Shown: positions 1 through 33,901 of the stretch, one piece after another | How positions within the stretch are numbered: position 1 is the first letter of the stretch | How the letters are laid out: the number at the start of each line of letters is the position of its first letter | Origin: a virus | Virus record (IMG/VR): IMGVR_UViG_3300024432_000937 | Coordinates: 1-33,901 of that record | Direction: 5' to 3' (one strand) | Length of the DNA stretch: 33,901 bases | Translations under genes and position numbers: made by a program | The notes under the pieces: model-generated | Databases searched by the model: none | The model's input: only the letters and a program-made list of their open reading frames with translations | Told to the model about the DNA's origin: nothing

Positions 1-127
1 CTGCCAGTAATCATCTGTAGCAATCAGGGCGTAGAAAACGCCCGCGACAGTATAGACCGCCGCCGCATTTGTCCTCACATCCTGTACCGTTGTCCCGATT
101 GTTATCCCTAGGTCAGCGAAAGACTGC
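1..127. repeat. Terminal direct repeat (circular overlap, left copy)
   Basis: The first 127 bases are identical to bases 33775-33901. An exact overlap of 127, a common assembler k-mer length, is the signature of a circular molecule linearised by assembly. A coding frame runs straight through the join, which supports circularity. A genuine short terminal redundancy cannot be excluded from sequence alone. Confidence 0.95.
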
Positions 128-270
128 GCGTAAAGCGCCTTTTTGGGGCCGGTCAACTCGTTCAATTCGCTGATAAAAATCCAGTTCGGTGTTCTGACGA
201 GGCCGTGAGGTACTACCTGATCGACTGCCCCCGCCAGTATATTTGCTGATAGTTTCGCTATTTGAGTCAT
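1..270 (-). CDS. Putative virion protein, N-terminal part (gene continues at right end)
   Basis: This is the first 90 codons of a 216-residue protein that crosses the contig ends; the rest lies at 33394-33774. The start is ATG at 270 (MTQIAKLSANILAGAV), with GGAGG a little upstream. The N-terminus aligns with the neighbouring paralogue at 32657-33322 (shared pattern A.LNQ/VDQ, HGL, TP.W, KKALYA). No known family was recognised. The beta-rich, cysteine-poor composition and the location in the structural operon suggest a capsid or capsid-associated component. That role is inferred from context only. Confidence 0.85.
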   Translation of the reverse strand, partial: MTQIAKLSANILAGAVDQVVPHGLVRTPNWIFISELNELTGPKKALYAQSFADLGITIGTTVQDVRTNAAAVYTVAGVFYALIATDDYWQ

Positions 271-277
271 TTTCCAA

Positions 278-676
278 CTAGCCTCCCTTTCTCCCGCCGA
301 TCTTCTTTCTTGCGGCGGTGATCAGTAAGTCTTTTAGAAGCCACAATCCGAAGACGGACGCGGCGACCAATGCGAATGTCTGAGCGTTGACGCCCCACTG
401 AAAGCCCTTCGGCGCTTCGCCTGAGCATACCATAGCCGCCTCGCTGGGAGGCATGTTATAGGGTTCTGAGGTATACTTCTTCAGGCATTCCAGGTAGTCC
501 GACTTTTCCTCACGCTTTTCGTGGAACTGCCAGATCGTCCCTCCGCCGATCAGCGTACCCGCGCCGATAATGAGCGCCGTTACCAGGGCAATGCCTAGCT
601 CGCCGTCACCCGGCGCTTGACTCAGGACGGGCGCGGCCTGCTGTCGAAGATTTAAACCCTTCCTGGTGATGAGCAT
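278..676 (-). CDS. Small two-helix membrane protein, unknown
   Basis: 132 residues; ATG at 676 with GGGAGGG upstream. Two hydrophobic stretches are visible: a glycine-rich one at about residues 27-50 and one at about 98-117, which is followed by a basic tail (AARKKIGGRKGG). Between them lies a soluble loop with two cysteines. This fits an integral protein of a virion membrane or host membrane. It is packed between two other small membrane proteins and the split paralogue gene, so it is probably co-expressed with virion components. No homologue was recognised and function is unknown. Confidence 0.8.
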   Translation of the reverse strand: MLITRKGLNLRQQAAPVLSQAPGDGELGIALVTALIIGAGTLIGGGTIWQFHEKREEKSDYLECLKKYTSEPYNMPPSEAAMVCSGEAPKGFQWGVNAQTFALVAASVFGLWLLKDLLITAARKKIGGRKGG

Positions 677-689
677 AGCGTAGCCCTCC

Positions 690-941
690 CTATGAGAACA
701 CCTTTCCGCCTATAAGCCCCAGGGCGATCCAGAAGATCGGGTGCGTGTAGATAGGTCGCTTCGCAGGCGGTGGACACAGGAAAGGTATATAGCCCATCAT
801 ACGCCTGCACTCTTTTTCGCCAAGCATAGCGGCGCATGTGCTGAACGCAGCATCGAAAGCCTCCTGATAGCTCGCCGCCGGCCTCGCCACTGTCTCTTGC
901 CCAAGTCCGCTTAACGGTTGCACTTTGCGCTGTAGGATCAT
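690..941 (-). CDS. Small tail-anchored membrane protein with Cys pair
   Basis: 83 residues. The ATG overlaps the stop of the upstream gene as ATGA (938-941), and GGAGGAGG precedes it, so translation is coupled. A soluble N-terminal part carries a two-cysteine segment (STCAAMLGEKECRRMM) and the last 20 residues form one hydrophobic helix (HPIFWIALGLIGGKVFS). The cysteine segment resembles one in the plus-strand gene at 6857-7114 (DTCVKLFGRDRCRQML), which is also tail-anchored, so the two may be distant paralogues on opposite transcription units. Function unknown. Confidence 0.8.
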   Translation of the reverse strand: MILQRKVQPLSGLGQETVARPAASYQEAFDAAFSTCAAMLGEKECRRMMGYIPFLCPPPAKRPIYTHPIFWIALGLIGGKVFS

Positions 942-1378
942 GTTCCCTCCTCCTCGTAATAGCCCCTCGCTGGCGTTCGGCGTCCGGGTTTCCGTCTCTG
1001 TAGTCCGTTCTTTCGCCTTGACAAAGCCACAAGAGAGAAAGCAGCTATTCCCAACAGGACGATCAGCCGTGTATCTATCCCTCCGGCTCTCGCTGGCTCC
1101 CGCGCGGGGGTCCAGACCTCCTCCTCCTCCACGTCGGCAGGCGACACAAACGCCGGCGGGTAATAAGGTATATACGGCTCGTAGTGGGTCGGAGGCATTC
1201 CCGGTGAAACTGTGATAGGCTCTACTGGCGCTTCCGGCGGAGGCACCGTAACAACGGGCGTAACGGGCGTAACTGTTGCGACCGGAGTCGTGACGCCGGG
1301 AACGGCTATCGTGATCCCGCGTGATAGAAGCTCAGTCCTGATGTCTAAGTCTGTTATAACTCCAAGCGCGCTGCCCAT
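938..1378 (-). CDS. Pro/Val-rich single-pass membrane protein
   Basis: 146 residues; ATG at 1378 after TAGGAGG. Residues about 25-90 are dominated by Pro, Val and Thr (an extended stalk), followed by an acidic patch, one transmembrane helix (about 100-120, TRLIVLLGIAAFSLVALS), and a strongly basic C-terminal tail. The layout, an extended outer segment plus a membrane anchor plus a basic inner tail, is what a penton-linked or membrane-to-capsid connector would have, but no family is recognised. Flanked by other small membrane proteins. Confidence 0.8.
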   Translation of the reverse strand: MGSALGVITDLDIRTELLSRGITIAVPGVTTPVATVTPVTPVVTVPPPEAPVEPITVSPGMPPTHYEPYIPYYPPAFVSPADVEEEEVWTPAREPARAGGIDTRLIVLLGIAAFSLVALSRRKNGLQRRKPGRRTPARGYYEEEGT

Positions 1379-1387
1379 GATAGCCTC

Positions 1388-1894
1388 CTACATGCCTAAT
1401 TTGCCCCTGAAAACCGCAAACGCAAGCAGACCGCCTCCTACCCATGCCCAGGTCGGCAGTTGGTCGAAAAACCCGGCCTTTTCTTCGGGTATGGGAAGAC
1501 AGCCCCCCTCCGGCGTTGGGTAGAAGCCCGGCGGACACTGTACCTGCGTTGGCGGCGTGATCCCTCCCGCCGTTCCGAATTGGCTCCTTATCACTTGCTC
1601 CCACTGCGCCGGCGATCTACCCTGCGGGTCGGCCTTCGCGATTGAGGCCGCTATTGTCTGTATCTCAGCCGGTTCGAGGCTTTGCACACCTGACTGCTCC
1701 TTCGCTCCTTTGATCGCGTCATAAGTACTGAGACCCAGACCCACGCCCTGGATAGTCCATCCTGCGATCTGCATTGCGAGCGCCCAGTTGAAGCCCAAGC
1801 CTGGGGTCTTCGCTCCTGAGAAAACCTGCCTCTGTGCAAGGATGGAATCGAACTTGTGAATGGGATTCCCGCCTCGCCCTGTGTGGATAACCAT
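1388..1894 (-). CDS. Tail-anchored membrane protein with CPPGFYP..GGC loop
   Basis: 168 residues; ATG at 1894 with GGAGG nine bases upstream. A mildly hydrophobic glycine-rich stretch lies at about 35-60. A two-cysteine loop (QCPPGFYPTPEGGCLP) lies near 120-135, and a C-terminal hydrophobic helix ends in RGKLGM. A similar Cys-Gly-Pro-Cys loop just ahead of a C-terminal anchor is present in the protein at 21009-21572. Likely a virion-membrane protein by context; function unknown. Confidence 0.8.
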   Translation of the reverse strand: MVIHTGRGGNPIHKFDSILAQRQVFSGAKTPGLGFNWALAMQIAGWTIQGVGLGLSTYDAIKGAKEQSGVQSLEPAEIQTIAASIAKADPQGRSPAQWEQVIRSQFGTAGGITPPTQVQCPPGFYPTPEGGCLPIPEEKAGFFDQLPTWAWVGGGLLAFAVFRGKLGM

Positions 1895-1916
1895 TGTCTA
1901 ACCTCCTCGCAGATGT

Positions 1917-3506
1917 TCATCGTGCTAGTTGGAGAAGCCGGCCGCCGACGACTGGCGTGTACGTCCGCTGATAAACCATCTGATCGACGATGGCCTTCGC
2001 TCCCTCTGTCAACTGGTCAAATACGCCTTCTGGAACTTCGAGACTGCCCGGATAGGGTCTTACCCCGCCCGCTATCAGAGTATGTGTGACCGCCTGCGCT
2101 ACCATTTCGGACTCGATCAGGCAGTCGGCGCGGCCGGGCGTAACGCCTGCCTCCGCCTCCGCCGCCTGTTTGCATTGCTCATAACTCTTGAAGATCGCCG
2201 CCCGCTGCGACCATCTTTCCAGCCGTTCCGCTTCCGTCTCAACGGGCGTCCCTGGAACCGTCGTCGGCGTCGGCCTCTCCCGTTCCATCATAAAGAGTAC
2301 GTTCTTGAGATCGCGGGGCGCTCCCTCCCTCGTATATACGCCCGAACTACTGGCGGCTACTCTTACGTGACCCTCCCACCCCGGGTCTGATGCTGCGTTC
2401 GGATCGCCACCGGCCTCAGAGTATATCCGCTTCCCGGCGTCGGCTCCCTTCTCCACCAGGTCAACGTATTGAGCGTCCTCAACTATGTAGTAAGCCCTCC
2501 CACTGACGATCAGCTTTATCGCAGCCGGCTTGTCGGTCTTCCACACAAGCGCCAAGCCCATCATCGCAGCGCGCGCGACTGATAGCGTGACGGTCGGCGT
2601 TGGCGTCGGCGTTGGGGTATAAGGCCGCTCAGGTCTGAGCCTCGGCGTTGGAGTAGGGGTCGGTGTTGGAGTAGGGGTCGGCGTCGGGGTATAGGTCGGC
2701 GTCGGGGTATAGGTCGGCGTTGGAGTAGGGGTCGGCGTTGGAGTAGGGGTCGGCGTTGGAGTAGGGGCCGGTGTCGGGGTAGCGACGGCAACCGTGATCC
2801 CCATGTCTCCCAGGAGGCCAATGGTGATCAGGTTATATGCGATCTGTATAAAACGCCTGTCAACGTCCTCGCGAACGAAGACCGGATCGCTTCCAACGTC
2901 CTCAATCCATTCGCGGGCCCCGAGGACAACGCGATTCATCATCGCGGCCTCCATCACCATCCCCTTACGGTAGCTGATCCCCAATTCCTGCATAGCGCCC
3001 TTGACTGCCCACTCCGCGCGCTCTACGTGCGATGATCCCCACCACTGCCTCTCTTGCTGGTAGGGGATCGGCGAGGTTCCCTGTCCAGTCGGCAGAAAAT
3101 TTGCGCTCTGGGATCGCGGACCCCTGGTGATGCCGATACTGCTCAGATATTGCGCTGCTCTGGTTTTCCCCTGCTCTCGCAAGTCGTGATGGCTCATACC
3201 CTCCGGCGTCGTGGCGGAAACGTTCAGATACTCCACCTGCACTATGTTTGCGCCTGTAGTCGTAACGACCTTGTCATAAACATCGCGCTTGAGGCTTCCG
3301 GGCATGATGGGAATTTTCCAGAAGTCGAGGGCGTGCCGGACCAGAGCGCCAACATCGGCTTTCGCTGACGGTCTGAATGGAATTCCAGATGTCAATATGG
3401 GTGTCAATACGGGGGTTGGTGTCGGTGTGGGCGTAGCTGTAGGTGTGACGGTCTGGCTTAAGATACCATCAAAAGCCTTCCGTGAGTTATCCTGCGCGAT
3501 TAGCAT
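1917..3506 (-). CDS. Large Pro-Thr-linker virion-type protein
   Basis: 529 residues, the longest gene of the minus unit; ATG at 3506 with AAGGGGG upstream. Globular segments are separated by low-complexity Pro-Thr tracts: a short one at residues 20-35 and a long one at about 245-310 made of TPTP and YTPTP units. The C-terminal part contains two cysteines and no obvious membrane helix. Extended Pro-Thr linkers are typical of extracellular proteins of Chloroflexota, and in virions such linkers commonly tether spikes. A spike or vertex-fibre role is inference. The upstream gap carries a bidirectional terminator-like hairpin, so this gene may start a separate transcript. Confidence 0.85.
2643..2767 (-). 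repeat. 18-bp tandem repeats encoding Pro-Thr linker
   Basis: Read on the plus strand this is a run of 18-bp units of the form GTCGGCGTTGGAGTAGGG or GTCGGCGTCGGGGTATAG. They encode TPTPTP and TPTPTY on the minus strand within the 529-residue protein. Near-identical adjacent units make copy-number change by slippage likely. Confidence 0.9.
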
Positions 3507-3556
3507 TGCGATCCCCCTTAACGCCTGTGTAGTAGAGACCGCGAACGCCAGAAACA

Positions 3557-3604
3557 GAAAACCCCGCGAAAGAGCATAAGATTTCTGGCGCTCGCGGGGT
3601 TTTC
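3557..3604. terminator. Bidirectional terminator-like hairpin with interleaved second stem
   Basis: GAAAACCCCGCGA at 3557-3569 pairs perfectly with TCGCGGGGTTTTC at 3592-3604. On each strand the stem ends in GGGGTTTT, which suits an intrinsic terminator in either direction. A second perfect pair, CGCCAGAAA (3546-3554) with TTTCTGGCG (3582-3590), is interleaved with it (order A-B-A'-B'). The two stems therefore cannot form as simple nested hairpins; they form a pseudoknot or alternate. It separates the transglutaminase-like gene from the 529-residue gene. Confidence 0.6.
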
Positions 3605-3613
3605 CTTAGTGAG

Positions 3614-3702
3614 AGTAATCAGTGATCAGTGATCAGTAATGAGTGGTGCGCACGTTGGAAAGCCCTCTACCTCAATTACTGATCACTGATTACTGATCAC
3701 TG
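3614..3702. repeat. Heptad repeats forming a long inverted repeat
   Basis: The left arm at 3614-3640 consists of AGTRATC heptads. The right arm at 3676-3702 is the complement (TGATYAC heptads). The arms of about 27 bp are complementary apart from about two positions and enclose about 35 bases. Related heptads occur at 23301-23321 and 23673-23690. They lie between genes of the minus operon. Confidence 0.75.
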
Positions 3703-3709
3703 TAAACAG

Positions 3710-4252
3710 TTAGTTGACCTCGTAAAGGAGGGAATTGGCGATCCCGGTGGGTTCCGCTCCTACGGCTGGAACCTGTGTCGCGTCAACTGGTATCCACTGT
3801 GTAGGGTCTTCTGGCGGTGTGCCAGATAGCAAATATATGTGATGATAGTCGGGCTGCCCCTCCATCTGGATCACCTTGATCCTGATAGGGTGTCCTGCCG
3901 CTTGCAGCATCGCTCCGCCGAGTGCTGTCATGTCGTCACAGTCGCCTTTCGCCATTTGCAGCGTCCGATCTGGTGTGCTATACGTGTCGATCCCGTATGT
4001 GTCAAGGGTGTAGCGCACGTTACGCTGAATGTGGCCAGCGATAGCGTTGACCTCGCCTAGCCAGTCGCGAGGCTTTACACACCATCCATCGGTGCAGTAG
4101 TCCGTGAGAGCCTGCGCGACGTGGGTGTGGACGAGTGGAGATACACGGCCTTTCTGGATGTTCCCGGCTATAAGCTCAACGCGGTCATCCGTCGTCCTGA
4201 CTTTCTTGATCCGTCCCTTCATCGCTGCCAGAGTCCAGGGGTCGGCTGTCAT
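3710..4252 (-). CDS. Transglutaminase-like cysteine protease/crosslinking protein
   Basis: 180 residues from ATG at 4252 (MTADPWTL); an upstream in-frame start at 4312 would overlap the previous gene more. The transglutaminase-like triad is visible: Cys in KGDCDDMTALGGAML at about residue 105, His in YHHIYLLSG, and Asp in WIPVDAT. The core resembles bacterial transglutaminase-like cysteine proteinases, which cut or cross-link proteins. Its place between the operon head and the large linker protein suggests virion maturation or cell-envelope modification, but substrate and role are inferred. Start choice is uncertain because the Shine-Dalgarno is weak (AGAGGCGA). Confidence 0.75.
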   Translation of the reverse strand: MTADPWTLAAMKGRIKKVRTTDDRVELIAGNIQKGRVSPLVHTHVAQALTDYCTDGWCVKPRDWLGEVNAIAGHIQRNVRYTLDTYGIDTYSTPDRTLQMAKGDCDDMTALGGAMLQAAGHPIRIKVIQMEGQPDYHHIYLLSGTPPEDPTQWIPVDATQVPAVGAEPTGIANSLLYEVN

Positions 4253-5501
4253 CTTCTGTCGCCTCTGATTCCTCTGAGGCTTCCTCTGCCACTGTAGAAT
4301 CATAAACTGCATCTATCACCGTTTCCTGTCGTTCGTCCGCTTGCTGCTCGTCCGAGCGGTATTCCGTGACTATATTGATAAAGTCCTGCCTGCATCGTTG
4401 GCTAAACTCCGGGTCGGCCGCGAATTCAGGGATTATGCGCGACCATTTATCGAAAGCCGCCGCCGGGTCGGGTATGGTGATCTCCCATTGGCCGTTGATA
4501 CATCGCGCCCCCTCGCAAAGACAGACCGTGTCCACAAACTCCGACGCGATCTGCTCTGAGGGAGCGCCCCGCTGGATCATGCCCCGCATCTTGGTTATCG
4601 CGCCAGTGCCGATCTCTTCGGGCGTGAGAGCGCCCGTCGCCGTCGGGTCGGGTGCGCTCATGTCGGCCTGGCGGCTGAGGGCGCTCGCCTGATCGGTCGG
4701 CGCGGGATTCCCGGCGGCTCCCGCGAATCCCGCCTGTGGGTTCATACCTTCCTGACGCTGTGGCAACTGGATCACGTTCGAGTTATCAGCCGGGGGAAGA
4801 CCAGCCGGCGCGCCGGGTGCGGCTCCTGCGATAAGGTTTGCGGCGTGAGGAAGGATCGCGTTCCCTAAGCCCTCGGCGATCTTCTCCAACGCGCTAGTCT
4901 TGGCTCCTGTAGCGGAGACCGGCGCTCGCCGGCGATCCAAGCCCTCGACGAGATCGACGGTGCTTTTTATGACGCCAACAGCGTCAGAAAACCCACCGCC
5001 GCTCTGCGTTGCAAGAAGGTGCTGCATGAGAACCTCCTCCCTCTTCTGCTGCCCCTGGAAGATCATCTCATACATCTTGAGCATCCCTGCATTCGCGCTG
5101 TCCGCTTTCTCTGCCTTCGCTGCCTTCGCCTCCGTGCTCTTCGGCTTCTTCCGGTCGCCCTCGATCTTCAATTTGTAGGTCTCTGGCTTGTCTGAGTCCG
5201 CTAGAGTGAGCAGCGTACCTTTGGGCTGTCTAAAGGTGATGTTGTACTTCCCCGGCCCGCACTCCTCAGCTACTAGCTGGTAGAATGACAGGGCGTCAAT
5301 ATCGGCTATGTCCCATTGGACTTTCATAACCCCATCAATGGGTGATCCCTCTCGCGCGATCTGGATCGTTAAGTCCTGCCCTAAGCCCTTGAGCACAGCG
5401 ATCCGGTCTACGGGATCAATGGGGATGACCTCTTTCTTAAGTTCTGTCGCGTCCTTTACCCTTAGTCCGTCTCTTTTTCCCCGAAATGGTCTCCAGCGCA
5501 T
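4185..5501 (-). CDS. Acidic-tailed 438-residue protein, unknown (possible scaffold/assembly)
   Basis: The start is taken at 5501 because GGAAGGAGG sits nine bases before that ATG; a longer frame reaches 5555. The N-terminal 130 residues look like a beta-rich domain. A Lys/Ala-rich probable coiled segment follows (about 120-150), then Ala/Pro/Gly-rich linkers and a helical segment. The last 40 residues are very acidic (runs of E, D, S). Two cysteines lie near residues 330-340 (CLCEGARC). An acidic tail and low-complexity middle are common in scaffolding or DNA-mimic proteins, but no family is recognised. It overlaps both neighbours by about 65 bases, indicating coupled translation. Confidence 0.8.
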   Translation of the reverse strand: MRWRPFRGKRDGLRVKDATELKKEVIPIDPVDRIAVLKGLGQDLTIQIAREGSPIDGVMKVQWDIADIDALSFYQLVAEECGPGKYNITFRQPKGTLLTLADSDKPETYKLKIEGDRKKPKSTEAKAAKAEKADSANAGMLKMYEMIFQGQQKREEVLMQHLLATQSGGGFSDAVGVIKSTVDLVEGLDRRRAPVSATGAKTSALEKIAEGLGNAILPHAANLIAGAAPGAPAGLPPADNSNVIQLPQRQEGMNPQAGFAGAAGNPAPTDQASALSRQADMSAPDPTATGALTPEEIGTGAITKMRGMIQRGAPSEQIASEFVDTVCLCEGARCINGQWEITIPDPAAAFDKWSRIIPEFAADPEFSQRCRQDFINIVTEYRSDEQQADERQETVIDAVYDSTVAEEASEESEATEDDSRPLDSGSDEGTDQESQDDG

Positions 5502-5871
5502 CTTGATCCTCCTTCCGGGCGCGCTTGATTGCAGCCGCGTCAAGCTCTTTCCCACGCTCTATGAAATCGTCGATCTCAGATATTAGAAAATATCGGGTCG
5601 CGTCGAACCGTCTGAGGACTGTGAAGCCCCACTCGTCCGCGTGCCTGTTCAGCGTCAGGTTAGACACACCGAGCCTCTTCGCTGCCTCCCCTATGGAAAG
5701 ACTGATGTTTTTGGATAAAGCCCAAGCCGGCGGATTCCAGAGGTCGTTCTTGTGAGTGCTACCATAGGGTAGTGCCTTTCTCCGAACACTCTCCATGCCT
5801 TGTCCGTTCGCTCTCCAGTCGCTATCCGTTCGCTGATATGTGTCGTTTTGCTGTTGTGGGTAATGACTCAT
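5437..5871 (-). CDS. Helix-turn-helix DNA-binding protein, first gene of minus operon
   Basis: 144 residues. A MerR/excisionase-type helix-turn-helix is visible at about residues 50-90: a start like SIGEAAKRLGVSNLTLNRH, then a wing-like strand (GFTVLRRFDATRYFL) and ISEIDDFIER. The C-terminus is very basic. ATG 5871 has no Shine-Dalgarno, but a good promoter -10 box ends 17 bases upstream, so the mRNA would be nearly leaderless; this decides the start over an in-frame TTG at 5889 that overlaps the promoter. A regulator of the divergent control region is the likely role, inferred from position. Confidence 0.75.
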   Translation of the reverse strand: MSHYPQQQNDTYQRTDSDWRANGQGMESVRRKALPYGSTHKNDLWNPPAWALSKNISLSIGEAAKRLGVSNLTLNRHADEWGFTVLRRFDATRYFLISEIDDFIERGKELDAAAIKRARKEDQDALETISGKKRRTKGKGRDRT

Positions 5872-5887
5872 TGGTGGGTTTGATCTC

Positions 5888-5917
5888 AATATAGCACAGG
5901 CAGGCAGGGAAAGTCAA
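5888..5917 (-). promoter_or_regulatory. Sigma70-type promoter for minus operon (proximal)
   Basis: Read on the minus strand: TTGACT (5917-5912), 18-base spacer, TATATT (5893-5888). Its spacer start (TTTCCCTGCCTGCC) closely resembles the spacer of the plus-strand promoter at 7179-7208 (TTTCCTCTGCCTCC), so both may be read or repressed together. The predicted start of transcription is only about 10 bases before ATG 5871. Confidence 0.7.
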
Positions 5918-5964
5918 GGGATAAACCGGGGAGGGACGGGAAAAGAGAGCGATAGATCGAAAGA

Positions 5965-6000
5965 CGCCGCCGCTTCCACCAATGGAAACGTGCGGCGGCG
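5965..6000. other. GC-rich stem-loop in divergent control region
   Basis: CGCCGCCGC (5965-5973) pairs with GCGGCGGCG (5992-6000). An inner TTCCA/TGGAA stem closes a CCAA tetraloop. It lies between the two minus-strand promoters, so transcripts from the distal one would carry it as a leader structure. The outer arm with its flank (GCGGCGGCGCT, 5992-6002) is identical to an arm of the stem-loop at 14104-14156. Confidence 0.75.
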
Positions 6001-6025
6001 CTACCATACCGTCTAGTTGGAGAGA

Positions 6026-6054
6026 AGTATACCAGCAGCGCGCGGCTATGTCAA
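6026..6054 (-). promoter_or_regulatory. Strong sigma70-type promoter, minus strand (distal)
   Basis: On the minus strand TTGACA (6054-6049), 17-base spacer, TATACT (6031-6026): consensus -35, optimal spacing and a good -10. It would transcribe through the stem-loop at 5965-6000 into the minus operon. Confidence 0.8.
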
Positions 6055-6065
6055 CGACTTTTCTG

Positions 6066-6094
6066 TTGACCGCTCACAAAATCTGAGGTAGGAT
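6066..6094 (+). promoter_or_regulatory. Candidate plus-strand promoter
   Basis: TTGACC (6066-6071), 17-base spacer, TAGGAT (6089-6094). Its -35 box and the -35 box of the minus promoter at 6049-6054 form a GTCAAC...GTTGAC inverted repeat about nine bases apart, so the promoters are back-to-back. It would drive the glycosyltransferase at 6150. Confidence 0.55.
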
Positions 6095-6149
6095 TAAGTA
6101 CTTCATTGACCTATAAGCTAGATCAAGACCAACAGGGAAGGGAGAGGCG

Positions 6150-6860
6150 ATGCTGGTTATATCAAACCCGGACCTTCTCAGGGTTCCGCTGTCGTTCAAT
6201 ATCATAGCGAACAACGTGCCTCCCGTCAGGTTCCAGAGAATGATCGAGAGCATAGCGCCAGTCGCGGATCATATCGCTGTCGTCTTCGATGAAACCGCGC
6301 CCACGTCGCTCTATGATATTGCGCTGAGGTATCGAAGCGATATAGCGACGCATCGTTGGATCGGAAACTTCGCCTATCAGCGGAATAATGCCCTGGAGAT
6401 TACCCGGAGGCACTATGCTTCAGCAGGGATTGTCTATGTCGCGTGGACGGACACGGACGAATGGATGAGGCCGGACGTGGGAGCCAGAATCAGAAACCTC
6501 ATGACCGCGCCCAGGATGAAAGCGTTTTATCTCTGGCAGGGGTCACCGTCGAAGACCGGCGGCTTGACGCTGGTTCCCCAGGTTCGCATATTCCCCCTGG
6601 TCGATGGTGTCAGGTGGGAAATACCCGCGCATGAACAGATACTAGCATCCCTTAAGCGCGTCGGAATCCAGACGGAGGTGACAGATCTGCGGATCGAGCA
6701 TTCGGGATACTGGAACGACCGCGAGGTAGAGGTGAAGAACCGCAGAAACCTCAAGATACTGAGGAGGCGTGTCCAGACTAACCCGGAAGACAGATTTTCA
6801 CAACAGAACTATCAGAACGCGCTGCAATATGAGCGCAGCTTAAGGAGGGCGCGGATATGA
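6150..6860 (+). CDS. GT2-like glycosyltransferase
   Basis: 236 residues; ATG 6150 with GGGAGAGG upstream. An N-terminal Rossmann-type segment (LSFNIIANN..) leads to GNFAYQRNNALE and a DxD-type metal/nucleotide-sugar motif (AWTDTDEWM, about residue 105). PQVRIFP..DGVRWEIPAHEQI follows, the Arg-Phe...His-Glu signature seen in GT2 enzymes that act on cell-surface glycans. It probably transfers sugars to a virion or host-surface acceptor; the acceptor cannot be told. First gene of the plus unit, overlapping the next gene by ATGA. Confidence 0.75.
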   Translation: MLVISNPDLLRVPLSFNIIANNVPPVRFQRMIESIAPVADHIAVVFDETAPTSLYDIALRYRSDIATHRWIGNFAYQRNNALEITRRHYASAGIVYVAWTDTDEWMRPDVGARIRNLMTAPRMKAFYLWQGSPSKTGGLTLVPQVRIFPLVDGVRWEIPAHEQILASLKRVGIQTEVTDLRIEHSGYWNDREVEVKNRRNLKILRRRVQTNPEDRFSQQNYQNALQYERSLRRARI

Positions 6861-7114
6861 GCATATACCTCACTCCCATCGTGGACAGTTATGAGCAATG
6901 CAAGCGGATTCGGACGCCCGAAGAGTGCAGGCAACTGGCGGCAACTGGCGCGGCGGCAAGCGCCCAGGGCTATCTTCTCGGATACGATACCTGCGTCAAG
7001 CTCTTCGGTCGTGACCGCTGCCGTCAGATGCTATCCTCTGGGAGGTCTGCTCCCGTAGCGATTGCCGTCGTCTCTTTCGCCTTCGGTTTTCTTGCCGGCC
7101 GGCTCCTTAAATGA
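6857..7114 (+). CDS. Small tail-anchored membrane protein with Cys motifs
   Basis: 85 residues, translationally coupled to the glycosyltransferase through an ATGA overlap. Four cysteines lie in two pairs (EQCKRIRTPEECRQL and DTCVKLFGRDRCRQML), which look like an internally repeated helical hairpin. The C-terminal 18 residues are a hydrophobic anchor (VAIAVVSFAFGFLAGRLL). Similar to the protein at 690-941. A membrane partner of the glycosyltransferase or a virion component are both possible. Confidence 0.75.
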   Translation: MSIYLTPIVDSYEQCKRIRTPEECRQLAATGAAASAQGYLLGYDTCVKLFGRDRCRQMLSSGRSAPVAIAVVSFAFGFLAGRLLK

Positions 7115-7178
7115 TGACCGACTAGACCACCTCACTGATAGAATCCCTCCCCCTCTGCCAATTTTCGTCTTTTCCCTC

Positions 7179-7208
7179 TTGACTTTCCTCTGCCTCCTAT
7201 TGTATAAT
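7179..7208 (+). promoter_or_regulatory. Strong sigma70-type promoter for replication/early genes
   Basis: TTGACT (7179-7184), 18-base spacer, TATAAT (7203-7208). It lies in the 140-base gap after the small membrane protein and would start transcription about 40 bases before the helix-turn-helix gene at 7255. Confidence 0.85.
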
Positions 7209-7254
7209 TACATGTCTTGATATGTTCTGAGCATTCCCACAAGGGGGTACAGCA

Positions 7255-7458
7255 ATGGCGGACGAAGTGAGAGAGTTGATAGGGGTAAGCGAGGCCGCTA
7301 GGATTGCCGGCAGATGCCCGAACACTGTACGGAACTGGATTCGCAAAGGTCTCCTACCAGCGCAGAAGGTTGGGGAAAACGGGCGATTTAAAATCAGGAA
7401 GGCCGATCTGAAAGCCGCGCTCACATACGAGCCGCCGGGTGGAAAAGACGACCAATAA
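7255..7458 (+). CDS. MerR/excisionase-type helix-turn-helix protein
   Basis: 67 residues; ATG 7255 preceded by AAGGGGG. Nearly the whole protein is one winged helix-turn-helix of the excisionase-like type: VSEAARIAGRCPNTVRNWIR, a GLLPAQKVGENGRFKIRK wing, then a final helix. It sits just after a strong promoter and before the initiator gene, so it probably regulates early transcription or copy control. No integrase is present, so a true excisionase role is unlikely. Confidence 0.8.
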   Translation: MADEVRELIGVSEAARIAGRCPNTVRNWIRKGLLPAQKVGENGRFKIRKADLKAALTYEPPGGKDDQ

Positions 7459-7494
7459 CGTGTCATAAAATTGCAACGGCGGAAAGGCTAGGTG

Positions 7495-8526
7495 ATGAAA
7501 CAAGGAGTCATAGCCGGGCCTTATGTGCCAAACTACCCCGAAGTGACAGACAAGTTGGCGCTTGTTAAAAGTTTCGCTGCGCGGTGGGTTTACAACGTTC
7601 TGGTGACGAAATTCCCGATAGAGGAGGATTGGGGCGACGATCCTGTTTGGGTCTTTGGCATTGTCACCGCCACCAAGACAGAGATAGCACAGAAAAGCGG
7701 CGTCGGGCGTTCTGGGTTTAGCAAGCTTTGGTCTCACCTGGTCGGGGCCGGCCTCGTCAGTGTACGCGACGACGGCGGAATTCTGATCCATTTCTACAAG
7801 AAAAAGGCGTATGATGCGATCTCGGCAACTGAGGTCAGGGAGAGATTCACAAGAAACGAGGCGGTCATCGCACAGTTGAAAGCGACCATCGAAAAAGACC
7901 CGGAAACCTCGCCTCCAGAGGTGGGTGATGTGCCTCCAGAAGAGGCAGATGTGCCTCCAGAAGAGGCAGATCTGCCTCCAGAAGAGGCAAGCCTCATCCT
8001 TTTAAAGGGTTTAAACAATAATACTCTCTCTCGTAATAAAATAATTTCCTGGTTTTATAGAGCGATTGGGCAGCGCAGAATTTCCGGGTCTGAGAGAGAG
8101 AAAGCTGGTCAAATTTACAAGAAGCTAAGAAGGGAAAAGTTTAGTGTCAGAGAGATCGCCTTTGCGACACAATGGACAGTAGAAAACGCAAAGGCTAAGC
8201 CTCGAACGTTCGGCCTTATCAATAACACGATAGGGCAAGCGATGGAGGCGCTCCAAAAGGCTGAGGAAAACGCCAAGAGTCTTGCGGAGCAACAGAGGCT
8301 CGTCGATGAGGCAAGGGCAGACCTGGAAAGCCAGGCGGAAGACACCAAGCGGATAGACGCGGTCAAAGACGGTATGACACCTCGGAAACGAAAAAATCTG
8401 CGCGAGGAGGCGTTCCGCGAATTGACGAACACGCCGGGCATGAGGGAGGCGTTCATAGGCGAACCCCTCATCACCGGGAAGGAAAACGAGATAATCAAAC
8501 GGGCGCTTGAGGAAAAACAGCCATAG
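7495..8526 (+). CDS. Putative replication initiator (lambda O-like organisation)
   Basis: 343 residues from ATG 7495 (AAAGG seven bases upstream). The N-terminal 110 residues form a winged-helix domain (TKTEIAQKSGVGRSGFSKLW..LVGAGLVSV) of the kind found in phage replisome organisers and plasmid Rep proteins. A linker with VPPEEAD repeats (about residues 140-166) is encoded by iteron-like DNA. A helical C-terminal half carries a coiled-coil-like stretch (about 245-285). In lambda O the same layout binds origin repeats inside its own gene with the N-domain and recruits the helicase with the C-domain. No helicase, primase or polymerase gene is present, so host replication proteins would be used. 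Role is inferred. Confidence 0.7.
   Translation: MKQGVIAGPYVPNYPEVTDKLALVKSFAARWVYNVLVTKFPIEEDWGDDPVWVFGIVTATKTEIAQKSGVGRSGFSKLWSHLVGAGLVSVRDDGGILIHFYKKKAYDAISATEVRERFTRNEAVIAQLKATIEKDPETSPPEVGDVPPEEADVPPEEADLPPEEASLILLKGLNNNTLSRNKIISWFYRAIGQRRISGSEREKAGQIYKKLRREKFSVREIAFATQWTVENAKAKPRTFGLINNTIGQAMEALQKAEENAKSLAEQQRLVDEARADLESQAEDTKRIDAVKDGMTPRKRKNLREEAFRELTNTPGMREAFIGEPLITGKENEIIKRALEEKQP
7911..7994 (+). repeat. Four iteron-like 21-bp direct repeats in the initiator gene
   Basis: Units start at 7911, 7932, 7953 and 7974 with an exact 21-bp period (two helical turns). The last three contain TGCCTCCAGAAGAGGCA, itself a dyad (TGCCTC/GAGGCA, five-base centre). The first is diverged but keeps GCCTCCAGAG. 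An AT-rich stretch follows directly. The arrangement matches initiator-bound iterons. Confidence 0.75.
8001..8060. other. AT-rich candidate DNA-unwinding element
   Basis: The 60 bases directly after the iterons are markedly AT-rich in a GC-leaning genome and include TTTTAAA, GTTTAAAC and AATAAAATAATTT. With the iterons this forms a plausible replication origin inside the initiator gene. Opening at this site is inferred. Confidence 0.55.
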
Positions 8527-8555
8527 GCTATGTCAATATTTCCATTCTCAATAAT

Positions 8556-8629
8556 TCATTTTGGCGGGGGTCGGCGCGCGCGCCTAGTGAACTTCCCATC
8601 TCCGTGCTGGCTCCCGCCACTCAAAATGA
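8556..8629. other. Long stem-loop just downstream of initiator gene
   Basis: TCATTTTG (8556-8563) pairs with CAAAATGA (8622-8629). The stem continues with GCGGG/CCCGC after a small bulge. The loop holds a perfect palindrome, GGCGCGCGCGCC (8573-8584). It fills most of the 124-base gap before the next gene. A second origin element, a terminator-like structure or an RNA element are possible. Confidence 0.6.
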
Positions 8630-8650
8630 CGCACTGGAGGCCGATAACTA

Positions 8651-9829
8651 ATGGATAAAAACGAGAAACGCGCACACAAACTTGATCTTGAGATTCCAGA
8701 CGGAGTCTATGGTTACCTGGTAACCTGGGGTCTGTCTAACGGCTACAAGGTGAATACGGACGAGGATCACACGATCCTCTATTCCCTCACGAACCGCGAT
8801 CCCATAGTTGACTTGAAAGCGTGGAAGCAAGGGACGATGAGCGTTGCAACATACGAGGAGGCCGAGAGCCTAATCACCAATCTTGCCCATCTCAAGGCGA
8901 ATGAGGCGATCCCCTACGCGCCGGTGTATTCTCCGCAGATCCGCGTCGATGAGGAAATGTACCATCACCACTTAAGGCCGGCCCTGGAAGCGGTCAACTG
9001 GAAAATCGAATGGCATCATGAGGGCGTCTTCTGGTTTATTCAGCGCGTGAGGGAGGAGGACGCTTCGAATATTCTCTGCCGGTCGGAGGTTACGGAGTTT
9101 ATAAGAAGCCTCGAATATAAGCGGCGGATCGCCCCGTTCCTGGTGATCCGTGAGAAAGGGACACAGTCGATCCAGTGGAAGGGGAAGCAGATTGACAGCT
9201 TGGAGGAGGCGCTTGCAGTCGTTCAGAGAGAGAAAGACCGTCACGCCCCCGGTGGGGATTGGAAGGTCTGGGAAGACGTGACAGCGACGGCGGAGGCTAT
9301 TGCGGTCACGGATGATATTAAATCGGAGGCCGGCTTCATGATAAGAGGGTGGTTTCCGGGCGAGGTCGGAGGCGAATACTGGCAAAAGGAATACTGCGAG
9401 GAATTACAACAGGCTCTACTATCAATCGTGAGGATGCAGGAATTTGATCCAGACGCGGTCTGTGCGGTTTACGCCTGCCGATACCACGAAGCCCCCGAAG
9501 AGCAAAAACCGGAGCCAGATTGGAAGGTGATCGCGTATCCCGCGTTTCTGGCTCAGGTTGACGCGATAGAGAACGGGGGAATCTGCCTGGTCTGGAACAC
9601 CAAATCACCAGAGGAGGTCTGCGTTCTTTCTGCCAACAGGAAAGAAGACATCGAGGCCGCCGATCTTGAGCATCTTAGCTCTACACTGCGCGGGAAACTG
9701 ACGGCCGGTGCGGATCGCCTGGTGCTCTTCACATTCTTTAAGGCGCTTAAGATAGAAGCCGGCATTCAATTTGAGCGATACTCATTTGATGATGCGTATC
9801 ACGGCACAAAGCAGGTTGAGGAGGTTTAG
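8651..9829 (+). CDS. Hypothetical 392-residue protein
   Basis: ATG 8651 with GGAGG ten bases upstream; the TAG stop is immediately followed by the next ATG. The protein is soluble, mixed alpha/beta and acidic, rich in Trp (for example WKIEWHHEGVFWF). No catalytic motif, membrane segment or known domain is recognised. A repeated flavour of EEA...V segments (YEEAESLITNLAHL and LEEALAVVQREKD) hints at two related sub-domains. By position it belongs to the early group after the initiator. Confidence 0.8.
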   Translation: MDKNEKRAHKLDLEIPDGVYGYLVTWGLSNGYKVNTDEDHTILYSLTNRDPIVDLKAWKQGTMSVATYEEAESLITNLAHLKANEAIPYAPVYSPQIRVDEEMYHHHLRPALEAVNWKIEWHHEGVFWFIQRVREEDASNILCRSEVTEFIRSLEYKRRIAPFLVIREKGTQSIQWKGKQIDSLEEALAVVQREKDRHAPGGDWKVWEDVTATAEAIAVTDDIKSEAGFMIRGWFPGEVGGEYWQKEYCEELQQALLSIVRMQEFDPDAVCAVYACRYHEAPEEQKPEPDWKVIAYPAFLAQVDAIENGGICLVWNTKSPEEVCVLSANRKEDIEAADLEHLSSTLRGKLTAGADRLVLFTFFKALKIEAGIQFERYSFDDAYHGTKQVEEV

Positions 9830-10198
9830 ATGCTAACGGAAGATGAAGTTCGGGAAAGTATGAGGCTGTATTCGGACGGAAAACTGATACGGGAACCATC
9901 GGCGTCTGAGGTGGAAAATAGGATGCGTGGGACATACCCGGCTAAGAGCGAGGAAGAGCAAAAGCCAATTCAGCCAAAGAAGCCAGAGGACTGCCCGATC
10001 TGTTACCGGGTTTGGAAGTTTGGATCGCTGATAGGTAACGGGTATGCCCAGGATGATGACCCGGAGGCGGTTGCTCAATCCGTAAAGTGCTTTATGACCT
10101 CTCGGATCGCCCCCGGAATGGATAACGCGCATTTTCACGATCCGCCGTTCAAGATTCTGGTTTATAGACTGGCGACAGTCCTGGAAGTCGAGGCTTAG
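9830..10198 (+). CDS. Hypothetical protein with CxxC
   Basis: 122 residues, starting directly after the TAG of the preceding gene, with GAGGAGG upstream. A helical N-terminus and a Glu/Lys/Pro linker lead to a Cys-x2-Cys pair (EDCPICYRVW) and a third Cys further on. Probably a small metal-binding protein. The junction bases TTAGATGCTAA are repeated exactly at the next gene junction. Confidence 0.75.
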   Translation: MLTEDEVRESMRLYSDGKLIREPSASEVENRMRGTYPAKSEEEQKPIQPKKPEDCPICYRVWKFGSLIGNGYAQDDDPEAVAQSVKCFMTSRIAPGMDNAHFHDPPFKILVYRLATVLEVEA

Positions 10199-10420
10199 AT
10201 GCTAAAGATACGGAACCGCGAAGAATTGAAACTCTTAAGAAAACTCTTGGCGGCACTTGCTAACCGCAGCGACACATTCCCTCTGACTTTGCGTAATGAC
10301 GGCGAGATGATCCGGGCTGTCATGAGACGGAGACGATCAGATCAGGTGCGCGCGTTCACGAAAGACGGGAAGCCGTGCCTCTCTATCCGCGTTGAGGGTG
10401 AAGACATCGTTTTTATGTGA
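10199..10420 (+). CDS. Small basic hypothetical protein
   Basis: 73 residues; ATG immediately follows the previous stop (TTAGATGCTAA, as in the gene before). Helical and basic in the first half (Leu/Lys/Arg) with beta-like segments at the end (CLSIRVEGEDIVFM). No family recognised. Last gene before the palindrome-rich island. Confidence 0.7.
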   Translation: MLKIRNREELKLLRKLLAALANRSDTFPLTLRNDGEMIRAVMRRRRSDQVRAFTKDGKPCLSIRVEGEDIVFM

Positions 10421-10792
10421 GGGTGATTTATGGCATGTGGACGGCAAATAAAAGCCCCGATCTGCGGTTTTTCTGTAGATTCGCATTATGCGCGGGTTTT
10501 CTGCCTCTTGCAGCAGTCCGCTGCGGGCCTGCAAAAGTCGGCTGAAGCAGCTGTCAAATTCGCGAATTCCTCACGCTCAGCGAAAAAACCCGGTGTATTC
10601 ATGCCATTTTCGGCAGAAAAAGGCAATGGCGCCATTAACTATATGCCAGAAAAAACGGGAAAACGGCGGATTTCTGGCATGATTCGGCACATAATTATTC
10701 GCAGCAGACGGAAGCGGAAGCGGGAACGCGGCGCAAAGCGGCGTGTTTGCCGCCTTTTCCCCCTCAGCTTTGCCCGCGTTCCGCGTCCGGTT
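10421..10792. other. Palindrome-rich island, probably non-coding
   Basis: About 370 bases with a series of perfect dyads: CGCATTATGCG (10482-10492), CGGGTTTT/AAAACCCG (10493-10500 with 10585-10592), AATTCGCGAATT (10557-10568), AATGGCGCCATT (10625-10636) and ATGCCAGAAA/TTTCTGGCAT (10643-10652 with 10671-10680). A long imperfect stem at 10720-10784 encloses a GCGGC/GCCGC hairpin followed by CTTTT. A frame open from ATG 10430 runs through the island into the first cassette gene. Its composition (Arg-rich, no domain) and the dyads argue against coding, though GAGGGTG precedes that ATG. Confidence 0.6.
10738..10758 (+). terminator. Possible plus-strand intrinsic terminator
   Basis: GCGGC, a six-base GTGTTT loop, GCCGC, then CTTTT. 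The U-run is short, and the hairpin is nested inside a longer stem (10720-10738 with 10768-10784). It would separate early genes from the cassette array. Confidence 0.4.
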
Positions 10793-10840
10793 TTGGTCTG
10801 CATAATGTGCGTTATGGGGCGTTGGCTCCAGGAGGCAAAT
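10793..10840 (+). repeat. Cassette element copy 1
   Basis: TTGGTCTGCATAAT, a CATAA...TTATG dyad, then GGGGCGTTGGCTCC (stem GGGGC/GCTCC with GTTG loop) and AGGAGG, ending five bases before ATG 10841. One of nine related elements. Confidence 0.85.
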
Positions 10841-11041
10841 ATGTTCCCCGAATTCGGGCGGCGGCCTCAGTTTAAATACAGAGTTGGCGATGTGGTCTGC
10901 GATACTTACACGGACAAATATGCGCCGCCGGTTGTGGAGGTACTCAAACGGTGGGGCGACGAAACTGTCAGGATGTACCGGGTGAGGCGCGTGGCGACGA
11001 AGGGGAACGGCTATCCGGTCTCCGAAGAGTGGCTTGTGTAG
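10841..11041 (+). CDS. Cassette gene 1: small basic protein
   Basis: 66 residues; the start is fixed by the AGGAGG of cassette element 1 directly upstream, although the frame is open far upstream. The sequence FKYRVGDVVCDTYTDKYAPPVVEVLKRWGD..RMYRVRR resembles a small SH3-like or Kyprides-type beta-barrel that often binds nucleic acid, but no family can be named. Followed after five bases by the next element. Confidence 0.7.
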   Translation: MFPEFGRRPQFKYRVGDVVCDTYTDKYAPPVVEVLKRWGDETVRMYRVRRVATKGNGYPVSEEWLV

Positions 11042-11046
11042 AGATA

Positions 11047-11096
11047 ATTGGTCTGCATAATATGTATTCGGGGGCGTTGGCTCCAGGAGGTAAATA
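11047..11096 (+). repeat. Cassette element copy 2
   Basis: ATTGGTCTGCATAATA, then GGGGGCGTTGGCTCC and AGGAGG, six bases before ATG 11097. The right half of the AT dyad is degenerate. Confidence 0.85.
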
Positions 11097-11378
11097 ATGG
11101 GACAATGGGAAACGGCAAGAGGATATGGTTCTGACGAGATGGCTGACATTCTAGGCGAGGCGTTCCGCAACATAGCAGAATTGCGTCTGGGACAGCAAGC
11201 GCAGTCGCCGTGTCTGTTGGATTTGGCAGACGCGATTGAGTTCGTGTCGCGGGGAGCGCTTGTTGTGGGCGTGCACGCGGACGCCCCTCGCCTGGGCAAT
11301 GACCGCGCTATGGACGTGGCAGACCTCGACAATGCTGCGCTTTTCCCCACACTCATGAACAGAGGACAGATACGGTGA
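11097..11378 (+). CDS. Cassette gene 2: hypothetical protein
   Basis: 93 residues, start set by AGGAGG of element 2. Soluble, mostly helical N-terminus (ADILGEAFRNIAELRLG) followed by a more beta-like middle (ALVVGVHADAPRLG). One cysteine. No family recognised. The stop TGA merges with the 5' end of the next element. Confidence 0.7.
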   Translation: MGQWETARGYGSDEMADILGEAFRNIAELRLGQQAQSPCLLDLADAIEFVSRGALVVGVHADAPRLGNDRAMDVADLDNAALFPTLMNRGQIR

Positions 11379-11424
11379 TTGGTCTGCATAATACTCATTA
11401 TGGGGCGTTGTGAGGAGGCCGACT
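11379..11424 (+). repeat. Cassette element copy 3 (variant)
   Basis: TTGGTCTGCATAAT with a CATAAT...ATTATG dyad, then GGGGCGTTG. The GGCTCC arm is replaced, so no GC hairpin can form, but GAGGAGG is kept before GTG 11425. Confidence 0.75.
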
Positions 11425-11694
11425 GTGGCGCGTAGATATATAGCGAGGTGGTGGACGAAGAAGCACGAAGGGGCGCGCTATTTCTATGCGTTCCTGGACA
11501 TACCGCCGCTCCGCGCTGAGGCCAATCTCTACCCTCGTCTGGTCCGCTCAAGCCTGTCGGCGGACCTGTGGCGCTATGGGGCGGGCCTCAGTAACGAGGG
11601 GTTTTGTGTGAAGCTCTGGTTCAGGGGGCACTTTTTCCGAGGCTGCATAGCGATTGTGCGGCGTTGGCTCCAGAGGTCTGAAAATGACAATTAA
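11425..11694 (+). CDS. Cassette gene 3: small basic protein
   Basis: 89 residues from GTG 11425 (GAGGAGG six bases upstream). Basic and aromatic (YIARWWTKKHEGARYFYAF), soluble. Its last 17 codons are read from the following cassette element, whose usual stop is out of frame here, so the protein has an element-derived tail ending in QRSENDN. It overlaps the methylase gene by 11 bases. Function unknown. Confidence 0.65.
   Translation: MARRYIARWWTKKHEGARYFYAFLDIPPLRAEANLYPRLVRSSLSADLWRYGAGLSNEGFCVKLWFRGHFFRGCIAIVRRWLQRSENDN
11639..11683 (+). repeat. Cassette element copy 4 (diverged, partly coding)
   Basis: AGGCTGCATAGCGATTGTG then GCGTTGGCTCCAGAGG. The AT dyad is lost. It encodes the tail of the preceding gene and supplies the ribosome-binding site of ATG 11684. 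Confidence 0.7.
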
Positions 11695-12190
11695 AAGAGA
11701 GTGGTCAATGCCAAGTCGATACACTTTCAGCATTAGGCCGATAGCCGACCTCTTGACTGAGGAGGTGGGCGAGGGTCTATGGGTCGATCCATTCGCGGGT
11801 AGATGCAGAATAGCGGAGGTTACAAACGATTTCAACACAGCATTCGATACAAGCTATAATCTTGAGTCGCTTGACTTTCTGGCTCTATTCGGTGATCGCT
11901 CCGTTGACGGTGTGCTTTTCGATCCTCCCTACAGCGTGAGGCAGATCAAAGAATGTTATGAGTCGGTCGGTCTTAAGGTTCTCTCAGAGACCACGCGCTC
12001 GGACTGGTGGACGAAGCGAAAGCAGGCCATAGCGAGGGTCGCGAAGGACGGCGGGAAAGTGATCTCTTTTGGTTGGAACTCGAACGGGATCGGTCGCTCT
12101 CTGGGGTTCCGCAAGGAGAAAATTCTGCTTGTCGCTCATGGTGGTGTCCATAATGACACTATCGGCGTGGTGGAGATCAAATCTGCATGA
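11684..12190 (+). CDS. Cassette gene 4: orphan adenine-type DNA methyltransferase-like protein
   Basis: 168 residues; ATG 11684 after AGAGG. A motif I-like segment (GLWVDPFAGRCRIAEV, about residues 31-46, SAM binding) is followed by the catalytic-type DPPYS motif (DGVLFDPPYSVRQIKE, about residue 83), the signature of N6-adenine/N4-cytosine methylases. It is shorter than usual and has no obvious target-recognition domain or linked restriction nuclease. Possible roles are anti-restriction self-methylation or an RNA/other substrate. Ends in KSA*, with the stop flanking the next element. Confidence 0.75.
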   Translation: MTIKREWSMPSRYTFSIRPIADLLTEEVGEGLWVDPFAGRCRIAEVTNDFNTAFDTSYNLESLDFLALFGDRSVDGVLFDPPYSVRQIKECYESVGLKVLSETTRSDWWTKRKQAIARVAKDGGKVISFGWNSNGIGRSLGFRKEKILLVAHGGVHNDTIGVVEIKSA

Positions 12191-12238
12191 TTGGTCTGCA
12201 TAACAATAATATTGGGGCGTTGGCTCCAGGAGGCAGAA
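12190..12238 (+). repeat. Cassette element copy 5
   Basis: ATTGGTCTGCATAACAATAAT, then TTGGGGCGTTGGCTCC and AGGAGG, six bases before ATG 12239. The GC hairpin is intact. Confidence 0.85.
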
Positions 12239-12634
12239 ATGTTAAAAAGATGCTTCGTCCATGTTCTTATTTGCCTCCTGCGCGTCGTGGCTAATAGCGG
12301 CTTGCCTGCGGTGATTGGTCTCTGGTTATCCGTTCCCACATACGCTCGCAGCGGCGGGAAGCTGAGGATTTACCGCACCTTCTATGGCCAATGGCGTATG
12401 AATAGAGGAATCCGGCGCGGCGAGCGGCAAAGGAAGCGGAGGGAAAAGTATCCCCATTGGGCTAGATTTATCTGTTTCTGCTATGGGCATACTATACCCT
12501 CTCCCAGAATTGAGCGCGGAGCAAACACTAGCGGCTCGATCTCACTTCCTGATGCAACAGCGGAGAATATCGAACTTCGGATTGCTGGTTATGAATGTTT
12601 CAGATGCGGGAAATCTCTGGAAGGGCCTGCATAA
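12239..12634 (+). CDS. Cassette gene 5: membrane-anchored basic protein with CxxC
   Basis: 131 residues from ATG 12239, fixed by AGGAGG of element 5. A hydrophobic N-terminal helix (about 5-32) is followed by a very basic segment (RRGERQRKRREK) and a C-terminal CxxC (YECFRCGKSL). The positive charges suggest the C-terminal part stays in the cytoplasm. The last residues GPA* are encoded by the next element. No family recognised. Confidence 0.7.
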   Translation: MLKRCFVHVLICLLRVVANSGLPAVIGLWLSVPTYARSGGKLRIYRTFYGQWRMNRGIRRGERQRKRREKYPHWARFICFCYGHTIPSPRIERGANTSGSISLPDATAENIELRIAGYECFRCGKSLEGPA

Positions 12635-12673
12635 TAACTACTATGGGGCGTTGGCTCCGGGGAGGGAATCGCA
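12623..12673 (+). repeat. Cassette element copy 6
   Basis: GGGCCTGCATAATAACTA with a CATAATA...CTATG dyad, then GGGGCGTTGGCTCC and GGGGAGGG before ATG 12674. The TAA inside GCATAA is the stop of the preceding gene. Confidence 0.85.
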
Positions 12674-12775
12674 ATGTTTGATGGCTTGGTAGAAATAGGA
12701 CTAGCATTGTCGGCAGTCTTGATTTTCGTTGCTGGAATTCTGTTTGACCGGTGGTTGTATCGACGGTCTGCATAA
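12674..12775 (+). CDS. Cassette gene 6: 33-residue membrane microprotein
   Basis: ATG 12674 with GGGGAGGG seven bases upstream. A single helix, LALSAVLIFVAGILF, is flanked by an acidic N-terminus (MFDGLVEIG) and a basic C-terminus (DRWLYRRSA), a classic single-pass microprotein with a cytoplasmic tail. The stop TAA is supplied by the next cassette element (TCTGCATAA). The element on each side and the membrane profile support it being real. Function unknown. Confidence 0.7.
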   Translation: MFDGLVEIGLALSAVLIFVAGILFDRWLYRRSA

Positions 12776-12800
12776 TAACTATTATGAGGTGCGAGGCAAA
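12764..12800 (+). repeat. Cassette element copy 7 (short)
   Basis: GGTCTGCATAATAACTATTATG, with the best AT dyad of all (CATAATA, two bases, TATTATG). The GC hairpin is missing and only GCGAGG remains before ATG 12801. Confidence 0.8.
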
Positions 12801-13193
12801 ATGAGAACTCAATCAGAGATATTAGCGAGGATCAAAGAGCGGGATGAGGGCGATCCGTTTGATTGGGAGATCGACGAGTACATAGTATTTCTTGACTGGG
12901 AACACGTCAAGGATTTTCTGATCCCTGACGCGGACCAGGGCGGATGGAATGATGACTTTCGCGAACCGACGCGGGAGAACGTCCTTGAGAAAATGAGGGA
13001 GTATATGCCCTTTGCTGTTGATAAGGCCGAGCGTGGACGCGGCCTCTCCGCTCTAAGAAGCATCATGCACTATACAGCATGGGTGTGGCTGTTGGAAGAC
13101 GACGATCTCCTTGAGGTCGTCATGGTAGACTATGAGGACTATGGCAAGGGTATTCTGGGGCAGATAAGCCGGCGCTACGGCTGGTCTGCATAA
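12801..13193 (+). CDS. Cassette gene 7: acidic hypothetical protein
   Basis: 130 residues from ATG 12801. Very acidic (for example DEGDPFDWEIDEYIVFLDWEH and LLEDDDLLEVVMVDYEDYG), rich in Trp and Tyr, soluble. No motif recognised. Strongly acidic small early proteins of phages are often inhibitors that mimic DNA, but there is no specific evidence here. Its last codons (GWSA*) are read from the next element. Confidence 0.75.
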   Translation: MRTQSEILARIKERDEGDPFDWEIDEYIVFLDWEHVKDFLIPDADQGGWNDDFREPTRENVLEKMREYMPFAVDKAERGRGLSALRSIMHYTAWVWLLEDDDLLEVVMVDYEDYGKGILGQISRRYGWSA

Positions 13194-13231
13194 CAATAAT
13201 TATGGGGCGTTGGCTCCAGGAGGGAGTTCCG
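13182..13231 (+). repeat. Cassette element copy 8
   Basis: TGGTCTGCATAACAATAA with CATAA...TTATG, then GGGGCGTTGGCTCC and AGGAGGG before ATG 13232. The GC hairpin is intact and the preceding gene stops inside the element. Confidence 0.85.
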
Positions 13232-13471
13232 ATGAACGATTTTGACCTAGCGGACAAAAAGATCATTGACGAGTGGAGGGAAGGAGCCGCGAGGGTTCCG
13301 CAGTCAATGCGGCGGCGGATCGTGGACATGAAGAAGGCAGGAAAAAGCACCAGGGAGATCGTCTTTGCCCTTTACGAAGAATCCAGATATATTTGCATCC
13401 CGACCGTGAGCGTGATCGTCATAGAGGAATTCGCGGAAGAACGCGGCGAACTGCCCGTATTCCGTGTCTGA
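13232..13471 (+). CDS. Cassette gene 8: small helical protein, possible HTH
   Basis: 79 residues; start set by AGGAGGG. The segment MRRRIVDMKKAGKSTREIVFAL looks like the first helices of a resolvase/sigma-type helix-turn-helix. It is followed by a hydrophobic segment (IPTVSVIVIEEF). The next gene has the same plan (ERQRIIDL..SEAVGLDLMVVSQIIVDNI), so they may be paralogues. DNA binding is a guess. Confidence 0.7.
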   Translation: MNDFDLADKKIIDEWREGAARVPQSMRRRIVDMKKAGKSTREIVFALYEESRYICIPTVSVIVIEEFAEERGELPVFRV

Positions 13472-13479
13472 ACGGCGTT

Positions 13480-13523
13480 ATTGGTCTGCATAGTATCTAT
13501 TATGGGGGCGTTCGGGAATCAGC
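13480..13523 (+). repeat. Cassette element copy 9 (variant)
   Basis: ATTGGTCTGCATAGTATCTATTATG then GGGGGCGTT. The GGCTCC arm and AGGAGG are lost; GGGAATC is the only ribosome-binding candidate before ATG 13524. Confidence 0.75.
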
Positions 13524-13754
13524 ATGGAGAAGGCAGCACAGACAGTAGAGCGATATAGGGCAGAATTGAGTAAGAGGGCGAGCGCCGTCCCAAAGGCGGA
13601 ACGCCAGAGAATCATTGATCTGGCCTGGGAGTCGAACAGGTTCGGCGCGATCTCTGAGGCTGTCGGACTTGATCTGATGGTCGTCTCTCAGATAATCGTT
13701 GATAACATAATCGGAGAAGAGGGCTGCCACACTCTACGGAAGAGGGTGTGCTAG
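13524..13754 (+). CDS. Cassette gene 9: small helical protein, possible HTH
   Basis: 76 residues from ATG 13524 directly after the last element. Helical, with the same RIIDL...I..VGL...VSQIIVDNI arrangement as the preceding gene, suggesting a distant duplicate. The ribosome-binding site is poor. Last member of the cassette array; the following gene has a conventional leader (GGGAGAGGG). Confidence 0.65.
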   Translation: MEKAAQTVERYRAELSKRASAVPKAERQRIIDLAWESNRFGAISEAVGLDLMVVSQIIVDNIIGEEGCHTLRKRVC

Positions 13755-13770
13755 AAAGGGAGAGGGAATC

Positions 13771-14097
13771 ATGAAAGAAGCAAACAGAGACGCGGAGGTT
13801 GAGAGCACAGCCGAAATCGTGATCGAGGTTAAGTTTTTCGTAGATGGTGACGCGCAAGTTACTTTTCATTCCGAACATGCTCATTTTACTCATATCGTCT
13901 GCGCGACGGAATTCATGATCTGGGTCGTGGGGCGTCGGAGCGGAAAATCTTTCCGGCAATCTCTGAGACTTCTGGCCAAAGGCGCGAAAAACTACTACGC
14001 AAACGCGGTAGTCAGACTCCCGTTTTCTGGAAAGAGAAAGAGCAAACCGAACAGGGATAGGGAATCAGGCAGTCGCGATCCTATCAGAATACGCTAA
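13771..14097 (+). CDS. Hypothetical basic protein
   Basis: 108 residues; ATG 13771 after AAAGGGAGAGGG. The N-terminal half alternates strands (EIVIEVKFFVDGDAQVTF). A hydrophobic strand, FMIWVVGRRSGKSF, and a helix follow, then a very basic disordered tail. The GRRSGKS loop resembles a P-loop but is one residue short of the Walker A spacing, and no Walker B or other ATPase motif follows, so an ATPase call is not made. Function unknown. Confidence 0.7.
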   Translation: MKEANRDAEVESTAEIVIEVKFFVDGDAQVTFHSEHAHFTHIVCATEFMIWVVGRRSGKSFRQSLRLLAKGAKNYYANAVVRLPFSGKRKSKPNRDRESGSRDPIRIR

Positions 14098-14103
14098 TCA
14101 TCG

Positions 14104-14156
14104 GCGGCGGCGCTCGTTATCCACGTTCCCTGTATCTGCTGCAATAGCGCCGCCGC
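14104..14156. other. GC-rich stem-loop A in non-coding gap
   Basis: GCGGCGGCGCT (14104-14114) pairs perfectly with AGCGCCGCCGC (14146-14156), loop 31 bases. The arm is identical to one arm at 5992-6002 in the control region. Confidence 0.75.
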
Positions 14157-14219
14157 TTATTCTGGAGTCATAAATGATCCTGAGGAAGAACACAAACAGA
14201 TAAAAGAAGCGGATCATAC

Positions 14220-14273
14220 GTCGGCGGCGCGCCCTTCCAAACACGATGCTGACACATGCCGCGCGCCGCCGAC
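14220..14273. other. GC-rich stem-loop B in non-coding gap
   Basis: GTCGGCGGCGCGC (14220-14232) pairs perfectly over 13 bp with GCGCGCCGCCGAC (14261-14273), loop 28 bases. It lies 63 bases after stem-loop A. Neither is followed by a U-run, so classical termination is unlikely. Together they fill the 192-base gap before 14290. Confidence 0.75.
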
Positions 14274-14289
14274 TATTTAGGAAACTGCA

Positions 14290-14496
14290 ATGATCAAAAC
14301 CAAGTGTCCGCGCTGTAGAGGTAGAGGCTATCTTATCAAGTGGGAGACTTTGTGGAGGTATTACAAGCAGCCTTGTTTCCTCTGTAAAGGGACTGGAAGG
14401 CTGGTCTACCCGAATGGCGGTCGTCAGAGCCGAGTCGTCCCTTTGAGGAGGCACAAATGGCTACGACCGGCGAAGAGGCGGCCGGGGAGAAGATGA
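14290..14496 (+). CDS. DnaJ-type zinc-finger small protein
   Basis: 68 residues from ATG 14290. It has two CxxCxGxG-type motifs (CPRCRGRGYL and CFLCKGTGRL), the hallmark of the cysteine-rich zinc-binding domain of DnaJ, here reduced to two repeats and lacking the J domain. The C-terminus is very basic (KWLRPAKRRPGRR). Such stand-alone modules bind unfolded protein or nucleic acid; the partner is unknown. A 21-residue microgene overlaps its 3' end. Confidence 0.75.
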   Translation: MIKTKCPRCRGRGYLIKWETLWRYYKQPCFLCKGTGRLVYPNGGRQSRVVPLRRHKWLRPAKRRPGRR

Positions 14497-14522
14497 ATGA
14501 AACGCAGCGGAGGAGGGATTAG
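14457..14522 (+). CDS. Possible 21-residue microprotein
   Basis: ATG 14457 has an excellent ribosome-binding site (GAGGAGG, five bases), overlaps the end of the zinc-finger gene in another frame and stops two bases before the next ATG. It encodes a hydrophilic peptide (MATTGEEAAGEKMNETQRRR plus D). It may be real or may only couple translation of the next gene. Confidence 0.4.
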   Translation: MATTGEEAAGEKMNETQRRRD

Positions 14523-14524
14523 AA

Positions 14525-14830
14525 ATGTTGCTGAATAGAAGGAAAATACGGAGATTGAGCGCCCAGATCGCGTGGCTCGAAGAGGGTCTTGAGCATCACG
14601 TCAAGTGGCTGGAGGATCAGGTTGACTGTCTGGATCGGATTCTGCCAGAGCCGATAGACGAATATGATCAGGGCTTCCGTGACGGTCTTAAGACGGCTGC
14701 GGAAGTGTTCAGGGGCGCGTCGGTTGAGGTGACACTCAGAGGGACGTGGAACGGCAACAGTATCGCTGTCACGCACAATCCGGCGATCTATGAGCACCAT
14801 GTCATGGATCGCTGGAATACGGAGGGGTAG
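14525..14830 (+). CDS. Hypothetical protein with N-terminal coiled coil
   Basis: 101 residues; ATG 14525 after GGAGGAGGG. The first 40 residues are heptad-like (LSAQIAWLEEGLEHHVKWLEDQVDCL), so oligomerisation is likely. The remainder is mixed. No family recognised. The stop is followed within one base by the next start. Confidence 0.75.
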   Translation: MLLNRRKIRRLSAQIAWLEEGLEHHVKWLEDQVDCLDRILPEPIDEYDQGFRDGLKTAAEVFRGASVEVTLRGTWNGNSIAVTHNPAIYEHHVMDRWNTEG

Positions 14831-14831
14831 A

Positions 14832-15233
14832 ATGGACGAGAAAGACATAGTATTGTGCGCGCCGTATACAACTCTCGTCAGCATCGACGGCCGCGATGAG
14901 GATGTCACGATGGAGGTAGACCCGGCGATGTTGTTCAACGCGCCACTTCTCCCAGGGAGGGTGATCTCGCCGGAGATGTATGTACCGGGGATCGCCCTTA
15001 GAGTGCAAAAGGGCAGAGGTCTCTGCATTAAGGTCTTGATGACCGACGATCAGGCGCTTGACTACCTCAAGGCTCTTGCGACGAGCGTCGTTAGAAGCGC
15101 CCCGGAAAAACTGGATCAGGCGCTTTTAATGGTCAAGGAGGGCATGGAGGAGGCTCTGAAAGACTCCGCCAGGGGTCCGCGATGTGAGGGTCGCTTACAA
15201 GGAGGCATGAATGCACCGTTTGAGAGTATCTAA
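14832..15233 (+). CDS. Hypothetical 133-residue protein
   Basis: Start chosen at ATG 14832 (MDEKDIVLC), with GGAGGGG overlapping the previous stop; a longer frame from 14790 lies inside the previous gene. The N-terminal half is beta-rich, the second half helical (QALDYLKALATSVVRSAPEKL). It overlaps the next gene by 23 bases. No known domain. Confidence 0.7.
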   Translation: MDEKDIVLCAPYTTLVSIDGRDEDVTMEVDPAMLFNAPLLPGRVISPEMYVPGIALRVQKGRGLCIKVLMTDDQALDYLKALATSVVRSAPEKLDQALLMVKEGMEEALKDSARGPRCEGRLQGGMNAPFESI

Positions 15234-15432
15234 GGACGGTCTGAGGGTCACCTGTCCGGCCGCGCACAGGACGATCCTCACTGAAAGCTGTAGCCAGGGG
15301 GAAACGGAACACTGCGACTATTTTAACGGCCTCGATTTCTCGCGCGGCGCGGTCTACCTTCTGTGTGAGTACGGGCTTGAGGATCGCAGAAGCTCGATCA
15401 TTGTGCCTTCTCAATACAGAACTGGAGAGTAA
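15211..15432 (+). CDS. Small cysteine-rich protein
   Basis: 73 residues; ATG 15211 with GGAGG upstream, overlapping the previous gene. Four cysteines (VTCPAAH, ESCSQ, EHCDYF, LLCEYG) spaced as in a small zinc-stabilised fold or a disulphide protein; no signal peptide, so zinc is favoured. Part of a group of cysteine-rich small proteins in this unit. Confidence 0.7.
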   Translation: MHRLRVSKDGLRVTCPAAHRTILTESCSQGETEHCDYFNGLDFSRGAVYLLCEYGLEDRRSSIIVPSQYRTGE

Positions 15433-15436
15433 TCAA

Positions 15437-16000
15437 ATGGAGAGAAAGCGAAAAATGGGGATCGTAGGTAAGTCCTTGACAAGACAAGATATATTCCCGA
15501 CCAGGAAGAGCGGGAGGCTGATGTATGAGGCTCTCCGCTTTATGGAGGAGGCCGACACGTCCTATATACCCGGCCAGAGGGCAGTGTCCTGGTCGTCCGT
15601 AGAAGACCTGCTGGAATTCCTGGAGGCGAAATTCACAGCGCGCGATATGTCCGTGATGGATCAGGCCGCGCTCATGGTCGCTATAACCTCATTGGTGACA
15701 GGCAAGGCGGAACACATGCCCACGACGATTGAGGGGGCCGCGCAGTATATAACCGCGCGGCTCGGTCTCAAATTCGACAAGGAGGCGGCGCTCCGCTGGT
15801 TCACTGACAGTCCTGACGCGGGCGATCCGCTCTGTATATGCTCCTACTGCGAGGAGGTGATAACCGAAGAGGACGCCCCGGCGATCAGGCTCTTCGCTAA
15901 CAGGGAGGAGGCGCGCTTTCATACTGAATGCTTCCAGACCTGCGACACATACGACCTGTTACCAGACAATAGAGATTTTCGAGGCAGAAATAGGAGATAA
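15437..16000 (+). CDS. Hypothetical protein with C-terminal treble-clef-like Zn site
   Basis: 187 residues from ATG 15437 (GGAGAG upstream); an earlier in-frame ATG lies inside the previous gene. A helical body is followed by LCICSYCEEVITEEDAP and ARFHTECFQTC near the C-terminus, a Cys-x2-Cys ... His-x3-Cys arrangement typical of treble-clef zinc fingers. Nucleic-acid or protein binding is likely; no specific role. Confidence 0.75.
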   Translation: MERKRKMGIVGKSLTRQDIFPTRKSGRLMYEALRFMEEADTSYIPGQRAVSWSSVEDLLEFLEAKFTARDMSVMDQAALMVAITSLVTGKAEHMPTTIEGAAQYITARLGLKFDKEAALRWFTDSPDAGDPLCICSYCEEVITEEDAPAIRLFANREEARFHTECFQTCDTYDLLPDNRDFRGRNRR

Positions 16001-16024
16001 TCACATGGGAAAGGATAAAAAACA

Positions 16025-16486
16025 ATGGGATTAGGTAGTACGGTATATCCAGAAGACCTTGAAGACTTTGAGGAAGAAGAGAAAGAAAAACGTGAACTCG
16101 CTGATGAGGAAAACGGAGAAGAGAGGACGGAAGAGGAAGGAACGGTGAAGCGTTACAAAGACGAGACTACGGACGAGGAGGCGGCTGTCAGGACTTGGCG
16201 TGATTCGCTCCCAGAAATATCAGAAATTCTGGAGGCGTGTCTGGAGGAGGCTCACGCTGTACTATGCAGGTTTGCGGACGGAGCCGGGACGCGCCTCCCG
16301 TCAATAGACTCAACGGTTAAGTTGGCAGACTCCATGTTTTCGGCGGTCGTGACGGCTGAGGCGGGCAGAAGACAGGCGGAGCTGCAAAAGCAGATCGGGC
16401 AGCAAGTATCGATCCCGATTCTGGGGCCATCGGGGAGACAGGGATGGCCGATCCCAGTACCCCCTCCAGGAGGCAAACGTGGCTGA
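16025..16486 (+). CDS. Acidic N-terminus / helical hypothetical protein
   Basis: 153 residues. The first 50 residues are extremely Glu/Asp-rich. A helical domain follows (LPEISEILEACLEEAHAVLC), then a Pro/Gly-rich end (IPVPPPGGKRG). A nine-codon frame (ATG 16005, MGKDKKQWD) with the better ribosome site (TAGGAG) overlaps this start and may act as a coupling leader. No family recognised. Confidence 0.7.
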   Translation: MGLGSTVYPEDLEDFEEEEKEKRELADEENGEERTEEEGTVKRYKDETTDEEAAVRTWRDSLPEISEILEACLEEAHAVLCRFADGAGTRLPSIDSTVKLADSMFSAVVTAEAGRRQAELQKQIGQQVSIPILGPSGRQGWPIPVPPPGGKRG

Positions 16487-16682
16487 TCAGTTTTTCGGTC
16501 TTGACAGGTTAAACCAGCAATACATTGTCAGAAAGCACCTTAACGCGGTAGTCCAGGGGATGCTTGATATGTGGTGGAGCGGTAACGGAGACAGGGACGA
16601 GAAGCCCGTCATAACGGGGATCACTGTCCATTATGACGTACAGCCAAACAGAAGGAGGGCGCGACGTGCCAGGAAAATTTGA
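16479..16682 (+). CDS. Small hypothetical protein
   Basis: 67 residues from GTG 16479, with AGGAGG six bases upstream; overlaps the previous gene by eight bases. Helical start (FFGLDRLNQQYIVRKHLNAV), a strand-like ITGITVHYDV segment and a basic Arg-rich end (NRRRARRARKI). It overlaps the next gene by 17 bases. Function unknown. Confidence 0.7.
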   Translation: MADQFFGLDRLNQQYIVRKHLNAVVQGMLDMWWSGNGDRDEKPVITGITVHYDVQPNRRRARRARKI

Positions 16683-17058
16683 TTTCATGAAGCAAATGTT
16701 CAAGACATATATCAAGAGCATTGCCGTGTTCGTCGCGGGCCGGTGGGTAAGCCCGCGCGATAGCCGGGAAGATCCGGACTGTGCCGTTGTGGAGGTCGAT
16801 GCAGACCTCAGTCCGACCGCGCTTAAATTCATCGGGCTATGGGTCGCGCTCCTTAAAAAGTTTGATAACCGGATCAATACGGATCATCCCATATTCATGT
16901 ATCTTGGCGAAACGGCAGAAAAGGGTCTAAGCGCGCGGGTGACGTTCACGATCTCACTCCGCCGCCGGCCATTAGAGCTACAGGAGCATGAAGGGAGGCC
17001 AACATGGAAAACGGTCAAGCGGAAACCACCGATGCTAAGCCGAGGCAAATCAATCTAA
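16666..17058 (+). CDS. Hypothetical 130-residue protein
   Basis: Start chosen at GTG 16666 because GAAGGAGG lies seven bases upstream; a frame from 16633 lies inside the previous gene. Predicted alpha/beta soluble protein (IKSIAVFVAGRWVSP, ALKFIGLWVALLKKF), with a basic tail that overlaps the next gene by 55 bases. Together with the preceding gene it may form a pair. No known domain. Confidence 0.7.
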   Translation: MPGKFDFMKQMFKTYIKSIAVFVAGRWVSPRDSREDPDCAVVEVDADLSPTALKFIGLWVALLKKFDNRINTDHPIFMYLGETAEKGLSARVTFTISLRRRPLELQEHEGRPTWKTVKRKPPMLSRGKSI

Positions 17059-17237
17059 ACAAATGCGAGGTCTGGTGTCCCTATTACGAGGAAACCGTAA
17101 CGGTATACGAGGACTGTCTTGCTGATCCTACAGAAGACCGGCCGGCGTGTCCGTTCAAGGTGGGAATTGGCAAGATGGGCGTGGTCTATTGCAGCTATTC
17201 TGAGGAAGATGCAGCAGTTATCGAAGAGGAGGCTTAA
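17004..17237 (+). CDS. Small cysteine-rich protein
   Basis: 77 residues; ATG 17004 after GGGAGG. Five cysteines (KCEVWCPYY, EDCLAD, PACPFK, VYCSYS) and an acidic end. The spacing suggests a compact zinc-binding fold similar in style to the protein at 15211. Overlaps the previous gene; the next ATG follows the stop by one base. Confidence 0.7.
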   Translation: MENGQAETTDAKPRQINLNKCEVWCPYYEETVTVYEDCLADPTEDRPACPFKVGIGKMGVVYCSYSEEDAAVIEEEA

Positions 17238-17238
17238 G

Positions 17239-17925
17239 ATGGGATGGCTTCATTTCGTAAATAAAGCGCAGTACTACCGCGCACAATTCGTGCGTGAGGC
17301 TCAGGGAATGGGGATCGCGAGGCGCGTCCCTCTCCATAGCCTCAAAGAGATGGAATGGGGAGACGTGGTTACGTGCGTGATGGAAAACGGCGAGGCCGGC
17401 GTCAAGTCTCCGGTGATGTTCCTGGAATTCCCGATCTCACACGTCACCGGGCTCGGTTCGTGGGCTGTCGGTCAATTCCTGGATATGTACCCATGCAGAC
17501 CGTTTGACATGGGAGGCGACCTGATAAGGCGTAAAACGTGCGAATATGGCACAGGCATGAGCTACCGCGTGGACGCGTCGCTTTCGGAGGTCGCTGAATA
17601 CCTCGAAACGCTCGCGGCCGAACCTGGGAGGTATATTGGCTGCCCTATGGTGGGATGTGACGGAGGCGAGGTCAAACTGGTTAAGAAACCCTTTCCGTAC
17701 TTTCGTGGTATGACCGCCTCGCCGGGCTTCGTCCATTTCGATTCTGAAAAGGTCTATACAGCTATTGAGAATTGGCGCGCTCAGAAGAAGCGCCCTCAGC
17801 TTTCGGGGTCTTTCAAGCTGAAAGATTTTGACAAGTCAATTTCTGGCGTTCTGCATGACATTGACTACCCGGAGAGCGACTTCGAGGGGCAGATTCGATG
17901 TGTCAGGAATATGACTACTGTCTGA
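17239..17925 (+). CDS. Hypothetical 228-residue protein, last gene of plus unit
   Basis: Start at ATG 17239 with GAGGAGGC upstream; an earlier in-frame start lies inside the previous gene. Beta-rich middle (DVVTCVMENGEAGVKSPVMF), a GCPMVGCDGG two-cysteine loop near residue 135, no membrane helix. The plus unit ends here, followed by 460 gene-free bases. No family recognised. Confidence 0.75.
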   Translation: MGWLHFVNKAQYYRAQFVREAQGMGIARRVPLHSLKEMEWGDVVTCVMENGEAGVKSPVMFLEFPISHVTGLGSWAVGQFLDMYPCRPFDMGGDLIRRKTCEYGTGMSYRVDASLSEVAEYLETLAAEPGRYIGCPMVGCDGGEVKLVKKPFPYFRGMTASPGFVHFDSEKVYTAIENWRAQKKRPQLSGSFKLKDFDKSISGVLHDIDYPESDFEGQIRCVRNMTTV

Positions 17926-18101
17926 CCACTTTGTCATGGAATGAAGATCAATAGGGCGCTGGTCCCGGTAACCGGTTGAAGTCTACCCCCACCGGCAAAC
18001 AAGGTATCAGCGCCCTCCCTCCTCCAATTTCCCACGTATCAGGTGTTTTTTTAACGAACGTGACGAAAAAGGTCTGGCTCCGCTCCGGATCCTCTAACAA
18101 G

Positions 18102-18110
18102 TGTTATAAT
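18102..18110 (+). promoter_or_regulatory. Extended -10 promoter without gene
   Basis: TGTTATAAT matches the extended -10 consensus perfectly; no -35 box at 17 bases. No open frame with a ribosome site follows on this strand, so it would produce a non-coding transcript. Confidence 0.5.
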
Positions 18111-18116
18111 CCCTCA

Positions 18117-18325
18117 AATTTCTCCTGGAAGTTCTAAAAGGACTCTCAGGCGGCTGTATTCGTCTGAGGATTTCGCTGGTTTGGATTTCGCGGCCGTTTA
18201 CGTGTCTTAGGGCGTCAAATCCAGATTTGCACGTAAAGGGGTCAAATTCGCCGCTGGTGCGATTCGCGTTTTTTCACGCGTTGAGCTGGTTTTTGTGCCT
18301 GAGCTGCTTTTTCTATCCCTGGGAA
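18117..18325 (+). ncRNA. Candidate structured non-coding RNA
   Basis: Downstream of the extended -10 box are CTCAG/CTGAG (18145-18149 with 18164-18168) and an 8-bp perfect stem TTTACGTG/CACGTAAA (18197-18204 with 18230-18237). Inside the latter, CAAAT-CCAG-ATTTG stacks directly on the right arm. The 3' end is not defined. A small RNA antisense to the end of the minus unit is possible. Confidence 0.35.
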
Positions 18326-18352
18326 TAAAAAAGGCCGCCAGAATAGGCGGCC
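18326..18352 (-). terminator. Intrinsic terminator of minus operon
   Basis: On the minus strand GGCCGCC (18352-18346), six-base loop, GGCGGCC (18339-18333), then TTTTTT. Perfect 7-bp GC stem with U6 located 34 bases after the last minus-strand gene. Confidence 0.9.
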
Positions 18353-18365
18353 GGGGCTGTTCTAC

Positions 18366-18380
18366 TTTTGCTCTCTTAAG
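18366..18380. repeat. AG/CT palindrome, half copy
   Basis: TTTTGCTCTCTTAAG, the left half of the junction palindrome family seen at full length at 19237-19285, between the last minus gene and the terminator. Confidence 0.6.
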
Positions 18381-18385
18381 GTGGA

Positions 18386-19114
18386 TCACAATGCCAGCAA
18401 GTCCATCTCTGTCCAGGTGAAGACTGTTTTCCCTCTGGGGTGTCCCTCAGTTCCGCAGTCTCCCTCGATCTCGATAACCTCATGGCGTGTCGGGTCTTTG
18501 CCCCTGCCAAAGAAATCGATCCGTGCAACATTCGCAAATACTGGTTTCTGGCACTCCGTACAGTTGCCGATCTCTATTTGATAGGTCTTGTGCAGTTCCG
18601 CCTCTCCATCACCAGGGGCGAATTTGAGCGAGAGCGCGCCCGCGAGTATGACAGCGATCCCCTCTATGTCAATAGCGGTCGCCTCGTTTTCGTCTGCGCT
18701 CTTTCTCATGAAAGCGGCCAGTGCTTCCAGGAAGGTTCGGAGGTGTGCAGCTACCATCGCGATCTCCGCTCTGGTCGCTCTATTATACCACGCGCGGAAG
18801 TCTCCATGCAGATATGATCCGCTCCCGGCAGTTGACCACGTTGGCGGAAGAGGTTTCAGTACCATCCGTCTGTTGACCTGGCTGACATAGCAGAGCGCCC
18901 CGCCGTAGGAGCCAACTTTGCTATCCAGGAGGTTATTCACGTATCCCACACAGCCGTCAATGAATCGGAATTGGCTATAGTATTCGAATATTTCGATCAA
19001 GACACACTCGATCTTTTGTATTGATTTGATTAGAACGTCGCCGCCGCGTGTATAGCTGGCGGCTTCTTCGGCAAGTTTAAGCACGTCTTCCTCTGTCGTC
19101 TTTGGCTTTGTCAT
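18386..19114 (-). CDS. Hypothetical protein with C-terminal zinc-ribbon-like end, last gene of minus unit
   Basis: 242 residues from ATG 19114 (AAAGGA eight bases upstream); in-frame ATGs at 19135 and 19165 are alternatives. Helical body (SIQKIECVLIEIFEYYSQF, MVAAHLRTFLEALAAFMRK). The C-terminal part has Cys pairs NCTECQKP and DCGTEGH, as in a zinc ribbon. RGKT near the end is not a P-loop. It precedes the terminator. Function unknown. Confidence 0.7.
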   Translation of the reverse strand: MTKPKTTEEDVLKLAEEAASYTRGGDVLIKSIQKIECVLIEIFEYYSQFRFIDGCVGYVNNLLDSKVGSYGGALCYVSQVNRRMVLKPLPPTWSTAGSGSYLHGDFRAWYNRATRAEIAMVAAHLRTFLEALAAFMRKSADENEATAIDIEGIAVILAGALSLKFAPGDGEAELHKTYQIEIGNCTECQKPVFANVARIDFFGRGKDPTRHEVIEIEGDCGTEGHPRGKTVFTWTEMDLLAL

Positions 19115-19236
19115 GGCTTTTTTCCTTTCGGGCATCCCGCCCTTTTTATCGTTTAGAACAGCCATTTTTTGCGTTCTCTGTATTAGACGCTGCGGGCGCG
19201 CAAAAGCGGTCTGGAAAAAACGGCGGCGCGGTGATC

Positions 19237-19285
19237 TTGCTCTCTTAAGAGAGAAGAAAATTTTGCTCTCTTCGAGAGAAGAAAA
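19237..19285. repeat. AG/CT palindrome, tandem pair
   Basis: Two adjacent units: 19237-19260 (core CTCTCTTAAGAGAG, a perfect 14-bp palindrome) and 19261-19285 (core CTCTCTTCGAGAG), each bounded by TTTTG/TTG and AAGAAAA. The second abuts the stop codon of the GT2 gene. The unit at 28100-28124 is the exact reverse complement of 19261-19285. Confidence 0.85.
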
Positions 19286-20026
19286 TCAGGCTCCGAAGGG
19301 ATAGAGGGGAGGGAGTGGGAGATCGGCGCTGTGTTTCCTGTATTTCTCTCTGAAACGCCTCGCGGCGCGTTCCATCTCCCGCTTTGGTAGGTCTCTCCGT
19401 GTCCCGCCTGCCAGATGCTTGACTATCAGGCGCGGAGTGCTTGCCACACGAAAGCCCCGCTCTCTTGCGCGATAGCAGAAATCTGTATCCTCTCCGTTAT
19501 TCATCAGGCTTTCGTCGAAATGCCCGACCGCGTTGAAACAGCGGCGCGTGATAGCTGTGCAGAAGCCCGGAACGTGGACGAATTCCAGGAGGCCGTCACA
19601 TGACATCTCAAATTTTAGGCGCATTATCTCATTGGAGGGTGTGGCGGAGACGATCCCGACGCGGGTCTTCTGCGATTCCTGGACGAGGATGGTTAGCCAT
19701 TCGGGGGGCAGTAGAACGTCATTATCCAGGAAAACGAACGGGTCACCGGCCCCCTGAGCGAAGCCGATGTTTCGCGCTTTCGCGATCCCTCCTCGCTTTG
19801 GAACGCGGAAAGCCTTTCTCGTCACGGTCTGGAAGTAGCGGATCGAGCGGTCTTTGGAGCCGTCGTCGATGAGGATCAATTCGTAGGGATAGAACGTGTT
19901 TTTCCGTATGCTCTCTATACAGGGAATAGACAAGTCAAGCAAATGGTTATGAGCGCACATAATGACAGACGCGACCGGGTTCGTCCTGTAGGGGTTCTGT
20001 CTTGGCTCCGTGATAATCAGTCCCAT
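19286..20026 (-). CDS. GT2 family glycosyltransferase
   Basis: 246 residues, a complete small GT-A fold: VASVIMCAHNHLLDL at the start, IDDGSKDRS (nucleotide binding), RGGIAKARNIG, then FLDNDVLLPP carrying the DxD metal motif, and GEDTDFCYRARERGF, the family's ED/acceptor-base region. Enzymes of this class transfer sugar from a nucleotide-sugar to glycans or proteins at the cytoplasmic face. Located in the virion operon, it may decorate virion proteins or alter host surface glycans. The start follows the preceding stop by one base. Confidence 0.9.
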   Translation of the reverse strand: MGLIITEPRQNPYRTNPVASVIMCAHNHLLDLSIPCIESIRKNTFYPYELILIDDGSKDRSIRYFQTVTRKAFRVPKRGGIAKARNIGFAQGAGDPFVFLDNDVLLPPEWLTILVQESQKTRVGIVSATPSNEIMRLKFEMSCDGLLEFVHVPGFCTAITRRCFNAVGHFDESLMNNGEDTDFCYRARERGFRVASTPRLIVKHLAGGTRRDLPKREMERAARRFREKYRKHSADLPLPPLYPFGA

Positions 20027-20027
20027 A

Positions 20028-20333
20028 TCAGCTTCGTTTCCTGCCCATCATGGACTCTGTCAGTTTCCGGCGTTTCTTGCTTTGTCCACGTGGCTCGCAT
20101 GTGCAAATCCAGTCAAGCCCTCGACGCACTCTCTGTTTTAGGGGAGGACGCGTACAGCGACAGTCAAGCCCTTTCTTCCACATGGCGTCCTGTAGCTTAT
20201 CAACTCCCAGCGCGATCCTCTTTGCGGTCTCCTTCTCTCTTATGTCACCAGTCCCTTCCACAAGCTCAAACGCGCCTAGTAAAGCCTCAAATCCCTGCGT
20301 TGCGGCTTCCTCAGCCGTGATTCTCTTAGCCAT
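20028..20333 (-). CDS. Small basic CxC...CxC protein
   Basis: 101 residues; ATG 20333 with GGAGGAGG directly upstream, overlapping the previous stop. Helical N-terminal half, then LDCRCTRPPL and DWICTCEPRG, two Cys-x-Cys pairs, and a very basic tail (SKKRRK). Two other operon genes (22974-23285 and 23321-23659) have the same plan, so this is one of three paralogue-like proteins. Metal binding is likely; role unknown. Confidence 0.75.
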   Translation of the reverse strand: MAKRITAEEAATQGFEALLGAFELVEGTGDIREKETAKRIALGVDKLQDAMWKKGLDCRCTRPPLKQRVRRGLDWICTCEPRGQSKKRRKLTESMMGRKRS

Positions 20334-21012
20334 TTTCCTCCTCCTCGTCGTCGATCCCGGAACACGCAGAGCAGGCGATGTTTACGCCGGCGGCTTCCAG
20401 TGATCCGTGTTGCTTCTCCAACTGCTGTAGACAGACCTCTATATCATCCATAAGCTCCGCCTCGCTCGCGTCCAGTTCTACCTCTTCCTGACTGAAAAGG
20501 TCAATATTGCGCTTTTTCGCTATGGAGTCCTTCAATTCGTCCACGCGATCCAGTTTCCAGCCGCGCCGCTGTAGACACGCCTCAACCGGGTCGTCAGAGG
20601 TCGCCACGTCTTCCGCCTCGAACGGCTCTAGTTTCCTTTTGAGTCCGGGGAAGAGGTAGGGGTCTTCTGTGAATTGGACTCCTAATTGGTCTGCTTCAGC
20701 CAGCGCGGGAGGCAATTCCTGGACGCGTGTCCTCTTCGCTGCATAGTATAACAGCGCGCCGTATGCGACAAAGAAACCCCAGGGGGCTATCTGAAACGGA
20801 ACACCAGCCGGGATCGGCTGCGCCTCGCCGGGTCTCTCCGGGTCAAATTCCGCTCCGCGTGGGATTATCACCGGCCCAAATTCAGGGTGAGGATACCGGC
20901 CCGGCTCAAGCCCTCCCAAGCCCTCACGCCTTGCGGCGATCTTGTTGATCGCAATTCGGCCAGCTACCTGACCGACGAGGCTTCCTAGAAGCCGCGAAAG
21001 AACGTCGTTCAT
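20326..21012 (-). CDS. Membrane protein with acidic cytoplasmic-type domain
   Basis: 228 residues from ATG 21012, which overlaps the previous stop as ATGA (GGGAGG upstream); a longer frame to 21081 is inside the previous gene. One hydrophobic helix (about 87-105, APWGFFVAYGALLYYAAK). The C-terminal domain is acidic and helical with CSAC near the end (INIACSACSG-type) and a DEEEE tail. Likely anchored in the virion or host membrane; function unknown. Confidence 0.75.
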   Translation of the reverse strand: MNDVLSRLLGSLVGQVAGRIAINKIAARREGLGGLEPGRYPHPEFGPVIIPRGAEFDPERPGEAQPIPAGVPFQIAPWGFFVAYGALLYYAAKRTRVQELPPALAEADQLGVQFTEDPYLFPGLKRKLEPFEAEDVATSDDPVEACLQRRGWKLDRVDELKDSIAKKRNIDLFSQEEVELDASEAELMDDIEVCLQQLEKQHGSLEAAGVNIACSACSGIDDEEEENG

Positions 21013-21572
21013 CTGCCACCTCCCAGCATCACCAGGGCAATGATCCCGACTATGCCCAGAGGGATGATCAAGGCTGCCCATTCTGACTCTTCCTCTTCGT
21101 CGTTCTCGTATGGCGGCGGCTTCGGTTCGAGGCCGGGTATCGGCTCATAGCCATTGCCTCGCGGAATATCAACGCGCTCTGTGACACATTTTCTGGTCAC
21201 CGGGTCCGGTTCCATGCCGTAGGAGCAGAAAGGCACATCTACCAGACGATAGCCCATCTTATTTCTGAGAAACATATACCAATCGCTCGCGGCTACATCG
21301 GTCGGGAAGGTGGTCGCCAGTATTTCCGCCGCCTGCTTATATTCCGTGTCATAGAATCGCTGATCCTGCCTTATGTCACCGTCGGCCATTCTCACGGCGT
21401 CGGGTCTGGTGTACTGATACGCGCCTCCGTAGTGCTTCGCTACCAGATCCGCGATGATCTTGGCGCTGTAGAGGTATTTCGCGCCCGTATCGTATGACGG
21501 CCAGTCAATAACCGGCGCGTCGTCGGTTGTCCTCCTGGAAGTCCTCCGTACCTGTCCAAGTTCGATCAACAT
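21009..21572 (-). CDS. Tail-anchored virion-type membrane protein
   Basis: 187 residues; ATG 21572 after GGAGG. Soluble alpha/beta N-terminal domain, a two-cysteine loop (FCSYGMEPDPVTRKCV), a Pro/Glu-rich linker and a C-terminal helix (AALIIPLGIVGIIALVML). The loop-linker-anchor order parallels the protein at 1388-1894. Ends in an ATGA overlap with the next gene. No homologue recognised. Confidence 0.8.
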   Translation of the reverse strand: MLIELGQVRRTSRRTTDDAPVIDWPSYDTGAKYLYSAKIIADLVAKHYGGAYQYTRPDAVRMADGDIRQDQRFYDTEYKQAAEILATTFPTDVAASDWYMFLRNKMGYRLVDVPFCSYGMEPDPVTRKCVTERVDIPRGNGYEPIPGLEPKPPPYENDEEEESEWAALIIPLGIVGIIALVMLGGGR

Positions 21573-21589
21573 GATTTGCTAACCTCCTC

Positions 21590-22261
21590 TCATTTCCTGC
21601 GTAGTAGATATATGAAGAACGCCAGACCAGCGAGCGCCCACGCTATGGTGACCTCGTCTATCTGCTTGCCTGGTTCCCCATCACCGGGGAATCCGTCAGG
21701 GGGAGGCTCCGGTTCCGGGGCAAGCTCAACTTTTTCGTAAGCGCCGCTTTGAGGGTTCCTCATGATACCGTGCATCATCAGGATCACGTCCGCTGCCAAT
21801 TCAAGGGGTATGTCGGGATTCTCGCGCCTGAACACGTCAAAAGTCCTCACTATTGCATAGGCTTCTTTGTTCATCTGCTCCTGCGTCATCTCCGGCTTAG
21901 TCGTCTTAAGAATGTCCAGGACAACGTCACCGACTAGCTCCGCGTGTGGATACCTGACAAAAGCCGGGTCGGAGGGGTCCTGGTAGAATATCGACCTGAT
22001 CCGCCTGTGCGGTCTCCGTAGCAGTCCGGCGGCTTCGTACATGGCGTATACCTCAGCCCTGTATGACTTATAAGACCAGTACCCTATCAGGCTTCCCAGC
22101 GCGCCGCCGATAGCTGCTCCCACCGGGCCGCCGATAGAAAACCCGGTGTAGGCTCCGCTGGCGGCGTTCACTGCGATCCCGATCTTCTTATTTCGGAGGT
22201 CATCCCTCAGCGCCTCGAAATCCTCTCTGATCTGCCTGTCCGGATCCGGGTAGTCCCTCAC
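21590..22261 (-). CDS. Membrane protein with glycine-zipper and C-terminal anchor
   Basis: 223 residues; ATG overlaps the previous stop (ATGA at 22258-22261). A glycine-rich hydrophobic stretch at about 32-62 (GFSIGGPVGAAIGGALGSLIGY) has the repeated GxxxG spacing of glycine zippers. A soluble helical domain and a Pro/Glu linker follow, and the C-terminus is a helix (TIAWALAGLAFFIYLLRRK). Glycine zippers are common in membrane-penetrating or pore proteins, so a role in genome delivery is conceivable, but this is inference. Confidence 0.8.
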   Translation of the reverse strand: MRDYPDPDRQIREDFEALRDDLRNKKIGIAVNAASGAYTGFSIGGPVGAAIGGALGSLIGYWSYKSYRAEVYAMYEAAGLLRRPHRRIRSIFYQDPSDPAFVRYPHAELVGDVVLDILKTTKPEMTQEQMNKEAYAIVRTFDVFRRENPDIPLELAADVILMMHGIMRNPQSGAYEKVELAPEPEPPPDGFPGDGEPGKQIDEVTIAWALAGLAFFIYLLRRK

Positions 22262-22977
22262 GACTGCCTCCTCATCAGGGCGAGGCCGCCTATTACGAGG
22301 CCGACTGCGGTCAAGATAGCACCCTTGCCTACCCCGGCCGGCTCTCTCTCTGTCTCAGGATAGGTCGGCGTTGGATAGACTGGCGTTGCCGTCGATGGCG
22401 GTCGTACTCTTTCAGTAGCGGTCGGCGGCTCCGTGAATGTCCGCGTAACCGTCGGAGTAGCGGTCGCGTACACCGCAGGCGGCAGATAGCCCCGCTCTAT
22501 TATAGCCAGTGCGATCTCCTGTCTTCTGTAGCTGTATCCATACTGCGCGCCTCGCTGGTTTGCGTTCTGCAGAGCGTGATCAACATACTGCTCGAATCTG
22601 CTGTCAGAGACCAGCGAAGCCGGACCCGTTGGCGTCACGACGACGCGAAAGAGGCTCAGGGAATAATCTACAGCTTCATGCAGAATCTTGACACGCGGGC
22701 CGAACGTCGGCGCTATGCCCGGCGCTCCCTCCACGTAGCGCGCCCCGACTAAAGCCCCCTCTATCTCCGCCTCCGTGAACGTCAGGCCGTTTTCACGTCC
22801 CAGATCGTTAGCGTAGCGCGTAAACTCACTGATAACCCGGCGGTAGTATGCGCGCTCTACCGTGTAGAGTTCCGCCTGTGGCACTCCGCTCGCTTCGATG
22901 CTTCTCCGGATCATCCTGGACACATAGTCAAGAATCCCCTCCCTCGTCCTCTCTACGGCTCCTAGAGCAACAATCAT
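22258..22977 (-). CDS. Pro/Thr-linker tail-anchored protein
   Basis: 239 residues; ATG 22977 overlaps the previous stop as ATGA. A soluble helical domain of about 165 residues is followed by a Thr/Pro linker (TATPTVTRTFTEPPTATE and onward, about 170-210) and a C-terminal helix (GAILTAVGLVIGGLALMRR). A membrane-anchored protein with an extended stalk, in the style of a virion spike base or Chloroflexota surface protein. Function unknown. Confidence 0.8.
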   Translation of the reverse strand: MIVALGAVERTREGILDYVSRMIRRSIEASGVPQAELYTVERAYYRRVISEFTRYANDLGRENGLTFTEAEIEGALVGARYVEGAPGIAPTFGPRVKILHEAVDYSLSLFRVVVTPTGPASLVSDSRFEQYVDHALQNANQRGAQYGYSYRRQEIALAIIERGYLPPAVYATATPTVTRTFTEPPTATERVRPPSTATPVYPTPTYPETEREPAGVGKGAILTAVGLVIGGLALMRRQS

Positions 22978-23285
22978 TGCCTCTTGCCCCCTTTCCTACG
23001 CTTCCCCTTGCCGGCAAGCCCTGAGAGCGGCGGATAGCAGGCGCAAGTTGCGCTTCTGACTCTGGCGGAGCGTTCCTCATGGGCGCGGTCGCCCTTGTCG
23101 TCCAGACACATGACGGGAATGTTAAGTCTGACGTAGGCGGTATATACGTCGTGGAATTTCCGCTTGGCTGAGTTGTCTCTGAGGTCTTTGCCGATAGAGT
23201 TCAGATACCACGCGGCGCGCTCACATAGGGGCTTTGGAATCTGGCTCTGTTTCGGTGCTGGTTTGTACGGGTCTTTTGCTCGCAT
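22974..23285 (-). CDS. Small basic Cys protein (CxC family)
   Basis: 103 residues; ATG 23285 after GGAGGG. Basic, with a helical N-terminal half, IPVMCLDDKGD and SATCACYPPLSG, ending in a Lys/Arg/Gly tail (GKRRKGGKR). It shares the plan of the proteins at 20028 and 23321 (central Cys, charged spacer, Cys-x-Cys). Heptad repeats lie immediately upstream. DNA or capsid contact through the basic tail is a guess. Confidence 0.7.
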   Translation of the reverse strand: MRAKDPYKPAPKQSQIPKPLCERAAWYLNSIGKDLRDNSAKRKFHDVYTAYVRLNIPVMCLDDKGDRAHEERSARVRSATCACYPPLSGLAGKGKRRKGGKRQ

Positions 23286-23300
23286 ATCTACCCTCCTCGC

Positions 23301-23321
23301 TGATCACTGATCACTGATCAC
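23301..23321. repeat. Heptad repeat TGATCAC x3
   Basis: Three perfect tandem copies of TGATCAC followed by a TAATCC variant, in the short gap between two CxC-protein genes. Same heptad as at 3614-3702. Confidence 0.85.
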
Positions 23322-23659
23322 TAATCCTCGCGCCATACCTTCTGATATTTGGTTATCTTCTCCCCTGCCTCCGACAGCGTCCGCGCGCAAAAGCACTTTT
23401 TCAGCCCTAAGAACGGATCGGCTTTTTTGGGGCGCTTCTCATGTAGCGGAGCGCAGAGGCACTGAACGCCGATATGACTGGCCAATATTTCCATGCCTCT
23501 CAATCTGGTCTTATACATTATGGCGGTGGTTGTCCTGCCCCGTATAGCCGCCGACTCCGAGGCTTGTGCCGCGTTTCCCATCATCTTTTCAATACTCTCT
23601 ATCATGGGATCGGTTACATGCCCAAGACCTGTCCGTTTTTTTCGCCTTCTCTTCGCCAT
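23321..23659 (-). CDS. Small basic CxC...CxC protein
   Basis: 112 residues; ATG 23659 with GGAGGAGG three bases away. A basic start (KRRRKKR), then a helical segment, then QCLCAPLHEKRP and KCFCARTLS, two Cys-x-Cys pairs about 25 residues apart, as in the protein at 20028. Third member of the CxC group. Heptad-type repeats flank it on both sides. Confidence 0.75.
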   Translation of the reverse strand: MAKRRRKKRTGLGHVTDPMIESIEKMMGNAAQASESAAIRGRTTTAIMYKTRLRGMEILASHIGVQCLCAPLHEKRPKKADPFLGLKKCFCARTLSEAGEKITKYQKVWRED

Positions 23660-23672
23660 TTCCTCCTCCTCA

Positions 23673-23690
23673 CTGATCGCTGATTACTGC
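23673..23690. repeat. Degenerate heptad repeat
   Basis: CTGATCGCTGATTACTGC: two to three heptads of the TGATYAC type, between two minus-strand genes. Confidence 0.6.
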
Positions 23691-23692
23691 TT

Positions 23693-24376
23693 TCACTTCC
23701 AGACGCCCTCCTCCATCTTTGCCTGGATGTAGTCGAAAGCGTCCTCCTGATACTCCGTCCAGCGCGCTTTTTTCGGCGGCTTCTTCCATTCGCCTTTCGT
23801 CCTGGGTGGGTATGCCTTCGCTATGGCCTCTCTGAGGTCGTTCTCGTACCGATAGCCCGTTTCCATAGCCATCTCGTCAAGCGCCAAGCCCTCCTTGTTT
23901 CTCAGGAACAGTGGGATCGCCTTATATTCCTCTCTTTCAGCGCCCGCGCCGCGTGGAGGTCTGATACCCCCTCGCGATAGAATCTCCCTCGCGAGGTGGG
24001 GGATCTGCGCGGCTGCCTCCTCGTTTGCGCGGTCTGCCATCCATTCAGCGATTGATTTGACCTCTGTCGGGTCCGGTTTCGGCTCTGGTTCCTCTATCGG
24101 GTAGGGCATAGTAAAGGGCATACAGGCCGCGCCCTCGCAGGCCGTCTCGTATCTCTTGCAGCGCGTGACCATCTTCTGATAGAAGCCGGAGTAAATTTTC
24201 TGAGTCGTAGCGCACACCTTGATCTGCTTTATATTCGGGTCTGGGGCGTCCTTGCACTTCGGAGGCTCACATACCCGCGCATAGTTCCCACACTTCCAGC
24301 CAGTGCGCCCGTTAGGTATCCAGATCGCACAATTCGCGACACGGCCTGTCAGCGTTGCTGGTCGTCTACTTCTCAC
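23693..24376 (-). CDS. Cysteine-rich basic hypothetical protein
   Basis: 227 residues from GTG 24376, chosen because ATAGGAG lies seven bases upstream and the previous gene stops just before; a TTG at 24400 would overlap that gene. The N-terminal 90 residues carry nine cysteines (for example NCAIW, KCGNYARVCEPPKCKD, TRCKRYETACEGAACM), a probable zinc- or disulphide-rich domain. A Pro/Glu linker and a helical C-terminal domain with many Lys/Glu follow. No family recognised. Confidence 0.75.
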   Translation of the reverse strand: MRSRRPATLTGRVANCAIWIPNGRTGWKCGNYARVCEPPKCKDAPDPNIKQIKVCATTQKIYSGFYQKMVTRCKRYETACEGAACMPFTMPYPIEEPEPKPDPTEVKSIAEWMADRANEEAAAQIPHLAREILSRGGIRPPRGAGAEREEYKAIPLFLRNKEGLALDEMAMETGYRYENDLREAIAKAYPPRTKGEWKKPPKKARWTEYQEDAFDYIQAKMEEGVWK

Positions 24377-24386
24377 GGCGAATCTC

Positions 24387-24755
24387 CTATCTGAAGACAA
24401 CTATCTGATAGCGTGCAATGGAACCCGGCGTCTTATTCTTGACAGTAAAGCCCCGCGCGGAATACCTACGGAACCACGATCCCAGATTCTTGTCAGGGTC
24501 GATCTCGATCTCGTCTTGATACGTGACGCCGTCCTGTGAGAGCATCACAGCGAGGCTCTCGTCCCACGTCTGGATCAGTAGCAGCTCACTGGCCGGCCTC
24601 AAGACGGTTATCACCGGGTATATATCGAGGGCGTTCCCGTCGTAGGTCGTGTTTGTTGTGGGAATCCTGCCAGCAAGCTCCCACATACCGAGACTGACAC
24701 GCCCGACAACGGGCGCTGCAAGCCGCCCCCTGTAACCGTAGAACGTCCCTGGCAT
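24387..24755 (-). CDS. Small beta-rich protein, paralogue of 28320-28604
   Basis: 122 residues; ATG 24755 after AGGGGGA. The second half (LIQTWDESLAVMLSQDGV, EIEIDPDKNL, FTVKNKTPGSIARYQIVVF) aligns with the 94-residue protein at 28320 (CWDEAMDVVLSNDGV, FEIDPDRPL, HRVKNSAVGVIARYQT). It looks like a small beta-sandwich (jelly-roll or Ig-like) virion subunit. The two copies bracket the large duplicated genes. Exact role unknown. Confidence 0.8.
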   Translation of the reverse strand: MPGTFYGYRGRLAAPVVGRVSLGMWELAGRIPTTNTTYDGNALDIYPVITVLRPASELLLIQTWDESLAVMLSQDGVTYQDEIEIDPDKNLGSWFRRYSARGFTVKNKTPGSIARYQIVVFR

Positions 24756-24767
24756 ACGATCCCCCTG

Positions 24768-24956
24768 TTATGGATACGGTTTCTCAGGTAGCCGGTCGAT
24801 CCTCGCGTCCGCGCCCCTCAGCTTGACGTTATAATCCGGCCTCGTTCCGCCTCGCGGGATGGAGACCTCGCGCCCCGTCGTGAACACTCCATCGTCAAGC
24901 ATCGGCGTGGGTCCGGTCGGGTATAGCGGATAAGCCTTTCGCCCTGGAAAATTCAT
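24768..24956 (-). CDS. Small Pro/Arg-rich protein
   Basis: 62 residues; its ATG overlaps the previous stop (TGATG at 24954-24958), so it is coupled to the 516-residue gene. Soluble, with many Pro, Gly and Arg residues and a likely extended conformation (YPLYPTGPTPMLDDG). Such peptides can be cementing or linker proteins, but there is no direct evidence. Confidence 0.65.
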   Translation of the reverse strand: MNFPGRKAYPLYPTGPTPMLDDGVFTTGREVSIPRGGTRPDYNVKLRGADARIDRLPEKPYP

Positions 24957-26506
24957 CAGAGAGTCCTCACCATGAAGTTATTAAAATAGCCATCCACGAA
25001 ACTCGTATAGACCTGCTCGCCGAGGGTTATCGTGTCCATACTGCCGATCCCGCCGCCGCTTGACCTCCCGACGTAGCGCAGTTGGCCTAGAAATTCCCAA
25101 TTGACCGCCGTATGCGCTAGTATAGGCCAGACGAGGTACGTCGTCCCGTCGAAATTGTTGGGGTTAGAGTTCACCATGCCCGCTCCGTCATCATTCATCA
25201 CAGCCGGCTGCGCCCAGACTCCGTTATGCCTCCGCAACTGCCCCGCCAGAATATTCGCGAATACCGGCCCCTGCTGCATCCCGGCAAACATCTGATATTC
25301 GCTCAAAGCCGGGCCCGGGTACGGAGGCCGCAAGCCGGGCGCGAATGCAGGGACGAGGCCAGACCATATCAGGTTGTAGCCGTTATACTTCTGGAAAACG
25401 AGAACACAGCAATCGAGGTCTCCACATATCCAGTAGTTGATCGGAAAATAGCCCGCGCCCAGATATGTCAAATACGTTGTTGGAAAGCGATGTGTGCCAA
25501 CAGCGTCGTCCTGCACGTAGGGGAAGAATTCATCTGTGACGGCGTTATTCCAGGAGTACCCGATATAGATTTCGTCAACGCCGCTTTCGCCCTGCGAATA
25601 ATAGAGCCTGCCTTCAGTGTGGTGTCCGGGGTCTCCGAGGTCTGCCCATCCCAGACCGACCAGGTGTGTTGAAAGCGCCGTCCAGAGATCCGCGAGGTTC
25701 GTCGCTATGCCCGTCACGGCCGCGAACGTGGCGACCTCCGGGCTGCCTGTCGGCTTGACGCCCCCCGTTCGCATCGCGTATCGGTTAGCAAAGCGATCCT
25801 GTAGCACGATCCAATCTGTCTGACCTTCCGGGCCGCTTGTCGTTAGAAGCGTCTGGACGACAAGCGCGGCGGGGTCGATGTGTCCGCTGACGTGTTTCAA
25901 CTGTCCCGCGATATTCGCCCCTGCATCGAAGAAAGTCCCGCAGAGCGGAAAGCTCGCATCGTAAGCGTCAACGTCTGCATTGTCCAGAATCGCGCTATCG
26001 GTTAAGTTGTGATCAACGTCCCAGGTTCCGTCTGAGTCGCGAAGTATGGAGCCATCGGTACGACTGCTGGTCGCGATCATGGAATACGTCTCGTCAGCGA
26101 CGGTCATCGCGAAGGGCATGACCAGGCCCGCGTAGATGGTGTGGTACGTGACGCCGCCAAGAAAGCAGATGCTTATAGCGTCCTTGTCGCCGCACATCCA
26201 GAAAGAGAACTGAGCGCCCGCGCCGTCCAGGAATCCCGCCTCGTTCGTGGCATGAGTCCCGGCGAGGTCGTCCTGTACCTCGATCCTGACACGGTTCGGG
26301 TTTCCCAGGTCGCGCCAGACGTGAAGATAGAGCATCATCAGGCCGCCGTCCTCGCTCGCTGAGCGCAGATAGAGGTCAGTCGTCCCGCCGCCGGCCGCGA
26401 CCGACCAGCCGGCCGTTGCTACCCACGCCTGAAACGTGGCGAACCAGTTGATTATCTCGTCGGGCGCGCCCGGCGTTGTAATCCCTGCCAGATACCGAAA
26501 AGACAT
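24956..26506 (-). CDS. Large two-domain virion-type protein, copy A
   Basis: 516 residues, beta-rich, no membrane helix. Two internally repeated domains: the first (about 33-140) and the second (about 285-395) share VQDD..GTH, a following FW/YW.CGD, and YH/YN..(Y/W).GLV.(P).FA. It is closely related to the next gene upstream (26529-28082), giving four related domains in tandem. The ATG directly abuts an AG/CT palindrome whose 3' arm supplies GGAGAG. A spike, receptor-binding or major structural role fits size and context but is not proven. Confidence 0.85.
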   Translation of the reverse strand: MSFRYLAGITTPGAPDEIINWFATFQAWVATAGWSVAAGGGTTDLYLRSASEDGGLMMLYLHVWRDLGNPNRVRIEVQDDLAGTHATNEAGFLDGAGAQFSFWMCGDKDAISICFLGGVTYHTIYAGLVMPFAMTVADETYSMIATSSRTDGSILRDSDGTWDVDHNLTDSAILDNADVDAYDASFPLCGTFFDAGANIAGQLKHVSGHIDPAALVVQTLLTTSGPEGQTDWIVLQDRFANRYAMRTGGVKPTGSPEVATFAAVTGIATNLADLWTALSTHLVGLGWADLGDPGHHTEGRLYYSQGESGVDEIYIGYSWNNAVTDEFFPYVQDDAVGTHRFPTTYLTYLGAGYFPINYWICGDLDCCVLVFQKYNGYNLIWSGLVPAFAPGLRPPYPGPALSEYQMFAGMQQGPVFANILAGQLRRHNGVWAQPAVMNDDGAGMVNSNPNNFDGTTYLVWPILAHTAVNWEFLGQLRYVGRSSGGGIGSMDTITLGEQVYTSFVDGYFNNFMVRTL

Positions 26507-26528
26507 TTTCTCTCTCCAGAGAGGAAAA
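26506..26528. repeat. AG/CT palindrome covering a ribosome-binding site
   Basis: TTTTCTCTCTCCAGAGAGGAAAA spans exactly from the stop of the 517-residue gene to the start of the 516-residue gene. On the minus strand its 3' arm contains the GGAGAG that would serve as Shine-Dalgarno. Confidence 0.85.
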
Positions 26529-28082
26529 TCAGACCGTCCTCACACAGAAGTTATTGCCGTACCCGTCGAAAAACACCGTAAAGACCTCAGCGCCAATCGT
26601 TATAGTGTCCAGATTAGCGATCCCGCCGCCGCTGCAGAATCCCACATATCGCATCGGCCCGATCACCTGTCCGCCGGCGGCGGCTTGCGCGATGAAAGGC
26701 CAGAGAATAAAGGTCACACCATCGAAATTGTTGGGGCTGGAATTCACTCCCGAGGGCCCCTCCTCACCGAATTGACCGTTCTGCTCCCATGCCCCGGCGT
26801 GGTTCCGTAACCATCCCGCCATTCGGTTTGCGAATACCGGCCCCTGCTGTATCCCACAAAAAAGCTGATAATCCGTCAGTGGCGGACCTGGATACGGCGG
26901 AATCAGCGCGGGAGCCATCGAAGGGACGAGGCCGAGCCAGATCATGTGATAGACCGCGCCCCGCTGATAGACCAATACGCAGCAATCACCATCACCGCAG
27001 AGCCAATACGGAAGAGGGAAGTCGCCAAAGTCCAGGTAAGTTCCCGATGTTTGAGGGTAGCGATGCGTGGGGGCGAGGTCGTCCGCGACGTAGGGAAACA
27101 GCGTATCTATGCCAAAAGTCGCTACAGCATAGCCGATCACAATATGATCCACGCCGCTTTCCCCCGCTGAAGAGAACATCCTGCCATCGTCATAGATGCC
27201 GGGGTCTCCTCGGTCTGCCCATCCCAGGGGCGCAAGAAACGCCGCTATAGCCCCCCAGAGTCCTGCGGGGTTTGGAGCAACGCCCTGAGCAGCCGCGAAA
27301 GTGCCGGGGTCAGGCTGGCCGACCGGCAAGGTGGCTCCGCTCGAACGGAGCGCAAATCTTCTCTCCGTCCTGTCCTTAAGGATGATCCAGGTGCTAGTTG
27401 CTCCCGGCTGTCCACTAGGGATAGGGCAGCCGACCGTTAGAGGGTGCGTGCCTATATACCCGCTCACATGCTTAAGCTGCCCCGCTATATCCGCGTTCAT
27501 CCCAAAGTATGTCCCGCAAATAGGAAAGCTCGCATCGTAGCTGTCTATATTCGCGCCGTCCATCAGGGAATTGTCATACAAGCCCCGGTCAACGTCCCAA
27601 CCTCCGCCGGAGTCGCGCAGTATAGAACCCGCGTTCTGGAGACTCGTCGCTATCATGCAGTAAGTCTCGTCGGGGATTGTGGCAGCGAACGGGATCACCA
27701 TACCAGCATAGATGATGTGATAGAGCGCCCCGCCGCGAAATGCTATCGCTACAGCGTCGAGGTCGCCAGACATCCAGAAGGGGAAGCGAGCGCCCGCGCC
27801 GTCGAGGTATCCCGCCTCGTTCGTAACATGAGTCCCGGCGAGGTCGTCCTGTACCTCGATCCTGACGTGGTTCGGGTTCCCGCCGTCGCGCCATACGTGC
27901 ATATAGAGCATGGTCATAGTGCCGACTTCACCGATTGACCTCAAGACCATGTCAGTCGATCCCGCGCCTGCCTCCACCGTCCAGCCGATAGCGGTTATCC
28001 ACGCCTCGAAGGTCGCGAACCAGTCAACTACCTCATCCGCTGCGCCCTGCGTTGTCGTCCCTGCGAGGTAACTAAAAGCCAT
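26529..28082 (-). CDS. Large two-domain virion-type protein, copy B
   Basis: 517 residues; ATG 28082 after GGAGG. About 60% identical by eye to copy A over the first 50 residues and alignable throughout (WRD.GNPN.VRIEVQDDLA, GPVFAN..AG.LR, NSNPNNFDG/NSSPNNFDG). It has the same internal duplication: VQDDLAGTH in the first half, VADDLAPTH in the second. Some DNA stretches of more than 25 bases are identical between the copies (around 26261-26291 and 27836-27867), suggesting recent duplication or gene conversion. Confidence 0.85.
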   Translation of the reverse strand: MAFSYLAGTTTQGAADEVVDWFATFEAWITAIGWTVEAGAGSTDMVLRSIGEVGTMTMLYMHVWRDGGNPNHVRIEVQDDLAGTHVTNEAGYLDGAGARFPFWMSGDLDAVAIAFRGGALYHIIYAGMVIPFAATIPDETYCMIATSLQNAGSILRDSGGGWDVDRGLYDNSLMDGANIDSYDASFPICGTYFGMNADIAGQLKHVSGYIGTHPLTVGCPIPSGQPGATSTWIILKDRTERRFALRSSGATLPVGQPDPGTFAAAQGVAPNPAGLWGAIAAFLAPLGWADRGDPGIYDDGRMFSSAGESGVDHIVIGYAVATFGIDTLFPYVADDLAPTHRYPQTSGTYLDFGDFPLPYWLCGDGDCCVLVYQRGAVYHMIWLGLVPSMAPALIPPYPGPPLTDYQLFCGIQQGPVFANRMAGWLRNHAGAWEQNGQFGEEGPSGVNSSPNNFDGVTFILWPFIAQAAAGGQVIGPMRYVGFCSGGGIANLDTITIGAEVFTVFFDGYGNNFCVRTV

Positions 28083-28099
28083 CTAAGCCTCCAACATGA

Positions 28100-28124
28100 T
28101 TTTCTTCTCTCGAAGAGAGCAAAA
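28100..28124. repeat. AG/CT palindrome
   Basis: TTTTCTTCTCTCGAAGAGAG plus CAAAA: exact reverse complement of the unit at 19261-19285. It lies 18 bases upstream of the 517-residue gene. Confidence 0.85.
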
Positions 28125-28172
28125 GTCAAACCTTAAGATTCTCTATTCCAGGAGAACGAGATTCTCAAACTT

Positions 28173-28292
28173 TCAGCAGATCAAAATTGAGATAATTAAG
28201 GCGAACATTAAAAATCTACGCGCCGCGCCCCAAGATCCACGCGTACTGAAGGAAGAAAGAGCTAAGAATGTCAATCCGACCTTGATAATCAT
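28173..28292 (-). CDS. Possible 39-residue hydrophobic microprotein
   Basis: ATG 28292 to TGA 28173 encodes two hydrophobic segments (MIIKVGLTFLALSS and FLMFALIISILIC) separated by a basic turn. The surrounding gap is AT-rich and otherwise empty on both strands. No Shine-Dalgarno precedes the ATG, though a TATAAT on the minus strand lies immediately before it, so expression would be leaderless-like. Plausible but weakly supported. Confidence 0.35.
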   Translation of the reverse strand: MIIKVGLTFLALSSFSTRGSWGAARRFLMFALIISILIC

Positions 28293-28319
28293 GATTATAA
28301 GCGACTCGTAACTGATCCC

Positions 28320-28604
28320 CTACTCCATCCCGGCGGTCTGATACCGCGCAATGACTCCGACCGCGCTATTCTTGACCCGGTGCGTGAAAGCAGCGAAGGG
28401 AAGGACGAGCGGCCGGTCGGGGTCGATCTCGAATGAGTCGTTCCAATTAACGCCGTCATTGCTCAAGACCACGTCCATCGCCTCATCCCAACATTCGAGG
28501 GAGACCAGACGCGTCACCGTGTCGAAGTCTATATCCCCGCTCCACGCGTCCCCGGCGTTCGCGCCGCTTTTAACGTCCATAGTCGATAAAGCTCTATACG
28601 CCAT
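28320..28604 (-). CDS. Small beta-rich protein, paralogue of 24387-24755
   Basis: 94 residues; ATG 28604 with AGGAGG upstream, overlapping the previous gene by 11 bases. Most of its length aligns with the C-terminal two thirds of the 122-residue protein at 24387 (shared WDE...V.LS.DGV, EIDPD, VKN...G.IARYQ). Likely a small virion subunit or accessory domain. The longer paralogue has an extra N-terminal segment. Confidence 0.8.
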   Translation of the reverse strand: MAYRALSTMDVKSGANAGDAWSGDIDFDTVTRLVSLECWDEAMDVVLSNDGVNWNDSFEIDPDRPLVLPFAAFTHRVKNSAVGVIARYQTAGME

Positions 28605-28821
28605 CGCGTGTATACCTCCTGTATCGCTCCCAACACTGGTCGCACAACGGAGAGTCGTATTCGATCACGTCCCATCCCAGGTCTGGATGCCCTGTGATAT
28701 AATACGACTTGTTGATGAAGGGATTATACCAGATTTCAGATCCGCCAGATCGCCTCATAAACTCTGAGCCTTCTGGAAGCTCTATGATTTCGCCCGGTCT
28801 GACGTGCCACCGTCTAGCCAT
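28594..28821 (-). CDS. Small protein with CxxC
   Basis: 75 residues; ATG 28821 after AGGAAGG. Soluble, aromatic-rich (SEIWYNPFINKSYYITG), with one Cys-x2-Cys pair (LCDQCWERY). It resembles small phage proteins that describe themselves as a surface loop plus zinc knuckle, but no family is recognised. Overlaps the next gene by 11 bases. Confidence 0.7.
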   Translation of the reverse strand: MARRWHVRPGEIIELPEGSEFMRRSGGSEIWYNPFINKSYYITGHPDLGWDVIEYDSPLCDQCWERYRRYTRDGV

Positions 28822-28825
28822 GATT

Positions 28826-28918
28826 TTACCTTCCTGGAAGCCTCAGCGTTCCCTCATGGTAGCTCTTGTGTATCCACCAGACGGCATACGCCAGAAGCCC
28901 ATACTTGAGCAGCGTCAT
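28826..28918 (-). CDS. 30-residue membrane microprotein
   Basis: ATG 28918 to TAA 28826, preceded by AAGGAGG nine bases upstream, stopping five bases before the next start. The peptide is MTLLKYGLLAYAVWWIHKSY followed by a hydrophilic end (HEGTLRLPGR): one short N-terminal hydrophobic helix and a polar tail. The strong ribosome site and fit into the gene spacing support it. Tiny membrane proteins are a regular feature of membrane-containing phages such as PRD1. Confidence 0.7.
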   Translation of the reverse strand: MTLLKYGLLAYAVWWIHKSYHEGTLRLPGR

Positions 28919-28932
28919 TCGATTCTGCCTCC

Positions 28933-28956
28933 TTTTCCTCTCTCGAAGAGAGCAAA
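28933..28956. repeat. AG/CT palindrome
   Basis: TTTTCCTCTCTCGAAGAGAG plus CAAA, one base from the stop codon of the transglycosylase gene and just before the Shine-Dalgarno of the 30-residue gene. Confidence 0.85.
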
Positions 28957-28957
28957 C

Positions 28958-29587
28958 TCACCTATAGATACCGTGTGCGCGATCAATCAGGAGCCTGAAT
29001 CTGGGCAGGCCATACTTGATCACGCTGTCCACGTAGCTCTGATTTCCGAACTTGCCCTTTTTCGCCTGCGCTGTCCCTGCATTGTAAGCTGAAACAGCGA
29101 ACGATACGGGGTCGGGTGTGCTTGCGTACCGTTCTAACTGCCAGTTGAGGTACGCCGTCCCATATCGGATGTTATTCGCGGGATTGTAAAGCAGATCGGG
29201 GTCGCCTGAGAATCCCAACATCTGCGCGGTCGTGTCCCTGACTTGCATGAGGCCATACTCACCGACCTCGCCGCGAGCTGCATAGTCGCCCCTGCTCTCC
29301 GTCCAGATGATAGCAGAAACAAGCGCGGGGTCGATGTTCAGGGGCTTTGCGTTGGATTCGATCAAGCTCAGGTAGGACAGGACACGCGCCTCGCTTGACA
29401 GGATCGTGGTGGGTACGCGCTCCGGGTGTTCGCGGAGTATTTGAGCGACCTCCTCAGCAGACCTCCAGCGCCTCGCCTCTGAGTCCCAGAAGAGATTACT
29501 GAGTTCGTCGGGGCTGTACTGTCGCGACCGTGAGCGGATAAACAGAACCAGACCCAGCGCGCCGCTGATAAGCAGCCACTTCTTCAC
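28958..29587 (-). CDS. Membrane-anchored lytic transglycosylase (SLT family)
   Basis: 209 residues from GTG 29587 (GGAGGG upstream). An N-terminal membrane helix (WLLISGALGLVLFI) is followed by a soluble SLT/lysozyme-like domain at about 80-190. Its signature is IIWTESRGDYAARG with the catalytic Glu, EYGLMQV, NIRYGTAYLNWQL and VSAYNAGTAQA. These enzymes cut the glycan of peptidoglycan to a 1,6-anhydro product. In tailless phages such as PRD1 a virion transglycosylase (P7) opens the cell wall for DNA entry. The anchor and structural neighbours fit that role better than free endolysin, but lysis is possible. Confidence 0.9.
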   Translation of the reverse strand: MKKWLLISGALGLVLFIRSRSRQYSPDELSNLFWDSEARRWRSAEEVAQILREHPERVPTTILSSEARVLSYLSLIESNAKPLNIDPALVSAIIWTESRGDYAARGEVGEYGLMQVRDTTAQMLGFSGDPDLLYNPANNIRYGTAYLNWQLERYASTPDPVSFAVSAYNAGTAQAKKGKFGNQSYVDSVIKYGLPRFRLLIDRAHGIYR

Positions 29588-29602
29588 GGTGCATCCCTCC
29601 CC

Positions 29603-30109
29603 TCAGACTATCGGAATGTCGAGGTGGGATACGCCGACCGCGATAGCCGCCGGCCCCGCTACTATCCCGTACAAAGTCCTGCTGGCAGAGACTAACAGCT
29701 TTTCGGTGCTTTCCGTCTGTATGATCGGGCTTTGCACTGTCATCGTCGCGGCGGAGCCATAATGCAAAAGCTGTGCGTTATCCAAGTTTGTGATGATGAC
29801 CGCGACATCGTGATCGTTCGGATTGACGACCAGCGGCGTCGCGGCAATCGTGACGGGCACAACTATGAGGTCTCTGGGGAACGAGGCCGCGAGGAGCCTC
29901 ATCAGTGCTATCATCTGACCAGTCGGAGTAATAGCAAACCCAGGCGCGCCGATAGGCGGTATGACTATCCCGGCCTTATCTAGCAGCTCTATGATCTTTT
30001 CCAGCCTCAACCCAAGCTGTCTGCCTACACTACAGAGAACCTCCTCAAGCGTCGCGCTGGTCTCCGGGTATTCTCCACGCCGGATCTGTTCCCATATATC
30101 GCTACCCAT
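29603..30109 (-). CDS. Putative virion protein, 168 residues
   Basis: ATG 30109 with GGGAGG upstream (GTG 30112 is the alternative). A helical N-terminal third (LEEVLCSVGRQLGLRLEKIIELLDK) is followed by a beta-rich domain rich in Val/Thr/Ala (LIVVPVTIAATPLVVNPNDHDVAVIITNLD). The second part is compatible with a small jelly-roll or Ig-like fold. It lies between the transglycosylase and the likely capsid genes. No family recognised. Confidence 0.75.
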   Translation of the reverse strand: MGSDIWEQIRRGEYPETSATLEEVLCSVGRQLGLRLEKIIELLDKAGIVIPPIGAPGFAITPTGQMIALMRLLAASFPRDLIVVPVTIAATPLVVNPNDHDVAVIITNLDNAQLLHYGSAATMTVQSPIIQTESTEKLLVSASRTLYGIVAGPAAIAVGVSHLDIPIV

Positions 30110-30128
30110 CACCGGCCTCCCTTCTGGC

Positions 30129-30509
30129 TTACACCTCTTGAGGGAGACGCCTGCCGATGAATAGGAGCGTCAGTGTGTCCAGTGCGCCCCCGCCGTTGTA
30201 GGCTTCCACCATGATCGCGCTTCCCTTCTCGAACCTGTAGGGCTTCTTAAGCTCATACGGTCTCTGATCGACACCTGCTAAACAGTTTATAGGGTACTGA
30301 TCGGCGGAGAAGAAGTAGTTTCCCCCATTATCAGAAATCCGTATTGTCCAGTCGCCGTTTGTGGCGTTCCAGTATGAGCCTAGCTCTTCCCAGATAAACG
30401 GCTGCGCTCCTATCTCTTGCGCGGGCAAGGTCTGGGTCGCGGTAAGCGTGTTAGCGCTAAGGGCAACGCGTATCTGGTACCAACGCCCTGTTATCTTATT
30501 GTTTCCCAT
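30129..30509 (-). CDS. Small beta-rich virion protein, possible minor jelly-roll
   Basis: 126 residues; ATG 30509 after AAGGAGG. A regular alternation of strands and short turns is visible (DWTIRISDNGGNYFFS, YRFEKGSAIMVEAYNGG, LDTLTLLFIGRRL). The end pattern, hydrophobic strand, F..G..I.V..YN, then L.L.F.G, is typical of small viral jelly-roll subunits. Minor capsid or vertex protein is a reasonable guess; sequence identity to a named family is not evident. Confidence 0.75.
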   Translation of the reverse strand: MGNNKITGRWYQIRVALSANTLTATQTLPAQEIGAQPFIWEELGSYWNATNGDWTIRISDNGGNYFFSADQYPINCLAGVDQRPYELKKPYRFEKGSAIMVEAYNGGGALDTLTLLFIGRRLPQEV

Positions 30510-30527
30510 GAAAGTAGACCTCCTTTC

Positions 30528-30554
30528 AGCCTATAAGCCTATGAGCCTATCAGC
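30528..30554. repeat. GCCTATNA short tandem repeat
   Basis: Three octamer-type units (GCCTATAA, GCCTATGA, GCCTATCA) followed by GCCTTC, in the gap between two virion-type genes. Confidence 0.75.
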
Positions 30555-30557
30555 CTT

Positions 30558-31220
30558 CTATCTCAGAGGTCTGACTCTCAGAACGTCATAGATTACGAAA
30601 CAGTAGCAAGTCGCGCTCAAGGTCGTGAGTGTGTAGAACACAATGTCAAACCTGAACGTCCGGCCCTCGCTGATATAGTGAGGTATCATCAGCCTCGGAT
30701 TCGCACCTGCTGATGGTATGCCGTTAGTTATGACGCCGACCGTCGCGAGGTTGAGCGTCGTCTGCTCGTTGCCATACGTTCCGTACGCACTGGGGAACGT
30801 GGGCAGCGGCCCGGACTTAACGGTATTGTCGTCATCCATGACGGCCTCGGCGTATCCCTGCGATATTATCAGCCGCATGTCCGCCTCGTCAACGTCTCCC
30901 TGCGGCATGATATTCATTCGGTAGACGATGGCCTCGTCGCCCTGTGGGAGTCGTCCCGACTGGCTCATGTTGGTATCCTGGCGCGTCTTGCCCTGGATGT
31001 CACGGAAGAACACGAACCTCGTCGATGCCGGGATCGCCGCCGGTGTGAAGAGTACCCGGTCATAGATAATATCCTGACGCATATCAGCGAACTTTCTGAC
31101 TCCTACGCCTTCGATGAAAAGCTCTCCGGGCTTACCCGTTCCGGTTACACCAGGAGGCATGACCTGACCTAAAGTGTTCATGAATGCGGCTGAATAGTTG
31201 GGTGCGTTGCCTTTGCCCAT
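30558..31220 (-). CDS. Candidate major capsid protein
   Basis: 220 residues; ATG 31220 with AAAGGAAAGG upstream. Almost wholly beta-rich with few cysteines and no membrane helix. Notable segments are IYDRVLFTPAAIPASTRFVF, GKTRQDTNMSQSGRLPQG, IVYRMNIMPQG and, near the end, ISEGRTFRFDIVFYT. The DTNM..SGRLPQG block followed by a strand recalls uncharacterised jelly-roll-like capsid proteins of tailless phage genomes, but I cannot confirm this. Flanked by other structural candidates and a multi-helix membrane protein. Assignment as capsid is inference; a structure prediction would decide. Confidence 0.6.
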   Translation of the reverse strand: MGKGNAPNYSAAFMNTLGQVMPPGVTGTGKPGELFIEGVGVRKFADMRQDIIYDRVLFTPAAIPASTRFVFFRDIQGKTRQDTNMSQSGRLPQGDEAIVYRMNIMPQGDVDEADMRLIISQGYAEAVMDDDNTVKSGPLPTFPSAYGTYGNEQTTLNLATVGVITNGIPSAGANPRLMIPHYISEGRTFRFDIVFYTLTTLSATCYCFVIYDVLRVRPLR

Positions 31221-31284
31221 CGTAAAATTTCCTTTCCTTTCCGTATGGATCGGCGGACAATGTGTGTCACGCCGGGCTATACGG

Positions 31285-31334
31285 TTTTGCTCTCTTCGAG
31301 AGAAGAGAATTTTGCTCTCTCCGAGAGAAGAGAA
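31285..31334. repeat. AG/CT palindrome, tandem pair
   Basis: Units at 31285-31309 (core CTCTCTTCGAGAG) and 31310-31334 (core CTCTCTCCGAGAG), each starting TTTTG and ending AAGAGAA, in the 140-base gap upstream of the candidate capsid gene. Confidence 0.85.
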
Positions 31335-31360
31335 TGAAGCGCACCTGTTGTCTGTCTAGC

Positions 31361-31963
31361 CTACCCTGTAGTCCACGCCGGCACTTGCTGGCTGATCTGG
31401 TTCAGGTACGGACTCTGATACATCCAGTCTGGGAACTGTCCGGCGGGTACAACTGCCCCCATCGAGCTTGAGGCTCTCACATTCGGTCGGCGTCCCGCGA
31501 CGCCGCCTGACGGCGCGAGGAACATCCCGACGACTCTTAAGCCGTTAACGACCACCGGACCCAGCGCGACAGCCGCGCCGAGGTCTGGCTGTTTCGCGTA
31601 CTTCCCAACCGCGTATCCTGCGATCAGACCCAGGATGACCTCCAGAGCCATGATCCAATTCGACCCTGGATCGAGCTTTATCATGGGCGCGAGGTATCCG
31701 ACGCCTTTATTTGCGAACACAGCCCCGCCGACAGCTACGCCGCCGGTGATGAGGGTGTTCTGCAACTGCTGTAGATCAAACGGCAAAGCCCCTAATCCTG
31801 CAAGACCGCCGCCGCCTGAGAACTTAGCGCATCGCTCGACCATCTTTCCAGTCGCGGCGCTCCGTACCCGCTTTTTTCGTATACATCTTCCTCTTCTCAC
31901 TGCACTGCCTCCCTTCGTTCGTGGTATGCCCTCGAAGAGCAAAACCTCAGCTATACCTGGCAT
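31361..31963 (-). CDS. Multi-helix membrane protein with basic N-terminus
   Basis: 200 residues; ATG 31963 after GGGAG. A basic N-terminal region (VRRGRCIRKKRVRS) is followed by three hydrophobic segments: TLITGGVAVGGAVFA, IMALEVILGLIAGYAVG and LGAAVALGPVVVNGLRVVGMFL. The C-terminus is soluble with Gln, Pro and Tyr. Likely integral to a virion membrane next to the capsid shell, by context. Confidence 0.8.
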   Translation of the reverse strand: MPGIAEVLLFEGIPRTKGGSAVRRGRCIRKKRVRSAATGKMVERCAKFSGGGGLAGLGALPFDLQQLQNTLITGGVAVGGAVFANKGVGYLAPMIKLDPGSNWIMALEVILGLIAGYAVGKYAKQPDLGAAVALGPVVVNGLRVVGMFLAPSGGVAGRRPNVRASSSMGAVVPAGQFPDWMYQSPYLNQISQQVPAWTTG

Positions 31964-31979
31964 GATTTCACTCCCTGGG

Positions 31980-32267
31980 CTATCCGATTATCCTCCAGCC
32001 CTTTGAGGTCGGGCAGGCGATCCGCCCGTTCCTGTATTTCCTACAGCCGGGCTTCATGCTCGCCTTTCCGCTCCGGCTCCTACTTTTGCCAGCGAAGCCC
32101 GGAATAATCTTCATTCCGACGATAGGGATGCCAAGCCCCTCCAAGACGGAGGGCTTCACGAACCTGAAAACCGTCTTTCCCTTGTCCCTCAGCCAGCAGG
32201 CAGCCTGACCGCCTTTGATTTTCTTGCACCTGATGATGCTGCTTTTGGTGACCTTGACCTTTGCCAA
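31980..32267 (-). CDS. Basic Cys protein, tandem paralogue 2
   Basis: 95 residues from TTG 32267 (GGAAGGGGG eight bases upstream). The same TTG and spacing occur in the paralogue just upstream, which decides this start over longer open frames. It shares K(L)AKV, IIRCKKIKGGQAACWLRDKG and VFRFV..GLGIP with that paralogue. The C-terminal half is very basic with two cysteines. Nucleic-acid binding in the virion is a plausible guess. Confidence 0.7.
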   Translation of the reverse strand: MAKVKVTKSSIIRCKKIKGGQAACWLRDKGKTVFRFVKPSVLEGLGIPIVGMKIIPGFAGKSRSRSGKASMKPGCRKYRNGRIACPTSKGWRIIG

Positions 32268-32289
32268 TTTGACCCCCTTCCTGCTTACG

Positions 32290-32313
32290 TTTTCCTCTAT
32301 CGAGAGAGGAAAA
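32290..32313. repeat. AG/CT palindrome
   Basis: TTTTCCTCT (32290-32298) pairs with AGAGGAAAA (32305-32313), loop ATCGAG. It directly abuts the stop codon of the upstream paralogue. Confidence 0.85.
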
Positions 32314-32616
32314 TCACGACTTCTTGCGCTTCGCGGCTTTCTTGCGCCCCTTCGGTCTCCGACCAGTACACTGTGAGACAGGGACAAACTTATTCTGACT
32401 ATCCCTGCAATTTTTCCCATCGAAGGTATAGCCGCCAGTGAGCGTCATAGCCACGCGGCCCCGCTTCCCGGTGCGGAGAGGGATACCAAGCCTCTTGAGG
32501 CGCTCCTTTGATACGAACCTGAAAACTATCGTCCCCTTTTCCTTGATCCAGCACGCGGCGCGGCCGCCTTTTACGCGCTTGCAACTGAGGACGTTCTGGT
32601 TTGTGACCTTTGCCAA
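32314..32616 (-). CDS. Basic Cys protein, tandem paralogue 1
   Basis: 100 residues from TTG 32616 (AAAGGGGG eight bases upstream); GTG 32643 is an alternative. VLSCKRVKGGRAACWIKEKG and VFRFVSKERLKRLGIP match the downstream copy. The C-terminal half diverges (NCRDSQNKFVPVSQCTGRR, then a Lys/Arg tail). A small DNA-condensing or capsid-lining protein would have such charge, but this is inferred from composition only. Confidence 0.7.
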   Translation of the reverse strand: MAKVTNQNVLSCKRVKGGRAACWIKEKGTIVFRFVSKERLKRLGIPLRTGKRGRVAMTLTGGYTFDGKNCRDSQNKFVPVSQCTGRRPKGRKKAAKRKKS

Positions 32617-32656
32617 TTTCTGATCCCCCTTTCTACGTTTCACTAATCAATCATCG

Positions 32657-33322
32657 CTAAGAGACAATCGAATGGAACCACGCCGCGATTACTACAACGT
32701 CACGCGCCGACTGCATACTGTTGTTGACGTATACATTTGTCGCATCCGCTGCGATCCCTAACGTTAGCTCCCCGAACAGGTCCGGGTGACCTGACAGATT
32801 CGTGAAGACCGCGTTTGGGACTACCCCTACGTCGTCCAGGTCGGTAGTACCTCCGACGAAGTTTCCCGCGCCGGTGGGATTGACCTCCACCATAGCGACC
32901 ACGCACGAATCCGCCGGCGTGTCTGGCAGAACCACGTTCACCAGAAGCGCCGCCTGCGTTCCAATGCCGACCTGCATAGCTCCCAGGTTGTCAATGCACA
33001 ACAGGCAGAGGTTATACATCGCATTGGTGACGTTGAAGCCTGTCAAATCCCAGAACGGATCGGCGGGTGCGGCCGCGTAGTGAACGCCCAAAACGGTGTA
33101 CGCCGCCGCGACAACGAGGCGAGCGTCAGTCAGAACGACTGTTCCCATGAGCGCCCCGACGTTGGTGAAACACCGGGCGTAAAGCGCCTTTTTCGCCCCC
33201 TCCAAGTCGTCCTTTTCCACAAGAAAATACCAGACCGGCGTTGTGTCCAGGCCGTGCACTACCGCCTGATTCAGCGCGCCTGCGGCTATTGTCGCCGGTA
33301 GTCTCACAAAATCTAGTGCCAT
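32657..33322 (-). CDS. Putative virion protein, complete paralogue of split gene
   Basis: 221 residues; ATG 33322 with AGGAGG. Beta-rich with Val/Ala/Thr/Asn, no membrane helix. It is alignable end to end with the protein encoded across the contig join: shared PVWYFL/PNWIFI, KKALYA, NICLLC-type segment, VVLPDTPADSCVVA, FVGGTT, LSGHPDLFGE.TLG, ATNVYV.NSM.SAR, and the same ending HSI(V/I)S. A 38-base stretch is identical at the DNA level. A paired capsid or vertex subunit is plausible. Function not shown. Confidence 0.85.
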   Translation of the reverse strand: MALDFVRLPATIAAGALNQAVVHGLDTTPVWYFLVEKDDLEGAKKALYARCFTNVGALMGTVVLTDARLVVAAAYTVLGVHYAAAPADPFWDLTGFNVTNAMYNLCLLCIDNLGAMQVGIGTQAALLVNVVLPDTPADSCVVAMVEVNPTGAGNFVGGTTDLDDVGVVPNAVFTNLSGHPDLFGELTLGIAADATNVYVNNSMQSARDVVVIAAWFHSIVS

Positions 33323-33337
33323 AACTAAAGCCTCCTC

Positions 33338-33383
33338 TTTCTTCTCTTAAGAGAGCATTTGCTTTCTTCGAGAGAAGACAAAA
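33338..33383. repeat. AG/CT palindrome, tandem pair
   Basis: Units at 33338-33357 (core CTCTTAAGAG) and 33358-33383 (core CTTTCTTCGAGAGAAG), between the two paralogous virion-type genes. Confidence 0.8.
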
Positions 33384-33393
33384 AACGGCGCGC

Positions 33394-33901
33394 CTACGAG
33401 ATTATCGAATGGAGACAAGCGGCCAGTATCTCAACCTGTCGCGCGGAGTACATGCTATTATCCACATACACATTGGTCGCGTCTGCGGCACTTCCTAGCG
33501 TGATCTCACCGAAGAGGTCGGGATGTCCTGACAGGTCGGTGTAAACCGCGTTAACATTCGCGGCATTTAGAGCGGTCGTGCCTCCCACGAAGTTCGCCGT
33601 CGTCGGGTTCACCGAGACCTGAGCAACCACGCACGAATCCGCCGGCGTGTCTGGCAGAACCACATTCGCCAAAAGCGCCGCCTCCGTTCCAACACCGATC
33701 TGCATAGCGCCCGCGTCGTCCATACACAGGAGACAGATGTTGAAAAAATTCTGAGTGCAGTCGAATCCGACAAGCTGCCAGTAATCATCTGTAGCAATCA
33801 GGGCGTAGAAAACGCCCGCGACAGTATAGACCGCCGCCGCATTTGTCCTCACATCCTGTACCGTTGTCCCGATTGTTATCCCTAGGTCAGCGAAAGACTG
33901 C
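33394..33901 (-). CDS. Putative virion protein, C-terminal part (starts at 270 across the join)
   Basis: The bases to 33774 are codons 91-217 of the gene that starts at 270; 33775-33901 repeat bases 1-127. The C-terminal two thirds match the complete paralogue at 32657-33322: VVLPDTPADSCVVA, FVGGTT, DLSGHPDLFGEITLG, ATNVYVDNSMYSAR. It ends in HSIIS*. The full protein is 216 residues. See the N-terminal entry for role. Confidence 0.85.
   Translation of the reverse strand, partial: QSFADLGITIGTTVQDVRTNAAAVYTVAGVFYALIATDDYWQLVGFDCTQNFFNICLLCMDDAGAMQIGVGTEAALLANVVLPDTPADSCVVAQVSVNPTTANFVGGTTALNAANVNAVYTDLSGHPDLFGEITLGSAADATNVYVDNSMYSARQVEILAACLHSIIS
33775..33901. repeat. Terminal direct repeat (circular overlap, right copy)
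   Basis: Exact copy of bases 1-127. Removing one copy gives a circle of 33,774 bp in which the reading frame ending at 33394 is continuous with the start codon at 270. Confidence 0.95.

Follow-up and report, generated by a model that had tools for sequence, protein, structure and literature searches.

A one-direction array of dif-like elements ahead of small accessory genes in a circular bacterial virus suggests cassette exchange through host Xer enzymes

A nine-copy element ahead of small accessory genes

The window, the whole stretch of 33,901 nt analysed here (IMGVR_UViG_3300024432_000937), represents a circular viral genome of ~33.8 kb. It contains a run of nine small genes, each preceded by a copy of a short element (Table 1). 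The genes are mostly not duplicates of one another, and two resemble genes of other phages: the methylase encoded by gene 4 shares 61% identity with that of Streptococcus phage 23TH, and gene 7 has relatives in Caulobacter and Microbacterium phages. All nine copies of the element, one of them degenerate, lie in a single direction, and none occurs elsewhere in the circle. The original prediction of nine related elements found nowhere else was confirmed by window-wide pattern counts against shuffled sequence. The left half, GGTCTGCATAAT, gave nine matches with up to two mismatches (2.1 expected; 0/100 shuffles reached nine), eight of which are real copies and one, at 12143, a chance match. The right half, ATTATGGGGCGTTGGCTCC, gave six matches with up to three mismatches (0.0 expected), and TCTGCATAA is absent from the rest of the window.

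As also predicted, the element stands directly before a start codon, with an ATG or GTG ~20 nt or less beyond the end of the 28-bp core in 9/9 copies. The leader that follows the core of copy 1 has similar counterparts in copies 2, 5, 6, and 8 and, in part, 4. Other predicted details held for some copies only: AGGAGG is complete in five of the nine but not in the other four, and the 5′ end, said often to supply the stop codon of the previous gene, does so in copies 6, 7, and 8 but not in the rest.

Table 1. Features of the array and of the module upstream of it, in window coordinates. R1 and R2 are two relatives of the virus.
Feature	Coordinates	Strand	Description
Stem-loop upstream of conserved site	10643..10680	+	ATGCCAGAAA...TTTCTGGCAT; DNA folding; same place in R1, R2
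Left partner arm of predicted folded site	10690..10737	+	CATAATTATTCGCAGCAGAC...; pairs with copy 1; z = -5.4
Site 1, conserved (master) dif-like site	10795..10822	+	GGTCTGCATAA-TGTGCG-TTATGGGGCGT
Leader of copy 1	10823..10840	+	right-hand extension with Shine-Dalgarno, TGGCTCCAGGAGG...; without counterpart in R1, R2
Cassette gene 1	10841..11041	+	66 aa; no family match; absent from R1, R2
Site 2	11050..11077	+	centre TATGTA
Cassette gene 2	11097..11378	+	93 aa
Site 3	11381..11408	+	centre TACTCA; leader hairpin gone
Cassette gene 3	11425..11694	+	89 aa; GTG start
Site 4, degenerate	11640..11667	+	AGGCTGCATAG-CGATTG-TGCGGCGTTGG; within 3′ end of preceding ORF
Cassette gene 4, DNA methyltransferase	11684..12190	+	168 aa; phrog_11619, E=3e-38; absent from R1, R2
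Site 5	12193..12220	+	centre CAATAA, as site 8
Cassette gene 5	12239..12634	+	131 aa
Site 6	12624..12651	+	centre TAACTA, as site 7; GCATAA is the stop of gene 12239
Cassette gene 6	12674..12775	+	33 aa; hydrophobic
Site 7	12765..12792	+	centre TAACTA; GCATAA is the stop of gene 12674; leader hairpin gone
Cassette gene 7	12801..13193	+	130 aa; phrog_5706; absent from R1, R2
Site 8	13183..13210	+	centre CAATAA; GCATAA is the stop of gene 12801
Cassette gene 8	13232..13471	+	79 aa; weak HTH match; paralogue of gene 9
Site 9	13483..13510	+	centre TATCTA; leader hairpin gone
Cassette gene 9	13524..13754	+	76 aa; paralogue of gene 8

Layout of the element core and its likeness to dif

The core of the element is laid out like a Xer site, with a conserved 11-bp arm, GGTCTGCATAA, a variable 6-bp centre, and a second arm, TTATGGGGC. 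Across 13 sites from six virus records, conservation follows the 11-6-11 arrangement of dif: high in both arms and low in the centre. The flanks are weakly conserved. The halves had been described as separated by a gap of four to six bases; instead, CATAAT and ATTATG are always 4 nt apart in the eight well-preserved copies, so that CATAA and TTATG can be taken to enclose a centre of 6 bp.

A published working rule for dif asks for at least 15 identical bases in non-coding DNA (PMC7062461). Eight copies match E. coli dif at 14–18 of 28 positions, copy 5 having 14 and copy 1 having 18, the most of any 28-mer in the window, so that over its 28 bp the element is dif-like. As an independent check, the window was ranked against E. 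coli dif alone, and the five best 28-mers were all elements, with copy 1 at the top. We also scored the element consensus on a matrix of 11 dif-type sites, five published and six genome candidates, the latter picked by a CATAAT....ATTATG core so that the matrix is partly pre-selected. As high a score was obtained in 22/20000 shuffles with both arms, in 1/20000 without the outer right arm, and in 0/10320 other stretches of the window.

XerCD binding and cutting need ATAA-centre-TTAT (PMC11705084). Sites 1, 3, 7, and 8 and the site of R1 have this inner motif in the 11-6-11 layout; the centre of the R2 site is 7 nt, and sites 2, 4, 5, 6, and 9 differ at one or more inner bases. Sites 2, 4, and 5, which deviate in the inner right arm, may be inactive. 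The outer right (XerD) arm, GGGCGT against the usual TTAAAT, matches at 1/6 positions and is not dif-like. Divergent XerD arms are on record in phage sites (PMC7062461) and in GGI sites, and the centre and XerD arm are the most variable parts of phage dif motifs (PMC7062461). Variation among the elements is likewise greatest in these two parts. Identical centres are normally required for Xer exchange, so the sharing of centres by two copy pairs only, 5/8 and 6/7, counts against a Xer reading. Overall, we put at about 0.6 the probability that the elements are Xer-type cassette junctions that also provide a ribosome-binding site.

Neither a promoter nor an RNA hairpin is what the core primarily represents. 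The predicted GGGGC-GTTG-GCTCC hairpin is intact in five of the eight alignable copies, as would suit an mRNA stem-loop, formed with the dyad, that protects or regulates each gene; but its right arm is gone in copies 3, 7, and 9, it is missing in both relatives, and it does not stand clearly above shuffled controls. The dyad shows no compensatory base changes (0/48 cells), the hairpin shows none beyond controls, and Rfam returned no match at gathering level. We regard an RNA element as highly improbable. T4-type phages carry mobile promoter/stem-loop cassettes ahead of small accessory genes, and the original prediction drew a likeness to them, since here too a repeated stem-loop element precedes such genes. 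That likeness was not supported: the element has no recognisable promoter and no conserved -35/-10 pair, its stem-loop has no covariation support and is not retained, and the hairpin/ribosome-binding-site half is missing in relatives.

A conserved hairpin module in two relatives

According to the original prediction, absence of the element from every relative would count against it. We found one copy in each of two relatives, R1 and R2, which are complete circles with 30–80% protein identity to the window virus; each has one full site, within the same hairpin module. Around the array, gene content differs among the three genomes. R1 and R2 have no array, and nearly all genes between the elements are missing from them; a homologue of the HTH genes 8 and 9 lies upstream of the R2 site, without an element. 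R1 is in a one-cassette state, consisting of site, gene, and left half. The claim that element and gene form a self-contained cassette is thus supported by neighbouring gene content that is nearly all different in both relatives, and also by the two cassette genes similar to those of unrelated phages.

The upstream stem-loop contains TTTCTGGCAT, invariant in the alignment. Across the window, R1, and R2, the left partner arm (including ATAATTnTTnGCAG) is invariant, as are TTATGGGGC and the left arm of the site; the loop between them diverges. In all three genomes, the upstream arm pairs with both site arms and leaves the centre mostly unpaired, giving a predicted bulged single-strand hairpin (DNA fold z = -5.4 in the window, -3.0 in R1, and -2.1 in R2). 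In CTXphi, two inverted dif-like sites ~90 nt apart fold into attP (PMC3089051); the predicted module has the same inverted pairing arms and unpaired centre, with a left arm that lacks a normal centre. Copies 2–9, found in the window virus only, have no upstream arm, and the R1 and R2 sites have no hairpin/ribosome-binding-site half.

A non-coding module with two stem-loops, conserved at one position in three genomes, might instead be a replication origin or packaging signal, with copies 2–9 as homologous-recombination duplicates retained for a good ribosome-binding site; the adjoining, diverged paralogues 8 and 9 would fit such duplication. The strongest constraint, however, is in the dif arms rather than the leader, even in unrelated viruses without a visible left arm, and the array genes are mostly non-duplicate. 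We consider this explanation quite improbable.

Three further viral contigs (L043, L054, and L058) have related single sites that are less certain, being single-copy matches close to the chance limit. No gene start follows the sites of L043 and L058, which argues that the site is not simply a gene leader, and in L054 a promoter, TTGATC-17-TATAAT, lies between site and gene. Other pattern matches were rejected as coding or chance: L053/L055 fall in a 465-aa ORF on the opposite strand, L057 is a terminase PIIIIMQR motif in reverse complement, and L086 has a coding appearance. Searching with the window's structural-protein peptides alone found no relatives. An AlphaFold model of a structural protein was uninformative (pLDDT 33).

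These sites bear on another alternative, start-associated regulatory elements like the SAS/ESAS of cluster K mycobacteriophages, in which an operator/promoter dyad and a special ribosome-binding site would co-regulate the accessory genes. SAS/ESAS are repeats ahead of accessory start codons, built of an inverted repeat, a spacer, and a Shine-Dalgarno block (PMC3203893). The order of spaced inverted repeat and conserved Shine-Dalgarno block is identical here, and ESAS lie in the non-structural half, at times containing the previous stop codon (PMC3203893; PMC11373665); every copy in the array likewise has leader and Shine-Dalgarno directly before a start codon. However, ESAS carry both hexamers of a putative SigA promoter and have a consensus of their own, GGGATAGGAGCCC, which differs from the element (PMC3203893); no dif match is described for them. 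The elements have no conserved SigA-like -35/-10 pair, with one weak match in copy 3; the L043 and L058 sites precede no gene, and that of L054 is parted from its gene by a promoter; the leader half is lost in relatives; and a conserved left hairpin arm is needless for a regulatory dyad, which also leaves the left-arm match to dif unexplained. Neither this reading nor the T4-type (PeSL) reading was adopted, given the lack of promoter hexamers and a site not always ahead of a gene, and we judge SAS/ESAS-like regulation unlikely.

Possible cassette exchange by host Xer enzymes

No PF00589 match, and hence no gene for a tyrosine recombinase, was detected in six virus records, three of which may be fragments (14/14 controls were positive). 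Because the virus has no detected recombinase gene, we propose host XerC/XerD as the enzymes. Each element core would be a dif-type Xer site, with GGTCTGCATAA as one arm, a 6-bp centre, and TTATG as the inner right arm, next to GGGGC. Copy 1, inside the conserved module, would be the virus's own ancestral site; the module arms would fold in the cell so that the site is paired and the centre bulged, as CTXphi attP does when folded as a single strand. Copy 1 would recombine with a host dif or other sites. Copies 2–9 would be additional sites flanking mostly single-gene cassettes. If a cassette consists of a right half, a leader whose ribosome-binding site serves translation, a gene, and a left half, strand exchange in the 6-bp centre could insert, delete, or swap whole translation-ready genes. 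These features suggest that the virus gathers and swaps genes as cassettes with host chromosome-resolution enzymes. Against this proposal, neither recombinant junctions nor excised or rearranged forms were seen, and in A. baumannii tests Xer-site-bounded cassettes failed to excise (PMC11705084).

Acinetobacter pdif modules use host XerC/XerD (PMC11705084, PMC13141974, PMC6449649). Like these pdif/xrs plasmids, the virus combines several variable-centre dif-like sites in one replicon, and the short gene modules that they bound vary among related replicons. Paired pdif sites are mostly inverted, whereas the viral array has nine sites on the + strand, mostly with one gene each. To our knowledge, no ribosome-binding site belongs to an Acinetobacter pdif site. 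IMEX phages (CTXphi, VGJphi, TLCphi, and enterogokushoviruses) are likewise viruses with a dif-like site and no integrase-family recombinase of their own, but their genomes are small, with one or two sites, whereas the window virus has ~34 kb and a reiterated array.

The array also recalls integrons, in which single genes in one direction alternate with recombination sites and one site type is single-strand folded. In integrons the attC GTTRRRY core pairs with its partner, and an integron integrase is encoded. The virus, by contrast, has no integron integrase (no PF00589 match) and no attC after each gene; only its first site is predicted to fold, and the nearest motif, GTTGGCT, violates the pairing rule and is missing in relatives. 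We tentatively raise, as a possible but doubtful extension, integron-like gene capture by a virus that brings no recombinase: the entry would be a dif-like site folded from a single strand, the one-direction array fused to ribosome-binding sites the store, unrelated phages the source of cassettes, and host XerCD the means of shuffling.

The circular bacterial virus that carries this dif-like array had not been described before. Xer-bounded gene modules have so far come chiefly from Acinetobacter plasmids, and the known Xer-borrowing phages have one or two sites, for integration. If the proposal is true, a nine-site array with translation signals would mean gene-by-gene turnover of phage accessory ("ORFan") regions by a host housekeeping enzyme. 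It would also be a compact natural setting in which to test single-gene movement by Xer sites, a point left open by the Acinetobacter experiments.

Searches of phage and plasmid records gave no match to the element. An exact 17-mer of the leader had 31 matches in GTDB and three in IMG/VR, about the number expected by chance for collections that large (taking an estimated size for IMG/VR), and was discounted. Counting against the Xer reading, no chromosomal dif with the element consensus was found in ~1190 sampled genomes of three phyla. No provirus was seen in 400 sampled Chloroflexota genomes, and no dif-like match in the sampled genomes of that phylum. The phylum of a Desulfobacteraceae genome (G005) gave no match to the site, and that of a Sedimentisphaerales genome (G008) gave one, with one mismatch.

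An array of dif-like elements in a circular viral genome

The virus genome is circular and complete at 33,774 bp, as a 127-bp direct repeat at the window's termini shows. All nine element positions of the original prediction were confirmed, each on the + strand and followed by ATG or GTG. With up to two mismatches the left half of the element matched nine times against 2.1 expected, one match (12143) being due to chance; with up to three mismatches the right half matched six times in the window against 0.0 expected, and TCTGCATAA did not occur elsewhere in the window. Copy 4 is degenerate. Spacing inside the core, described as variable, is actually constant, and the upstream stop codon is supplied by the element in three copies only. 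The hairpin of the leader, the right-hand extension that also carries the Shine-Dalgarno sequence, is intact in five of eight alignable copies and not in the other three. As RNA stems, the dyad and this hairpin gained no support in testing.

The core, with its 11-bp arms around a 6-bp centre, was compared with dif, the Xer recombination site, which in E. coli is GGTGCGCATAA-TGTATA-TTATGTTAAAT (PMC3025954). Against E. coli dif alone, the top five of the window's 67,746 28-mers were elements, led by copy 1 (18/28). We also built a matrix from 11 dif-type sites, five of them published and six picked out of genomes through their CATAAT....ATTATG core; because these six were pre-selected for the inner motif, the E. 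coli comparison is the cleaner test. By the matrix, 22 of 20,000 dinucleotide shuffles reached the score of the element consensus for both arms, and 1 of 20,000 did so with the outer right arm excluded; of 10,320 other stretches of the window, none did. GGGCGT, the outer right arm, has no dif likeness. In published phage dif motifs, the centre and the XerD arm are known to be variable (PMC7062461), and XerCD binding and cutting are determined by the motif ATAA-centre-TTAT (PMC11705084).

Conservation of the sites and turnover of the genes

IMG/VR was scanned with core patterns; a few contigs matched, and coding or chance matches were discarded. Sites were retained in two relatives of the virus, R1 (L056) and R2, and in the viral contigs L043, L054 and L058, with one match each in the last three. 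For the 6-nt-centre pattern, four of six distinct matches were judged non-coding (P about 0.001, assuming that 10% of phage DNA is non-coding and taking a 90-aa ORF overlapping the R1 site as spurious). Across 13 aligned sites, near-invariant GGTCTGCATAA is followed by six variable bases and TTATGGGGC, with weakly conserved flanks, a pattern that, judged from the alignment, is the 11-6-11 plan of dif. Alternatively, the elements could be start-associated, of the SAS/ESAS type of cluster K mycobacteriophages, which have the same part order before start codons (PMC3203893) and are regarded as promoter-bearing (PMC11373665). However, the elements have no conserved hexamer pair, the L043 and L058 sites do not precede a gene, and at L054 a separate TTGATC-17-TATAAT, read by eye, lies between site and gene.

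The window, R1 and R2 are three complete circular genomes of ~34-35 kb from one virus group, probably a new family, in which no terminase, polymerase or integrase was recognised. Over the structural block, R1 and R2 are syntenic with the window (about 30-80% protein identity). Of the window proteins in the accessory region, only 14525 matches R1, weakly (E 7e-4), and only 8651, 10199, a helix-turn-helix (HTH) pair and 14832 match R2. None of the nine array genes matches R1, and only the HTH genes 8 and 9, mutual paralogues, match R2, both to one gene that lies upstream of the site without an element. Gene 4 encodes a DNA methyltransferase with 61% identity to that of Streptococcus phage 23TH, and gene 7 resembles proteins of Caulobacter and Microbacterium phages. 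R1 and R2 have one full site each; R1 carries an extra left half where the gene after its site ends (EALDCSA*), and this order of site, gene and left half is a one-cassette state. In the window, site pairs 6/7 and 5/8 share centres and are nested, the pattern expected from successive insertions; two pairs prove nothing.

A predicted fold at site 1 and a proposed Xer mechanism

In the window, R1 and R2, a stem-loop (..CTGGCAT) and then a left arm, ATAATTnTTnGCAG, lie upstream of the site; the arm is invariant in all three genomes, the intervening loop is not. The arm is predicted to pair in single-stranded DNA with the left site arm and inner right arm, leaving the centre wholly or partly unpaired (z-scores -5.4, -3.0 and -2.1 in the window, R1 and R2). 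No matching upstream arm was found at copies 2-9; copies 4, 5 and 8 gave mild z-scores (-2.2 to -2.7), and 3, 12 and 6 of the 28 bases in these sites pair with upstream sequence. The predicted single-stranded module matches the manner of folding of CTXphi attP, which forms from a pair of inverted dif-like sites lying about 90 nt from each other (PMC3089051).

A search positive in 14/14 controls found no Phage_integrase domain in any of the six virus records with sites, and we therefore propose host XerC/XerD, which would act on the virus's dif-like sites. Site 1 would serve for entry or attachment and sites 2-9 as cassette junctions, each bringing a leader and Shine-Dalgarno sequence to its gene. 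The analysis shows the anatomy of the sites, their conservation, the turnover of genes and a negative search for a recombinase; Xer catalysis, folding in vivo, cassette movement and an effect on expression are what we infer. Because Xer-bounded cassettes of A. baumannii did not excise in reported tests while plasmids fused at such sites (PMC11705084), exchange by co-integration would be likelier here. About 1190 genomes of three phyla yielded no clear chromosomal site; 400 genomes of Chloroflexota, sampled as a guess from TPTP-rich proteins only, held no provirus.

Other repeats and duplications

Relatives of the window virus and features located in this analysis. Positions are those of the record named; sites are numbered in order.
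Record	Position or length	Feature	Remark
Window	10795, 11050, 11381, 11640, 12193, 12624, 12765, 13183, 13483	dif-like sites 1-9	
Window	between 7492-8526 and 15211-15432	accessory region compared	7492-8526 is the replication gene
Window	1917-3506, 22258-22977	long TPTPTP repeats	proteins of structural region
Window	12182-12190	TCTGCATGATT, end of methylase gene (..IKSA*)	directly before site 5; resembles what is left of a further left half
Window	14147-14179, 14263-14295	GC-rich direct repeats (73%)	surround the starts of two short ORFs
Window	24956-28082	two tandem structural proteins, 516/517 aa	58% mutual identity; weak phrog_687 match
Window	26529-28082	structural protein	no match among 50,697 phage records
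R1, IMGVR_UViG_3300028835_001661 (L069+L070)	35,552 bp	complete circle	144-bp terminal repeats
R2, IMGVR_UViG_3300028610_002683 (L083+L084)	34,853 bp	complete circle	144-bp terminal repeats
R1 (L070)	1156-1213, 1509-1566	58-bp direct repeat (95%)	covers Shine-Dalgarno and first codons of two adjacent genes
L043	5248-5982	gene for a T4-like terminase ATPase domain	its end falls exactly in a dif-like site (..DCSA*)

Both tandem structural proteins match one common stretch in R1, and likewise in R2, each of which appears to have a single gene where the window has the pair. The 58-bp repeat of R1 is a start-associated duplication of a different type from the element.
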